Below are positions 1 through 64,000 of a DNA stretch of 64,000 bases, piece by piece. Made by a program: the position numbers and the translations under genes. Positions within the stretch are counted from its first letter, which is position 1. The number at the start of each line of letters is the position of its first letter. The notes under the pieces are model-generated. The model made no database searches, had not been told where the DNA came from, and saw only the letters and a list, made by a program, of their open reading frames with translations. Where the stretch lies: contig JAIRQO010000048.1 in the NCBI GenBank assembly GCA_031256435.1, forward strand, positions 62,001 to 126,000, in the 5' to 3' direction. This DNA comes from Cellulomonadaceae bacterium. Lineage in GTDB: Bacteria; Actinomycetota; Actinomycetes; Actinomycetales; Cellulomonadaceae.

Positions 1-31
1 CCACCCGTCACCCTTCGACGCACGGCCAACC

Positions 32-80
32 CCACCCGTCACCCTGCGGTTCGCGCAGCGAGATCGCAGGGTCTCGTCGG
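32..80. repeat. Family B palindromic repeat (cacccgtcaccctgcgg...gcagcgagatcgcagggtctcgtcg)
   Basis: Same pattern as 54571-54615 (cacccgtcatcctgcgg...gcatcgcaggatctcgtcg) and other copies in the window. Confidence 0.7.
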
Positions 81-95
81 GCCTCCATGCCCTTG

Positions 96-923
96 CTACG
101 GCAGAATCGCGTCCACGTATCCGCCGTCTACGCGCACGGCGGCCCCCGTGGTGGCCGAGGCCAACGGCGAGGCCAGATACGTACACATTGCGGCAATCTC
201 ATCAGGTTCAATCAAGCGCTGCAGCAATGATTGGGGCCGGTGCAGCCGCATGAACTCGCGTTGGGCCTCCTCCCAGGGCAGCGATGTGTCTACAAGTTGG
301 TACACAAAGTCCTCCACGCCCCCGGTGTGCGTTGGCCCCGCCAGCACGGAGTTGACCGTCACGCCAGTTCCTGCGGCCTCCTTGGCAAACCCGCGCGAAA
401 CCGCCAGCAGCGCAGTTTTGGACATGCCGTAGTGGATCATTTCCTTGGGCGTGACTACCGCCGAGTCCGAGGCAATGTACTGCACGCGCCCCCACCCGCG
501 TTCCATCATTCCGGGCAGGTAGGCGCGGGTCAGCCGCACCGCAGCCAGCACGTTCACCTCAAAGTAGCGGCGCCATTCGTCGTCGGTAATCTCAAGTGCG
601 GGAGCGGAGCCGAAGATGCCCAGGTTGTTCACCAACACGTCTACGGTTGGCAGGTTGCCGATGACATCCGCCGCCCCATCCGCCGTGGACACGTCCCCCG
701 GCGCCGCGACGAACTCGCCTCCGGGCACCTCCCCACGCAGCGCTGCAATAGCCGCCTCCACGCGCTCCAACGAACGCCCGTTCACTCCCACGGCGGCCCC
801 CGCCCGCGCTAGGGAGGCCGCAATGGCCGCTCCGATCCCTTGCGTGGACCCGGTCACCAGCGCGGTTTTTCCCGTCAACTCCATAGTGATGCTCATAGCG
901 GATATCTTTCCACACCCCGGCAC
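96..923 (-). CDS. SDR family oxidoreductase
   Basis: TGSTQGIG Rossmann motif, NNLG, YGMSK catalytic motif. Confidence 0.9.
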   Translation of the reverse strand: MPGCGKISAMSITMELTGKTALVTGSTQGIGAAIAASLARAGAAVGVNGRSLERVEAAIAALRGEVPGGEFVAAPGDVSTADGAADVIGNLPTVDVLVNNLGIFGSAPALEITDDEWRRYFEVNVLAAVRLTRAYLPGMMERGWGRVQYIASDSAVVTPKEMIHYGMSKTALLAVSRGFAKEAAGTGVTVNSVLAGPTHTGGVEDFVYQLVDTSLPWEEAQREFMRLHRPQSLLQRLIEPDEIAAMCTYLASPLASATTGAAVRVDGGYVDAILP

Positions 924-1112
924 GGATCGGCTTGGCCACCTCGGAAACCCGCGCGCTCCCCTGCCTGGTCACCTCCGAATCCCTCGCGCACCCCCAGGCA
1001 TATCCGTGGGTTCACCAGGCATGTCCGCAGGCTCCCCTGGGCTTTTCAACACGCTCCCCCCTGTTTCTGCCGAACCCGCGCACTCAGGCCAACTCCACGC
1101 AAAGATGGACAC

Positions 1113-1496
1113 ATGGCAACCCCCTCCCCCTCCGCCGTGGCAAAGGCCGAGGCCCAGGTCCGCAAGATCACCTTCGCGTCCGTCTACCCGCTCTACATCC
1201 GCAAGATCGAGGCCAAGGGCCGCACTGTTGACGAACTCCATCAGGTCATCACGTGGCTCACCGGCTACACCGGTGCCGGCCTCGCCGAGGCCATCGCTGA
1301 CAACCGCACCCTCGAGGGCTTCTTTGCCCAGGCCCCCGCCCCGAGTCCCGCAGCGGACCAGGTTACCGGCGTGATTTGCGGTTACCGCGTAGAAACCATT
1401 GAGGACCCCGTACTGCGCGATTGCCGACGCTTAGACAAGGTCATCGACGAACTCGCCAAAGGCCGGCCCCTGACCAAAATCATGCGGGACCTGTAA
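1113..1496 (+). CDS. DUF2200-like small protein
   Basis: Downstream ATG in ORF 840-1496 gives MATPSPSAVAKAEAQVRKITFASVYPLYIRKIEAKGRT...GYTG...KIMRDL. Confidence 0.75.
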   Translation: MATPSPSAVAKAEAQVRKITFASVYPLYIRKIEAKGRTVDELHQVITWLTGYTGAGLAEAIADNRTLEGFFAQAPAPSPAADQVTGVICGYRVETIEDPVLRDCRRLDKVIDELAKGRPLTKIMRDL

Positions 1497-1548
1497 GAAC
1501 TCCTGACCTGTCAAGGCACCCGCACCGCGAGCGGGATAGGGTGACACC

Positions 1549-2370
1549 ATGACTGAAAACCGCGTTGTTGCTATCACTGGAGCGTCCAATGGCATGGGCC
1601 TGGAAGCCGCCACGTTGTTTGCGGCTCGAGGGTGGCGCGTGTTTGCCGGGGCACGCCGCGTGGAACGGATTCCCCAGGACAACGGCATTGTGGCCCTCCC
1701 CCTTGACGTGACAGACTCCGCCTCCAACAGCGCTTTCGTCGAAGCAATTCTTGCCGCAACGGATGGCCGGATTGACGTGATCATCAACAACGCCGGGTAC
1801 GGCGAGTTTGGTCCCGCTGAAGAGATCCCCATGGCCGAGGTGCGGCGCCAGTTTGAGACGAACTTCTTTGGCGCCGTGGAGTTGACGCAACTGGTTCTTC
1901 CGGCCATGCGCAAGGCCGCAGCAGGCCGAATTGTGAACGTGTCCTCCATTGGTGGGGACATCTACATGCCGCTCGGCGCGTACTACCATGCCACCAAGGC
2001 GGCGTTGCAGCAGTGGTCTGACGTGCTGGACGTGGAGGTTTCCTCGTTTGGCGTGCGCTCCGTGATTGTGCAACCGGGCGGCACCGAGTCCGCCTGGGGG
2101 GAAATCGCCATGGCCAACGCCGAGAAGAATCTCCGCGAGGGTTCGCCGTATGGTCCGTTGGTGGCCAAGGTGAAAGCGGCGCTCGCGCGGCAAGCGAGTT
2201 CCTCCTCGGCAACCTCGGCAGATCTGGCTCAGGTGTTTTTCCGTGCTGCGACGGATCCGAAGCCCAAGTCCCGGTATTTCAACGCCCTCGGTGACCGGGC
2301 CGTGGTCAAACTCGCTCGCACCACCCCGGGCCTCCTCCGCGTGGCCCTAAGCCGCATCCTCAAGGTGTAG
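1549..2370 (+). CDS. SDR family oxidoreductase
   Basis: TGASNGMG, NNAGYG, YYHATK motifs. Confidence 0.9.
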   Translation: MTENRVVAITGASNGMGLEAATLFAARGWRVFAGARRVERIPQDNGIVALPLDVTDSASNSAFVEAILAATDGRIDVIINNAGYGEFGPAEEIPMAEVRRQFETNFFGAVELTQLVLPAMRKAAAGRIVNVSSIGGDIYMPLGAYYHATKAALQQWSDVLDVEVSSFGVRSVIVQPGGTESAWGEIAMANAEKNLREGSPYGPLVAKVKAALARQASSSSATSADLAQVFFRAATDPKPKSRYFNALGDRAVVKLARTTPGLLRVALSRILKV

Positions 2371-2469
2371 GTGCAGCACCGTCAGGGCGCCGGCGGGGCG
2401 AGTGGGTGGGCAACCGTTCCGCACCGCGCGATCATACAGAATAGGGACATGTGCGTTGATCTTACGAAG

Positions 2470-2508
2470 TTTAGGTGGTCTTATCTGCAATAGATAAAAT
2501 CACCTAAA
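2470..2508. promoter_or_regulatory. Large imperfect palindrome upstream of AAA ATPase gene
   Basis: TTTAGGTG-gtc-TTATCT-gcaat-AGATAA-aat-CACCTAAA; ends 17 bp before the ATG at 2526. Confidence 0.55.
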
Positions 2509-2525
2509 TCTTGCAAGGATGTGCC

Positions 2526-3740
2526 ATGGACCCGATTCGAAACCCCTATACACCCAACGCTGGTGAACGGCCAGATGTCTTGGCTGGACGCGATGGGCAA
2601 ATTGAACAATACAATGTACTTCTTCAACGAGTATCTCGCGGACGGTCCGCCCGCTCCATGATTATCACGGGTCTCCGTGGTGTAGGGAAAACGGTGCTCT
2701 TGGGGAAGTTTCGAGACACCTCGCTCGAAGCGGGCTGGACCGTGATCGAGCATGAAGCGGCAAAGCACAACGACAACGCATTCCGCCGAGAAATGGGACT
2801 CCGCCTGCGTACTGCCCTCTTCGACCTCTCCCCCCGAGCCCGGTGGACGGAACGTTACCACCGCGCCGCCGCCGCGATCAGTGCATTTAGCGTGACAATT
2901 GATGCGTCTGGTCAGGTGAAAGCCGGGTTGGATCTCACAGATCCCGTTGAGGGGCTTGCCGATCATGGCGATCTCCCCATGGACATGACAGATGTTCTGG
3001 TTGCTTTGGGGGCGGCCGCGCAAGAAAAGTCCAGCGGAATAGCCCTTCTCCTCGACGAGATTCAGTTCCTCAGCCGAAGCCAACTCGAATCTCTCATCAT
3101 GGCCTTGCACAAAACAGTGCAGCGGGCATTGCCAGTGGTTCTCGTTGGGGCAGGCTTGCCCCAAGTTCCCGAACTCGCTGGCGATGCAAAATCGTACGCG
3201 GAACGCCTATTCACATTCCCCGTCATCGGCAGCCTCTCGGGCACCGATGCGCACGAGGCTCTCAGTGGACCCGCTGCAGCGGAGCAAGTTCGCATCGATG
3301 ATGATGCCTTAGCTCGCGCGTTCGAGGTGACAGGAGGTTACCCGTATTTCATCCAAGAGTTGGGTTCAGCTGCGTGGAGCAAAGCCGAACACAGCCCGAT
3401 ATCCCTTGACGACATTAACGATGCTGCGGAACTCTACCTGGCGAAACTCGATGAGTCGTTCTTTCGAGTTCGCCTTGATCGTACAACAGAGTTACAGACC
3501 GCTTATCTTCGTGCGATGGCTGAACTTGGGCCACAGCCGCATCGGGCGAGCGAAGTTGCAGTTCTTCTTGGCCGCGAATCAACGCAACTCGGACCAACGC
3601 GAGCGGAGCTCATTGACATGGGACTCCTCTACACGCCCCAGCGAGGTCTAGCCGCCTTTACGGTTCCACACTTTGATCAATTCATGCTGCGAGCGGTTCC
3701 AGAACTATTGGTGCCTCAGGTTCGCCGACGGCGGCGTTAG
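2526..3740 (+). CDS. AAA-type ATP-binding protein with C-terminal winged-helix-like region
   Basis: Walker A GLRGVGKT, Walker [33 protein letters not shown]-terminus. Confidence 0.8.
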
Positions 3741-4177
3741 GTTTCTACTAGGACGGTGAAGGGGCCGTCATTGATGGATTCCACGCGCATCATGGCGCCG
3801 AACTTCCCTGTGTCCACCTCAATCCCGCGGTCCCGCAGTGCCTGGACTACGGCGTTGATGACCGGTTCCGCCACGGGGCCGGGGGCGGCGTGGGACCAGG
3901 ATGGCCGTCTGCCCTTCTTGGTGGACCCATACAGCGTGAACTGAGACACCACCAGCACGGGAGCGCCCGCCTCGGTGACGGATTGTTCGTCCCGCAAGAT
4001 GCGCAACTCGGCAATTTTCCGTGCCATGGTGGCAACGTCCTCGGGTCCGTCCTCGTGCGTCACCCCGATCAGCGCGAGCAACCCAGGGCGGTGGATGGCC
4101 CCCACGGTGAGGGGATTGCCATGTTCGTCGTCGACGATGACGCTGGCCCGAGTCACCCGTGAGATGACGGCTCTCAC
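3737..4177 (-). CDS. dtd: D-aminoacyl-tRNA deacylase
   Basis: [18 protein letters not shown]...[23 protein letters not shown]. Confidence 0.95.
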
Positions 4178-4479
4178 TTGCCCGTCCCGTACGGCTCAAT
4201 GGCGGGCTTGACGCCGAACCAGTAGATGGCACCGGGGAAGGCCGGGAGCAGCGCAAACATGATGGACGGCAACATCCCGGACAGGAACCCGAGCACGTTG
4301 ATGGCCCCCACCAGCGTGCCCAACCCCAGGAGGAAGAGCCAGAGTTTCTTGGTTTGTTTGCCTTCCGTCACGTAGGCCTTTTCCGGGCGGTGCCACGCAT
4401 CCACGCAGCCAATCACGCAGATCAGGAAGGTGGCAAAGGCCACGGCGGCCATGAGAATGAAGCGAATCCAGTAGAACAC
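4174..4479 (-). CDS. Small hydrophobic membrane protein
   Basis: Several transmembrane stretches; overlaps dtd by 4 nt. Confidence 0.65.
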
Positions 4480-4512
4480 GGGGTACAGCGTACCTGGGGG
4501 TGGGCAGAACGC

Positions 4513-5742
4513 CTACACCATCAGCGGCGGCAGAGCGGCCTGCGCTTCAGCGTCGGGCACGTCACAGGCGCGCAGGGCGTCCACAATGGCCGAACGCATG
4601 AGCAGCACCATGGCTCTGATGCCCAAATCCTCACCAAAACTTGCCGGGTCAGCGCGGTGGGCAAGGTCCAACAGCACCACCCTGGCCGGGCTGGGCAGTT
4701 GGTGCGCCGTGATGGCGGCCTCCAGGAGCCGCGCACCTTCACTCAGCGAATCCAGCAAATCCGCCAAGTGTTCGCGGTCCTCCGCCGAGGCGCCCATGAT
4801 TTCCGTGGGAGCACGCCGAGCAATGACGCGGATGGAGCGCAGGCACAGTTCCGCGTGGACGGACCGGGTTTCAATCCGCTCCAACTCCTCCAGATGCCGG
4901 CGATTCACGGACACCCGCGCACGCCTGCTCGCCGTGTGCGCCTCTTCAATTAACTCCTCAAAGGCGGGATCGGCCGCCCGCGCGCGCATGAGTGCTGCCT
5001 CCAGAGTTTCGTCATCGTGGCGGCGCACACCCTTGGCAATCATGTGGACCGTGCGGCTCAACGCCCCCACGGCTTCCGCGCCGAGTAATCGCAGGGCTCG
5101 TCGGGGATCACCAGGAAGGAGCAGCGCTACGACGAGCGCTACCGCGCCCCCAATCACCACCTCCGTGGTGCGGCGCAGTGGGCCTTCCAACACGGAAAAG
5201 GCGTCCGGGACGCGGTAGGCATCTGCGGCCACCGCCGTGACAATGATGACGGCTTGCGTTCCGGCCTGGTTGGCCACCTGCGGGGACCGGGAGAAGAACC
5301 GGGCCATGAACGCGGCCACCATCACCACCCCGGCCACCAGCCACCAGTGCGAACCGTCGCGTCCAAACTGCTGCACCACCAGGTACCCAAAGAACACGCC
5401 GAAGGACACGCCCACGGCGTTGTCAATGATCTTCTTGGGATCGCGATCATAGGAATAACCCAGGCAACCCCACGCCGCAATGGTGGTGTAGAACGGGAAA
5501 TCGATGCCGAACACGTGCTGGCCAATCAGCCACGCCGCGGCGATGGCCACCCCCGCCTGGAGGATGGGGATGAAGGAGGCTTTGACGCGGGACCGGCCTT
5601 GGCGGGCGCGGACTACGGTCAGTGCCCGGCGGCTGAACTGCTTGCCGATCCGGGCCAGGGCGGGTTCCTCAGGGTGTTTCTGGTGGGCATCAGCGGCGCA
5701 CGGCGTGGTTGCTCGGATGGGCGCGGTGGGCGTGTCCGTCAC
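4513..5742 (-). CDS. FUSC-like aromatic-acid exporter family membrane protein
   Basis: RQGRSRVKASFIPILQAGVAIAAAWLIGQHVFG...PFYTTIAAWGCLGYSYDRDPKKIIDNAVGVSFG. Confidence 0.75.
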   Translation of the reverse strand: MTDTPTAPIRATTPCAADAHQKHPEEPALARIGKQFSRRALTVVRARQGRSRVKASFIPILQAGVAIAAAWLIGQHVFGIDFPFYTTIAAWGCLGYSYDRDPKKIIDNAVGVSFGVFFGYLVVQQFGRDGSHWWLVAGVVMVAAFMARFFSRSPQVANQAGTQAVIIVTAVAADAYRVPDAFSVLEGPLRRTTEVVIGGAVALVVALLLPGDPRRALRLLGAEAVGALSRTVHMIAKGVRRHDDETLEAALMRARAADPAFEELIEEAHTASRRARVSVNRRHLEELERIETRSVHAELCLRSIRVIARRAPTEIMGASAEDREHLADLLDSLSEGARLLEAAITAHQLPSPARVVLLDLAHRADPASFGEDLGIRAMVLLMRSAIVDALRACDVPDAEAQAALPPLMV

Positions 5743-7250
5743 GGCGCCCTCCCAATCGTCACGCCACGGCCACCGGCGGAGCGATGTGTTGCCGCACTCG
5801 GCGTTTTTCCCGACGACGATGGTATGGGCGTACTCCCTGGTGACGGTGCCGTTCCGGATGGCTTGCCCGGGCCGAAAGCCTGACCCGGACCTGAAGGCTG
5901 GCCCGGACCGGTTGGCTGCGCAGTGGTGGATGGCTGCGCAGTGGTGGATGGCTGCCCCGCACCCATCAGGGACATCGCTTGCCGTTGCGGGACGCGGCGC
6001 GGCGGTGGGACGTTGAGCCTCGCCGCTGGGCGCGTGGCGCTTTCCCCGGATACCGGGACAATGATCTCCTGGGTAGCGGCAATGCCTCCTGAGTTGGCAT
6101 CCGAATCCATCTGATCGCGCATCCCGTTGCCCACTACCAACGGAGCATCCGCAGGCGTGTTTCGGCTGATGGCCGCCAGACCAATGGGCCCGAGTTCATG
6201 GTGCCAGGCTGAGGAGGTCAGGGTACCGATGGGCGTTCCAGAACGTAGGCGATCCGGACCCGCAGTGTCCGCAGGGTTCGAGGCGTCCGCAGGGTTCGGG
6301 GCGTCTGCAGGGTTCGAGACGTCCGTAGGGTTCGAGACGTCCGTAGGGTTCGGCACCTCAACCGGACCCACAGCATCGGCCAGGAACACGGGCGAGCCTG
6401 GCTCGGGGAGTTCGTGACCCGAGCCGTCCAAGTGGAGGAACACCAGCCTGCGCGGGGGCCTGCCTACGTTGTGAATCCGCGCCACGGCTTCTTGCCCGCG
6501 GTAACACCCCTTGTTCAGGTGAACCGCGGTACGGAGCCAATCCACCTCGTGCGGCAGCGTGCGATGGTCCACCTCCGCTGCGCTCGGGCGCCACGCGGCG
6601 ATCCGCAGGGCGTCCAACGCCCAGCGCCCTGCTTGCTGCTCCCCATCGTTGATGCCAGCGTCCTCGCCGGGATGCAGAGTCAGCGTGAGATTCCAGTCCC
6701 GCCCCGAATGTTCAGCGCTGTCCGGGCCGTAGCGCGTTCCACCGGCGACAACACCGGGCCACGGGTCGGTCCAGACAAGGGTTCCCTGGCCATTTCGCCC
6801 CTGAATCGCCACGTCCTCGCGTGATCCGGGCTCGCACAATCCGGGCTGAATTACGGCAGCCCGGTCTGCCCCACACCGTGCCACCACCGCAAACTCCGCC
6901 GAGGCGTCCTGCACCCGAACGTCGGCGGCAAAGCGCATGGAGTCCAGCCACGTCACCATCTCGGTCACACCACCAGCCTCGGTGATCAGCCAGGTGGACT
7001 CGCCGTCATCCAACGCGGCGCACGCGTATTGCACATACCCCTGCGGATTCAGAATCAGCGCCTCGGCGCTCGTGCCCGGCGCAAGCGCGCTGACGTCCTG
7101 CGTCACCACGTTGTTTAACCAGGTCAGCCTGTCCGGCCCGGTCACCCGTGCCACGCCGAGCCAGCCGCACTCCACCGCCGCGCGCCCGGCGAGGAGCGCG
7201 CGCTGCTCGCCTAAAAGGTCGCCAAAATGGGGAGGCTGCACGGACGTCAC
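5739..7250 (-). CDS. YgfZ/GcvT-type folate-binding protein with low-complexity insertions
   Basis: NKGCYRGQEAVARIHNVG motif; internal NPTDVSNPADAS repeats and repetitive C-terminal tail. Confidence 0.85.
   Translation of the reverse strand: MTSVQPPHFGDLLGEQRALLAGRAAVECGWLGVARVTGPDRLTWLNNVVTQDVSALAPGTSAEALILNPQGYVQYACAALDDGESTWLITEAGGVTEMVTWLDSMRFAADVRVQDASAEFAVVARCGADRAAVIQPGLCEPGSREDVAIQGRNGQGTLVWTDPWPGVVAGGTRYGPDSAEHSGRDWNLTLTLHPGEDAGINDGEQQAGRWALDALRIAAWRPSAAEVDHRTLPHEVDWLRTAVHLNKGCYRGQEAVARIHNVGRPPRRLVFLHLDGSGHELPEPGSPVFLADAVGPVEVPNPTDVSNPTDVSNPADAPNPADASNPADTAGPDRLRSGTPIGTLTSSAWHHELGPIGLAAISRNTPADAPLVVGNGMRDQMDSDANSGGIAATQEIIVPVSGESATRPAARLNVPPPRRVPQRQAMSLMGAGQPSTTAQPSTTAQPTGPGQPSGPGQAFGPGKPSGTAPSPGSTPIPSSSGKTPSAATHRSAGGRGVTIGRAP
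6250..6360. repeat. Tandem 18-bp coding repeat (gtccgNagggttcgaggc)
   Basis: About 6 direct units encoding NPTDVS/NPADAS/NPADTA. Confidence 0.85.
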
Positions 7251-7987
7251 GGGCGAGGCTCGTCACCAGCAACGTCAGTGGGCTCAGCAAGATCCTGCGA
7301 TGCTCCTTCGGAGCCCCTAGGATGACCGGAAGAGGTGGGATCGGAATCCGCAGGATGACCGGTTGAGGAGGGATCATCAGCAACATCAGCGGGAGCGGGT
7401 TCGTCAGCAACCGCATCCTCAACGCGCCACATTTGGCCCGACGAGAACGCCGCCAACTCTTCCCCAAAGGCAGCCAACTCCTCGTGCCACACCAGGCGCC
7501 CTTCCACAAATCCGTACATCCTCCGGGACGCCGTCACGGCCGCGCCGGACTCGGTGCGGACCACCTTTTGTGAGGCCAACTCACTACGCCCATGTCCAAT
7601 CCAGCCCTGGAACACGGTCACACGCCCGGCAGAATCCGCGCTGAACACCTCAATGTGGTGCTCGTTGTCATCTAAGCCCTCCAACGGTTCGGCAGACGTG
7701 CGCCAGAACCCGGTCTCGCAGGCGAACACGGGACCCGTTGCGTCCTCGCCCACCACGTAGTCCGCTTCCTGGCTGCCGGACGTCCCCAAAACCTCGGTAT
7801 CCAACTCTCTCAACGTCATGGTGTAACGCAGATACGGACCGTCGTCGGAAATAAAGGACGCCTCGGCAATCACTTTCCGCTTGGGAATGGATGGGTACTC
7901 CACAAAGCCGGCGCCGCGCCAGCGGCCCACCAGCCAGGCCATGGGGTAAACCTCGGGTGCAAGATTATCGGCAAAAGCAAAGACCAT
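7247..7987 (-). CDS. FABP/nitrobindin-like heme-binding protein with repeat-derived C-terminal tail
   Basis: YPMAWLVGRWRGAGFVEYP...; tail contains SGHPRGSEGASQDLAE translated from a family B repeat. Confidence 0.8.
   Translation of the reverse strand: MVFAFADNLAPEVYPMAWLVGRWRGAGFVEYPSIPKRKVIAEASFISDDGPYLRYTMTLRELDTEVLGTSGSQEADYVVGEDATGPVFACETGFWRTSAEPLEGLDDNEHHIEVFSADSAGRVTVFQGWIGHGRSELASQKVVRTESGAAVTASRRMYGFVEGRLVWHEELAAFGEELAAFSSGQMWRVEDAVADEPAPADVADDPSSTGHPADSDPTSSGHPRGSEGASQDLAEPTDVAGDEPRP
7289..7329. repeat. Family B palindromic repeat inside nitrobindin-like CDS
   Basis: agatcctgcgatgctccttcggagcccctaggatgacc matches intergenic copies. Confidence 0.75.
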
Positions 7988-8097
7988 TAGCGCTGACCAG
8001 CCCAGAGTTTGTAGATGGTATAGACGGAGAAGGTGATGATGCCGAGCGACACCAATACCAGCATGGTGGTGAAGAAGGCTTCGAGTCCGTGGTACAT
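7987..8097 (-). CDS. 36-aa single-TM small membrane protein (below the ORF-track cutoff)
   Basis: Translates to MYHGLEAFFTTMLVLVSLGIITFSVYTIYKLWAGQR*; stop codon overlaps the start of the 7247-7987 gene by 1 nt. Confidence 0.6.
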   Translation of the reverse strand: MYHGLEAFFTTMLVLVSLGIITFSVYTIYKLWAGQR

Positions 8098-8117
8098 GGC
8101 GCCATTGTAGAACGGGG

Positions 8118-8894
8118 CTAGGACAGGAGCAGGGTGCCCACGGCGAAGACGAGGATTCCGCCTACGCTAACCGGTACTGCGGCGGCCGCGAGCGCCGTCA
8201 TCGGCTTGTGGATGCCAGGCATCCGGGACACGAGCACGCGAATCACAGCCACGCCAAAGCCGCCAGCCAATCCGGCAACGAGCCCCGTCACAATGTCAAT
8301 GTGCGGAATGAGATGGCCAGCAGCGGCCCCCGCAATCCCCGCGAGCACCAGCAGCAATACGGCGCCCACCCAACCGCGGGCCATAGGAATAGCGCCGATG
8401 GCAGCGGCAACAGCCACAGCGGTGGCGGCAGTGATGACAATCGCGGCGCCTCCTACGGTGCGGCCCGTAGCCACCCAACCGGCCACAGCAATGGCCACCA
8501 CAGCGCCCGTGATAGTGCCGCTGACAGACTCCACCAGCCGCGAGCGCCCATCCTGGCGCATCATTTCCGCCACAAAACTCATCACCAGCGCCATGGCCAC
8601 CACCACGGGAAGGAAGCGCACAATGTGGGCACCGGCCGTCTGCCAAGCCACAAACACGGCGCCAATCCCGGCGGCGGCCACCACCACCGTGGTGCCACCC
8701 TTGTTGGGCAAATCCAGCAGGCGCGCCCAGCCGAGGGCCGTCAAAATGACGATCACCACGGCCACTGCGGCCAGCCAGGTCACGGAAAAATGAGCCGCCA
8801 CGGCTAAGGCGGCTGCGCACACGGCGGAAGCCACCGCCCGGGAACTCATGCTCACACCCCCAGTATTCCGTAGGCTAGGGGTATGCATCCGCAA
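8118..8894 (-). CDS. Hypothetical multi-pass membrane protein
   Basis: Long Ala/Val-rich hydrophobic ORF; the start may be MSSRAVASAV further in. Confidence 0.65.
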   Translation of the reverse strand: MRMHTPSLRNTGGVSMSSRAVASAVCAAALAVAAHFSVTWLAAVAVVIVILTALGWARLLDLPNKGGTTVVVAAAGIGAVFVAWQTAGAHIVRFLPVVVAMALVMSFVAEMMRQDGRSRLVESVSGTITGAVVAIAVAGWVATGRTVGGAAIVITAATAVAVAAAIGAIPMARGWVGAVLLLVLAGIAGAAAGHLIPHIDIVTGLVAGLAGGFGVAVIRVLVSRMPGIHKPMTALAAAAVPVSVGGILVFAVGTLLLS

Positions 8895-8935
8895 GCGGGC
8901 GGGACGCGCCGCGTATTGGAGTTAGGTGAAGGGGG

Positions 8936-9865
8936 TTGCTGGTGAGCATTGGTGCTGATGTGACGGATTATTCTGCGGCTCTGATCCCCGGCGCGTGGGC
9001 TCACGAGTTTGTGGCGGCCAACGGCGCGCGCTTCCATGTGGCCACGGCTGGGTTTGACACCGAGGGGCCTTTGGTGGTGTTGATTCACACCTTTGGGCAG
9101 TTCTGGTGGGCGTGGCGTCACCAGATTCCCGCGCTTGCTGCGGCGGGGTATCGCGTGGCGGCAGTGGATTTACGCGGTGTTGCCGCCTCGGACAAGCCGC
9201 CGTCCGGGTATGACGTTCCCACGCGCACGCGGGACATTGCTGGCATGGTGCGAGCCTTGGGTCACTCCGACGCCGTGGTAGTGGGGCACGGAACGGGCGG
9301 TGAAGTGGCGTGGGCTATGGCCGCGTTGCAGCCCGCGTTGACGCGCGGAGTGGTGGCGCTGAGTTGCCCGCATCCGGCGCGGGTTCACACGCCGCTGACG
9401 TCCATGTTGACGCCCGCAGCTTTGCGATGGTTGGCCGCCGCGCAGGTGCCGTCCATCTCTGAGAGACGATTACGCAACACGGATTTCCTTGACCGTCTGT
9501 TTGCTATGGGGGCGGGCGTGCCGTTATTGCCCGACGATATTGCCGTATACCGCGCCGTCATGCGCATCCCCTTTGCTGCGCACACCGCATTAGAACCGCT
9601 GCGCTGGATGGTGCGGATTCAAGGACCTCGGCCGGATGGCAGGCGCTACACCTTGGGAGTGCGGCGCGGATTGACCTTGCCCACCGTGCAGGTGGCGGGA
9701 TCATTGGACGGCATCAACCGCGTTGCTGGCATTGACACAGAAGGCAGCGCGTTCTCCCGAGACTTCCGCTTCACCATGCTGGACGGCGTAGGCCACTACC
9801 TCCCCGAAGAAGCCCCAGATGAGGTCAACGCTTTGCTGCTGGAGTTCATGGCGGGGTTGGGTTAG
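8936..9865 (+). CDS. Alpha/beta hydrolase
   Basis: VLIHTFGQFWWAWRHQ, VVGHGTGG nucleophile-elbow-like segment, GVGHYLPEEAP. Confidence 0.8.
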   Translation: MLVSIGADVTDYSAALIPGAWAHEFVAANGARFHVATAGFDTEGPLVVLIHTFGQFWWAWRHQIPALAAAGYRVAAVDLRGVAASDKPPSGYDVPTRTRDIAGMVRALGHSDAVVVGHGTGGEVAWAMAALQPALTRGVVALSCPHPARVHTPLTSMLTPAALRWLAAAQVPSISERRLRNTDFLDRLFAMGAGVPLLPDDIAVYRAVMRIPFAAHTALEPLRWMVRIQGPRPDGRRYTLGVRRGLTLPTVQVAGSLDGINRVAGIDTEGSAFSRDFRFTMLDGVGHYLPEEAPDEVNALLLEFMAGLG

Positions 9866-9899
9866 GGCGCTGGTTGGGTTAGGCGGCGGATGGGCCGGC

Positions 9900-9937
9900 G
9901 GTTGAGCCAGCGCCGCCAGGCGCGACGGTCGAAACTC
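9900..9937. repeat. Family C palindromic repeat (ggttgagccagcgc...gcgacggtcgaaac)
   Basis: Same pattern as 31450-31485 and 38714-38750. Confidence 0.7.
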
Positions 9938-9954
9938 CGGCCCACTTGATCGTT

Positions 9955-10009
9955 CTGGGTAGCCCCGTGGACACTTTTGACCCCCTAAAGTAGCCACCGG
10001 GCTACCCAG
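9955..10009. terminator. Bidirectional hairpin between convergent genes
   Basis: CTGGGTAGCCCcGTGG / CCACcGGGCTACCCAG stem with inner ACTTT/AAAGT pairing. Confidence 0.7.
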
Positions 10010-10026
10010 GAATCTCTGACGCGGTG

Positions 10027-10656
10027 CTAGTGGAGGGCGGCGTCGGCGGGGCCTACTTGCCAGCGGGTGAAGGTGACGTGGAGGCCGGACCGGGTGGGCG
10101 CGCAGAGGTACGGCCCTGCTTTGGCCACGAGGTCTGGGGCAAACGGGATCACCCGGACGAGGCGGAAGGGCTCGTCACCAATCCGGGCACGGACGGTCAG
10201 CGCGTCATCCGCCCAGGAGACGCGAATGGTGACCTCACGCCCTCCGGCTTCGGGAACCGGTGCAACGGACCAGTCCGAGAATTCATCCGTCACCACACCT
10301 CCGAGTTGGATCTGACCGTCAGCAAACTCACACCCAGCCTTGACCCACCGAGTGTCACTGACCTGCACAAACACCCCGGCCTGATCAAACTGCTGACTGA
10401 AGTCCGCGCGGAACGTCACTTCCACCGCCGTCCCGTGGCGGAACGGTGCCATCAAGCCGTGCTCAGAATCGTGGATGAAGCCATAGGACGTTCGCCGCCA
10501 GGCATCCGAGCCTTCCTCCGCTTCCACGGTGAGCCCACCTTCGGACTCCACAACCCCCACCGGCAGGTGCGTCCACTCCCCCACCTGCCATGGAACGTCC
10601 CTCAGTTCCGTGAGCACCCCTGGGATGCCAAAATCGTCGTCGTACCTGGTATCCAT
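10027..10656 (-). CDS. DUF1349-like protein
   Basis: FRADFSQQFDQAGVFVQVSDTRWVKAGCEFADGQIQLGGVVTDEFSDWS. Confidence 0.75.
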   Translation of the reverse strand: MDTRYDDDFGIPGVLTELRDVPWQVGEWTHLPVGVVESEGGLTVEAEEGSDAWRRTSYGFIHDSEHGLMAPFRHGTAVEVTFRADFSQQFDQAGVFVQVSDTRWVKAGCEFADGQIQLGGVVTDEFSDWSVAPVPEAGGREVTIRVSWADDALTVRARIGDEPFRLVRVIPFAPDLVAKAGPYLCAPTRSGLHVTFTRWQVGPADAALH

Positions 10657-10678
10657 ACCCCGAGCATAGACGAGGCGC

Positions 10679-12064
10679 TCACTCCATCGGCCTGGCACCA
10701 GAACTATCAATGAACTCTTGGACCTCTTCCGTGAATCTCACGGCGCTGGCGCGCCGATAGGATGGAAATGTGCGGTCCACAATGGGCCAGATGTCATTGT
10801 TCAGTAATACCCGGACAATGATGTTTCCTGCTCCAATTGCGGATGTGTGAGGGCTAAAGGCGCATTCCAGCATCTCCACGCTGAGAATGATGGGATCATC
10901 CGTGATCAGGAAAGTGAAGCCGAGGTTCTGTGGAGAACCTGAAGCGCCTGCCGTTCCAGGGACTGGTTCCAGGCCCACGTTGACCACCACCTCGCCGTGC
11001 GTGCGGTCCACCGCTACAAAGGGGTTGTCACAGATGACCAGATCGGCAATGAAGTTTTCTGTTGCTAAGAGATGCTTCTTGATTTTCAGAACGTCGGCTT
11101 CAATCTCAAGTTGATCTGCGGCTTCCACAGCGGATGGAGGGGCGGGGGCGTGATGAAAGTCAGTGATGTGAGCATCAGCACCGTGGGTTGCCGCGGGTGC
11201 CGCATGGTCCTCTGCGAGTTCCCACGGGGTGTCTAGGTCCCCGGGGACGAATGGGGGCAGTGGATCGTCGTCGGAAGAGGTGGGTATCATGAGAGATGAA
11301 GTGCCGACGGATGTACCACCACCTGTTGAACTGCCCCCGGACACTGGGGCGTCAGAATCAGTGAGCACCGTTCTAGCTTTGGCGATCACTGCATCCCAGG
11401 CTGAATCTGGCGTGCTGGGATTGACCCGTTTGGCCCTGGCTAGGAGACGGGCTCGGATCGGCGGCCCGGCAATCCCCACCGCCACCGCCACCGCAACGAG
11501 GATCAGGTACGGCGCAGCACCGCGCTCCACCATCCACTGCGAGTTGGCCTGCACCACCGTGAGGACGAGCCCAGCGCACGCCGTGAATCCCGCAACCCCC
11601 ATGAGCGTACGATGCCGGGTGAACCCGGCCATGATGGCCACCCAGCAGCCTCCGAGAGTCACCACCATGGAACCGGCGAACGAGATTTCCTCGGAGAACT
11701 CGCCGCCCACCGTAGCGAGGGCGAGAAACAGCATGCACGGGAACGTGGCAATGAAAGCCACAAACCCCCCGCTGATTCTCCGTTGTGCGGGGGTGCTCTC
11801 CTCCGGGGCGTCGCTCGCCGATGAAGATGAATAGCGAGATGCCGATCCGTAGCCAGCGCAGGAGTAGCCGTCGGCGTCATAGGCATCGTCGAGGCCGGAG
11901 GTGTACAACGACGATGCCTCGTAGGACGAGCCTGACGAATGTGACGCGCTGTTGCGCCCAGCGCGATACGCGCCGTACACCACCGCCGCCTTAGCAAGAT
12001 TCTCCTTGGTCAGGAAATCTCCGCTGGGCTTGGTGCTCCCTCTTCTGTTTGGTCCATATCCCAT
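10679..12064 (-). CDS. Hypothetical membrane protein with Ser/Tyr-rich N-terminus and soluble C-terminal domain
   Basis: Long ORF with TM segments; MGYGPNRRGSTKPSGDFLTKENLAKAAVVYGAYRAGR. Confidence 0.6.
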   Translation of the reverse strand: MGYGPNRRGSTKPSGDFLTKENLAKAAVVYGAYRAGRNSASHSSGSSYEASSLYTSGLDDAYDADGYSCAGYGSASRYSSSSASDAPEESTPAQRRISGGFVAFIATFPCMLFLALATVGGEFSEEISFAGSMVVTLGGCWVAIMAGFTRHRTLMGVAGFTACAGLVLTVVQANSQWMVERGAAPYLILVAVAVAVGIAGPPIRARLLARAKRVNPSTPDSAWDAVIAKARTVLTDSDAPVSGGSSTGGGTSVGTSSLMIPTSSDDDPLPPFVPGDLDTPWELAEDHAAPAATHGADAHITDFHHAPAPPSAVEAADQLEIEADVLKIKKHLLATENFIADLVICDNPFVAVDRTHGEVVVNVGLEPVPGTAGASGSPQNLGFTFLITDDPIILSVEMLECAFSPHTSAIGAGNIIVRVLLNNDIWPIVDRTFPSYRRASAVRFTEEVQEFIDSSGARPME

Positions 12065-12125
12065 GCCGCCATACTAAGTGGTGGGTGTGATATGAAAACG
12101 GAACCCCGCACGTCACCACCGTTCT

Positions 12126-12285
12126 GGGCCCGGATGACATTGCCCTTCCACTTCGTGGGCCCGGATGACACACCTATAGAGCGGCTTTGAGTGAGTGAAC
12201 CGGGCCCACAGCCCCGGGAAACACACTCAACCGGGCCCACAACCCCAGGAGATACACTCAACCGGGCCCACAACACAGGGAGGAC
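12126..12285. repeat. Family A GGGCCCGGAT/CCGGGCCCAC repeat cluster
   Basis: cgggcccggatgac copies and three units of (c)aaccgggcccacaNcccNgg. Confidence 0.8.
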
Positions 12286-12372
12286 CCCGTCCCCGCATCG
12301 CAACACCCTGCGCGGTCGTCGCGGGAGGGGGACATCCCGCATCCGTGTCTCACGCCCCGATAGGGTGGTGGC

Positions 12373-13242
12373 ATGACCACTGGACAAACGGCTGTGCAAG
12401 CGGTGAATCTCACCAAAATCTACGGGAAGGGCGATGTGCAAGTCACCGCTCTCAACTCGGTGAATTGCGAGATTGAGCAGGGGCGATTCACGGCTATCAT
12501 GGGGCCGTCTGGCTCGGGGAAGTCCACCTTGATGCATTTGCTTGCGGGCCTCGATTCGGCCACATCTGGCAGCGCGTATGTGCGGCAAGTGGACATCACC
12601 ACGCTGAATGACAAGGAACTCACCGAGTTACGACGAGACCACATTGGCTTTGTTTTCCAGCAGTTCAACCTGCTCCCTATGCTGACCGCAAAGCAGAACA
12701 TTACTCTCCCGGCGGACCTTGCCCGTACGCCCGTGAAAGCGGCCTGGTTTGATCAACTGGTGGACGTGCTCGGAATCCGCGAGCGCCTGGATCACCGGCC
12801 GTCGCAACTGTCCGGTGGACAACAGCAGCGCGTGGCCATTGCCCGAGCCTTGCTCACCCAACCGCACGTGGTGTTTGCGGACGAGCCCACGGGAAACCTG
12901 GATACACGTGCCGGACAACAGGTGCTGGAACTGCTGCGGAAGTTTGTGGAGGAACTGGGGTTCACCATTGTGATGGTGACGCATGACCCGGCCGCGGCTT
13001 CCTTTGCTGACCGCGTGCTGGTGCTCACGGACGGCGTGATCACGGGGGATTTGACGCACCCTGCACCCGAGGAGGTTCTTGCTGTTCTGGCTGGTCCCGT
13101 GGTGGAAGCGGCCGAGATCACGGGAGCGGTGCCGCGCGTGGCGGCGCCCGGTGGGCAGGCCGGAGCAGCCGCCCAAAGCCCCGTCAGTCACCCCGAGGCC
13201 TCCCCGCAAGACTCAACCACCACCCCCGGAGCCCAGTCCTGA
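12373..13242 (+). CDS. ABC transporter ATP-binding protein (MacB/LolD type)
   Basis: [33 protein letters not shown]. Confidence 0.92.
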
Positions 13243-14699
13243 TGTTCCGCCTCACCATTGCCCAACTGCGCGCCTCGGTTCGCCGCTTCATTGCGCCGGG
13301 AATAGCCATCATCATCGGCACCGCGTTTGTCACCATCACGCTCATCTCCGGATCGGTGATGACCCAGGTCACGGAGGACAATGCCGCTGGACTAGGGGAC
13401 GCAGCCAGCACGGCCTACACCGTGTTTGTGCTGGTCTTCGCTCTGATTGCCATGTTGGTGGCGGCCCTGGTCATTGCCAACACCTTCCAGGTGCTGATTG
13501 CTGGCCGGATGAAACTCGTGGCGCTCCAGCGTTGCATCGGCGTGACCACAGGCCAGGTGTACCGCTCCGTCATTGCCGAAGCCGCCGCTTTGGGCGCCGC
13601 CGCGTCAGCTCTCGGCATCCTCCTTGGACTAGCTCTGAGCCAGATGGGCCTGAGCATCCTGAGCGCCCGCTACTCCACCGTGATCTTCCCCGCCAGTATC
13701 CCCGTGAGTCTCGTGGCCATCCTTGGCCCGTTGGTGTTCGGCACCCTTGTGACGGTCCTGGCCTCGCTCCGCCCCGCCCGCGCGGCCACGCGCGTCTCCC
13801 CCATTGCCGCCCTCCGGCCTGCGGATATGCCAGCCGAGTCCAAGCGCGAGAACCTCCTGCGCATGACCTTCTCCGTCATCTTCACCGTGGCGGGCTTTGC
13901 CGTGGCAGCCTGGGCCGTGTGGACCGCCAGTCCGGACCACGCGGGCACCATGAGTGAGGAGACGGTCATTCTGGCTGCGGCGCTAGGCATTGCCGTGAGT
14001 TTCATTGGCATGGTGGTCACGGCCACCTACTGGCTTGCCCCGCTCGCCTCCGTGACCAGCCGCCTCTTTGGGCGTGTCACCCCCACGGCTCATCTTGCCG
14101 CCATGAATATTCGACGAAACCCGCGGCGCACAGCCGCCACCGCCACCGCTATGCTCATTGGTGTCACGCTGGTCATCACCGTGGCCACCGCCGCCACGAG
14201 CGCCCGCCGCACGCTCGACGAGCGCATCGCCGCCATGGGAGATGTGGACCCCGCCGTGGTCTCGTCGATTGAGACCTTCATCAACACTGCCCTGGCGGTC
14301 ATCATCGCCTTGCTGGCGGTTTCGCTGGTCATCGCCGTGGTGGGGGTGGCCAACACCCTGTCCCTGTCCGTGGTGGAGCGCCGCAAGGAAAACGCCACGC
14401 TCCGCGCCATCGGCCTCACCCGAGGACGCCTGCGCGGCATGCTCGCTCTGGAAGGCGCGTTCATTGCGCTCATTGGCGCCGCGTGCGGGGTGCTTCTGGG
14501 GGTCCTGTACGGCTTCATCGGAGCCGATGTGATCCTGGGCCACGGGGGCGCCGAGTCCAACTCCGTCATCCTGGCCGTCCCCTGGGGCTACATTGTGGCG
14601 TCCATCCTCATCGCCATCCTGGCCGGGCTCCTGGCGTCCGTGCTGCCCGCCATGTCCGCCGCCAAGGCCACGCCCGTGGAGGCGCTTGCTGCCGAGTAG
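13242..14699 (+). CDS. ABC transporter permease (FtsX/MacB-like)
   Basis: Multi-TM; NTLSLSVVERRKENATLRAIGLTRGRLRGMLALEG. Confidence 0.9.
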   Translation: MFRLTIAQLRASVRRFIAPGIAIIIGTAFVTITLISGSVMTQVTEDNAAGLGDAASTAYTVFVLVFALIAMLVAALVIANTFQVLIAGRMKLVALQRCIGVTTGQVYRSVIAEAAALGAAASALGILLGLALSQMGLSILSARYSTVIFPASIPVSLVAILGPLVFGTLVTVLASLRPARAATRVSPIAALRPADMPAESKRENLLRMTFSVIFTVAGFAVAAWAVWTASPDHAGTMSEETVILAAALGIAVSFIGMVVTATYWLAPLASVTSRLFGRVTPTAHLAAMNIRRNPRRTAATATAMLIGVTLVITVATAATSARRTLDERIAAMGDVDPAVVSSIETFINTALAVIIALLAVSLVIAVVGVANTLSLSVVERRKENATLRAIGLTRGRLRGMLALEGAFIALIGAACGVLLGVLYGFIGADVILGHGGAESNSVILAVPWGYIVASILIAILAGLLASVLPAMSAAKATPVEALAAE

Positions 14700-15002
14700 G
14701 TTGGGGCTGGCGGTGTTGGATTCCCCCGATCCCGGAGGATAGACAAGGTACAGTCTCCTGACCCGGGTAGCGGACATCACTGGGCACCTCCAACGTGGGC
14801 GAGCGCTGCGGGCTCCGAGCCTGAGGCGGCAATGGCGATGCACCTCGGGGAGACCTCATCCGAGACTGGCCACAACGGGGGCGAGTATCCCATTCGGCAC
14901 CGGACGCACGGGGGCATAAGTTGCGCATGCGTCTCGTCGTAGATTCTGCGGCACCGAACGCTGTTTTGACGCCGAACGACCTCTTACGCACACCATCCGT
15001 TA

Positions 15003-15890
15003 TCACATGGGCTCAGGATCGTCCTTAACGGGCGGCATCAGCGCGTGAGCTTCGTCCCGCTTCTCGACGTAGTAGGGTTTGGCGTCTTCCCACCTGTTGA
15101 AACCGTCGCGCCAGGTTGCTCTGAACTGCTCGGCTTCCTCAAGTAGCGACTTGACGTGTTCAGCCAGAGGGATGCCGTGCACGCGACCAGGTTCAATGCC
15201 GATCAGCAAGAGAGGACACTCACCGCCTCCACCGAGGTTGACCTTTGGCAACAACTTGCTCCAATGCGTGGTTGATTGACCATATTTAAAGCCTCCATCC
15301 TTCGAGCGGATCGTAGGTGCGATGACCTCTTGAAGTTTGGGCCCGCGCGTGACGATCACGCCCACAGCAATCGCACCTTCCCGGTGCAGTGCCTGGAAAT
15401 TGTTGAGGTCACGGTCAAAGAACGGGTCCTTGTTATTCCATTCCATCTCGACGGCGATACCGGGAAACGGGTCCGCAAGGGAGCCTTTCCCAAACATGTC
15501 AATTTCGTGGCCACGTACGCGATTACGCCGCATCGGCGAACTGTCGAAGCCGACAGCCTTCTCGATGGTGATGTTCTGCTTACCCCACATGGCCTCGCCA
15601 GTTGGCGCGCGCATGGAGCCTAGTGAGTCATCGAAACGCTTGACGAAAACGGTTCGACCGCCACCACCAGAGCGGAGTTCATCCAAGGTCGGGTAAAAAT
15701 CGGCGAGGGCCGATACCAGGTCATCAAAGCGACTGCGGAATGACTCACGCAGGATCACATCGGCGTATCGTGTGGCACCGAACACGTAGCCATCAGGCCA
15801 TCCTTTGGTGGCCACGGGCCTCACCTCGCCGGCGGGGTCGGCGGCATTGCCGGAGTAATCAGGCTCAACGTGTGCGGTTCTAGAGGTCAC
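15003..15890 (-). CDS. Type II restriction endonuclease, BglII/BstYI-like
   Basis: GIAVEMEWNNKDPFFDRDLNNF catalytic-like segment; divergent from a DNA methyltransferase gene. Confidence 0.75.
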   Translation of the reverse strand: MTSRTAHVEPDYSGNAADPAGEVRPVATKGWPDGYVFGATRYADVILRESFRSRFDDLVSALADFYPTLDELRSGGGGRTVFVKRFDDSLGSMRAPTGEAMWGKQNITIEKAVGFDSSPMRRNRVRGHEIDMFGKGSLADPFPGIAVEMEWNNKDPFFDRDLNNFQALHREGAIAVGVIVTRGPKLQEVIAPTIRSKDGGFKYGQSTTHWSKLLPKVNLGGGGECPLLLIGIEPGRVHGIPLAEHVKSLLEEAEQFRATWRDGFNRWEDAKPYYVEKRDEAHALMPPVKDDPEPM

Positions 15891-15965
15891 AGGTCGATCA
15901 TACCGACCCCTTCCGCCACGCTACGGATTCAGAACGCTAGCCCGCGACACGCTGATGAGCACTGA

Positions 15966-15991
15966 TAGATCTAAATTCGAAAATTAGATCT
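15966..15991. promoter_or_regulatory. Inverted pair of AGATCT sites in the R-M intergenic region
   Basis: tAGATCTAAattcgaaaaTTAGATCT at 15967-15972 and 15986-15991. Confidence 0.6.
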
Positions 15992-16011
15992 TTGTACGGT
16001 ACTGTTTGGGC

Positions 16012-16896
16012 ATGTCAGTCACAGCCCTCGAAGCGCCACCACGAACCGGACAACGCGCAGCGCCGCTCCGGCCCGTTCTGGCGCCTCCACCGTTGCCGAC
16101 GGTGGACAGCGGCTTTCAAACGGTGCTGGCTGATCCTCCATGGCGGTTCGCAAACCGTACCGGCAAGGTGGCACCTGAGCACCGACGACTAGATCGCTAT
16201 TCCACAATGACACTCGACGACATTTGCGGGATTCCAGTCAACGACGTCACGGCTCCAAATGCTCACCTGTACCTCTGGGTGCCGAATGCTCTCCTTGTTG
16301 ACGGCTTGAAGGTGATGGAGTCTTGGGGGTTCAGGTACATCTCGAATGTGGTCTGGGCCAAACGTCGAAAGGATGGCGGACCCGACGGACGCGGGGTCGG
16401 TTTCTACTTCCGCAACGTGACTGAGTTAATTTTGTTTGGCGTTAAGGGGTCAATGCGGACACTCCCTCCTGCAAGATCACAGGTCAACATGATCGAAACT
16501 CGCAAACGTGAGCACTCGCGCAAGCCGGATGAGCAGTACGACCTTATCGAGCGTTGCTCCCCAGGCCCATACCTAGAAATGTTTGCTCGCTATCCACAAG
16601 AGGGGTGGATGGCGTGGGGTGATGAGTCCTCAGACGAAGTGCAGCCACGAGGCCGAACGCACCGTGGTTACGCAGGCGGTGGCATCGAAGCGCCTTCCTT
16701 CCCCACGTTAGAGAGTCATGAACGAATGGCAACCGCGACGCAGCGCCGCATTGCCAGGGTGCTGAAGGAGCAGTACGAGGCCGGTGCCAGCGTTCGTGAT
16801 CTCGTGAACGAAACGGACTACTCCATCACACGAGTCCGGCGACTGCTTGATGTAGCTGGTACCGAGATGCGTATGCGTGGACGGGCAGCAGCCTGA
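16012..16896 (+). CDS. MT-A70 family adenine DNA methyltransferase with C-terminal HTH domain
   Basis: ADPPWRF motif; C-terminus LKEQYEAGASVRDLVNETDYSITRVRRLLDVAGTEMRMRG. Confidence 0.85.
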   Translation: MSVTALEAPPRTGQRAAPLRPVLAPPPLPTVDSGFQTVLADPPWRFANRTGKVAPEHRRLDRYSTMTLDDICGIPVNDVTAPNAHLYLWVPNALLVDGLKVMESWGFRYISNVVWAKRRKDGGPDGRGVGFYFRNVTELILFGVKGSMRTLPPARSQVNMIETRKREHSRKPDEQYDLIERCSPGPYLEMFARYPQEGWMAWGDESSDEVQPRGRTHRGYAGGGIEAPSFPTLESHERMATATQRRIARVLKEQYEAGASVRDLVNETDYSITRVRRLLDVAGTEMRMRGRAAA

Positions 16897-17035
16897 CCAG
16901 AATCAGGTTCGACAGTCCACACAGAGGGCACTGAAGAAACGCACTCATCCGCTGGGTGGGTTGGCCCAGAACCTGGACCGTCGGATAGATGTACGTTGTC
17001 ACGGAGGAAATCGTCATTGGGCCGCGATCGTCACG

Positions 17036-18181
17036 TCAAGCAATATTGAGGCGCGCAAAATCCTGTAGTTCGGTGGCGTACAGGGCTGGCTGCTCGCGCG
17101 GGGCAAAGTGGCCGCCTCGCGCTGGGGTGGTGAAAGACACCAGATGGGTGGTGCGGGCCACCCACTCGCGCGGTGGATGCGTGATGTCACCAGAAAAAAT
17201 GGAGAAGCCCGAGGGCGTGGTGACGTAGCGGTCCAGTTGGGCGCGCGGAATCGCGGCGTTGGCCCGGTACATCCTGACCGAGGCGCCAATGTTCCCGGAA
17301 AACCAGAAGTCGCTGAGCAGGTCCAGCACGTCCTCACGCGAATACACCGTCCACGGATCGCCTCCGCAATCCGACCAGGAAACCAACTTCTCCCCCACCC
17401 ACGCAGCGAGTCCTGCGGGGGAATCCGTCAGGCCCACCGCCAGCGTGGCTGGCTTGGTGGAGTGCATGGCGGCGTACCCCGCCTCGGTGTAACCCCAAGC
17501 TACGGAGGCGGCCATCCAGTCCCGCTCGGGCGGAGTGAGATCGGCAGGATCACCGCCGTAATACGGCAGACCAGCATCCATGCGGTGGACTCCCAATACG
17601 CGGTCCGGGAAGTCCAGCGCCAGGTATCGGGCCACATGGGAGCCGATGTCCCCGCCCGCCACCATGAACTGCTCGTGACCCAGCGATGTCATGAGGTCAG
17701 CCCAGAGCGCGGCCACCTGCCGCGAGTTGAGCGCGGTGTCTCCTGCGGGCGACCACCCAAATCCCGGCATGTCCGGGACCACCACGTCAAAGGCCGGAGT
17801 TCCTGCGGCCAGCAACGGGGCCACGGTCCGATACCGCCATGCGGAATCCGGCCAGCCATGGGCGAGTAGCAGCGGCGTTGCCGTCAGATCCGCTTGAGGG
17901 GAGGCGTGCAGGTAGTGAATCTCGTGGCCTTCGACGATGGTGACCTGTCCACCCTGCTTGGAAAGCCGGGTGCGGTACGCGTCGAAGTCGAACTCTTCTG
18001 CCCAATACTGTAGTAACTCCTGCAGCCAGGTGGGGTTGACACCTTCGTCGTCGGAAATATCACTGGCGGGCTGCGGTAGACGAGCGGAGCGGAGACGAGT
18101 GCGCAGATCCTCCACGGCTGCGTCGCTGAACGGAGGGGTGAACGGGACGGACTGGCTCGGGCTCATCGTGCGACTCCTCAC
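17036..18181 (-). CDS. Epoxide hydrolase (EHN family alpha/beta hydrolase)
   Basis: VDDLR-like N-terminal domain, HGWPDSAWRY, VPDMPGFGWS, GGDIGSHVARYLALD. Confidence 0.88.
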   Translation of the reverse strand: MRSRTMSPSQSVPFTPPFSDAAVEDLRTRLRSARLPQPASDISDDEGVNPTWLQELLQYWAEEFDFDAYRTRLSKQGGQVTIVEGHEIHYLHASPQADLTATPLLLAHGWPDSAWRYRTVAPLLAAGTPAFDVVVPDMPGFGWSPAGDTALNSRQVAALWADLMTSLGHEQFMVAGGDIGSHVARYLALDFPDRVLGVHRMDAGLPYYGGDPADLTPPERDWMAASVAWGYTEAGYAAMHSTKPATLAVGLTDSPAGLAAWVGEKLVSWSDCGGDPWTVYSREDVLDLLSDFWFSGNIGASVRMYRANAAIPRAQLDRYVTTPSGFSIFSGDITHPPREWVARTTHLVSFTTPARGGHFAPREQPALYATELQDFARLNIA

Positions 18182-19824
18182 AGCGCGTCTCCCACCAGTT
18201 CACTCCCAAACAGGGGCGTGGAGCCGGAATCCGCCAGGTGCTCGGGAATCTCGATGGGGTAATCCCCAGTGAAGCAAGCCGTACACAACTCGTTGGCCGC
18301 GCGGCCGGTGGCGGCAATCATCCCGTTGAGCGAGATGTAGCCGAGCGAATCCGCGCCGATGGACTCGCACACCTCGTTGACCTGCAGACTGCCTCCGATG
18401 AGTTCGGCACGCGAAGCAAAATCAATCCCGTAGAAGCACGGCCACACCACTGGTGGAGAGGAAATGCGGACGTGAACCTCCGCAGCCCCTGCCTCGCGCA
18501 ACATGCGAACCAGCGCGCGTTGGGTGTTGCCGCGCACAATGGAATCATCCACCACAACAATGCGTTGCCCGGAAATCAGTTCCCGCACGGGGTTCAGTTT
18601 GAGGCGAATGCCCTGCTGCCGCAGCGTGTCCGTGGGCTGAATGAAGGTGCGCCCCACGTAGGCGTTTTTGGTCAGGCCCTGTTGGAAAGGCAGGCCCGAG
18701 GCTTCAGCGTAACCCACGGCGGCTGGGGTTCCCGAATCCGGGGTGGGCATCACAAAATCGGCCTCCACAGGATGCTCGTGAGCAAGGCGCCGGCCCATTT
18801 CCAGGCGAGAACTGATGACGGCTTGGCCATCAATCTGGGTGTCCGGGCGAGCCAGGTACACGTGTTCAAAGACGCATCCGGCGCGGGTTGGTGTGGGGTT
18901 GGGGGTGTGTGTGGGGCCGAATTCGGCGACAGTTGTGGGCCCTGATGAGAGTGATTCTGTGGGTGCGAGGTCCGTTGTGGGCCCGGATGGCAGTGCTCCG
19001 ATTTCGATGGCCGTTGTGGGCCCGGATGGGAGTGCTGGTTCTTGGACGGCGCAGGCGCGCGGGTGCGAACGCAACCCGGCCTCATTGATGATGAGCAACT
19101 CGCCGGGTGCCACATCACGCACGTAGGACGCACCAATGATATCCAGTGCAGGCGTTTCCGAGGCCACCACCCAACCTCGCTCCAACCTGCCGAGAACCAG
19201 GGGGCGCACACCGTACGGATCGCGCGCGGCGTACAGCGTGGACTCGTCCATGAACACCAGCGAGAACGCGCCGCGAAGGTGCGGAAGAACTTCCAGCACC
19301 GTTTCTTCCAGATTGTGGCCCGGATCGCCTTCCAGGAGTGCCGTGATCAACGCGGTGTCGGCCGTGTTGCCGCGCGCCAACTCCCCCGCACGTTTGGGGC
19401 CGTACCGTTCTGCGACGAGGCGCAAGAGCGCGCCCGTGTTGGTGAGGTTGCCGTTGTGCGTCAAGGCAATGGTGCCCGAGTCCGTTGGGCCCAGGATCGG
19501 CTGGGCGTTCTCCCAGGTGGTGGACCCCGCCGTGGAGTATCGCGTATGGCCCACGGCAATGTGGCCGCGCAGGGATTCGAGAGCAGATTCGTCGAACACT
19601 TGCGTGACCAAGCCCATGTCCTTGAACACGAGGATGCGCTGGCCGTCACTGGTGGCGATGCCAGCGCTTTCGTGGCCGCGATGTTGCAGCGTGTGCAGGC
19701 CAAAATACGTCAGGTTGGAGACTTCCTCGCCGGGCGCCCAGACCCCGAACACGCCACACATGAGCCGAGTGTCCCACACTGTGGGCGGGGTGCAGGCGCC
19801 GTTGGCTCGCGGCAACTGAGCCAT
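18178..19824 (-). CDS. purF: Amidophosphoribosyltransferase with repeat-derived internal insertion
   Basis: MCGVFGVW (possible alternative start 19761), LQHRGHESAGIA, VDDSIVRGNTQRALVRMLREAGA. Confidence 0.95.
   Translation of the reverse strand: MAQLPRANGACTPPTVWDTRLMCGVFGVWAPGEEVSNLTYFGLHTLQHRGHESAGIATSDGQRILVFKDMGLVTQVFDESALESLRGHIAVGHTRYSTAGSTTWENAQPILGPTDSGTIALTHNGNLTNTGALLRLVAERYGPKRAGELARGNTADTALITALLEGDPGHNLEETVLEVLPHLRGAFSLVFMDESTLYAARDPYGVRPLVLGRLERGWVVASETPALDIIGASYVRDVAPGELLIINEAGLRSHPRACAVQEPALPSGPTTAIEIGALPSGPTTDLAPTESLSSGPTTVAEFGPTHTPNPTPTRAGCVFEHVYLARPDTQIDGQAVISSRLEMGRRLAHEHPVEADFVMPTPDSGTPAAVGYAEASGLPFQQGLTKNAYVGRTFIQPTDTLRQQGIRLKLNPVRELISGQRIVVVDDSIVRGNTQRALVRMLREAGAAEVHVRISSPPVVWPCFYGIDFASRAELIGGSLQVNEVCESIGADSLGYISLNGMIAATGRAANELCTACFTGDYPIEIPEHLADSGSTPLFGSELVGDAL
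18885..19045. repeat. Three family A units inside purF
   Basis: gttgtgggccc(t/g)gatg copies; encode ALPSGPTTAIEIG / ALPSGPTTDLAPTE / SLSSGPTTVAEFG. Confidence 0.85.
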
Positions 19825-20034
19825 AGGGTCATTCCTGAACGTTGGCTGGGGGCGGGGGGCTGGACAGGTTCGCTCAGGGGCTGGATGCAGAAATCGCCGT
19901 TGTGCTTCGGAATTGCGGCCGTGGGGGCCTTGCGCCGCTGATATCAGCAGCATTTGGGTTGTTGTGCTTCCAAATTGCGGTCTGCGGTCCCTGCAAAGTA
20001 TTGGAGCGCAGCGAAGAACTTTGTGGGGTAAAGG

Positions 20035-20107
20035 AGCCGCCCTGGGGAATCGAACCCCAGACCTATTCATTACGAGTGAATCGCTCTGCCGACTGAGCTA
20101 GGGCGGC
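20035..20107 (-). tRNA. tRNA-Thr (anticodon CGT)
   Basis: GCCGCCC acceptor pairs with GGGCGGC; loop CTCGTAA; GGTTCGATTCC T-arm. Confidence 0.92.
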
Positions 20108-20188
20108 GTGCGCGCGAAACTGTCAAGCAGTCCGACGAGCGGAACTAGGTTACCCGATTCTCGCGGCTACACCAAACGCAGTCATCCC

Positions 20189-20490
20189 GTTGTGGGCCCG
20201 GTTCCCTCACTCAAAGGCGCTTATTGAGTGGTTCATCCGGGCCCACGACGAGAATCAGGTGAGTAATCCGGGCCCACGAGACCACCCACGCACAGCAATC
20301 CGGGCCCACGACGAGGGAAACGCACTCCATCCGGACCCACGGCAGATCACATGGAAGCCATCCGGACCCAGGACGTCACCCATGTCGCATGGCAACGCAG
20401 TTGGCAACACGGGTGACAACGCAGTAATCCGGGCCCACGAGACCACCCACGCGCAGCAATCCGGGCCCACGGCGAGAATCAAGCAAGCCA
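20189..20490. repeat. Family A repeat cluster
   Basis: Repeated aatccgggcccacgaNgaN units and a long palindrome starting gtgggcccggttccctcactcaaaggcgct. Confidence 0.85.
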
Positions 20491-20510
20491 CACCCAACCA
20501 GGCCCAGCCG

Positions 20511-21497
20511 CTACCCCCGGCGGGCTTTGGCGATCTCGTACAACGCGATGCTCGTGGCAACGCCAGCATTCAGGCTTTCCACGGCGGCGGAATCGAAGGG
20601 GATGGCGGCAATCTCGTCGCACGCCTCGCGCACCAATCGGCCCATTCCGGAACCTTCGGAGCCCACCACCAACACCATCGGATCGGCAGCAAACGCTAGC
20701 GATCCCACGTCTGCGGTGCCGGAACCGTCCAACCCCACCACAAAGCACCCGGCCTTCTTCAACCCGGCAAGCGCCCGCGCCAAGTTGGTGGCCCGCGCTA
20801 CGGGCACGTGCGCCGCAGCCCCGGCTGACACCTTCCACGCCGAGGCCGTCACTCCCGCGGCTCGTCGTTCAGGAACCAGCACCCCGTGTACGCCGAACGC
20901 CCCGGCGGACCGCAGCACTGCCCCGAGGTTGCGCGGATCGGTGATGCCGTCCAGGGCAACAATCAACGGCGGGCGGCCAGATTTGGCGGCCTTGTCCAGT
21001 AAGTCCTCGTAGTCGCCGTACTCATATGGCGGCACCTGAGCGGCGATTCCCTGGTGTACCTGGCCGTCCGTCATCTCGTCGAGATCACGGCGGGACGCCT
21101 CATATACGGTCAAGGATCGAGCTGCGGCGAGTTCCAGAATCTCCCGCGTTCTATCGTCGTGATCAATCCGCGCGGCGATATACACCTGCGTGATGGGCAC
21201 GCCGGTGCGCAATGCCTCAAGCAGTGAGTTGCGCCCAGCGATCACCTCAGTACCGTCTGTGCTGCGACGAGTTCCGCGAGCAACGCCGCGTTGGGCGCCG
21301 CGCTGACGCTCGGCCTGGGCGCGCTTTTCCGCCGCCTGCTTGCGCGCGTAGGCGGGGTGATACGTCCGCTCCTCCGCCTTGGGCGTGGGTCCTTTGCCTT
21401 CGAGAGCCCGGCGGCCCTTGCCGCCCGAACCCGTCACGGCCCCCTTCTTGGAGCCGGGTTTCCGCGTTGCGCCGCGGCGCTCTGAGTTTCCTGCCAT
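20511..21497 (-). CDS. rlmB: 23S rRNA (guanosine-2'-O)-methyltransferase RlmB/TrmH family
   Basis: ALDGITDPRNLGAVLRSAGAFG, VVGSEGSGMGRLVREACDE, ESLNAGVATSIALYEI. Confidence 0.93.
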   Translation of the reverse strand: MAGNSERRGATRKPGSKKGAVTGSGGKGRRALEGKGPTPKAEERTYHPAYARKQAAEKRAQAERQRGAQRGVARGTRRSTDGTEVIAGRNSLLEALRTGVPITQVYIAARIDHDDRTREILELAAARSLTVYEASRRDLDEMTDGQVHQGIAAQVPPYEYGDYEDLLDKAAKSGRPPLIVALDGITDPRNLGAVLRSAGAFGVHGVLVPERRAAGVTASAWKVSAGAAAHVPVARATNLARALAGLKKAGCFVVGLDGSGTADVGSLAFAADPMVLVVGSEGSGMGRLVREACDEIAAIPFDSAAVESLNAGVATSIALYEIAKARRG

Positions 21498-21681
21498 GGC
21501 TCGATTCTCCCACTAATGCCGCCGCGAGTGGTAATCCAGGCCCAGCGTCCGGGGATGACGGCCAAGAATCGCATCGTTCGTGGACACGGCGTGCCGTGAT
21601 GCCATGACTCGGGTGCCGTTGCGGGGGAATCGCCGCGCCCCGATCGCCGTTCATATCACCACCCCCGGTTACCCTAGGCGC

Positions 21682-23238
21682 GTGACCTTCCATCTGTTTG
21701 ACACCGCAACGCGCACCGTGACCCCGTTCCAGCCGCTCACCCCCGGCAAAGTGGGGATTTACGTGTGCGGCGCCACCGTCCAGAGCGCCCCACACATTGG
21801 GCACTTGCGGCCGTCCGTGGCCTTTGACATCCTGCGCAGGTGGCTCACGCGCTCCGGCCTTGAGGTCACGCTGATCAGGAATATTACGGATATTGATGAC
21901 AAAATCCTGGCCAAATCTGAGGCCGCTGGGGTGCCGTGGTGGGCGCACGCTGCCGGAATTGAGCGGCTGTTCACCGCTGCCTATGATGCCCTCGGCGTCA
22001 TCCCGCCCACGTATGAACCGCGCGCCACCCAGCACGTCACGCAGATGGTGGAACTCATGCAACGGCTCATCGATGCAGGTCACGCGTATGCCACAAGCCC
22101 GGGGAACGTGTGGTTTGACGTCCCGAGTTGGCCCGCGTACGGCGAGTTGACGGGGCAGCGTCTGGAGGATCTTTCTTCCGACGACGATGCTGCTTCCGAG
22201 AAGCACTCGCCCCATGACTTTGCGTTGTGGAAAGCGCCGAAGGACACCGAGCCAGTAACGGCCTCCTGGCCCACGCCGTGGGGCCGTGGACGCCCCGGAT
22301 GGCACTTGGAATGCTCCGCCATGGCGCAGCGGTATTTGGGAGACACCTTTGACATTCACGGCGGTGGCTTGGACCTCCGCTTCCCGCACCATGAAAACGA
22401 GCAGGCACAATCCCGCGCTGCCGGATTCGGGTTTGCTCAACGGTGGATGCACACCGCGTGGATCACGGCTTCCGGTGCCAAGATGAGCAAATCCCTGGGG
22501 AACGGGCTGCTGGCCTCGGACGTGTTGGCCGCTGCTCCCCCTGCCGTGGTGCGCTATGCGATTGCTGCGGTGCAATACCGCTCCATGCTGGAGTGGTCAC
22601 CGGGAACCTTGGCCGAGGCCGGGGCCGCCTGGGATCGCATCACCGGATTTGTGACGCGGGCGAGTGAGCAGGGTGCTCCGGGTGCGTTGGGCGGACCGGG
22701 TGCGTCGGTTGAGCCGGGCGGGCCGGGGGCTGCGGTGGAGCTGGGTACGTCGGTTGAGCCGGGCGCGCTGGGCGAGGCCGTCACGTCGGTTGAGCAGGGC
22801 GCTACGAGCGCCCGTGACGAAACCACGAGCCAGACAACTCCAGGCCTCGCCGCTGTCACCCTCCCTGCCGCATTTGTTGAGGCGATGGATGACGATCTCA
22901 ACACACCGGGCGCCTTGGCGGTGATTCACGAGACGGTTCGTGCGGGGAACACCAAACTCGCGGCGCGCCAGAATGCCTCCGAGGAGTTACTGGCCGTCCG
23001 CGCCATGCTGGATGTCTTTGGCCTGGACCCCCTAGACCCGCACTGGGCGCACTCGGGCGGGGCGGATTCTGCGTCGGACCAAGCATTACAGGCTCTTGTT
23101 GCTGCGGAACTTGATGCCCGCGCTGAAGCCCGTGCTGCTAAAGATTGGGCCACCGCTGACGCCGTTCGGAACCGACTGACGGCGGCGGGCATCACTATTG
23201 AGGACACCCCCGCGGGTGCCCGCTGGGAGTTGACGTAG
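21682..23238 (+). CDS. cysS: Cysteinyl-tRNA synthetase with in-frame repetitive insertion
   Basis: [38 protein letters not shown] start inferred. Confidence 0.94.
22788..22824. repeat. Family C palindromic repeat inside cysS
   Basis: ggttgagcagggcgctacgagcgcccgtgacgaaacc. Confidence 0.7.
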
Positions 23239-23279
23239 CACTGTCACGTAGCCTTCTTGTCATGTAAGGCTGGCTCGTC

Positions 23280-23420
23280 GCACTATCGCATCGCCCTGGC
23301 ACGTCACACTGGTACATCAGACCGCCGCATCGCCCTAGGACGTCACACTGGAACATCAGACCGCCGGATCGCCCTAGGACGTCACGCCGCCACGTCCCAC
23401 TGGCACGTCACACCGGCACG
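23280..23420. repeat. Tandem repeat, unit about 39 bp
   Basis: gcatcgccctNgNacgtcacactggNacatcagaccgcc, 2-3 units plus partials. Confidence 0.85.
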
Positions 23421-23508
23421 TCACACCGCCCATCCCGGACCTCTCAGGGGAAAACCAGGGTAGACCCCCATAGAGGGGCCGGTAGGAACTTGAGAAAATA
23501 GAGGCACT

Positions 23509-23895
23509 ATGAGAACAATTTTGAATATCATCTGGGTAGTGTTGTCCGGTTTCTGGCTCGCCGCCGCGTACTTGCTGGTGGGCGTTCTGCTGCTCATCCC
23601 CATTGTGACCATCCCGTATTCGGTGGCCTGCTTCCGGCTGGCCAACTACGCGTTCTGGCCGTTTGGCCGCGAGGTGGTCAGCCACCCCCGCGCTGGCGTG
23701 GGCTCTGCGGTGGGAAACGTGATCTGGTTCCTCATTGCAGGGATTCCGCTGGCCATCGCGCACCTGGCCTCGGCAGCGGCGTTGGCCGTCACCATCATCG
23801 GACTGCCCATGGCGTGGGCAGACATCAAGATGATCCCGCTCGCCATGTTCCCCCTAGGGAAGGTCATTGTGCCCTCCCGCCGCGCCTTCGCGTGA
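23509..23895 (+). CDS. YccF-domain inner membrane protein
   Basis: ILNIIWVVLSGFWLAAAYLLVGVLLLIPIVTIPYSVACFRLANYAFWPFGREVV. Confidence 0.88.
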   Translation: MRTILNIIWVVLSGFWLAAAYLLVGVLLLIPIVTIPYSVACFRLANYAFWPFGREVVSHPRAGVGSAVGNVIWFLIAGIPLAIAHLASAAALAVTIIGLPMAWADIKMIPLAMFPLGKVIVPSRRAFA

Positions 23896-23917
23896 GCCGC
23901 ACAGGCGCGGGTCCGTC

Positions 23918-23952
23918 GGTTGAGGAGTTCGCGGAGCGAACGTCTCGAAACC
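23918..23952. repeat. Family C-like palindromic repeat
   Basis: ggttgaggagttcgcggagcgaacgtctcgaaacc. Confidence 0.65.
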
Positions 23953-23968
23953 ACGGCACGATGGACTC

Positions 23969-25153
23969 ATGGATACTGAGCGCGTGCCGTCCGCTGCCGA
24001 CCACCCGGAACTTCACCCCACTATCGAACTTCCGCGTGAGGCACTGAGTTCCAGCGACAATGACACCGCCACGCCCGGAGACATCGTCGAACCAGACATC
24101 GCGGAACCAGACATCGTGGAAGGCGCCACCGCCGAACCCACCACCATCGTCGAACCACAAATCACGGAACCCGAAGCCCTCCCCCTGGACGAGTACCCCG
24201 CTCCCGTGGGCTTCTTTGCCCGCATCACAGAACTGCGCAGTGACCGCCCCACCCTGATTAAGATGGGCACGCTGCTGCTGGTTGCCCTGATCTCCATTTT
24301 CCTGGTGGCGCGCATTACCTCGAGCGCCACCGTGATAGCGCCCATCCGCGAATCCCTGGAGGACCAGCAAAATAACGTGTCCGTGATGGCCGCCTCGGCG
24401 GCGGGGTTGTCTGTGGCCATTACCGCCCTTCCCGGGGATATTGCCACCCCCATCGCGGACCAATTAGCGGGCCTGACCGGCTACTTTGTCATCATCACCG
24501 GCGCCCTCATTGTCCAGAAAATGGCCACGGCTGTGGTGGGGCAACTGGCGTTCATGTGGATCATTCCGCTGGCTTGCCTGCTGGGAATCGCGTACTACTT
24601 CCGGGGCCGAATATTCCTGCGCACCATGGCCATCAAACTCACCATTTTTGCCATTGTGCTCTTTGCTGCCGTCCCGGCCTCCATAGGGGTCAGCGCGCTC
24701 GTCACGGAGGCCCACGCGGATTCCGTGTCCGCCGCCACCGCCCAGGCTGATCAAACCGCCGCCGATGCAGCCGCCACCACCGCCGCAGCGGATGCCGCAA
24801 AAGATGCCGAACACGCGCATGACTACGAGGGCAACTGGCTCTCGGACATCCGCGATTGGGCCAGCAACGTAGTGAGTAGCGTTGAGGACACCGCGTCCGG
24901 CGCCGTCCACTCCGTGGAGAATGTCAAGGATGAGGCCGTCACGGCACTCAACGGGTTCATGGAAAAGATCGCCCTGTTCATTGTCACCACCTGCGTGGTG
25001 CCCATCATCACCATCATGCTCTTTGCGTGGGTGATTCGGATTCTGTTCGGCTTTGACATCAACGTCCGGGGAATCGGGCGCGTGGCGATGGTAGGGAGTC
25101 GCCGCGCTGTGGGCGGTGCGGGCCGTGCCGCCGCCCGACGATTCAGCCGGTAG
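23969..25153 (+). CDS. Hypothetical multi-TM membrane protein
   Basis: Hydrophobic segments and an Ala-rich coiled region. Confidence 0.65.
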   Translation: MDTERVPSAADHPELHPTIELPREALSSSDNDTATPGDIVEPDIAEPDIVEGATAEPTTIVEPQITEPEALPLDEYPAPVGFFARITELRSDRPTLIKMGTLLLVALISIFLVARITSSATVIAPIRESLEDQQNNVSVMAASAAGLSVAITALPGDIATPIADQLAGLTGYFVIITGALIVQKMATAVVGQLAFMWIIPLACLLGIAYYFRGRIFLRTMAIKLTIFAIVLFAAVPASIGVSALVTEAHADSVSAATAQADQTAADAAATTAAADAAKDAEHAHDYEGNWLSDIRDWASNVVSSVEDTASGAVHSVENVKDEAVTALNGFMEKIALFIVTTCVVPIITIMLFAWVIRILFGFDINVRGIGRVAMVGSRRAVGGAGRAAARRFSR

Positions 25154-25242
25154 GTACTCCTAGGGGTTGCCAGGCCTCGCCTGGCCCACGCCGGACCCAC
25201 ACCGGACTCACGCCGGACCCACGCCGGACCCACGCCGGAATC

Positions 25243-25304
25243 GCCGTGGGGGTGTGATGGTACGCGTATGAGTGGTCGTACGCGTACCATCACACCCCCA
25301 CGGC
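25243..25304. other. Perfect 26-bp inverted repeat with 10-nt loop
   Basis: GCCGTGGGGGTGTGATGGTACGCGTA-tgagtggtcg-TACGCGTACCATCACACCCCCACGGC. Confidence 0.85.
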
Positions 25305-25398
25305 ACAAGGGAAGGACAGTCTCCCGTGGGTCGGCGCCGTGGGACGGCATCCTGGGCGGCGACGTTCGGGGAACACATGACGCCACGCTGACTTGACG

Positions 25399-25428
25399 TG
25401 ACACCACAATGGTGTCATAGTTGTGTCA
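25399..25428. promoter_or_regulatory. Operator-like palindrome plus third half-site at the start of the RHH/HicB-like gene
   Basis: TGACACCA-caa-TGGTGTCA followed by TGTGTCA overlapping the ATG. Confidence 0.65.
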
Positions 25429-26042
25429 TGAACATTGACCGACACGTTGTGGACCTCCAGCAGCGGCTCGCTTCTGCGGCAGCGCTGATTGGAACCGAGG
25501 AGGCGCAAGACCTCACCGAGCGCCTGGCAGGCTCGCTGGATGCGGGCACTCGCCTGGTGATCATGGATGCCCTGTCCTCCGCAGCGGCGGAAATCACCAC
25601 GGCACTGGCCCCCGGCTCTGTGGATGTGCGCCTGCGCGATGGTGAACCGGAGTTTGTGGTGGACCTGGATATTCCAGACACCACACCGGCAACACCGGCG
25701 CCTGGACCCTTGCACTCGCCCGTTGGCCCCACCGTGACACCACCTGACACCACGGGCATTGCAGGCGCATCAGGAGCCGCTGACCTCAACGGAAACCTCC
25801 AGCGCACTACCATCCGCCTCCCGCAGGCCCTCAAAGATCAGGCGGAAGAGGCGGCAGCGCGTGACGGCGTTTCCCTCAACACGTGGCTGGTTCGCGCGGT
25901 GGGAGCGGCGGTGAACAGTCCGCCCCTCACTCGGTCCGCTGTCCCCACCGCCACCTTCCCTTGGGGAGCCGCGCCTTTCGCCGGTTCCCCCACAGCAGAC
26001 CCGTCCAAGCCCGGCACGCAGTTCACCGGGTGGGCACGGTAA
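25428..26042 (+). CDS. HicB/RHH-type regulator (antitoxin-like)
   Basis: C-terminal RTTIRLPQALKDQAEEAAARDGVSLNTWLVRAVGAAV. Confidence 0.75.
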   Translation: MNIDRHVVDLQQRLASAAALIGTEEAQDLTERLAGSLDAGTRLVIMDALSSAAAEITTALAPGSVDVRLRDGEPEFVVDLDIPDTTPATPAPGPLHSPVGPTVTPPDTTGIAGASGAADLNGNLQRTTIRLPQALKDQAEEAAARDGVSLNTWLVRAVGAAVNSPPLTRSAVPTATFPWGAAPFAGSPTADPSKPGTQFTGWAR

Positions 26043-26239
26043 TCATCAGTTCACCGCCTAGCCAACCGGCAAAGGCACGCTGAACAAGCGTTTCACCACA
26101 TCATCGTCGTCGTACATGACAGCGAAGATCACCCCACCATCACAGCACAATCACGCACCGTTTGCTGTGCTGTGCCCTCAACCACCCCAACCACCTCAAC
26201 CATCCCCACTACCCCAACAAAAACACCTAGGAGAACATC

Positions 26240-27103
26240 ATGACCACCACTACCTTCCCCGCCAATGGCCCCGTGGCCGCCACCATCAAACTCCCGGCCG
26301 CCAGTCTGACGGTGCGCGCCTCCGTTCGCGATGACGTGAGCGTCACCGTGGAGCCGTCCAACGCAGGCCGCAAGCGGGACATTGCCGCAGCCGAAGCCAT
26401 CGAGGTTGCCTTGGTGGGCGATCGCCTGAGCATCGCCGGCCCCGCGCTGTCCTCGTTCGCATCCCTCCCGTGGGCCGGGGGTCTCGGCGTGGTCAACGTC
26501 ACGGTGGACCTGCCCGCCGGATCCGCCGTCAAGGGCAAGAACTCCGCCGGCCAATTTGCCGCTTCCGGACCCTTGGGTTCCGTGGACATGAAGGTGTCCG
26601 CTGGTGAGGCCTACGTGGAGCAGGCCACCGTGCTCAACCTGGTGGTGTCTACGGGCACGCTCACGGTGGGCAGGGTCAATGGCCCCGTCAACCTCGTTGC
26701 CTCCATGGGCACGGTGGACGTCCAAGATTTTGTGGGAGACGGTTCCATTGTGGCGTCCATGGGCGAGGTGAGCGTTGCCTCCGTGACCGGAAACCTCACC
26801 GTCACGGCCTCCATGGGAGCCATCAACGTGGGCGCTGTGTCCGGCACCATCACGGCCAGCGCGTCCATGGGCGCCGTGGAGGTGGACCGGATTGTTACCG
26901 GAAAAGCGAACCTCAAGGCCAAGATGGGCTCCGTGGACGTGGGCATTCCGGACGGAACCGCCGCCTGGCTTGACGTGTCCGCACCGCACGGCTCGGTTCG
27001 CAATGACCTGGCCGGAGCCGGCGCCCCCAACCCTGGCGATCCCATGGTGGAGATTCACGCCCGCTCCACGGCCGGCAACGTCACCATTCACAAGGTGCGG
27101 TAA
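26240..27103 (+). CDS. DUF4097-type beta-strand repeat protein
   Basis: Repeating short beta motifs: VDVQDFVGDGSIVASMGEVSVASVTGNLTVTASMGAINVGAVSGTITASASMGAVEV. Confidence 0.8.
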   Translation: MTTTTFPANGPVAATIKLPAASLTVRASVRDDVSVTVEPSNAGRKRDIAAAEAIEVALVGDRLSIAGPALSSFASLPWAGGLGVVNVTVDLPAGSAVKGKNSAGQFAASGPLGSVDMKVSAGEAYVEQATVLNLVVSTGTLTVGRVNGPVNLVASMGTVDVQDFVGDGSIVASMGEVSVASVTGNLTVTASMGAINVGAVSGTITASASMGAVEVDRIVTGKANLKAKMGSVDVGIPDGTAAWLDVSAPHGSVRNDLAGAGAPNPGDPMVEIHARSTAGNVTIHKVR

Positions 27104-27109
27104 GGCACC

Positions 27110-27622
27110 CTAGGCTTGTGGCATCACCAGGGCGGTGGCGATGGCGGCGAGGCCTTCGCCCCGGCCCGTGAGGCCGAGACCGTCCGTGGTGGTGGCCGAA
27201 AGTGTGACCGGAGCATCTGCCGCGGCAGTCATTGCCGCAATGGCTTCGTCCCGGCGAGGACCGATCTTTGGTCTGTTGCCCACGACTTGCACCGCGATGT
27301 TTCCGATGACGTACCCAGCCGCCCTGACGCGCCGGGCCGCCTCTCCCAGGAGGGTGGCCCCCGAGGCGCCAGCCCATTCGGGGCGGGATGTGCCAAAGTT
27401 GCTGCCCAAATCACCGATTCCAGCGGCGCTGAAGAGCGCATCAGCAGCGGCGTGGCAGGCCACGTCAGCATCGGAATGGCCATCCAGGCCCGGCTCATCG
27501 GGCCACAGCAAACCGGCCACCCACAGTTCCCGAGCGCTCTCCGCCGGGGCAAAGGCGTGAACATCCACGCCAATCCCGATGCGCGGCATGGCCACTGGCA
27601 GCTGGGCATTCGTAGAGTTCAT
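27110..27622 (-). CDS. ispF: 2-C-methyl-D-erythritol 2,4-cyclodiphosphate synthase
   Basis: [31 protein letters not shown]. Confidence 0.95.
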
Positions 27623-28323
27623 CCGTACAGCACCTCCGCGATTCTGAGGTCTTCCTCCGTGGTGACCTTCATGGCTCGGGCCTCTCCCTCCACCACTGTG
27701 ACCGGCTCTCCGAGCGCTTCCACCAGTCCGGCGTCGTCGGTGGCTGGGGTGGCGGGGGCGGCTGGGCTGGTTGGTACGTCAGCACCCACGGCGTGAGCCC
27801 GTTCCAATAATTCCCGACGAAACGCCTGCGGCGTTTGGATGGCTCGCAGGGCCGTTCGGTCCACGGTTTCTACTACGGCGGAGCGCGAGTCCACGCTCTT
27901 GATGGTGTCCGTCACGGTGAGGCCGGGAATCACGGCGTCATGGCCTGCCTCCACTGCGGCCACCACCCGCTGGATGAGTTCCGTGGAGATCAACGGCCGT
28001 GCGGCATCGTGAACTAGAATGATGTCCTGCGGGTTGCCGCAGGTGAGAGCGGCGAGGCCAAGTGCCACGGATTCCTGCCGGGTGGCACCGCCGGGAACCA
28101 CGGTGACAAGCGCAGCACCAACCCGCAGGAGAACAGCATGGAACTGGTCCAGGTGTTCTGCGGGCGCTGTCACCACTACGGTGTCCACCACCCCGGACGC
28201 CGTCATCGCCTCCACTGCACGCACCACCAGCGGCACTCCGTCCAATTCGACCAAAGCCTTAGGTACGTCTCGTCCCAACCGCGTACCGGACCCGGCCGCC
28301 GTAACAATGGCATGAACGCTCAT
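27619..28323 (-). CDS. ispD: 2-C-methyl-D-erythritol 4-phosphate cytidylyltransferase
   Basis: [34 protein letters not shown]. Confidence 0.94.
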
Positions 28324-29390
28324 GAAGCTCGGTCAGCGAGCGCCAAGGCAAAGGAGACCAGAGCCTCTTTCACGGGACCTTCAGGAAGCGGGTCCAACTC
28401 TGCTGCAGCGTCATGCGCCCAGGTCACGGCAAGGGCCCGCGTCTCGGCCAGCACCTCATGGGCGCGCAGTTCCTCCACAATCTCGGCCAACGTATCGTCG
28501 TCGGAAATATCCCCATCCAAACGCGCAATGAGGGCCTCGTCCTCGGGACCCCCTAAGCCACGCGCCACGCGCTGGCGTAGCAGCAATACGGGCATGGTGG
28601 GGACGTGTTCGCGCAGGTCTGTGCCGGGGGTTTTCCCCGTTTCGGCACCGGTAGATGCCAGATCCAACACGTCATCGGCTAACTGGAACGCCACGCCCAC
28701 CTTTTCGCCGTAGGCGCTCAGTACGTCAAAACTCTCCGAGGGCGCTCCGCCAAACATGGCGCCGAATCGCGCGGAGGTAGCCACCAACGAGGCCGTCTTA
28801 TTGGACAGCACCGTCAAATAATGCGCCACGGGATCATCCCGCTCGCCGGGCCCCGTCAACTCGGCCAACTGCCCCAAACATAGGCGCTCAAAGGTCTCCG
28901 CCTGCAGGCGGACCGCCTCCGTCCCCAGGCGCGCCACGCGCTGCGAGGCCCGAGCAAACAGCAGGTCCCCCACCATGATGGCCACCGTGTTGCCCCACAC
29001 GGTGTGCGCGGTGGGCGTGCCGCGGCGCATGGAGGCGGAATCCTGCACGTCATCGTGGTAGAGCGTGGCCAAATGCGTCAACTCCACCACCACGGCGGCA
29101 TCGAGCACGTCCTGGTTGGGACCGGCTCCCAACTCGGAGGCCAACAAGGTCAGGAAGGGGCGCAGGCGTTTCCCACCGGCGGCCATCAAATACCGCGAGG
29201 CATCCGCTGCCAGGCGGTCGGCGTACTGGGCGGCGTCCAACAGGGCTTCCTCCACGGCGCCCATGCGCTCCACCAAGCGCTCGGCCAAAGCAACATCCGG
29301 CAGGGGGAAAGCCGGCGCGGCTTCAGCGGCGCGCGCCATCTGAGCGGCGGCGTCCACCCCCAGCGCGGTGGGCGAGGCGTAACTGGTCAC
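28320..29390 (-). CDS. Polyprenyl diphosphate synthase
   Basis: GGKRLRPFLTLL, LYHDDVQDSASMRRG, FQLADDVLD. Confidence 0.93.
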   Translation of the reverse strand: MTSYASPTALGVDAAAQMARAAEAAPAFPLPDVALAERLVERMGAVEEALLDAAQYADRLAADASRYLMAAGGKRLRPFLTLLASELGAGPNQDVLDAAVVVELTHLATLYHDDVQDSASMRRGTPTAHTVWGNTVAIMVGDLLFARASQRVARLGTEAVRLQAETFERLCLGQLAELTGPGERDDPVAHYLTVLSNKTASLVATSARFGAMFGGAPSESFDVLSAYGEKVGVAFQLADDVLDLASTGAETGKTPGTDLREHVPTMPVLLLRQRVARGLGGPEDEALIARLDGDISDDDTLAEIVEELRAHEVLAETRALAVTWAHDAAAELDPLPEGPVKEALVSFALALADRAS

Positions 29391-29410
29391 GGGGAGAATC
29401 TAACCGGCAA

Positions 29411-30136
29411 TCAGGCGGCAACGTGGGAGGCTGCCTGGGGAACGTCGGGTTTCCATGCACGATGCAGCGCGACGATGCCCCCCGTGGCGTTCCGCACCTG
29501 GCATCCGTCCCATCCCGCGTCCCGGATCAACTCCGCGAGTCCGCGTTGATCCGACCACAACAGAATCGTCTCCGCCAGGTAATCATAGGAGCCGCGATCC
29601 CGCGTGATCCACCCCGCCACCGGAGGTAGCGCGCGCATGAGGTACCGCTGGTAGGCGGTCCGCAACCAGGGAGCGGTGGGGGTGGAGAACTCACAAATCA
29701 CCAGCCTGCCTCCGGGCCTCGTCACCCGGAGCATCTCCCGCAAGGCCGCTGCGGTGTCCTGAACATTCCGCAGACCAAAGCTGATGGTCACAGCGTCAAA
29801 CGAGGCATCGTCGAACGGCAAATCCGTGGCATTGCCCACCACAAAGTTCAACTCCGGATGCCGGCGCTTACCTTCGGCCACCATGCCTTCAGACATATCA
29901 CACGGGGTGACCGTGGCTCCCGCCGTCGCAAACGGCACGGAAGAGGTTCCGGTTCCCGCAGCCAGATCCAGAATGTTTTCTCCGGGCTGGGGCGCCACGG
30001 CTTCCACAGTCAAGGCTCGCCACCGCCGATCCTGCCCCAAGGACACCACGTCATTGACCAGATCATAGTGACGCGCAATGCCATCAAACATGGATGCCAC
30101 CTGGTCAGGGCGTTTGGAGAGGGGTGCACGAGCCAT
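29411..30136 (-). CDS. menG: Demethylmenaquinone methyltransferase (UbiE/MenG)
   Basis: [52 protein letters not shown]. Confidence 0.93.
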
Positions 30137-30233
30137 GCCACCATCGTGGCACAGTTCCCCGTCCGACACGCGCGGCTCGCCTCGCTCGCTCAACGGTCCG
30201 CCAATCGCGTGCCTACCGCTACGCTGTGGGGCG

Positions 30234-31751
30234 ATGTCCATTCCGTTGCTTCACGTTGTCACCTCGGCTCAGTTGCCATCGCCCGTACCTGACTCCCCTG
30301 ACCCCGCAACCCTCATCGGCGCCCTCCCCCTCAACGAGCCACCCGTGGCGTGGGTGCGGCGCGGGGACGGCCTCATCGGATGGGGCGAGGCAGCCCGTTG
30401 GGAGGGCTCCGGGCCTGGCCGTTTTGCCGAGGCGAGCGCGTGGTGGCGCGAGGTGACGCGCGCTGCCGCCGTGGATGACGCTGTGGGCGTGTGCGGCAGT
30501 GGCCTGGTGGCATTCGGTTCTTTTGCTTTCGACGATGCATCGGCCGAGAATTCTGTTCTCATCGTCCCGCGCGTGGTGCTAGGGAGGAGAGCTGACGGCG
30601 CGTGGATGACCACCGTGTTTGGGGATGGACGCGGGAGTTCTGGTGATGATCGCGGCTGTGTTGGAGGGCCAGGTGCTGAACATGGGGCCGGTGGTGGAGA
30701 TGAGTCCGGTGAAGATCGCTGCGTAGTTGGTGACACCGCGGATGCGCGTGCTCGGTACTGCTCCATGGTGGACAACGCCGTGGGGCGGATCAGTGCTGGC
30801 GAGTTGGAGAAGGTGGTGCTGGCTCGGGCGGAATCCGCGAGCGTGGAGGCTGGGCTCACTGTCAAGGAAATCTTGATGCGTCTGGCTACTCGCTTTGACA
30901 CCACCTGGGCCTTCCATGTGGCCGGGTTAGTGGGCGCAACTCCGGAAATGTTGGTCCGCACCGAACGCGGCTTGGCGCTCTCTCGCGTTCTTGCAGGAAC
31001 GATTCGTCGTGAAGAATCAGACACGGATGATGACGCGCTGCTGCGATCCGCACAGTTGGCTCGCTCGTCGAAGGACCTCCTCGAGCACCAACATGCCGTG
31101 GAATCGGTAGCGCAGGCCCTGGAACCTTTCTGTGCCTCCATGAATGTTCCCGAGCAGCCGTTTGTTTTGCACCTGCCTAACGTGATGCACCTGGCTAGTG
31201 ATGTCACCGGAGTGTTGAACGCCGACGAGGCTCGTACGTCATTGGAACTGGCAGCCGCTTTACATCCCTCCGCGGCTGTGTGCGGTACGCCGCGAGCCGC
31301 GGCGCAGGCCGTGATCACCGAGTTGGAAGGCTTTGATCGCGGGCGATACTCCGGCCCCGTAGGCTGGATGGGCGCCGACGGAGATGGCGAATGGGGCATC
31401 GCCTTGCGCTGCGCAAGATTGGACGATGCTGGGCTTGACGAGGCTGGGCGGTTGAGCCAGGCGCATAGCGCCGACGGTCGAAACCCCCAGGCCAATGCCC
31501 CTGCGGGGTGGTTGAGCCAGGCGCATAGCGCTGACGGCGTGAGGCTAGACGATGCTGGGCGGTTGAGCCAGGCGCGTAGCGCCGACGGTCGAAACCCCCA
31601 ACCTCCCGCCGCCGCGAGTGCGAACAAATCACCGCAACGCGCGCGCCTGTATGCCGGATGCGGGGTGGTGGGAGCCTCCACCCCGGAATCCGAATACGCG
31701 GAATCCGAAGCTAAACTTCAGCCCATGCGCTGGGCTCTCTCCGCCGGTTAA
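30234..31751 (+). CDS. menF: Isochorismate synthase with repeat insertions
   Basis: [41 protein letters not shown]. Confidence 0.9.
31450..31597. repeat. Three family C palindromic repeats inside isochorismate synthase CDS
   Basis: cggttgagccaggcgcatagcgccgacggtcgaaaccccc at 31450 and 31561, truncated copy at 31509. Confidence 0.9.
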
Positions 31752-31779
31752 GCCGCCCCAACGGTTGAGGCACCCCGCC

Positions 31780-31816
31780 TGTTGAGGAGTTCACGTAGTG
31801 GACGTCTCGAAATCAC
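31780..31816. repeat. Family C-like palindromic repeat
   Basis: gttgaggagttcacgtagtggacgtctcgaaatcac. Confidence 0.65.
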
Positions 31817-31829
31817 GTCCACGCCAGCC

Positions 31830-33830
31830 CTATGGGCTCGGGACCGGAACGGACTCGGCGGGAGTTTCGTCGCGCACGGCAAGGGTGACGTGGACCTCAG
31901 AGGCGTGACCATCACGAACAATCAGCAACGTGACTGGATCATTGGCAGAGCGCTCACGCACGTAGGCGGCCACAGATTCAGCTCCTGTGGCGGGTAGATC
32001 GTTGAAAGCCACAATCACGTCATCCACACGCAGGCCCGCCTTGTCCGCAGGCGATCCGGGTGAGACGGAGGCAATCACGGCCCCACGCCGGGTGACTCCG
32101 TCCGCCGTGGCAATGCCGGGTGTCATGGTCACACCCAGGAACGCGTGCTGCGCTACACCGTTGGCGATCAGTTGATCGCCAATACTCCGCGCCAGGTTCA
32201 CGGGAATGGCAAAACCGAGTCCAATCGAGCCGCCCTGACCAGCAGCGTTGACGGTCATCGTCGCAATAGATGAGGAAATGCCGATCACTTGACCTTGGGC
32301 GTTGAACACCGGTCCACCAGAGTTGCCAGGGTTGATGGCGGCGTCAATCTGAATCGCGTTTGTGACCGTGGTGGTTCCTGTGCCGGAACCACCAGCGTCC
32401 ACAGGACGATTGATGGCTGAGACCACCCCGGTAGTGACCGTGTTGGCCAAGCCGAGCGGGTTGCCCACAGCCATGACGGCATCCCCCACCTGCACCGTAG
32501 AAGAATCACCCATGGCTACGGGTGGAATTCCGGCAGCGGTATCAGGCAGTTTGACGATGGCCAGATCCGTGGTGGGATCAAGACCCACGATGCCGGACTC
32601 AAACACCCTGCCGTCAGTCAGCGTCACCAGCACCTTGTCCTGCTGCGCGCCCTCTACTACGTGATTGTTGGTCAGGATGTGGCCGTCCGTGTCCACTACC
32701 AGACCGGAACCTTGTGCTTCACCGCTCGCGTTTTCCACTTGGATAGACACCACAGACGGCTTAACGGCCGCAGCAACGGCAGGCCAATCCGGAGCGGTCT
32801 CACTGGAATTGGTGACCGGTGGCGGATCCGTTTCTTGGCTGCTGGCGGTATTCAGGGACACTGGCGTGCCCACTCCCGGCCTGGCAAAATGGCTGACAAT
32901 ACCCGAGACCAAAGCGCTCACCAGGGCTGCGGCAATAACGGCAGCCACAATGACGCGGCCCATCTTGACTGGCGCTTGTGCTGAGGGTTGAACTGTGCCC
33001 GGAAGTTGGTCCTGGGCCATCTGTTGGCTTGGTGTCGGCGCCGAGGGTTGGCCCTGTGTTGGGGTTGGGGCTGGCGCAATACCTCCCAATGCTGGGATCG
33101 CCGCAGGTTGAGGCCCCGTGTAGGGATGTGCCGTGTCCGGCGATTGCGTGGGATACGGACTCGTCGGGGCTCCCGGTTGAGTGGGATAGGGACCCGCCGT
33201 TCCTGCCGGTTGAGTGGGATACGGACCTTGCGCCCCTGCTTGCTGGGTGGGATACGGCGCTGGACTCGGGAAGCCAGGCGCGGGGAATGCTGAGACAGGC
33301 TGCGCCGCGCCGGGCGAGCCAGGAACCGGGGATACCGTTACTGGTACTGGAGGTGCCGGGACAGGAGGAACCGGTGCCGATGTACCTTGTGGACTCCCCA
33401 CAGCACCAGGTGTGCCGCCAGGTGCGGCAAAGGGGTCTGTCACCCCGCCTGGACCGATGCCACCGTCCCTTACCCCAGCAAGGTTCGGCAACGGTGCAGT
33501 GGTGTGAATCTGTGTGTGAATCTCTTCAGTGGGATGGTCCGCAGTGGGATGATTCTCCGTGGGGCGATCCACCGCGGGAGAGCCATCGACCGGTAACGGC
33601 GTTGCCGAAACAGGTGCAGGCGCTGGTTCAGACGGGACGCTCAGCGGTTGCGTTTCGCCAATCGCGGCGGTGTCATCCCCGGACTCACTCGCTGTTGCCG
33701 TTTCGTCGCCCACCGTGCTCACATCTACCTGCTCCACGTTAACCAGTTCCGCGTTGACCTGCTCCGCGTCGCGCTGATCCCCATGACCTACCTCAGGTTG
33801 GTCCGGGTTCACGCCATTCTCGTTGTCCAT
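31830..33830 (-). CDS. HtrA/DegP-like membrane serine protease with PDZ domain and Pro/Gln-rich N-terminal repeats
   Basis: TNNHVVEGA, IQIDAAINPGNSGGPVFN, PDZ RGAVIASVSPGSPADKAGLRVDDVIVAFN; YPTQ repeats. Confidence 0.93.
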   Translation of the reverse strand: MDNENGVNPDQPEVGHGDQRDAEQVNAELVNVEQVDVSTVGDETATASESGDDTAAIGETQPLSVPSEPAPAPVSATPLPVDGSPAVDRPTENHPTADHPTEEIHTQIHTTAPLPNLAGVRDGGIGPGGVTDPFAAPGGTPGAVGSPQGTSAPVPPVPAPPVPVTVSPVPGSPGAAQPVSAFPAPGFPSPAPYPTQQAGAQGPYPTQPAGTAGPYPTQPGAPTSPYPTQSPDTAHPYTGPQPAAIPALGGIAPAPTPTQGQPSAPTPSQQMAQDQLPGTVQPSAQAPVKMGRVIVAAVIAAALVSALVSGIVSHFARPGVGTPVSLNTASSQETDPPPVTNSSETAPDWPAVAAAVKPSVVSIQVENASGEAQGSGLVVDTDGHILTNNHVVEGAQQDKVLVTLTDGRVFESGIVGLDPTTDLAIVKLPDTAAGIPPVAMGDSSTVQVGDAVMAVGNPLGLANTVTTGVVSAINRPVDAGGSGTGTTTVTNAIQIDAAINPGNSGGPVFNAQGQVIGISSSIATMTVNAAGQGGSIGLGFAIPVNLARSIGDQLIANGVAQHAFLGVTMTPGIATADGVTRRGAVIASVSPGSPADKAGLRVDDVIVAFNDLPATGAESVAAYVRERSANDPVTLLIVRDGHASEVHVTLAVRDETPAESVPVPSP

Positions 33831-34209
33831 CATTGTCACCTTCGTTGTCCACACTGGCCCGTAGCCAATTTCTTCTGCTGCCTCACTGTACCCACTCCCC
33901 TGCCCTCACGGCGGCATTCCAAGGAGATGCCCAGGCACGACACAGCGAATTCGCAGCAAGGTATCGCTTATCCTTCGTACCAGTACCGCAGGCCAACGCA
34001 TCGTTACGTTGTCCCATGGTCCCGCGCTCGGCGAAATCCACCGTGACGAATTCCCAGACAATACTGCCCTGACGATTCCATGAGTGTACCCAATCCATCG
34101 TCAAATGCCTGCGCCACACGCCGCAAATACGAACATATGTACGTTTCGCTGTTACGCTCTGAACCAGGGGCAACCTCTACACAAACGACCCTCGGCAAAG
34201 GAGCCAGTT

Positions 34210-34854
34210 ATGAACAATCGCATCACGCGCGCTATCGCGGCCATCGGCACAGCGGCGCTGCTCGTGTCCGGGTGCGCCATCATTTCACAGGAGTCGGAGG
34301 AACTCCCTCATACCGATGGCCTTGCTGCCACGGACTCTGTAGAGATTGACACCGCGCCAGGGCTTGAGGCCGCCGTCATTGCCGAGGAGCCAACAGAGGC
34401 AAACCCCATTGGCGAGCCCTTGCCCGACGAAGATATGCTCACTGAGGAACCCTTGGAGGCAGAAATCGCCCCTGACCCGGACGCAACATTCAACCAATCC
34501 CTTGCGGACTTTGTGTTTGACGCACAGGCTGACATCCCTGCCGAACGGAGTGCCGCTGAGAACGCGCTGGGTGCCGCCATTCGGGAGGTTCGCATTCGTG
34601 CAGTTCACCCGGATACCCTGAATATCACGTACGTCTACGCCGAAGATCCCGGAATCGAGGACGTCGAATCCCATTACGGGAGTCTGGCCAACACGTTGCA
34701 GGGAACTGCGGATGCGTGGATCAGCGCGATGCAGGCGGCAGGAGTGACCGTGGACGGCGATGCCGGAATGTGGGTCCTGCTTACGTTCATTGACCCTGCC
34801 GATAACGTCATCTACGAGCGCTACCTCATGGCATCCGATGCAGCAGGTGACTAA
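34210..34854 (+). CDS. Putative lipoprotein
   Basis: MNNRITRAIAAIGTAALLVSGC lipobox. Confidence 0.7.
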   Translation: MNNRITRAIAAIGTAALLVSGCAIISQESEELPHTDGLAATDSVEIDTAPGLEAAVIAEEPTEANPIGEPLPDEDMLTEEPLEAEIAPDPDATFNQSLADFVFDAQADIPAERSAAENALGAAIREVRIRAVHPDTLNITYVYAEDPGIEDVESHYGSLANTLQGTADAWISAMQAAGVTVDGDAGMWVLLTFIDPADNVIYERYLMASDAAGD

Positions 34855-34893
34855 AGTGCCACCAGATGCGACAGAGCCAGGAGACGCCACGCC

Positions 34894-35256
34894 ATGACAA
34901 CCCTCAACCACCACCTCGTGTTCAATGACCAGGGACTCATCCCCGCTATCGTGCAACAGGAGGGCACTCGGGAAGTCCTCATGCTCGCCTGGATGGACGA
35001 GGAAGCGATTCGCAGAACCCTCAGCGAAGGGAGGGTGACCTATTGGTCCAGATCGCGCGGTGAATACTGGCGGAAGGGTGATACCTCGGGGCATGTGCAG
35101 CACCTGATCTCTATGTCCACCGATTGTGACCGAGACACCCTTCTTGTCACGGTGAACCAAGTGGGTGCCGCTTGCCACACGGGAACGCACACCTGCTTTG
35201 ACGGACGAGAGTTATCAGAGATTTCAGAGATAGCGGAGACCTCAACAACCGCGTGA
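34894..35256 (+). CDS. hisI: Phosphoribosyl-AMP cyclohydrolase
   Basis: [42 protein letters not shown]. Confidence 0.95.
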
Positions 35257-35283
35257 CGGCGATCCGCTGGTGTTGTGAAGGGT

Positions 35284-35528
35284 GTGGGTCTCCTCACCTT
35301 CCCAGGAACATGTCCGATAACATCCCCGGAACCTGCCTGGCCGAACCACCTGAAAAATACCCCATAAATACCCAGAAATACTGGCGTGGAGACCCACCTC
35401 TGGGCCCTGAATGTGACCAACGCCATAGGCTTGTTATCATCCGGTTCACCTCATAGTGAACCGGGGCGTCGTACGGTGAAGATAGGCCAACGCCCGCGCA
35501 CATGTGCCTGCGCCTGCGGAGGCACATG
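35284..35528. promoter_or_regulatory. Structured intergenic region with three perfect inverted repeats
   Basis: GTGGGTCTCC(35284)/GGAGACCCAC(35398); CCGGTTCAC(35441)/GTGAACCGG(35456); CATGTGCCT(35501)/AGGCACATG(35520). Confidence 0.55.
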
Positions 35529-35592
35529 ACCATCGTCGTTCAATATTCACGCCGCCAGCGTTGGTGGGGTGGACTTGCCCCAGGAGGCATCT

Positions 35593-38376
35593 GTGAAAAC
35601 ATCGCGGCTCGCTACCTCGCCCACGTTCGTTGCCCACCGGGGTGCTGTGGTCCAAAGAGGTGCACTGTCTCGCAGGGATGCTCTGGCTCGCAGGGGTGCA
35701 CTGGCCCGCAGAATCGGCATTGCCGTAACCGCCAGTGCGCTGGTCATGGCTGGGTTGCCTCTCTCCGCCTCGGCCACCCCCGGGATGTCTGCTGGCGGGA
35801 TGTCCACTAGCGTGATCGCCAGCGAGCGGGCTGGCTCCACCGTGAACCATGCGGGTCTATCCGCCAAGAAGATTGCCATCAAGAAGGGCAAGGCAAAGAT
35901 CACCGGAACTGCCAAGTTTGGGTCCACATTGACAGCGAAAGCCTCAGGATTCACCGCCTCACCCAAGCCGAAAGGGCTGAAATACACCTATACCTGGTAT
36001 CGCGGCTCCACCAAGATCACGGCCACCAGCACCACGGCTAAAAGCGTGAAGTACACGTTGGCCGCCGCCGATGTGGGGAAAGTCATCACCGTGAAGGTCA
36101 AGGCCGTGGCCACCGGTTCCACCAAAGCCAAATACACTGCTCAAACCGTCACCAGTGCAGGAACGGCGAAAGTGGCGGCCATCCAATTGAGCGCTGGCAC
36201 CGTGAAACTCTCGGGTGACATCCGAGTGAACAGCAAAGTGACTGCCTCAGCCGCTGGATTCTCCGCAACACCCAAACCAGCGGGCATCCTGTATACCTAC
36301 ACGTGGATGGCCAACGGAACCAAGGTGTCTGCGGTAAACTCCACCGCCACCTCCACCACGTTTGTTCCTAAGACGGGCACGGAGGGCAAGAAACTCACCG
36401 TCTCAGTCCTGGCTGCAGCCACGGGTGTCACCAAAGCCGGCTTTACCACCCGTACCGTCACGTCCGCTGCCACGGCAGGCGTGGGAACTGCCCCAGGCGC
36501 TGGTGCTGCTCCGGCAGTCACACCCACGGATCCGCCCGCTCCGCTTCCCTCAACCCCCACCACCACTCCGGACGGCACCCAACCGAGCACACCCACCACA
36601 CCGGTGAACCCGCCAACGGGTAAACCCACTGAGCCTCAGGCAATCCCGGTGCCCGTGGATGACTTCATCACCCCAGCGGTGGCGTGCAACCCCACCAACG
36701 CTGCTTCCGGGACCACACCGCGCAGCACGTCAGTGAATGTTCTGTCCAACGATACGAATGCTTCGGGCCTCACTCCCATCCTGACCGTTCCGTCCACTGA
36801 TGCAGGTTCTTGGACAATCAATGGGGACGCCACGGTGACCTTTACTCCTGCCCCCGGGTATTACGGCAACGCCACCAACTCGTATACCCTCCCAGGCGCG
36901 CAGACCTCGGCCAACATCACCGCCCCCGTCTCGGGCGATGACGCCACCTGCTCACCGCTCGTTGCTGTAGGCATGGTGCGTTCTGGTGACCCCATCTCCC
37001 AAACAACCGGAACGGGCACTACGGCGAATGTGTCCACCGGCTCCGGGCGCAACGCTCCGGTGAACGCAGCCTTCGCCAACCCGCTCCAGGTGACCGTGAC
37101 TAATGAGGATCAAGATGGCGCCGGTGTTGCCGCTGGTAAACCGGTGCCCGGGGTCCTGGTCACCTTCACCACGTCCTCCACGGGGTCCAGTCCCTCCACC
37201 ACTCTGACGGAGTCCGCCACAGGCGCCACAGTAACGCTGAGTGCCACCACAGCCACCACGGATGAGAACGGCGTGGCTCAGGTGTTCGCCACTGCGGGAC
37301 CGAAGGCCACGGCCAGCGCCATTACCGTGTATGCCACTTTCAAAGATCCGGCAACCGGGAAAGCATCAGCATCTACCAACCACAACCGGGTCACGTTTGG
37401 ACTCACGATCACGGACTGTGAATCGTCCGTACCCACGCTGCCGCCGATCCAAATAGTGGATCCCGTTACCGCCCTGGGGTACGTGGACCAACTGATCGCT
37501 TCACCCATGTTGCCCAACTATGTGCGTGACCAAGTACCCATCAGCGATGGCGGCGTGCGCAACGGGCAGTGGCCAGACTGGCACAATGACTCGAACAATG
37601 ACGGCGTGTGGGACAACGGCGGCTTCACCGCCAGCACGCGCGTGTTCCCCGGAGTCAGTGGGGATTCCACGGTGTTCTCGGCAAACTCGAGCGGCATCTT
37701 TGGCTATGACCCCGGCAAGACCACTCCAGGCTCCGCCACCACGGCGTACTGGTTTACTGGCAATGGCCGCAATGACAGGGATGACATCCTCGCCAGAGAT
37801 ATTCAGAGCGTAGTCAACCTGGTTCCCAGCGCCGACCCTTACACCAACTGCTCCGTGCAATCCGGCACGTACCTTGAACCCTATGGCGGAACTCGCGTGA
37901 CGTTCCAACGTGGCGACCTCAACATTGAACACATGGTGGCCTTGGGCAACGCCTGGCTCAGTGGGTCCGGCAACTGGAATGACCAGCAAATGCATGCCTT
38001 TGCCACCGACCCGTTGGAACTTGTCCCGGCAGATAACACGCTGAACAACGTGAAGTCCTCCATGTCCACGGACCAATGGATTCCGCCTTACAAAGATTAC
38101 GTGTGTACCTACGTGACCCGGCAGGTCATGCTGAAGTACAAGTACAACCTGGGAGTCACGGATGCCGAGCGCTCGGCCATGAAGGCAGTGCTCAGCAATG
38201 TTGGTACGACGACGATCACACCTAAGACAGACTCGTCCAGCAAAGCCACGGATTACTCGGGCGGTATTCCTGCCAACCTCTGCAACCGTGACACCTCCGT
38301 GTATTGGTGGGACATGTCCAACGCTGGCGGCTATGACACCACCGCGCATGACCTGGGCTGGGGCATGCTGAAGTAG
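35593..38376 (+). CDS. Secreted multi-domain protein with Ig-like repeats and C-terminal HNH/DUF1524-type nuclease
   Basis: Signal peptide-like N-terminus; two GxxxVGSTLTAKA-type repeats; C-terminal NIEHMVALGNAWLSGSGNWNDQQMHAFATDPLELVPADNTLNNVKSS. Confidence 0.82.
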   Translation: MKTSRLATSPTFVAHRGAVVQRGALSRRDALARRGALARRIGIAVTASALVMAGLPLSASATPGMSAGGMSTSVIASERAGSTVNHAGLSAKKIAIKKGKAKITGTAKFGSTLTAKASGFTASPKPKGLKYTYTWYRGSTKITATSTTAKSVKYTLAAADVGKVITVKVKAVATGSTKAKYTAQTVTSAGTAKVAAIQLSAGTVKLSGDIRVNSKVTASAAGFSATPKPAGILYTYTWMANGTKVSAVNSTATSTTFVPKTGTEGKKLTVSVLAAATGVTKAGFTTRTVTSAATAGVGTAPGAGAAPAVTPTDPPAPLPSTPTTTPDGTQPSTPTTPVNPPTGKPTEPQAIPVPVDDFITPAVACNPTNAASGTTPRSTSVNVLSNDTNASGLTPILTVPSTDAGSWTINGDATVTFTPAPGYYGNATNSYTLPGAQTSANITAPVSGDDATCSPLVAVGMVRSGDPISQTTGTGTTANVSTGSGRNAPVNAAFANPLQVTVTNEDQDGAGVAAGKPVPGVLVTFTTSSTGSSPSTTLTESATGATVTLSATTATTDENGVAQVFATAGPKATASAITVYATFKDPATGKASASTNHNRVTFGLTITDCESSVPTLPPIQIVDPVTALGYVDQLIASPMLPNYVRDQVPISDGGVRNGQWPDWHNDSNNDGVWDNGGFTASTRVFPGVSGDSTVFSANSSGIFGYDPGKTTPGSATTAYWFTGNGRNDRDDILARDIQSVVNLVPSADPYTNCSVQSGTYLEPYGGTRVTFQRGDLNIEHMVALGNAWLSGSGNWNDQQMHAFATDPLELVPADNTLNNVKSSMSTDQWIPPYKDYVCTYVTRQVMLKYKYNLGVTDAERSAMKAVLSNVGTTTITPKTDSSSKATDYSGGIPANLCNRDTSVYWWDMSNAGGYDTTAHDLGWGMLK

Positions 38377-38395
38377 CCGTCCAGCACACCTTCGC

Positions 38396-38437
38396 AAGGG
38401 CCTTCTTGCTGCGCCATGTCGCAGCGAGAAGGCCCTT
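38396..38437. terminator. Rho-independent-like hairpin downstream of nuclease gene
   Basis: AAGGGCCTTCTTGCTGCG-ccatgt-CGCAGCGAGAAGGCCCTT. Confidence 0.85.
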
Positions 38438-38469
38438 CGTCGTCGTACACCGCCAGCCCCTCCCCCCAC

Positions 38470-38600
38470 GCCGCCGTGGGCCAGGATCACCCACCTACCT
38501 ATCGTCGTGGGCCCGGATCACCCACTCAAAGGCGCTCTTTAGGTGAGCCATCCGGGCCCACAACGGAAGAACACGAACCCATCCGGGCCCAGAACGCGCG
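38470..38600. repeat. Family A repeat cluster
   Basis: gtgggcccggatcacccactcaaaggcgctctttaggtgagccatccgggcccacaacg palindrome plus partial copies. Confidence 0.85.
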
Positions 38601-38660
38601 GTGTTCGGCAGGTTCTCACCTCCCCCCGCACACCATCAATCCCCAAACGAGGGCACAACA

Positions 38661-38694
38661 AAGGCCGCCTCCCTCGTGTGAGGGAAGCGGCCTT
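38661..38694. terminator. Hairpin downstream of grcA/pfl operon
   Basis: AAGGCCGCCTCCCTC-gtgt-GAGGGAAGCGGCCTT. Confidence 0.8.
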
Positions 38695-38713
38695 GGCCGT
38701 TGTTTAACGAAGG

Positions 38714-38750
38714 TGGTTTCGACCGTCGCACCTACGGTGCTGGCTCAACC
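38714..38750. repeat. Family C palindromic repeat
   Basis: ggtttcgaccgtcgcacctacggtgctggctcaacc. Confidence 0.75.
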
Positions 38751-38915
38751 ACCCGAGATCCTGCGATCCGCAACGCGGCCACCGGATGACAGTGTCAGCT
38801 CAACCACCCGAGATCCTGCGATCCGCAGCGCGGCCGCAGGATGACAGGGTCAACTCAACCGCCCGAGATCCTGCGATCCGCAGCGCGGCCACCGGATGAC
38901 AGGGACAGTGAGAGC
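38747..38915. repeat. Three tandem 55-bp units of family B
   Basis: gagatcctgcgatccgca begins at 38755, 38810 and 38865 (exact 55-bp period). Confidence 0.93.
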
Positions 38916-38941
38916 GCCCGCAGGATGACGGAGGGCCGGAA

Positions 38942-39190
38942 TCACGCAGAGGCGTGGAAGGTACGGCTGATGACGTCCCGCTGCTGCTCCTTGGTGAGCT
39001 TCACAAAGTTCACGGCGTAGCCGGACACGCGGACGGTCAACTGCGGGTAGTTCTCGGGGTGTTCCATCGCGTCTTCCAACGTCTCCTTGTTCAGGACGTT
39101 GATGTTGGCGTGGTACAGACCCTTGACGCCACCAGTGTCTTCCCGGCGTTCCTTCATGTCTGAAAAGCGCTCGTCGAATGTTTTGGTCAT
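38942..39190 (-). CDS. grcA: Autonomous glycyl radical domain protein (split PFL C-terminus)
   Basis: [32 protein letters not shown]. Confidence 0.92.
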
Positions 39191-41376
39191 GATGCATCTC
39201 CTGTAAATGGAAGGTCGCCATCTTGTGGGATGAAGCCAGCGTCAAGGACACCAACCAGGTTCTTTACCTGCTCGTCCTTGTCACGGCCCAGGCCGGAAGG
39301 CGTAATCGTGTTGGTCAGTGAAATTCCGTCAAGCGCATCGTTGTAGTTGAGCTTGCCGACTGACAGCATGGAGGCAACCATGCCGTGTGTGTCCGCACCG
39401 TTTTCCGGGTTGGCACCGGGTGCGAAGGGGGTTCCAGCCTCGTGGCCGGACGGGAAGGCACCCGTGGCCTTGCCGTACACCACGTTGGACGTGATGGTCA
39501 GCACGGACTGGGTGGGAATGGCATCGCGGTACATGGGGATGGACTTGATCTTGTCCATCACGGTGTACACCACGGTGGCGGCAATGTCATCGGCGCGGTC
39601 ATCGTCATTACCGTAGAGCGGGAAATCGCCTTCGGTCTTGTAATCAACAACCAGGCCGGTTTCGTCGCGGATGGGGGTGACGGTGCCGTACTTGATGGCG
39701 GACAGCGAGTCAGCCACAATGGACAGACCAGCAATACCGCAGCCCATGGTGCGGACAATCTCGCCATCGTGCAGGGCCATTTCCACGGCCTCGTAGCAGT
39801 ACTTGTCATGGCTGTAGTGGATGATGTTGAGGGCCTCCACGTAGGTGCCCACCACCCAGTCCAGCATTTCCTCGTACCGCTTCCACACGTCATCAAAGTC
39901 CAGCGGTCCATCGCCCTGAACGGGTTCGTAACCGGTGACAACCTGCTTGCCGGATACCTCGTCGCGGCCACCGTTGATGGCATAGAGGAGGGCCTTGCCG
40001 GCGTTGACGCGGGCGCCGAAGAACTGCATTTGCTTACCGATTTGCATGGGGGAAACGCAGCACGCAATGGCGGCGTCATCGCCCCAACGGTCACGAATCT
40101 GCTCGTCAGACTCGTACTGGATGGCTGAGGTCTCGATGGAGATGGCCGAGCAGAACTCCTTGTAACCCTCGGGAAGTTGCGGGTCCCAGAAGATGGTGAT
40201 GTTGGGCTCGGGTGCCGGGCCAAGGTTCCTCAGCGTCTGGAGCAGACGGAAGGAGGTCTTGGTGATCTGGTGGCGTCCGTCCTCGGAGAATCCGCCGTCT
40301 GACCAGGTGGCCCAGTAGGGGTCACCGGAGAAGATCTGGTCATAATCGATGGTGCGCAGGAAACGCACAATGCGGAGCTTGATGACCAGGGCGTCAATGA
40401 TTTCCTGCGCCTCGGACTCGGTGAGTGTGCCTTCCTTGAAGTCACGCTCGGAGTAGATGTCAAAGAACGCAGAGAGACGGCCAATGGACATGGCGGCGCC
40501 GTCCTGGCTCTTCACGGAGGCGAGGTAACCCATGTAGGTCCACTGCACGGCTTCCTGGAAGGTGCGCGCGGGGCGGTTGAGTTCCAGGCCGTAAATCTGG
40601 CCAAGGTGGTTGAGCTTCTTCAGCGCCTTGATTTGCTCGCTGTGCTCTTCGCGGTAACGGGCCCAGTGCTCGGAAAAGCCCTGGTCACACACGGAATCCT
40701 TCTCGCGAGTCTTGTCAGCAATCAGGGTGTCCACACCATAGAGGGCTACACGGCGATAGTCACCAATAATCCGGCCACGTCCATAAGCGTCCGGTAGGCC
40801 CGTGATGATGTGCGACGAACGCGCGGCGCGAATCCGCGGCGTGTAGACGTCAAAAACGCCATCGTTGTGGGTCTTGCGGTACTTGGTGAAGATTTCCTTG
40901 ATCTCGGGGTTCGGCTCCTTGCCGGCTTCCCGGATGGCCGTTTCCACCATGCGCCATCCACCAGCGGGCATCATGGCGCGCTTCAGGGGGACGTCCGTTT
41001 GGAGACCAACTACTACGTCATCATCCTCACTGATGTAACCAGCGGGGAACGCGTCAACGTCCGCAGGAATGTTGACATCAACGTCATACACGCGGCGTTC
41101 GCGCTCTTCCTTGAGGAACGTGTCGGACAGGGTCTTCCACACACGGACGGTCTTGTCCGTGGGGCCTGCGAGGAAACTAGCATCGCCGTCATACGGGGTG
41201 TAGTTCTTCTGGATGAAATCACGGACGTCAATAGCGGTGGTCCACGATCCTTCGGTCAACTGCCGGTAGGCGGCATCATCAGCAACAATTGGTTGGCTCA
41301 TGGTGGGAATCCTATGCCTTGCCGAGAGATTTAGCGCGGTGGGTGCAAACCGGCGATTCGTGGACAAGGTAGCCAA
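39187..41376 (-). CDS. pflB: Pyruvate formate-lyase catalytic part lacking the glycyl radical domain
   Basis: [23 protein letters not shown] Cys-Cys motif; ends ...[20 protein letters not shown] without RVSGYAV. Confidence 0.92.
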
Positions 41377-41620
41377 ATGTGGTGTTTACCTGCACATTTG
41401 TCCGTTATCAACTCGTGACACGCGGAAAGTGGTGTGGCGGACGTCACGTTAGTTTGTTCAATGGACGACGATATTGTGGGGTTACGCGCCACCTGGGGCG
41501 CTGGGAACCAGGGTGCTCTGCCGCTTCACGCGCACGCCCTATCGGGTTCGATTCCCCGAAAGAAGGCTCTTTTGGGGTCCCCGCAAAGTATTCGTAGCGA
41601 AGAAACTGTGTGGGGTGAAA

Positions 41621-41751
41621 GAGCCGCCTGTGGGACAAGTACGCCGTGCCATCGGGCACGGCTCCCTAGTCGATTCCCACTCTACTCATCGAAAACTCAA
41701 TGGTGAACACGGGGGATCAACCCCGTGTTCACCATTGAGCCGCCTGTGGGA
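41621..41751. repeat. 15-bp direct repeat of the tRNA-Thr 3' end bounding about 100 bp
   Basis: gagccgcctgtggga at 41621-41635 and 41737-41751. Confidence 0.75.
41696..41739 (-). terminator. Perfect 19-bp hairpin abutting the tRNA 3' end
   Basis: CTCAATGGTGAACACGGGG-gatcaa-CCCCGTGTTCACCATTGAG, followed on the minus strand by TTTTC. Confidence 0.8.
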
Positions 41752-41810
41752 ATCGAACCCACGACAACATGCTTACAAGGCAAGTGCTCTACCGACTGAG
41801 CTAAGGCGGC
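41738..41810 (-). tRNA. tRNA-Thr (anticodon TGT)
   Basis: GCCGCCT/AGGCGGC acceptor, loop CTTGTAA, GGGTTCGATTCCC. Confidence 0.93.
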
Positions 41811-41939
41811 ATACTGCATCTCGCACCCGGGAGGGCGCTGAAGCAGTGGGTTAAGGATAGCGGGTTGCCTCGCCGCACCGCCAGAAGTGTCCGCAGAACA
41901 ACCCCAACATTTGCTCATTCAACAATCGGACACGTGGGA

Positions 41940-41978
41940 GAGATTCTGCGACTCCACTACGTTACGCGCAGAATGACG
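41940..41978. repeat. Family B palindromic repeat
   Basis: gagattctgcgactccactacgttacgcgcagaatgacgag. Confidence 0.7.
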
Positions 41979-42048
41979 AGGAGAACATCCTCCATGTCGC
42001 GCGCAGAATGACGAGACCAACACCCGCACGGTCAGCAGTCCGGAAAAC

Positions 42049-42930
42049 CTAGTTGCCTGAGCCGTCGGCTGAGGCATCTGCTATTGCGGCGGCGTTCACG
42101 GCTTCTTTCAGTGCGCCTGGCGTGGTCCAGTTCACGGGCGAACGCTGGCCGTCAATGGCCACCAGTGGCGTACCGAACGGCTGGTCTTCGCTCACCAGGG
42201 CATCGTTGGACACGGCAGCCGCCGTGGAAGATGCCACCCACTGGGCAAAGGTGTCCACAGCCGTACCGTCCGCAATACCGTCCACAACCTCTTGCGGCAC
42301 CAGCACGGACAGCGCAATGTCCGCCATCTCCTTGTTGGTCAACCCATAGGTGTTTTCCTGAGGTTGCTCCTTGAACAACTGCTCGTGGAAGGCCAGGAAG
42401 TTCTCGGGGCTACGGTCCGCCACCCAGACGGCAATCGCGGCAGAGCGCGTGGAGAAGCCGGTGTCTCGGCTCATCCGGTCCAAAATGGCTACCGGGTGCA
42501 ACACAAAGTTCACCTCTGAGGCCTCCACCATGGCGTTGATAGCATCCAGGTTTTGCTCCTCAAACTGGCCACAAATGGGGCACATGTAGTCGAGGTACAC
42601 ACCGAGCGTGGGCACACCCTCCACCGGCGTTGACGTGGCGGCGCCGTTGGGGCCCACCATGATTCCGCCGTCATCCGTGGCGGTAGACGGCACGTTGGCC
42701 ACGTCTGCCAGCGCAATGGACGAGTCCGTTTCCGGCGCCCTGTCCCTGCCATCTCCGCGCAATGCCAAGAAAATGGCCACACCAACCAGGGCAACAATGG
42801 CAACGCCAAGAATGGCCCACATCACCATCTTGTTGCGCTTCTCAGCGGCCTCTTGCTTTGCACGCAATGCGGCAGCCTGCAACCGCGCGGCTTCTCTGCG
42901 GTCCTTCTTGGTCAGTGTGGGATTCGCCAT
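42049..42930 (-). CDS. Membrane-anchored DsbA-family thioredoxin-fold protein
   Basis: N-terminal TM; YLDYMCPICGQFEEQ (CxxC). Confidence 0.88.
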   Translation of the reverse strand: MANPTLTKKDRREAARLQAAALRAKQEAAEKRNKMVMWAILGVAIVALVGVAIFLALRGDGRDRAPETDSSIALADVANVPSTATDDGGIMVGPNGAATSTPVEGVPTLGVYLDYMCPICGQFEEQNLDAINAMVEASEVNFVLHPVAILDRMSRDTGFSTRSAAIAVWVADRSPENFLAFHEQLFKEQPQENTYGLTNKEMADIALSVLVPQEVVDGIADGTAVDTFAQWVASSTAAAVSNDALVSEDQPFGTPLVAIDGQRSPVNWTTPGALKEAVNAAAIADASADGSGN

Positions 42931-43090
42931 GGGCCCTAGGCTAACGAGTCACCAAGCCATATCCAGCGAACGCCGCACCAGCCAATCATGTGCGTCCCCA
43001 TCACGTACGGTCCTCTTGCGTACGACGAAGGACGTGGGCTGGATGCGTGCAGCACGCCTCACCCGGCTAGGCCCAACGCAGCACTGGTAC

Positions 43091-44908
43091 CTAACCCGCC
43101 GAGTTTCCACCTAGCGACGATCCACCCAGCGGCGATCCGTCTAGCGGCCACCAGTGGACCACCGGTACAGCATCCAGCACAGGACGGCCAAGAACCAACG
43201 CCGCCACTACGCTCAACGCAATCACCACAGCAGCACCCACCATGCCGGGGGCCACCTTGCTCAGAATCAACCGAGCACCGCGCCGTCCCGTGTGACCCGC
43301 AGGACCAAACCACGTCACCACCACGGTTGCCGCCACGGACACAGCCATCAGCACCACAAAGGCAATCGGCCTATTTTCCAGCGGGATGGTCCCCGTTCCG
43401 GTCCCTGGCTGCGCCGTCACAATGATCCGTCCAGGGCTCAGAATCCAATGACCCACGGTGTAGATCAATACGCCCGTCACCAGGCCAAGAATCGCCTGGG
43501 GGATGACACCCAGAACTCCGCGGACCAGATGCCACGGTGTTTGCGCGATGGCCACCGCGCGGTCTGAGTCCCGCGTTCCACCAAACTTCTCTCGTCGCAC
43601 GTGCCACGCAGCAAAGGCACACCCCACAATCCGCGCAATCACCAGCAACCCAGCGAACACGGCGAGTGCAGTCCCCGGACGTGTTGCTCCCAGAGCGACG
43701 ATGGGGAGGAAGAGAGCCGCAATGGTGCCTCGGCGTTTGCGCGGCTCGGGCCGGGTGTAGAGCGCCGGTGGAGGCGCTGGGAAACCCTGCGGTTCGAGGT
43801 TGTGCGGGGCGAGATTCTGCCCGACGAGATTCTGCGAGTCCGCTCCGCTCCCCGCAGAATGACCACGAGGGCCGCCTTCGGCACCCGCCGCTAAACCAGA
43901 AGGAAGCAACGCCGTGGCATCGGCGCCGTCAGACGCTCCGGCGAGCGGGTAGGCCGTGGTCTCCGGAAGGGTCTGCGCGGCAGGATTTCGCATGACGAGA
44001 TTCTGCGAGTCCGCTTCGCTCCCCGCAGAATGACCAGACGGAAGCACCGCCGTAGCAGCGGCCCCTACCACCGGAATCTCGGACGTCAACCGCGCCTCCT
44101 CGCTGTCCCGCTTCAGGGCGTGCACCACATCCGCCGGCGCCCACCGGGCCGCGGGATCAGGCGCCAGCGCACCGATCAACGCCTGGGCCGTCCGCGCGGG
44201 AACCCCCACTACATCGGCACGCCCTTCCCGCGAGCGCCCCATCACCACGTCCCACGGCTTGGTGCCAAAGGGAGATCTCCCGGTGGCCGCAAAGGCCAGC
44301 ACGGCCGCCCAGCTCCACCAGTCGGTCCCCGCCGAGGCGGTGTGACCATCCAATAACTCAGGCGCCAAGTATCCAGGCGTCCCAATCACGGTTCCGGGCA
44401 AGGTCAAGGCAACCTCCTCAGAACCCTCTCCGCCACCCAGCGCAATGCCAAAGTCAATCAGCACGGGTCCGCGCCCCGCCAGCATCACGTTGGACGGCTT
44501 CAAATCTCGGTGTACTACTCCGGCCAAATGCACGGCGTTGAGCGTCACCGCCAGTTGCGTAGCCAGGGAATACAAGTCCATGGCATCCAGGGGACCGGCA
44601 GCGCGCACCTCGTCCGCGAGCGTGACGCCGTCCACCAACTCCGTCACCAGGAAGGCGTCCTCACCGTCCAGTTCAGCATCCAGCAATGCAGCAATCCCCG
44701 GTGTTCTCACGCGCTGCAACGCGGTGACCTCGCGTGACATCCGCGCCCGGCCCTCCGCATCGGACCCCGTATGACGTAACACCTTGACGGCGCATACATT
44801 CCCACCGTCGTCGCACGCCTCATAAACCTCCCCCATGGCACCCTGACCGAGCAGCGCGCGCACGGTATAACTGCCAATTCTAGCGCCGGGCCTGAAACGT
44901 CCATCCAT
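43091..44908 (-). CDS. Serine/threonine protein kinase with repeat insertions
   Basis: RIGSYTVRALLGQGAMGEVYEA, VVHRDLKPSNVMLAGRGPVLIDFGIA; linker repeats GHSAGSEADSQNLV/GHSAGSGADSQNLV. Confidence 0.93.
   Translation of the reverse strand: MDGRFRPGARIGSYTVRALLGQGAMGEVYEACDDGGNVCAVKVLRHTGSDAEGRARMSREVTALQRVRTPGIAALLDAELDGEDAFLVTELVDGVTLADEVRAAGPLDAMDLYSLATQLAVTLNAVHLAGVVHRDLKPSNVMLAGRGPVLIDFGIALGGGEGSEEVALTLPGTVIGTPGYLAPELLDGHTASAGTDWWSWAAVLAFAATGRSPFGTKPWDVVMGRSREGRADVVGVPARTAQALIGALAPDPAARWAPADVVHALKRDSEEARLTSEIPVVGAAATAVLPSGHSAGSEADSQNLVMRNPAAQTLPETTAYPLAGASDGADATALLPSGLAAGAEGGPRGHSAGSGADSQNLVGQNLAPHNLEPQGFPAPPPALYTRPEPRKRRGTIAALFLPIVALGATRPGTALAVFAGLLVIARIVGCAFAAWHVRREKFGGTRDSDRAVAIAQTPWHLVRGVLGVIPQAILGLVTGVLIYTVGHWILSPGRIIVTAQPGTGTGTIPLENRPIAFVVLMAVSVAATVVVTWFGPAGHTGRRGARLILSKVAPGMVGAAVVIALSVVAALVLGRPVLDAVPVVHWWPLDGSPLGGSSLGGNSAG
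43826..44034. repeat. Two family B palindromic repeats inside kinase CDS
   Basis: gagattctgcgagtccgct(c/t)cgctccccgcagaatgacc at 43826 and 43997. Confidence 0.92.
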
Positions 44909-44972
44909 GCGTTCACGCTATCGCGCCCGCCTCGCACAACCCGTCAGACTGGCCGGGGGTAGAGTGGAGCCT

Positions 44973-46871
44973 GTGGCGGCATTGACACGGTTAGGCAAGG
45001 CGTTGGGCCTCGGTTCGGATGAACGCGAGCCCGCGGAAGAATCGTCTGCACCTCTGGAGGCGGCATCCGCTGAACGTTCAGGGCACGACGACGAATCTGC
45101 GCACCCTGCTCCTGCAAGCGAACCCCCCGTGGAGGAACCCGCCGAGGAACCCACGCGGTACAACTTTGTGGTGGTGGCTAACCGGCTCCCCGTGGACTTC
45201 ACGGTGAAGGCGGACGGCACCATGGACTGGAAGCGTGCGCCGGGCGGTCTGGTCACGGCGTTGCAACCGGTGATGCAGGACGCGGACGGCGCCTGGGTGG
45301 GCTGGTCCGGGGCGGCGGACTTGGAGCAGGAACCGTTTGATGCTGCCGGTATGCGCCTCATTCCCGTGACCCTCAGTGCCCACGAGATTGCCGAATATTA
45401 TGAGGGCTTCTCCAATGACACGCTGTGGCCGCTCTATCATGATGTGGTGGCCGTCCCGGCGTATCACCGCGAATGGTGGACCGCGTACCGGAAAATCAAC
45501 CAGCGCTTTGCCGAGGCTGCCGCCGCGGTGGTGGAGCAGGGCGGCACGGTGTGGGTGCAGGATTACCAGTTGCAACTGGTCCCCAAAATGGTGCGCGAAC
45601 TACGGCCTGACGTGCGGATTGGCTTCTTTGACCACATTCCGTTCCCGCCCGTGGAACTGTTCAGCCAGTTGCCGTGGCGCAGGCACATTGTGGAAGGTCT
45701 CCTGGGGGCGGATCTGCTGGGATTCCAGCGTCAAGGGGATGCCGCCAACTTCCTACGGGCCGTGCGCAAACTCACCAAGAACACCACGCGCGGGTCCCTG
45801 ATTTCCATGAAGAACTCGGACGGAACGCCTGCGCGGCGGACCGTGCGCGCCGAATCCTTCCCCATTTCCATTGATTCCGCCCGCTTCAACGCCATGGCCA
45901 AATCCCGCAAAGTCCAGGCCAGGGCCAAGGAGATTCGTAAGGAACTCGGCAATCCCACGGTCATCATGTTGGGCGTGGACCGGTTGGATTACACCAAAGG
46001 CATCATTCACCGCACCAAGGCGTTTGGCGAGTTGTGCCGGGAGCATCGGATTGACGTCTCGCGCACGTGCCTGGTGCAGATTGCCTCCCCCAGCCGGGAA
46101 AATGTGGCCGCGTACCAGGAACTGCGGGACGAGGTGGAACTGCTGTGTGGCCGCATCAACGGCGAGTTTGGCGAGTTTGGCCACCAGCCCATCCACTACC
46201 GTCACCACGGATATCCTGCCGAGGAGATGGCGGCGCTGTACTTGGCGGCGGACGTGATGTTGGTGACAAGCCTGCGTGACGGCATGAACTTGGTGGCCAA
46301 GGAATACGTGGCCGCTCGTTCAGACGAGCGCGGTGTGCTGGTGCTGTCCGAGTTCACGGGCGCTGCCGACGAATTAGGGTGGGGTCCGCTGCTGGTCAAC
46401 CCGCATGACATTGACGGCCTGAAGGATTCCATGGTGTCTGCGGCGCGGATGAGCGAGCGGGAGCAGCGCCGGCGGATGCGGCGCCTGCGCAGCAAGGTGG
46501 GCACGGATGACGTGGCCAAGTGGTCGGCCACCTTCCTTGACGCGCTGGACGCTCGCCCTGCCCCACGACGCCGGGCGATTCCGGCGGAAGCTGGTGAGGG
46601 GGCCGGTAGGGAGCCTGTGTCTAAGGAGGGTGCCGCAAAGGATGCTGCTGCGAAGGACGGTACGACGAAGGACGGCGTGGCTGAGTCCAGCAAGGATGCC
46701 GTGAAAGAAGTTGCCAAGGACGTGACGAAGGACGCAGCGCCACCCGCGAATACGGCATCCAAGGACGCTGGCAAGAACAAGTACACGGGCACCGGCAAGG
46801 ACGCTGGTTCGGGCAAGGGCTCCGGCAAGGACAAGGACTCTGATCGCAGTTCTCAAAAGGCCACCCCATGA
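44973..46871 (+). CDS. otsA: Trehalose-6-phosphate synthase with Lys/Asp-rich low-complexity tail
   Basis: NFVVVANRLPVDF, DRLDYTKGI, SLRDGMNLVAKEYVAAR; GTG start inferred because ORF start 44907 overlaps the kinase start codon. Confidence 0.9.
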   Translation: MAALTRLGKALGLGSDEREPAEESSAPLEAASAERSGHDDESAHPAPASEPPVEEPAEEPTRYNFVVVANRLPVDFTVKADGTMDWKRAPGGLVTALQPVMQDADGAWVGWSGAADLEQEPFDAAGMRLIPVTLSAHEIAEYYEGFSNDTLWPLYHDVVAVPAYHREWWTAYRKINQRFAEAAAAVVEQGGTVWVQDYQLQLVPKMVRELRPDVRIGFFDHIPFPPVELFSQLPWRRHIVEGLLGADLLGFQRQGDAANFLRAVRKLTKNTTRGSLISMKNSDGTPARRTVRAESFPISIDSARFNAMAKSRKVQARAKEIRKELGNPTVIMLGVDRLDYTKGIIHRTKAFGELCREHRIDVSRTCLVQIASPSRENVAAYQELRDEVELLCGRINGEFGEFGHQPIHYRHHGYPAEEMAALYLAADVMLVTSLRDGMNLVAKEYVAARSDERGVLVLSEFTGAADELGWGPLLVNPHDIDGLKDSMVSAARMSEREQRRRMRRLRSKVGTDDVAKWSATFLDALDARPAPRRRAIPAEAGEGAGREPVSKEGAAKDAAAKDGTTKDGVAESSKDAVKEVAKDVTKDAAPPANTASKDAGKNKYTGTGKDAGSGKGSGKDKDSDRSSQKATP

Positions 46872-47593
46872 CAGGGCCACTGCTGATTGGCCTGGACTTT
46901 GATGGCACCCTGGCTCCGTTTGTGGAGAACCCGTCCGAGTCTCGTATGACTCAGGCTGCTCGTGCTGCTTACGTTCAGGCATGCACTGCGCCTGATGTGG
47001 CCGTAGCGCTGATCTCCGGGCGAGACCTGGAGAATCTGGTGAGTGTGGCCCAACCGCTTCCTGGCACCTACTTAGTGGGAAGTCACGGCGCTGAGAGCGG
47101 ACGTGTGTTGGAAGATGGAACAGTGGAGGAGCACTTGGTTCACCTCTCTCCCCAGCAGGCCGCCCAGTTGGAGGCACTGCAGGGTGGCTTCACGCAGATT
47201 GCCGAGCAGTATCCCGGCGCCTGGGTCCAAGAAAAGCCTGCCGCCATTGTGCTGCACACGCGCCCGTGTTCTGAGGAGGATGATGCGGATGCCACCGCTG
47301 CTGCAGTGAGCGCGGCCACGGACCTGGGGGTCCCGCCCATGGTGGGGAAAAAGGTCGTCGAAGCATCCGTGATTGAGACCAACAAAGGGATTGCCCTGAC
47401 GGCGCTGCGTGAACTCACTGGAGCGGGCCGCGTGGTCTTTGCTGGTGATGACGTCACCGATGAAACCGCCTTTGCCGTGTTGCAACCCGGTGACCTGGGA
47501 ATCAAAGTGGGTTCCGGCCCCACCCTGGCCACTCGTCGGGTATCCGATGCCAACGCCCTAGCCGCCGAACTCGCCGCCCTGCTTACTCGATAG
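46868..47593 (+). CDS. otsB: Trehalose-6-phosphate phosphatase
   Basis: IGLDFDGTLAPFVENP, VVFAGDDVTDETAF. Confidence 0.93.
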   Translation: MTGPLLIGLDFDGTLAPFVENPSESRMTQAARAAYVQACTAPDVAVALISGRDLENLVSVAQPLPGTYLVGSHGAESGRVLEDGTVEEHLVHLSPQQAAQLEALQGGFTQIAEQYPGAWVQEKPAAIVLHTRPCSEEDDADATAAAVSAATDLGVPPMVGKKVVEASVIETNKGIALTALRELTGAGRVVFAGDDVTDETAFAVLQPGDLGIKVGSGPTLATRRVSDANALAAELAALLTR

Positions 47594-47756
47594 TCACACC
47601 TGCTCGCTGAAGTGCCACCTTTGCTCGCCGAAAGGCCTCACCCAGTCGCCAACCAGGCCCTTCCGTTCCAATGCCGTGGATTAGTGCGTTCTTCTTTGAT
47701 CAGTGCAGGCGCAATTTTCGACGAAATTTCGCACTAAGAGAGGAGGATTGCACTAA

Positions 47757-48122
47757 GCCACTCGCGATGACCGGAACCGCCCGGTTCACTACGGAGAAAT
47801 CCCTGGCAACCCACAGGCTCATACACAAAGTATCGGACAGACCGGGATAGGCCACAGGATTCACCCTCAGAATTCGAGCCTACAGGAAAAAATCTTAGAT
47901 ATTAAAGCACGAGGAGCAACCGACATTCGTGTAAACCAGCAACAAGTAAACATCACGGGAAATCGGGTTGGAATCAATAGACCCGATTTACAATATACGC
48001 TAAATGGCGAAAGACATTATGTTGAATACGACAGAACCAGTTCTACTCGTGGCCAAGCACACGAACGTAGAATCAAGAGCAACGATCCCAGCGGAATTAT
48101 ATACCTAATCACAGAAGACTAG
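47757..48122 (+). pseudogene. Orphan C-terminal module of a polymorphic toxin (5' truncated)
   Basis: Open frame after a TAA, no ATG/GTG/TTG start seen: ...RPVHYGEIPGNPQAHTQSIGQTGIGHRIHPQNSSLQEKILDIKARGATDIRVNQQQVNITGNRVGINRPDLQYTLNGERHYVEYDRTSSTRGQAHERRIKSNDPSGIIYLITED*. Confidence 0.7.
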
Positions 48123-48130
48123 GAGACATT

Positions 48131-48868
48131 GTGACACTATTCGACGATAAAATCGCACCAATCACATCGAGAATCGGCTTAATTGAAGCCACGCCCAGTA
48201 ATACTCTTCAAACAATGACTGACTGGATGAGTGAAATTCGGGATATCACAGAAATCGAGCACCTTGATTGCGATTTGGGCGCATCTTGGAGACGACTAAC
48301 TCCGTTATCTATTACAGAGATAACGAAACACCTAATTGTACAAACAACAGAGCCATCTTGGACGGCAGTTTTCGATAATCTTGCGCGAGGTGGTAATCAA
48401 GCAACAACTGTCTCAGTACTATCCAGAGTACTCCAAACTCGCGGATTAGTTGTAATCTCAGTTCCTGAAGGAAAGCCAAACAATCACCTATCTAATCGAT
48501 GGGGAAGTGAGCAGTTTCGACTCGTTGGCTTAGATGGCCAGGATTCACGATGGATTGCCTTGACCCAGGATGGGAACCGCTGGAGGTTCGGTGCCGGGGG
48601 TGAGGTCCAAGATTTTGAGCAGACGACCAGGTATGGGGCAAGGCGAGTAAAGGATCGATTTACGTCTGAAATGATATCTGATTACTGTCGTTCTCTTGGC
48701 GTCGATGTCTTTAACCCCGAATTCTATGCTGGTCCATCGGAACTCATTTCCCTGCGGAAAACTAGCAAGTATCCGGGTGTCAGTTTGGCTGAGGCTCGCG
48801 AGTTCTACGGACTCACAACCGATACGTCGAAAATTGGAGCGCAAAGCGATGAGAGGCCACCTCGGTAG
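48131..48868 (+). CDS. Putative immunity protein for the adjacent toxin tail
   Basis: GTG start 8 nt after the toxin stop with AGGAGA upstream; AT-rich, no recognised family. Confidence 0.6.
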   Translation: MTLFDDKIAPITSRIGLIEATPSNTLQTMTDWMSEIRDITEIEHLDCDLGASWRRLTPLSITEITKHLIVQTTEPSWTAVFDNLARGGNQATTVSVLSRVLQTRGLVVISVPEGKPNNHLSNRWGSEQFRLVGLDGQDSRWIALTQDGNRWRFGAGGEVQDFEQTTRYGARRVKDRFTSEMISDYCRSLGVDVFNPEFYAGPSELISLRKTSKYPGVSLAEAREFYGLTTDTSKIGAQSDERPPR

Positions 48869-49206
48869 TGACAGAGCACATCCTGGTGTGGTCTGTCAGA
48901 ATCGGTAGGTGAGGCGAGGTTCGGCGGCGACACGTTGGCGTGTGCTACTTGCCATGCTGTTGGCGTGCGTGGAGGTACTCGTTGGTGGAGGCATCGCGTT
49001 TGCCAACCATGGTGCTTGGTACCAGACCCTGGCAGCCACTCAATTGTCGTCGAGCATTCACACCACACCACCCCGCCCCGCAGCGCCCCACCACGGCAAT
49101 TTGTCCCTTTTGGAACCGGAGCGCCAGAGTTGCTGCGGGCAACTTGTAGGGTGAAGGGCAAGCCCACGCCCGTCACGCACCCAACGAGGATCAACCCGCT
49201 AGGACC

Positions 49207-50433
49207 ATGCCGCAGACCTCTTTGACAACGTTTCCCACTGCGCCTCCTGCAGTGACCGCCACCGCGCCACCCGCCGTGGCCGCGGGCATTGACGTGGGCG
49301 GGACCACGCTGCACGTTGCGTTGGTCACGGACAGCGCTGACGTGCTGATAACGAAAACGGTTCCCACCGAACCCACTCCCCAAACCTCCTTGGAAACGGC
49401 CGCAGCCGTGATCGCGGACCTCTGCGCCAACCAGGGCCTGAACATCACGGATCTCACAGGCATCGGCGTGGGAATCCCGGGCCTCGTGGCCCCGGACGGC
49501 ACCGTCCGCCACGCCGTCAACTTGGGCATCGGGTCCGAGCCCTACCCCCTCGCCTCCACGCTCGCCGCCCTGACCAACCTTCCCGTCCAGGTCAACAATG
49601 ACGTGAATGTGGGTGCGCTGGGGCTGGCCTTCTTCTACAGCCACCACACCCTGGAGATGACCCCGGAACACTACGTATCCCACATCAACGAACCTTCGGG
49701 AGAAAAACTGGCCGATCTTGCCTACGTGGCCATCGGCACGGGCCTAGGCGTGGGGATGATCCTCAACGGTCGCCTGCGCCAAGGCGTGATTGTTGATGGC
49801 GAGATTGGACACATCCCCATTGACCCCGCGGGCCCTCAGTGCGGGTGCGGGCAGCGCGGGTGCATCGAGATGTATGCCTCAGGATCGGCTGCGGCTCGCC
49901 TCTGGCCCCACGGCAAGGAAGGCGAACACGCCGCAGCGGCCCTGTTCCGCGCAGCGTCCGCTGGTGATCCCGCCGCCATCGCCGCGCGCAACACCTTCTG
50001 TGACGGCATCGCCACGGCCATCCGCGTCATTGTCCTCACCATGGGCGTGCATTGCGTGGTTCTGGGTGGCGGGGTTCGCGATATCGGCGAGGTTCTCATG
50101 GACGAGGTCAAACGCGCCCTCGAACGCGATGCGGAAACCTCGCGCTTCATCGAGAGTCTGGACCTGATCTCGCGCGTGGACCTGGTCCCTCAGGGGGTTC
50201 CCACGGGGGCTATCGGCGCGGCGGCCTTGCTCCTCGTGGACCTCACGCAACCCCTGCCCACCCCGTCAGCCATGGCCATCCGCCCGGCCAGCGTGGGGGT
50301 CACGGCCATGGAGGACGGCAGCTCCGTGCAGGACGGCACCGCGGTGGAAAACAGCAACGCAGTGCGTCCCACCGTCACGGCGCATCCCACCGCCACAGCG
50401 CATCCCACACAAAAAGGCAGGTGCGACGAATGA
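49207..50433 (+). CDS. ROK family sugar kinase
   Basis: GIDVGGTTL, VNNDVNVGALG, GTGLGVG, GEIGHIPI, CGCGQRGCIE. Confidence 0.9.
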   Translation: MPQTSLTTFPTAPPAVTATAPPAVAAGIDVGGTTLHVALVTDSADVLITKTVPTEPTPQTSLETAAAVIADLCANQGLNITDLTGIGVGIPGLVAPDGTVRHAVNLGIGSEPYPLASTLAALTNLPVQVNNDVNVGALGLAFFYSHHTLEMTPEHYVSHINEPSGEKLADLAYVAIGTGLGVGMILNGRLRQGVIVDGEIGHIPIDPAGPQCGCGQRGCIEMYASGSAAARLWPHGKEGEHAAAALFRAASAGDPAAIAARNTFCDGIATAIRVIVLTMGVHCVVLGGGVRDIGEVLMDEVKRALERDAETSRFIESLDLISRVDLVPQGVPTGAIGAAALLLVDLTQPLPTPSAMAIRPASVGVTAMEDGSSVQDGTAVENSNAVRPTVTAHPTATAHPTQKGRCDE

Positions 50434-51479
50434 GCGGCAACATCCCATCAGAATCTCAACTATCCGTTGGCGTAGAAGTGGGACCCACTAGCACCTTGGT
50501 AGCACTCGTGGACGCCACCGCCAACGTGATAGCCCAGGAGGCCATCCCGCGCGATGCCGTGGCGAAGAAGAACATTGCGGCGGCGCTGCACCTGGTGCGG
50601 CGCCTGTGTGCGGAGGCGGGAATCACTGTCCCAGACCTCAAAGCCATCGGCATCTGCCATCCCGGCGTGGTGTCCTCCCACAATGGCACCATCTCCTTTG
50701 CCTCCAGCCTCGGCATTGGAGGAACCCCGTACCCCCTCGGCGCCGTGGTGGAAGCGCAAACGGGCGTCCCCACCGTGGTGGACAACGTGGCCACAGCCTC
50801 GGCCCTGGGCGTTGCCCACCACAACACCTTCCACGAGTTCCACGTGTCCCGGGAGTTTGCCGTCAACTATGAGCCCGAGTGGAAGAACCAACGGGCTGAC
50901 TTTGCCTACTTGTCCTTGGGATTCTCCTTGGCTGTGGGCCTCGTTCTCAACGGCTACGTGCGCCGCGGCACCGTGGTGGAGGGTGAGATTGGCCACATCC
51001 CCATCCAACCAGGCGGACTCCCCTGCCACTGCGGTCAGCGCGGATGCCTGGAACGGTATGCCTCCCGCTCCGCCATCTCACGGTTGTGGCCAGCGGGCGG
51101 CGAGGGCGATGACGCCATTACCACCATGTTTGACGCCGCCGCGAGTGGGAACGCCGCTGCTCTGGCGGCCTCCAGCGAGTTTGCTGACGCCGTTGCCACC
51201 GCCATTCGGATTGTCATCCTGTCCTCCGGTGTCCACGGCGTGGCCATCGGAGGACCCCTGGCGAGTGCCGGAGAACCGTTGATTGCTGCGGTTCGCGCGG
51301 CTTTGGATCGGCACGCGACACACTCCCCCTTCATCGAGGGATTGGGGCTTCCGAGCCGCGTGGACCTGGCACCTCCCGATGTTCCGGTGGGCGCCATTGG
51401 CGCTGCCGCGCTCGCCTCGGGTGACTACGCCTCGCCCCTCATGGTTCCCCAGGTTTACACCATCCGTGATACGCCCTAG
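50430..51479 (+). CDS. ROK family paralog with degenerate catalytic motifs (likely pseudokinase)
   Basis: GVEVGPTST, VVDNVATASALG, GFSLAVG replace ROK1 motifs; zinc motif CHCGQRGCLE retained; ATGA overlap with upstream gene. Confidence 0.85.
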   Translation: MSGNIPSESQLSVGVEVGPTSTLVALVDATANVIAQEAIPRDAVAKKNIAAALHLVRRLCAEAGITVPDLKAIGICHPGVVSSHNGTISFASSLGIGGTPYPLGAVVEAQTGVPTVVDNVATASALGVAHHNTFHEFHVSREFAVNYEPEWKNQRADFAYLSLGFSLAVGLVLNGYVRRGTVVEGEIGHIPIQPGGLPCHCGQRGCLERYASRSAISRLWPAGGEGDDAITTMFDAAASGNAAALAASSEFADAVATAIRIVILSSGVHGVAIGGPLASAGEPLIAAVRAALDRHATHSPFIEGLGLPSRVDLAPPDVPVGAIGAAALASGDYASPLMVPQVYTIRDTP

Positions 51480-51494
51480 AGGACATGATTGCCT

Positions 51495-51531
51495 GCGACG
51501 ACGGTGCATCCCTAAGCAGCCTCGTCGTCGC
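51495..51531. terminator. Hairpin after ROK pair
   Basis: GCGACGACG ... CGTCGTCGC followed by AAAAT. Confidence 0.6.
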
Positions 51532-51792
51532 AAAATATTCCCTGGCATGACCGCTGCACCCCTCCGATTCCCCTGACCACAGGCGGTCCCAGGAGACTGA
51601 CCCGTGACGCACCACCGGCCTGAATTGGTGTGATTCGCCTGGGCAGGATACGCTCAGGGGGTGCCGTGGCAATCCGCCGGGGCATACACAAATTCACACA
51701 GTGTCAACGCAGCGCTGGTAACCCTGGAGATGCGCGGGCACCCTCACTACGGATCGTCCGGCACGTACCTGCCGGTGAAGGGACCATGACTC

Positions 51793-52878
<1,086 letters not shown>

Positions 52879-52927
52879 ATCCACGAACCTCACTGAGGCT
52901 TCGTCGCTTTGTGAGGGATGACTTAGG

Positions 52928-52955
52928 GGGCGGGGTTCCGAAAGGGACCCCGCCC
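52928..52955. terminator. GAAA-tetraloop hairpin after ugpC
   Basis: GGGCGGGGTTCC-gaaa-GGGACCCCGCCC. Confidence 0.85.
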
Positions 52956-53004
52956 TTCGTCGTACCTGGGCGCAGAACCGCAGACAGGCATAGAATCATA
53001 GGCA

Positions 53005-54543
53005 ATGGAAACGCTCCACATCACTGCTGCCAAACCCGAATCGGCTCTGCTGGACCTGCCGTGGCGCCTGCCGCTTGAGGAATGGCCTGACAACCTCCTG
53101 GCTGCGCTCCCCCGGGGAATCTCGCGCCACATTGTGCGGTTTGTTCACCTGGGCAAACGCGTGTTGGCGGTCAAGGAAACGCGGGATCACTTTGCCTTCA
53201 GGGAGTATGACCTCCTGCGCAAGTTGGGGAAGTTGGAGATTCCGTGTGTGGTGCCTACGGCGGTGGTCACGGGGCGCATTGACGACGATGGTGAGCCGCT
53301 AGAAACCTGCATTGTGACCGAGCACTTGTCTTTCTCGCTGCCCTACCGCGCGGTGTTCAGTCACTCGCTCAGGCCGGATACGGCCACCAGTCTCATTGAC
53401 GCGCTCGCCGTGTTGATGGTACGCCTGCACTTGGTGGGCTTTTACTGGGGGGACGTATCCCTCTCTAACGTGTTGTTCCGGCGCGATGCCGATGGCTTTG
53501 CCGCGTACTTGGTGGACGCGGAAACGGGCGATCTCCACCGTGAACTCACGGCAGGGCAGCGGTCCTATGACATTGACCTGGCCCGCACCAACATCATTGG
53601 GGAACTTTTTGACTTGGAAGCCGGGGAACTCCTGGACTTTGAGATTGACGCCATTGGCATTGGTGACACGTTGGTGGAACGCTACAACGCCTTGTGGTCT
53701 GCCCTGACCGAGGTGGAGGCGTACTCAGCCTCCGAGCATTGGCGTGTGGATGAGCGCATCCGTCACCTCAATGACCTTGGCTTTGACGTGGATGAACTGT
53801 CCATCGTCACAGACTTTGATGGCACCACGGTGCAGATTCAACCCAAGGTGGTGGATGCCGGGCACCACACGCGGCGGCTCATGCGCTTGACCGGCTTGGA
53901 CGTTCAGGACAACCAGGCCCGCAGGCTGCTCAATGACATGGATGCATGGCGTTCCGCGCATGAACGCCACGAGGACTCCGAAATGATGGTGGCTCAGGAC
54001 TGGCTGATGAGCACCTTCCAACCCACCATTGCCGCCATCCCCCGGGACTTGCGCGGCAAGTTGGAGCCCGCGCAGTTGTACCACGAGATTCTGGAACACC
54101 GCTGGTACATGTCCCAGCGACTTGAGCGCGAGGTGTCCCTCACCGAGGCAGCGGAGGCCTATGCCGAGGAAGTCCTGAAAGATCGGCCCGATGAAGGTGC
54201 CCTGGTGGCCGCAACCCCCGGAGATCAAGAAGTGGCCGCCATGGACCCGTCACTGGCCCTGGAATCCACCACGGAGGCGGCGGAGATTGCCGCCATTGAA
54301 GCCGAAGATGCTGCCAAGATTGCCGTGTTGCGTGATTCCGAAGAGGAGTTGGACTCCACCACGGTGATTCGCGCCGTGGCTGCGGCTGGGGAAAAGGCCG
54401 CGGAAAAGGTGGTAGCTGGGGATAGCGCCAAGGCAGTGGCTGGCGATAGTGCCATCACCGCTCCGATTCCCTCCGTGCAGGGTTCTTCTGTGCCGAAGGC
54501 TCCCTCCATTCCGCCGCGCGTCTCCGTCAAGCGGCCGGAATAG
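53005..54543 (+). CDS. DUF4032-type protein with kinase-like N-terminal segment
   Basis: VLAVKETRDHFAFREYDLLRKLGKLEIPCVVPTAVVTGR; FYWGDVSLSNVLFRRDADGFAAYLVDAETGDLH. Confidence 0.8.
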   Translation: METLHITAAKPESALLDLPWRLPLEEWPDNLLAALPRGISRHIVRFVHLGKRVLAVKETRDHFAFREYDLLRKLGKLEIPCVVPTAVVTGRIDDDGEPLETCIVTEHLSFSLPYRAVFSHSLRPDTATSLIDALAVLMVRLHLVGFYWGDVSLSNVLFRRDADGFAAYLVDAETGDLHRELTAGQRSYDIDLARTNIIGELFDLEAGELLDFEIDAIGIGDTLVERYNALWSALTEVEAYSASEHWRVDERIRHLNDLGFDVDELSIVTDFDGTTVQIQPKVVDAGHHTRRLMRLTGLDVQDNQARRLLNDMDAWRSAHERHEDSEMMVAQDWLMSTFQPTIAAIPRDLRGKLEPAQLYHEILEHRWYMSQRLEREVSLTEAAEAYAEEVLKDRPDEGALVAATPGDQEVAAMDPSLALESTTEAAEIAAIEAEDAAKIAVLRDSEEELDSTTVIRAVAAAGEKAAEKVVAGDSAKAVAGDSAITAPIPSVQGSSVPKAPSIPPRVSVKRPE

Positions 54544-54570
54544 GCTGGGACTTACCCGTCACCGCCACCC

Positions 54571-54615
54571 CACCCGTCATCCTGCGGGCTCGGAGAGCAT
54601 CGCAGGATCTCGTCG
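54571..54615. repeat. Family B palindromic repeat
   Basis: cacccgtcatcctgcgggctcggagagcatcgcaggatctcgtcg. Confidence 0.8.
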
Positions 54616-54647
54616 CACCAGTCAGTGCGGGTGAACTGCCCCGTTCC

Positions 54648-56261
54648 TCAGCACTTCGTCCCTGCAGCGGGAACCGTGCCGTCCACCAGGAAGCCATCCA
54701 CGGCGTCCATGATGCACTCGTTGGAGCGACCATACGCGGTGTGACCCTCGCCCGTGAACGTCAGCAGCGTGCCTGACTGGAGGGTGGAGGCCAGCGCCTC
54801 GGCCCAGCGGTACGGTGTGGCGGGATCGCCCGTGGTTCCCACCACCACAATGGGCACCGCTCCGGGGGCACTGATGTCATAGTCCACGGCTGCCACGGGA
54901 TACTTCCAGTCCTGGCAACTGAGGCCGCCGTAGCCAAAGAATCCCCCCATGGTGGGGGCAGACTTCATAATCTCGGCAGCGTCCTTTTCCATCTGGGCCA
55001 AGTCCGTAGTTCCGCGTGCGTCCAGGCAGCCCACGGCGGTGAATGCCTCGGTGGAGTTGGTGGAGAACGTCCCGTCCTCGTTGCGGTCATTGTAGAAGTC
55101 CGCCAGGAACAGCAGCGTGTCCCCCGTCCCCGCAGTGATCACCTCACTCAGGCCCTGCGTCAGGAATTGCCACGAGCGCTCGTCATACAGGGTGACGGCT
55201 ATTCCGTAGAACGCCAGCGTTTGCGTCAGTTCCCTGCCCGACGATGTAGGGATGGGCTGGTTCAGTGCTCTGTCAAGAATCGTTTTGATAGTAGCGAGGC
55301 CGTCATCCACACTTCCTGTCAGTGGACAACGCGTTCCTCCTTGGCAATCGGCCACATAGGCGCGCAGGGCTTGCTCAAAACCGGCGGCCTGCTGGGCGGA
55401 CGTTTCATCGGCAGTCAAGGTGATGTCAATGGCTCCGTCCAGAACCATATTTCCCACGTTGTCCGGGAAGATGCCCGCATAAGCGGCACCCAGTTGAGTG
55501 CCGTAACTGAAGCCGAGGTAATGGAGTGTGCTGTCACCCAGGGCTGCGCGCATCATGTCCATGTCTCGTGCTGCCGACTGGGTGTCCACCTCGCCGAGGA
55601 AGGGACCGGTGTTTTCCGCGCACGCCTCGGCCCAGGCTTTTGCTTGATCTGCGGCCTGCTGGATTCCTTGTGGAGTTGACGGGTAGGAGGCAGCCAGGTA
55701 GGCGTCCTTTCCCTCATCATCCATGCACTTCACGGGGGTGGAACGCTGGACTCCGCGGGGGTCAAAACTCACCAGGTCAAAACTTTCCACCAACTTTTTG
55801 CCGTAGGTGCTCCAGGCTGCGGGGAGGTAGTCCACGCCGCTGGCTCCAGGTCCGCCCGGGTTGACCAAGAGCGAACCTTGCGCTGTGCCCGCTGCTGGCT
55901 TACGAATGATGGCGAGTTCCGCCTCCCCGGCGGCAGCGTTAGACCATGACTGCGGAATGGCCAACGTGGCACATTCAAACTCGTCCGCGTCACTGACGTC
56001 CTGGCAGTCATGCCAGGTCACGGGTTGGGTGTAGAACTTCTCAAAGCCTTCTGGGATGGCGGGGGTGTGCTCTGCGTTGGCGCCTTGGTTGGTGTTGCCC
56101 TGGCTGGTGGCGCCTGTGCCCGTGGCCGTGGCCTGCGGGTGAGGGTCTGCGGCCTGGCAGGCAGAGATTCCTGATACCAGTGCCACCACGGTCACGGCAG
56201 CGCTCCATCGTCGGAGAGCATCACACCGCCGGGGTGTGGACACGCTTACTCGCACAGTCAT
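54648..56261 (-). CDS. Secreted alpha/beta-hydrolase (tripeptidyl aminopeptidase-like), lipoprotein
   Basis: LVNPGGPGASGVDYL, YLGFSYGTQLGAAYAGIFPDNVGNMVLDGAID, lipobox-like ISAC. Confidence 0.88.
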   Translation of the reverse strand: MTVRVSVSTPRRCDALRRWSAAVTVVALVSGISACQAADPHPQATATGTGATSQGNTNQGANAEHTPAIPEGFEKFYTQPVTWHDCQDVSDADEFECATLAIPQSWSNAAAGEAELAIIRKPAAGTAQGSLLVNPGGPGASGVDYLPAAWSTYGKKLVESFDLVSFDPRGVQRSTPVKCMDDEGKDAYLAASYPSTPQGIQQAADQAKAWAEACAENTGPFLGEVDTQSAARDMDMMRAALGDSTLHYLGFSYGTQLGAAYAGIFPDNVGNMVLDGAIDITLTADETSAQQAAGFEQALRAYVADCQGGTRCPLTGSVDDGLATIKTILDRALNQPIPTSSGRELTQTLAFYGIAVTLYDERSWQFLTQGLSEVITAGTGDTLLFLADFYNDRNEDGTFSTNSTEAFTAVGCLDARGTTDLAQMEKDAAEIMKSAPTMGGFFGYGGLSCQDWKYPVAAVDYDISAPGAVPIVVVGTTGDPATPYRWAEALASTLQSGTLLTFTGEGHTAYGRSNECIMDAVDGFLVDGTVPAAGTKC

Positions 56262-56385
56262 TCCTTCGTCGTTGAAGTACAGAGGGCTTTCCCCACGAAT
56301 CTACCGGGGATCGTTGGTTGCGGCGGGCAAATGCCACCGCCACTTCACAACGATTCGGCACCATTTCTCATGAGTGTTGCCTCGC

Positions 56386-57636
56386 CTACCTGCGGGCTTT
56401 CGGGTAAATGGTGGCGCACAGGGCTTCAATGGCGAGCAACGGCGGAACGTTGGCCGCAATGCGTTTCCGGGCTGTGGTGACGGCATCCAAGCGTTCTAGC
56501 GTCTCGGCCGGGATGGAATGGCGGGCAATCACCTCGGCGGCGTTCCTCCCAACGGGGTCATCTCCGTTGATGAGGTCCACCCGCGCGGATGCGTGATATT
56601 GCAGCACGAGCACATCGCGATACAGGGACATCACGTCCAGCAGAGTTCTGTCCAGGACGTCATTGTTAGCCCTCTTGGCCCGCCTGGCCTGACCTTCGGC
56701 GAGTTGCTTGAACTGCGTGCGAAGCGCCGACGGCACGGTCCCTTGTGGCTCGAGTCCAAGCACGCGGCGCAACTCCGCCTCTTCTGCGGCGTTGCGATCA
56801 TTCGAGGATGCTTCAGCCTCCTCCTTGGCCACTTTCACCAACGTTTCGGCGGCAAGGACGGCCTGCCCAGCACTGCCGATGCGCAACACGGTGTCAAACA
56901 CCGATGACCTGCGTTGTCTGGCTCCCGGATCCCGAGCCAACCTGCGGGCAATGCCTACATGACATTGCGCTTGGCGGGCCGCTGCGAGCGCCGTAGCCGG
57001 GTCCACCCCGTCCCGTTGAACAATGACATCGGCAACGGCTTGGAGTGGGGGAACTTGGAGGGTCACCGCGCGGCATCGCGATTGGATGGTAGGAAGCACG
57101 TCAGCCGGACTCGGTGCACACAACATCCAGATCACGTGGGGTGGCGGTTCCTCAATGGGCTTCAGCAACACGTTGGTGGTCTTTTCCAACATGCGGTCCG
57201 CATCTTCAATGATGATGATCCGGTACTTCCCTGACACGGGGGTCCGTGCGGCGAGCCCCACCAAACTGCGGACTTCATCAATCCCCATGGTCACCTTATC
57301 CGTGGCCAGGGTGGTCACGTCCGGGTGCGCTCCGGCATGCACGGTACGGCAGGCGTTGCACACACCGCATCCGGGAGGTTGGGTGCCGGAGTTGGTTGCG
57401 CCGGTGCTGGCGTTACTGGTGCTGAATTGAGTGGCGCTGGCCTCGCTCGTGTTGGCCTCGCTGGTGTTGAGGTCACAGAGCAGCGCGGCGGCCAGAGCGC
57501 GCGCCGCCACGGAACGGCCCGAGCCTGGCGGTCCGGTAAACAACCAGGCGTGCGCGAGCGTTGCGGGGTTCATGGCCGCCCGCTGCAACACCTCCACCAC
57601 GCGAGGTTGCCCCACAACCTCGTCCCACACGCTCAC
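56386..57636 (-). CDS. holB: DNA polymerase III subunit delta'
   Basis: [52 protein letters not shown]. Confidence 0.93.
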
Positions 57637-58454
57637 GATGCGGGTCCGAGTGTTGCGGTTGGGTCAGGGTGAGCCAGGTCAGCGGTTGCGGCCAAGGCAG
57701 TGGTTGCGCCCGAGGCAGTCGCGATGGCCGAGTCAGGCGTGATGGCCTGCGCATGAGCATCGGCCGGATCACCCGCGCTGGGGGAAGCCGGGAGGTGGGA
57801 CGCGAGTCTCGGTATGAGGGCTGACACCAGCGCAGCGTGGACCTCCTCCACAGTTCCGGAGGCATCAATGACGAGCCATCGTGCTGGATCATCCTGTGCT
57901 AATGCCCGGTACGCGGACCGGACCCGGGCATGAAACTCCTGGCCTGCACGCTCGAGGCGATCAGGTTCTTCCCCTTGCGCCGCCTCCCGAGCGTGCCGCC
58001 GCGCATCGGCCGTGGCTTCGTCGATGTCCAACAACACCGTCACGTCCGGGAGTAAGGAATCCGTAGCCCACAAGGAAAGGTCCTTGATCTCTTGGGCGCC
58101 TAACTCTCTTCCCCCTGATTGGTACGCCACGGAGGAATCCAGGTATCGGTCCGTGATGACTACGGCTCCGCGCTCCAAGGCGGGCCGAATCAACGCGGCA
58201 ACATGGTGAGCCCTATCCGCTGCGTAGAGCAACGCTTCGGTGCGGGGTGCCATATCTTCCCCGTGTTGGACCAGTTGCCTCAGTTGGGCTCCCAGTGCGG
58301 TGCCGCCGGGTTCACGTGTGAGAATCACTTCTCTTCCGGTAGCCTCACCGCACCATTGCCCTAGGAGCGTTGCCTGCGTGGACTTACCCGAGCCGTCTCC
58401 GCCCTCAAGCGAGATGAAAATACCTTCACTCGTGTCACACTTCTCACTCTTCAC
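57633..58454 (-). CDS. tmk: Thymidylate kinase with low-complexity C-terminal tail
   Basis: [34 protein letters not shown]; start inferred (GTG), ORF extends to 58601. Confidence 0.92.
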
Positions 58455-59502
58455 CGGGGTACACCACTCCCACTTGGGCTCGTGCATCGTCGAGCAGTGC
58501 GGCGATTTCCAGGGTGTCCTGCCAGGTGTGTCGGGGAGACTCGGTTGCTCCTGCCGCAATGAGCCGGGCCACCTCCGCTGCCTCGTAGACCTTCCCTTCA
58601 CCTTGCGGGGTGTAGAAGGTCCACGGGTCGGCGTTGTTGGGATAGACGATCATATTGGAAGGTCCGTGGAATTGCTCGGGAATCTCGATGCGCCCCTCAG
58701 TACCTGTGATCCGCGCAGCCACCGGTCCTGCGGCTCGCAGGGACGTGTGTAGCAGGGCATCCTGACCTGAATCCCACCGAGCGAGCATGGCCACGTGATC
58801 GTCCGCACCCGTGGGCGCCTTGGTTCCTCGGACCAGGAACTCATCAGGAACACCCAAGAGATCATGGGCTAACTGGATGGGGTAAATCCCGAGATCGAGC
58901 AAGGCACCTCCGGCAAGGTCCATATTCCACATACGGTGTTCCGGGTTGAACGGTCGCGAGTAGTTGAAGTCCGCCTCTATGGACGTGACCTGCCCAATCT
59001 CTCCTCGGGCAATCACCCCGCGCATGGCGGCGATGTGGGGCAGGAAGCGCGTCCACACGGCTTCCATCAGGAACACTCCGGCGTCTCGGGCGGCGTTGAT
59101 GAGGCGCTCGGAATCGGAGCGACGAGGCGTGAGAGGCTTCTCCACCAGGAGGTGCTTCCCTGCGGCGATGGCCATGAGGGCCCCATCAAGGTGGAACGGA
59201 TGGGGTGTGGCTACGTACACCACGTCCACATTCGGATCCTCACACAATGCCTCGTAGGAGCCGTGGGCTGTGGCTCCCGGTGCGTTTTCTGAGGCGAAGG
59301 CTGCGGCCTTGTCCTCGGTGCGCGATCCCACGGCGGCCACGTGCATGGGTGTCCGCTCGCCAATCCCGCGCGCAAAGGACGCGGCAATCTTCCCCGCGCC
59401 GAGGATGCCCCAGCCGATCGGTGGTGCGGTGGTTAGGTCTGGCACCGTTCCTGCTTGATCAGCAGCGGTGAGGCGTGGAGCAAAAAAGGGTGCATCTGTC
59501 AT
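58444..59502 (-). CDS. Gfo/Idh/MocA family oxidoreductase
   Basis: [38 protein letters not shown]. Confidence 0.92.
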
Positions 59503-62500
59503 GGTGTTTCCTGTGTCTTCGTTGACGTGGCGGCTTTCTTGGCTGCGGCTTTCTTGGCCGGAGCTTTCTTAGCCGGGGCCTTCGTTGCAGCCGCTGCCTT
59601 GGTAGCTGAGGCCGTGGTGGCTGACGCTTTCGTTGTTGTCGTTTTCTTGGCTGGAGCCTTCTTAGCCGCGCTCGTGGTCCCCGCTGCCTTCTTGGCTGGC
59701 GCCTTGGCCGAAGCCGCCTTCTTAGCGGGTGCTTTCTTAGCTGGTGCTTTCTTAGCTGGTGCTTTCTTAGCGGGGGCCTTCTTAGCGGGGGCCTTCTTAG
59801 TGGCGGATGCTCGTTTCTTCACCGGACCCGCAGCCCTCTTGATGGCCAGCAGTTCATATGCCTGTTCCGGGGTGATGGATTCTGCGGAATAGTCCTTGGG
59901 CAGTGTGCGGTTGGTTGCGCCGTCCGTGACATAGAGCCCAAATCTGCCATCCTTGATGACCACCGGTTTCCCGGTTTCCGGGTCATCCCCCAGTTCACGC
60001 AAGGGAGCAGCGGCAGCGGCGTTCACACCCCTGCGCTTGGGCTGGGCGTAGATGGCAAGCGCCTCGTCCAGAGTGATAGTCAATAGGAGATCCTCGGACG
60101 CAATGGTCCTGGAATCCGTGCCCTTCTTCAAGTAAGGCCCATACCGTCCATTTTGAGCGGTGATCTCCACGCTGGACTCCGGATCCACTCCTACTACGCG
60201 TGGGAGTGACATCAGTGACAGCGCCTGCTCCAGTGACACCGTTGCCAGGTCCATATCCTTGAAAAGCGAGGCTGTTCGCGGCTTGGGAAGGGCTGCTTTC
60301 GCCTTCTTGGCTGCGGCCGCGCTCAGCGTGGGATCGAGTGGCTGCTCCGGTAGTACCTCCGTCACATACGGCCCGTATCGGCCCGATTTCGCCACAATCT
60401 CATGCCCGCTGTGCGGATCAACGCCCAGTGATCGGCCATCGTCGGCACTGGCCGAGATGAGTTCCCTGGCTTTCTCCAGAGTCAACTCGTCAGGGGCAAG
60501 GTCCGCTGGAACATTGCCACGTGGCGGAGTTTTTCCTTCCTCCACAGGCCCGGACGTGTCCTCCACATAGGGCCCGTACCGCCCCACGCGAACCCGCACA
60601 CCCTCGCCGAGGTCCACGGAGTTGATGGAGGCGGCATCAATCTCCGGCAGGTTCTCTACCCGGTCCTTGATCCCACGCCGGTTGGCGTTACCCGTACCAT
60701 CGCCAAAGTAGAACGTGGAGAGCCAGGCAATCCTATCCCTGGTGCCAGTGGCAATCTCATCCAGGTCCGCCTCCATCTTGGCCGTGAAGTCATAGTCCAC
60801 CAGCCAATCAAAGTGCCGCTCCAGCAATGCGGTGACAGCAAAGGCAAGCCACGTGGGCACGAGCGCTTGCCCCTGAGTCCTGACATATTCGCGGTCCTGA
60901 ATAGTGGCAATAGTGGCCGCGTACGTGGAGGGGCGGCCAATCCCCAACTCTTCCAGTTCCTTGACTAACGAGGCCTCGGTGTAGCGTGCGGGCGGAGTGG
61001 TGGAGTGGCCCGTGGAGTCCAAGCCCTGCTCTGCCACGGCATCGCCCTCGGCCACCTGCGGGAGGCGGACATCCTTGGAGGCCCCGGCCTTTGCCGAGGC
61101 GGACTCATCCTTCCCCTCCTCGTAGGCATCCAGGAAGCCCCGGAAGGTAATCACCGTTCCGGAGGCCGAGAACACGGCGTCCTTCCCCGCCAGTACCCCG
61201 GCGCTGGTGGCACCAGCGCCCGCCTTACTACCACCGGAACCGGCACCCGTCGTATCCATGCCCGCAGCACCAACGCCCGTAGCACCAGCACCAGCACCCA
61301 GCGTGGCACCCACCTTCACAGAAGCAGTGAATCCCTTGGCATCAGCCATCTGGGAGGCCACCGTGCGCTTCCAAATCAACTCATACAACCGGTACTGATC
61401 TCCGGAGAGTTCTCCAGCCACCTGCGCGGGTGTTCGGAAGTGATCACCCGCTGGGCGGATGGCCTCGTGTGCTTCCTGGGCGCCTTTGGAGGAACTGGCA
61501 TAGACGCGCGGGGATTTCGGCACGGAATCGGATCCGTACAACTCGGCCGCTTGCCTACGCGCGGCGGTGATCGCCTCTGCCGAGAGCGTGGGCGAGTCCG
61601 TTCGCATGTAGGTGATGTACCCGTTCTCATACAGAGATTGGGCTGTGCGCATGGTGCCGCGCGCGTTCATTCGGAGTTTGCGGCCCGCCTCCTGCTGAAG
61701 CGTAGACGTGGTGAAGGGCGCAGCTGGTTTCCGCGTGTACGGCTTGGTGTCCACGGAACGGACAGAGAACTCAGCACCGGCCAGTCCCGCAGTCACAGCA
61801 GAAGCGCCAGCCTCATCCAGATGCACCACGCCCGTGGCGGCTTTCAGAACACCTTCATCCGTGAAGTCCCGGCCCGTGGCCACCCTATCCGAGCCGAGTG
61901 ATGTCAGGCGGGCCTCAAAAAGTTGCCCCGCATCAGGACCAGCCACGGGCGCAAAGGATGCCGTCACGCTCCAATATCCCGCCGCAACAAAGAGCATCCG
62001 CTCCCGCTCCCGCTCCACCACAATGCGGGTGGCCACGGATTGCACGCGGCCCGCCGAGAGACCCTGCTTGACCTTGCGCCACAGCACCGGAGAGAGTTCA
62101 TAGCCGTACAAACGGTCCAGAATCCTGCGCGTTTCCTGGGCATCCACCAGTGAGGTATCCAACTCGCGCGTGTTCTCCAAGGCGCGCGTGATGGCCTCAC
62201 GGGTGATCTCATTGAACACCATGCGCCGCACCGGAACCTTGGGCTTCAGTTCTTCAATCAGGTGCCAGGCAATCGCTTCGCCTTCGCGGTCCCCATCAGT
62301 TGCCAGATACAGGATGTCCGCTTCCTTGAGTGCCTTCTTGAGTTCCCGAACCTTCGCCTTCTTGTCCGCATTGACAAGGTAGAACGGATCAAAGTTGTGG
62401 TCCACATCAACGGCAAATTTCCCGTAGGGACCCTTCTTCATCTCCGGCGGAAGATCGCGCGGGATGGGGAGGTCCCGTACGTGCCCCACGGACGCTTCAA

Positions 62501-62579
62501 CAATGTAGTCCGGGCCAAGGTAACTCGCGATTTTCCGCGCCTTCGCGGGTGACTCGACGATCACGAGGGTTCGCGTCAT
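59499..62579 (-). CDS. topA: DNA topoisomerase I with KKAPA-repeat tail
   Basis: [46 protein letters not shown]-terminal [13 protein letters not shown]. Confidence 0.96.
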
Positions 62580-63538
62580 GTGGTGACACCTTTCATTGTT
62601 GGGCTGAGGGGATATCCGCCTGGCGCCTCCAATGCGCGTGCGGTGTATTGCCTCAGAAGCAGGAGAGTGGCAAACACGGTGAGCGTAGCGGCCATGACGG
62701 CAAGGACGCCACTGGCATAGGCGGTGAGGTCATAAGCCAACGGAATGTCTTGTTGTCCGGCCTCCAGGTCCCACGCGGTAATGACTGACAACCCGCCGGT
62801 GATTCCCGCTATCGCATAGGCCAACGTTGCCACGGCTGTAGTGGATTGTGTGACTTTGATGGTGGGAAGGAGGTCTGGAGTGTCGAGCGCTCTGCGGGAG
62901 GTGAGGGCGCAAATCAGCGCACCCCAGGCAAGCACCACAAACATGGCGGCCACCACATCGGACGGACGGTGCCACCCGCCCACCATCGTCGAGATTCCTG
63001 TGGCACCTGCCCACACCATCCCCACAATGGCTAACAGAGGGCGCCAGCGCCGAGGAAGCGCAAACATCAACGCCACAGCAGCCGATGCCGCCACCGTGGT
63101 GTGGCCGCTGGGCAGTGAGTTGGATCCGGTCCACCCAGAAATCAACTCTGGCCTGTCAAAGACGCCATCCTTGAGCACCTGCGTGGTCACGTTGGCTCCT
63201 ATCAGGAACACAATCAACTGCCCCATCAATAACCATCGGCGCCGAAACGCCGGAACCCCCACGGCAATGGCAATTCCCACCACCACAAGAACCACGGGCG
63301 CTACCTCTAATATGCGTTGCGCCATGGGCCACAGGGTGGCCTGACCATGGGAAGAACCACCTAGCGCCATATCGTCGAGCGTTTGTCCCCGTGCCGTGTT
63401 CACAAACACGGACCACACCGCATACACCACCACGATTCCGAGCACGGCAATCAGCGCAGCCAACACCCGCGGAGCCGTGCGCGGACGCAGGGAATCCGCG
63501 GAATACGGCACCTGTGCGGTGGGAATCTGATCAACCAT
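62576..63538 (-). CDS. PAP2-family phosphatase (membrane)
   Basis: NSLPSGHTTVAASAAVALMF, GGWHRPSDVVAA. Confidence 0.85.
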   Translation of the reverse strand: MVDQIPTAQVPYSADSLRPRTAPRVLAALIAVLGIVVVYAVWSVFVNTARGQTLDDMALGGSSHGQATLWPMAQRILEVAPVVLVVVGIAIAVGVPAFRRRWLLMGQLIVFLIGANVTTQVLKDGVFDRPELISGWTGSNSLPSGHTTVAASAAVALMFALPRRWRPLLAIVGMVWAGATGISTMVGGWHRPSDVVAAMFVVLAWGALICALTSRRALDTPDLLPTIKVTQSTTAVATLAYAIAGITGGLSVITAWDLEAGQQDIPLAYDLTAYASGVLAVMAATLTVFATLLLLRQYTARALEAPGGYPLSPTMKGVTT

Positions 63539-63659
63539 GCGCTCACCGTAGTACGGACCTCTGATACGAGTGGCACTTCTGGCGGTGGGTTGGCCGATGA
63601 GCGCCAACTCTCGGTGCAGACGTGAAGTTAATATCCTAGGGTCATGCCACACTCTCCCC

Positions 63660-64000
63660 ATGAACTCACCAACCCGCACTGAGCGCCTCACCGTTCCCGC
63701 TCCCGCACGGCAATTCGCTGAGGATCTCGCGTCATTCATCACCGCGAGTCCCTCGCCGTATCATGCCGTGGCCGAGGCCCAGAATCGCGTAGAGGCGGCG
63801 GGGTTCATTGCGCTCGACGAGTCAGCGGCCTGGGACATCGTTCCTGGTCAGCGGTACTTCATCAAGCGTGACGGAGCCTTCATTGCCGTAGCGATACCTG
63901 GTGACGCCACGCCTGGCACGCCCGTGATGATTGTGGGAACGCACACGGACTCGCCAGGCCTCATGCTGAAACCCCACTCCACCACGGGTTCATTAGGGTA
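63660..64000 (+). CDS. M18-family aminopeptidase, N-terminal part (truncated by window end)
   Basis: Translation MNSPTRTERLTVPAPARQFAEDLASFITASPSPYHAVAEAQNRVEAAGF...VGTHTDSPGLMLKPHS. Confidence 0.85.
   Translation, partial: MNSPTRTERLTVPAPARQFAEDLASFITASPSPYHAVAEAQNRVEAAGFIALDESAAWDIVPGQRYFIKRDGAFIAVAIPGDATPGTPVMIVGTHTDSPGLMLKPHSTTGSLG

What the first reader, a model, noticed from the sequence alone, without database searches (positions are those of the whole stretch)
18885..19045. purF contains three in-frame copies of an intergenic palindromic repeat (family A)
Between the glutaminase half and the segment RAGCVFEHVYLARPD, PurF carries ALPSGPTTAIEIG-ALPSGPTTDLAPTE-SLSSGPTTVAEFGPTHTPNPTPT. 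The DNA units are gttgtgggcccggatg, the core also found in intergenic clusters at 12126-12285, 20189-20490 and 38470-38600. Actinobacterial PurF normally goes almost directly into the GC[VI]FE[YH]VY motif here, so this looks like repeat invasion of an essential purine enzyme.
Basis: partly seen in the sequence, partly recalled or inferred. Interest (0 to 1): 0.75.

Follow-up and report, generated by a model that had tools for sequence, protein, structure and literature searches.

The report
Dispersed DNA repeat inside purine enzyme
A short DNA repeat found scattered through this one actinobacterial genome also sits, in the correct reading frame, inside a loop of the purine-synthesis enzyme PurF (and of at least one and probably three other proteins); such repeat-decorated proteins were known mainly from Rickettsia and other proteobacteria, so this is a new case of a known kind of event.

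Summary
PurF (window 18178-19824, -) has a net 53-aa in-frame insertion just before GCVFE. The segment is 20 aa in all 83 other PurFs compared, including a second PurF in this genome, and 73 aa here. It holds three in-phase copies of GTGGGCCCGGAT (two exact, one with a mismatch), whose flanks also match the dispersed repeat. That repeat forms intergenic arrays of fixed geometry: direct copies every 31 bp around a dyad with core starts 43 bp apart. There are 31 dyads in this genome, none in 221 other family genomes or 397 others from the phylum. The invasion is not limited to PurF: an acyltransferase carries a whole dyad array in frame, and two further ORFs carry direct copies. Non-coding spacing is 31 bp; coding spacings are multiples of 3 (apart from the acyltransferase's dyad). 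One correction: this PurF is a duplicate. A second PurF, without the insert, sits beside purM, so "essential" is unproven. Most likely an RPE-like/intragenic-REP-like repeat inserted and was kept as a disordered linker. The units lack the stem-loop of known REPs and no Y1 transposase was found, so membership of those families is not claimed. New variant of a known kind; moderate interest.

The parts
18178..19824 (-). purF1, amidophosphoribosyltransferase, 548 aa (the start may instead be the Met just before the catalytic Cys)
   Evidence: Translation; Pfam GATase_6/GATase_7 above cut-off; PDB matches 1gph, 1ao0
18886..19062 (-). Insert region: residues 255-313 (59 aa) in place of about 6 aa in other PurFs; net +53 aa (159 bp)
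   Evidence: Loop length 20 aa in 83/83 others, 73 aa here; AF2 residues 263-311 pLDDT < 50, coil
18935..18946 (+). Repeat core copy, 1 mismatch (GTGGGCCCTGAT)
   Evidence: flank match to array unit P=0.015
18977..18988 (+). Repeat core copy, exact; read as PSGPT on the coding strand
   Evidence: flank P=0.004
19016..19027 (+). Repeat core copy, exact; read as PSGPT on the coding strand
   Evidence: flank P=0.004
12124..12271 (.). Intergenic array: ++ then --- at 31-bp spacing, dyad core starts 43 bp apart
20192..20470 (.). Intergenic array between tRNA-Thr and rlmB: one + core, dyad, seven - cores
38476..38592 (.). Intergenic array: ++ dyad --
20033..20107 (-). tRNA-Thr (CGT); purF1 lies on its 3' side
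   Evidence: ARAGORN

Best explanation
A lineage-private dispersed DNA repeat (12-bp core in a 31-bp unit, arranged as dyad arrays) has entered coding sequences of this genome, including purF1. In purF1, one or more array units entered the codons of the surface loop joining the glutaminase and phosphoribosyltransferase domains and grew to three direct copies. Only a frame-preserving, stop-free state was kept, so the copies now lie 39 and 42 bp apart rather than 31. The result is a Pro/Ser/Thr/Gly-rich disordered linker that PurF probably tolerates. Shown: the insertion, its uniqueness among the compared PurFs, its repeat identity, frame keeping, and a full array in another gene. Inferred: the order of events, neutrality, and mobility of the repeat. 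Unknown: the mobilising enzyme.
For: Clean 53-aa insertion against 83 length-invariant PurFs. Two exact cores and one near-exact, whose 12 flanking bases also fit the array unit profile (P 0.004, 0.004, 0.015), while most isolated chance cores elsewhere do not fit. An acyltransferase gene carries an entire dyad array in frame (loop of 124 aa against 49-53 aa in five congeners and 53-83 aa in other relatives aligned over it), giving a second filled/empty site comparison. A luciferase-like ORF reads the same PSGPT frame and a surface-type protein carries TCC-type copies. Non-coding spacing is 31 bp in 76 pairs, while coding spacings are 30, 39, 42, 45, 75 and 84, all multiples of 3. Insert codons are rare ones fixed by the repeat (CCA 9% of Pro, ACA 6% of Thr). 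Spacers with 4 or fewer differences between different arrays number 19 against about 0.8 expected, so units have been copied between loci.
Against: No dyad and no 31-bp spacing inside purF1, so direct descent from a whole array is not shown there. No target-site duplication could be tested because relatives are too diverged. No Y1/RAYT transposase was found; other transposase classes were not searched. The genome is a fragmented assembly (88 contigs, 93% complete) and reads could not be inspected.
Confidence: 0.8

Rival explanations
1. The PurF segment is an ordinary in-frame tandem repeat that grew from a local low-complexity Pro/Ser/Thr linker; the resemblance to the intergenic core is coincidence or weak convergence.
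For: The genome shows many in-CDS tandem repeats with periods that are multiples of 3, and CysS has an unrelated ~57-aa low-complexity insert. PurF spacings are 39 and 42, not 31.
Against: About 7e-5 exact cores are expected by chance in 159 bp. Flanks outside the core also match the array unit. Rare codons are used that the core dictates. A complete array sits in another gene.
Confidence: 0.1
2. The copies in purF1 are functional DNA sites for the same protein that binds the intergenic arrays, kept for regulation or chromosome organisation, with the peptide a by-product.
For: Intergenic half-sites are strongly conserved and regularly spaced: 31 bp is about 3 helical turns and 43 bp about 4 (inference). 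Half-sites vary independently rather than as compensating pairs, as protein sites would (82.9% paired observed against 84.0% shuffled).
Against: Spacing in coding copies (39, 42, 30, 45) does not keep the helical phase. No binding protein is identified. The arrays are absent from every relative checked.
Confidence: 0.1
3. Assembly artefact: repeats caused a chimeric join inside purF1.
For: Draft assembly of 88 contigs; arrays are repeats.
Against: The ORF stays open and in phase on both sides. The insert has its own sequence and spacing, not a copy of any array. The contig is 131 kb and carries other arrays.
Confidence: 0.03

Closest known systems
Rickettsia palindromic elements (RPE), and Wolbachia counterparts (PMC2229807, PMC10969869)
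   Same: Dispersed palindromic DNA present both between genes and in frame inside unrelated conserved metabolic genes; one RPE-bearing enzyme (guanylate kinase) was shown to be translated and active.
   Different: RPEs are discrete elements of about 105-150 bp with terminal inverted repeats. Here the element is an array of 31-bp units of variable number around a dyad, in a G+C-rich actinobacterium, and purF1 holds only direct units. No sequence relation was tested.
Intragenic GTAG/CGTC-tagged REPs (Di Nocera 2013, PMC3733652)
   Same: Short dispersed repeats, head-to-head dimers, clusters inside ORFs encoding 43-82 aa; CGTC families have no known transposase; many units here are preceded by CGTT/CGTC-like tetranucleotides.
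   Different: A single REP unit is a stem-loop (CGTC: 8-9 bp stem, 4-5 bp loop). Here 0 of 76 units have a stem of 8 bp or more and they fold no better than shuffled ones. REPs favour convergent/unidirectional gaps; here a rough count gives 9 divergent and 3 convergent. The CGTC families were reported from 5 phyla, none of them Actinobacteria.
MITEs (Correia/NEMIS, ERIC, RUP)
   Same: Small non-autonomous dispersed elements, sometimes fused in frame.
   Different: No terminal inverted repeats of fixed ends and no target-site duplication were shown; copy structure is modular.

Membership tests
RPE-like protein-coding palindromes | Same repeat family both intergenic and in frame within unrelated conserved genes | tested here: met
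   purF1 and an acyltransferase well supported; two further ORFs likely
RPE-like protein-coding palindromes | Inserted unit is itself palindromic | tested here: inconclusive
   Met in the acyltransferase (dyad inside the gene); not met in purF1 (direct copies only)
RPE proper (Rickettsia families) | Sequence homology to a named RPE family | not tested
   No RPE sequence was compared
GTAG/CGTC REP | Unit forms a short stem-loop (CGTC type: 8-9 bp stem) | tested here: not met
   0 of 76 units with a stem >= 8 bp; MFE equal to shuffled
GTAG/CGTC REP | Tetranucleotide tag GTAG or CGTC at one end | tested here: inconclusive
   Upstream tetranucleotide CGTT 17, CGTC 7, CATC 9 of 76
REP/BIME mobilised by RAYT | Y1 tyrosine transposase (PF01797) in the genome | tested here: not met
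   0 matches in a 93%-complete genome; control genomes positive
MITE | Terminal inverted repeats and target-site duplication | not tested
   Array ends vary; no closely related empty site available
PurF (class II amidotransferase / PRTase) | N-terminal Cys, HNGN, PRPP motif VVVDDSIVRGNT, four Cys matching Fe-S ligands | tested here: met
   C23, HNGN 123-126, D426-T434, C317, C463, C514, C517 invariant in the alignment of 41 PurFs; that these Cys are the Fe-S ligands is from knowledge of B. subtilis PurF

The most novel reading that the evidence does not exclude
A previously undescribed, lineage-private family of helically phased dyad arrays (31-bp unit, 43-bp dyad) is the site array of a chromosome-binding protein and also a source of new disordered protein segments, repeatedly exapted as in-frame linkers (PurF1, acyltransferase and others) in a fast-evolving actinobacterium.
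Probability: 0.15. Interest if true: 0.75.

Novelty: new variant of a known kind. Interest (0 to 1): 0.5.

Why it matters
Coding palindromes were described mainly in Rickettsia and Wolbachia, and intragenic REPs mainly in proteobacteria. A modular array that invades genes in an actinobacterium, with a filled gene and an uninvaded paralogue of the same enzyme in one cell, gives a natural test of whether such inserts are neutral or change enzyme behaviour, and shows how frame constraint reshapes a repeat (31 bp outside genes, multiples of 3 inside).

Tried and rejected
RNA-hairpin function: the 65-bp dyad folds well as RNA, but its two sides do not covary beyond shuffling, and the arrays show no preference for convergent gene ends (my rough count: 9 divergent, 3 convergent, 15 tandem), so a terminator is unlikely. 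Known RNA family: only tRNAs were found in five array-bearing loci. RAYT/REP mobilisation: no PF01797. Wider distribution: none in 221 family and 397 phylum genomes; no plasmid match; the viral contig scan failed and was not repeated. A fourth core copy in purF1 at 18911 was dropped because its flanks do not fit. A single hit in relative G017 at 3 mismatches was judged chance.

Full report
Observation. The window lies on contig C81 (62001-126000) of a 2.50-Mb, 88-contig genome, 93% complete. The PurF ORF at 18178-19824 (-) contains ALPSGPTTAIEIG-ALPSGPTTDLAPTE-SLSSGPTTVAEF as reported. The core GTGGGCCCGGAT is exact at 18977 and 19016 and has one mismatch at 18935, all in the same codon phase. 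About one exact core is expected in the whole genome by a first-order Markov model. At least 67 exact places exist, and 173 with up to one mismatch (reversed-pattern control 15).

The insert. Among 83 other PurF proteins the stretch from the GLRS-like motif to GCVFE is always exactly 20 residues; here it is 73. Whole-protein searches of 119 related genomes break at the same point. So 59 residues (255-313) replace about 6, a net gain of 53 aa or 159 bp. In B. subtilis PurF (1gph) the break falls between residues 225 and 232, just ahead of the Cys matching C317, which I take from general knowledge to be an Fe-S ligand. An AlphaFold2 model built on 41 PurFs has modest overall confidence (mean pLDDT 63.7). 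It leaves 263-311 as coil below pLDDT 50, between strand 250-254 and helix 319-324, which fits a disordered surface linker.

The repeat. Outside genes the core is not randomly scattered. Same-strand copies are 31 bp apart in 76 neighbouring pairs, and arrays turn around at a dyad whose two core starts are 43 bp apart. There are 31 such dyads in this genome with up to one mismatch, and none in 221 other genomes of the family, including ten congeners, or in 397 genomes drawn from the phylum. The unit extends beyond the core (CGTY before it, [GC]A[GC] after it). Two subtypes exist, GGGCCCGG and GGGTCCGG. The two sides of the dyad are each conserved but do not compensate one another (82.9% of cells paired against 84.0% when shuffled). 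This speaks for conservation of half-sites as DNA, not of an RNA stem. Spacers with 4 or fewer differences between different arrays number 19 against about 0.8 expected from column shuffles, so units have been copied between loci.

Why the PurF copies belong to this family. A profile of the 12 bases flanking the core, trained on 120 non-coding units, scores the three PurF copies at P = 0.015, 0.004 and 0.004, while most isolated single cores elsewhere score as random. The insert uses CCA and ACA codons dictated by the core although they are rare here (9% of Pro, 6% of Thr). The strongest support is another gene. An acyltransferase (Acyl_transf_3, C17:90205-91791) carries an entire array, cores on both sides of a dyad, in frame in a loop that is 124 aa here, 49-53 aa in five congeners and up to 83 aa in other relatives. 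A luciferase-like ORF (C81:40092-41412) reads the same PSGPT frame at spacings 30, 39 and 39, and a surface-type protein (C81:10445-11980) carries TCC-type copies at spacings that are multiples of 15. For these last two the coding status of the repeat region rests on the open frame and partial domain evidence only. Coding spacings are multiples of 3, apart from the acyltransferase dyad itself (43); non-coding spacings are 31. This is the expected mark of frame constraint.

The second PurF. The genome encodes another PurF on C17, next to purM, the arrangement I know as usual for purF. It lacks the insert (20-aa loop). The two copies are sisters in a tree (SH-aLRT 95, both long branches) inside the cluster of the same genus, so a lineage-specific duplication is likely, though long-branch attraction cannot be excluded. 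Of 240 near-invariant columns, PurF1 departs at 19 and PurF2 at 29. PurF2's changes include the RYSTTG loop, N126K and R207L in the glutaminase half. So the invaded copy looks at least as canonical as the uninvaded one, but which is required for purine synthesis is unknown. PurF1 sits on the 3' side of tRNA-Thr, with an epoxide hydrolase and an MT-A70 methylase nearby, which suggests it is the relocated copy.

Mechanism. Best supported: array DNA entered the purF1 coding sequence, probably as one unit or a few, and was retained in frame as a flexible linker with later in-frame duplication. How the repeat moves is unknown. There is no Y1/RAYT transposase in the assembly, and other transposases were not surveyed.

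Comparison. In-frame coding palindromes are known from Rickettsia (RPE; PMC2229807, PMC10969869), and REPs inside genes from several species, with clusters coding 43-82 aa (PMC3733652). The event is therefore of a known kind. The element is different: single units do not form the stem-loop that defines REPs (0 of 76 with a stem of 8 bp or more, folding no better than shuffled), the arrays are modular and phased, and the host is an actinobacterium. I file it as a new variant of a known kind, and do not claim membership in the RPE or REP families.

Noticed in passing
G000:C17:12414-13940 (L126:6414-7940): Second purF beside purM, without the insert and with unusual substitutions in the glutaminase half (RYAPLSA, HNGK). 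It may be a degenerating or ammonia-dependent PurF.
   Followed up: partly
G000:C17:90205-91791 (L127): Acyltransferase with a whole dyad array in frame in an inter-helix loop; loop 124 aa against about 50 in close relatives.
   Followed up: yes
G000:C81:10445-11980 (L128): Surface-type protein with TCC-type repeat units coding GSGxGAAAQVGSSHP at 45-bp steps.
   Followed up: partly
G000:C81:40092-41412 (L129): Luciferase-like ORF with four PSGPT-type repeat copies in its N-terminal part.
   Followed up: partly
window 22660-22835: CysS carries an unrelated low-complexity insert of about 57 aa relative to E. coli CysRS.
   Followed up: partly
window 5854-59800: Many tandem repeats with periods that are multiples of 3 (15, 18, 27, 33 bp), hinting at frequent in-frame expansion in coding sequence.
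   Followed up: no
G000:C81: About 9 of 31 dyads lie on this 131-kb contig, far more than its 5% share of the genome.
   Followed up: no
window 15003-16896: MT-A70 methylase with a neighbouring ORF that resembles a restriction endonuclease (from memory, not tested), close to purF1 and tRNA-Thr; possible genomic island.
   Followed up: no
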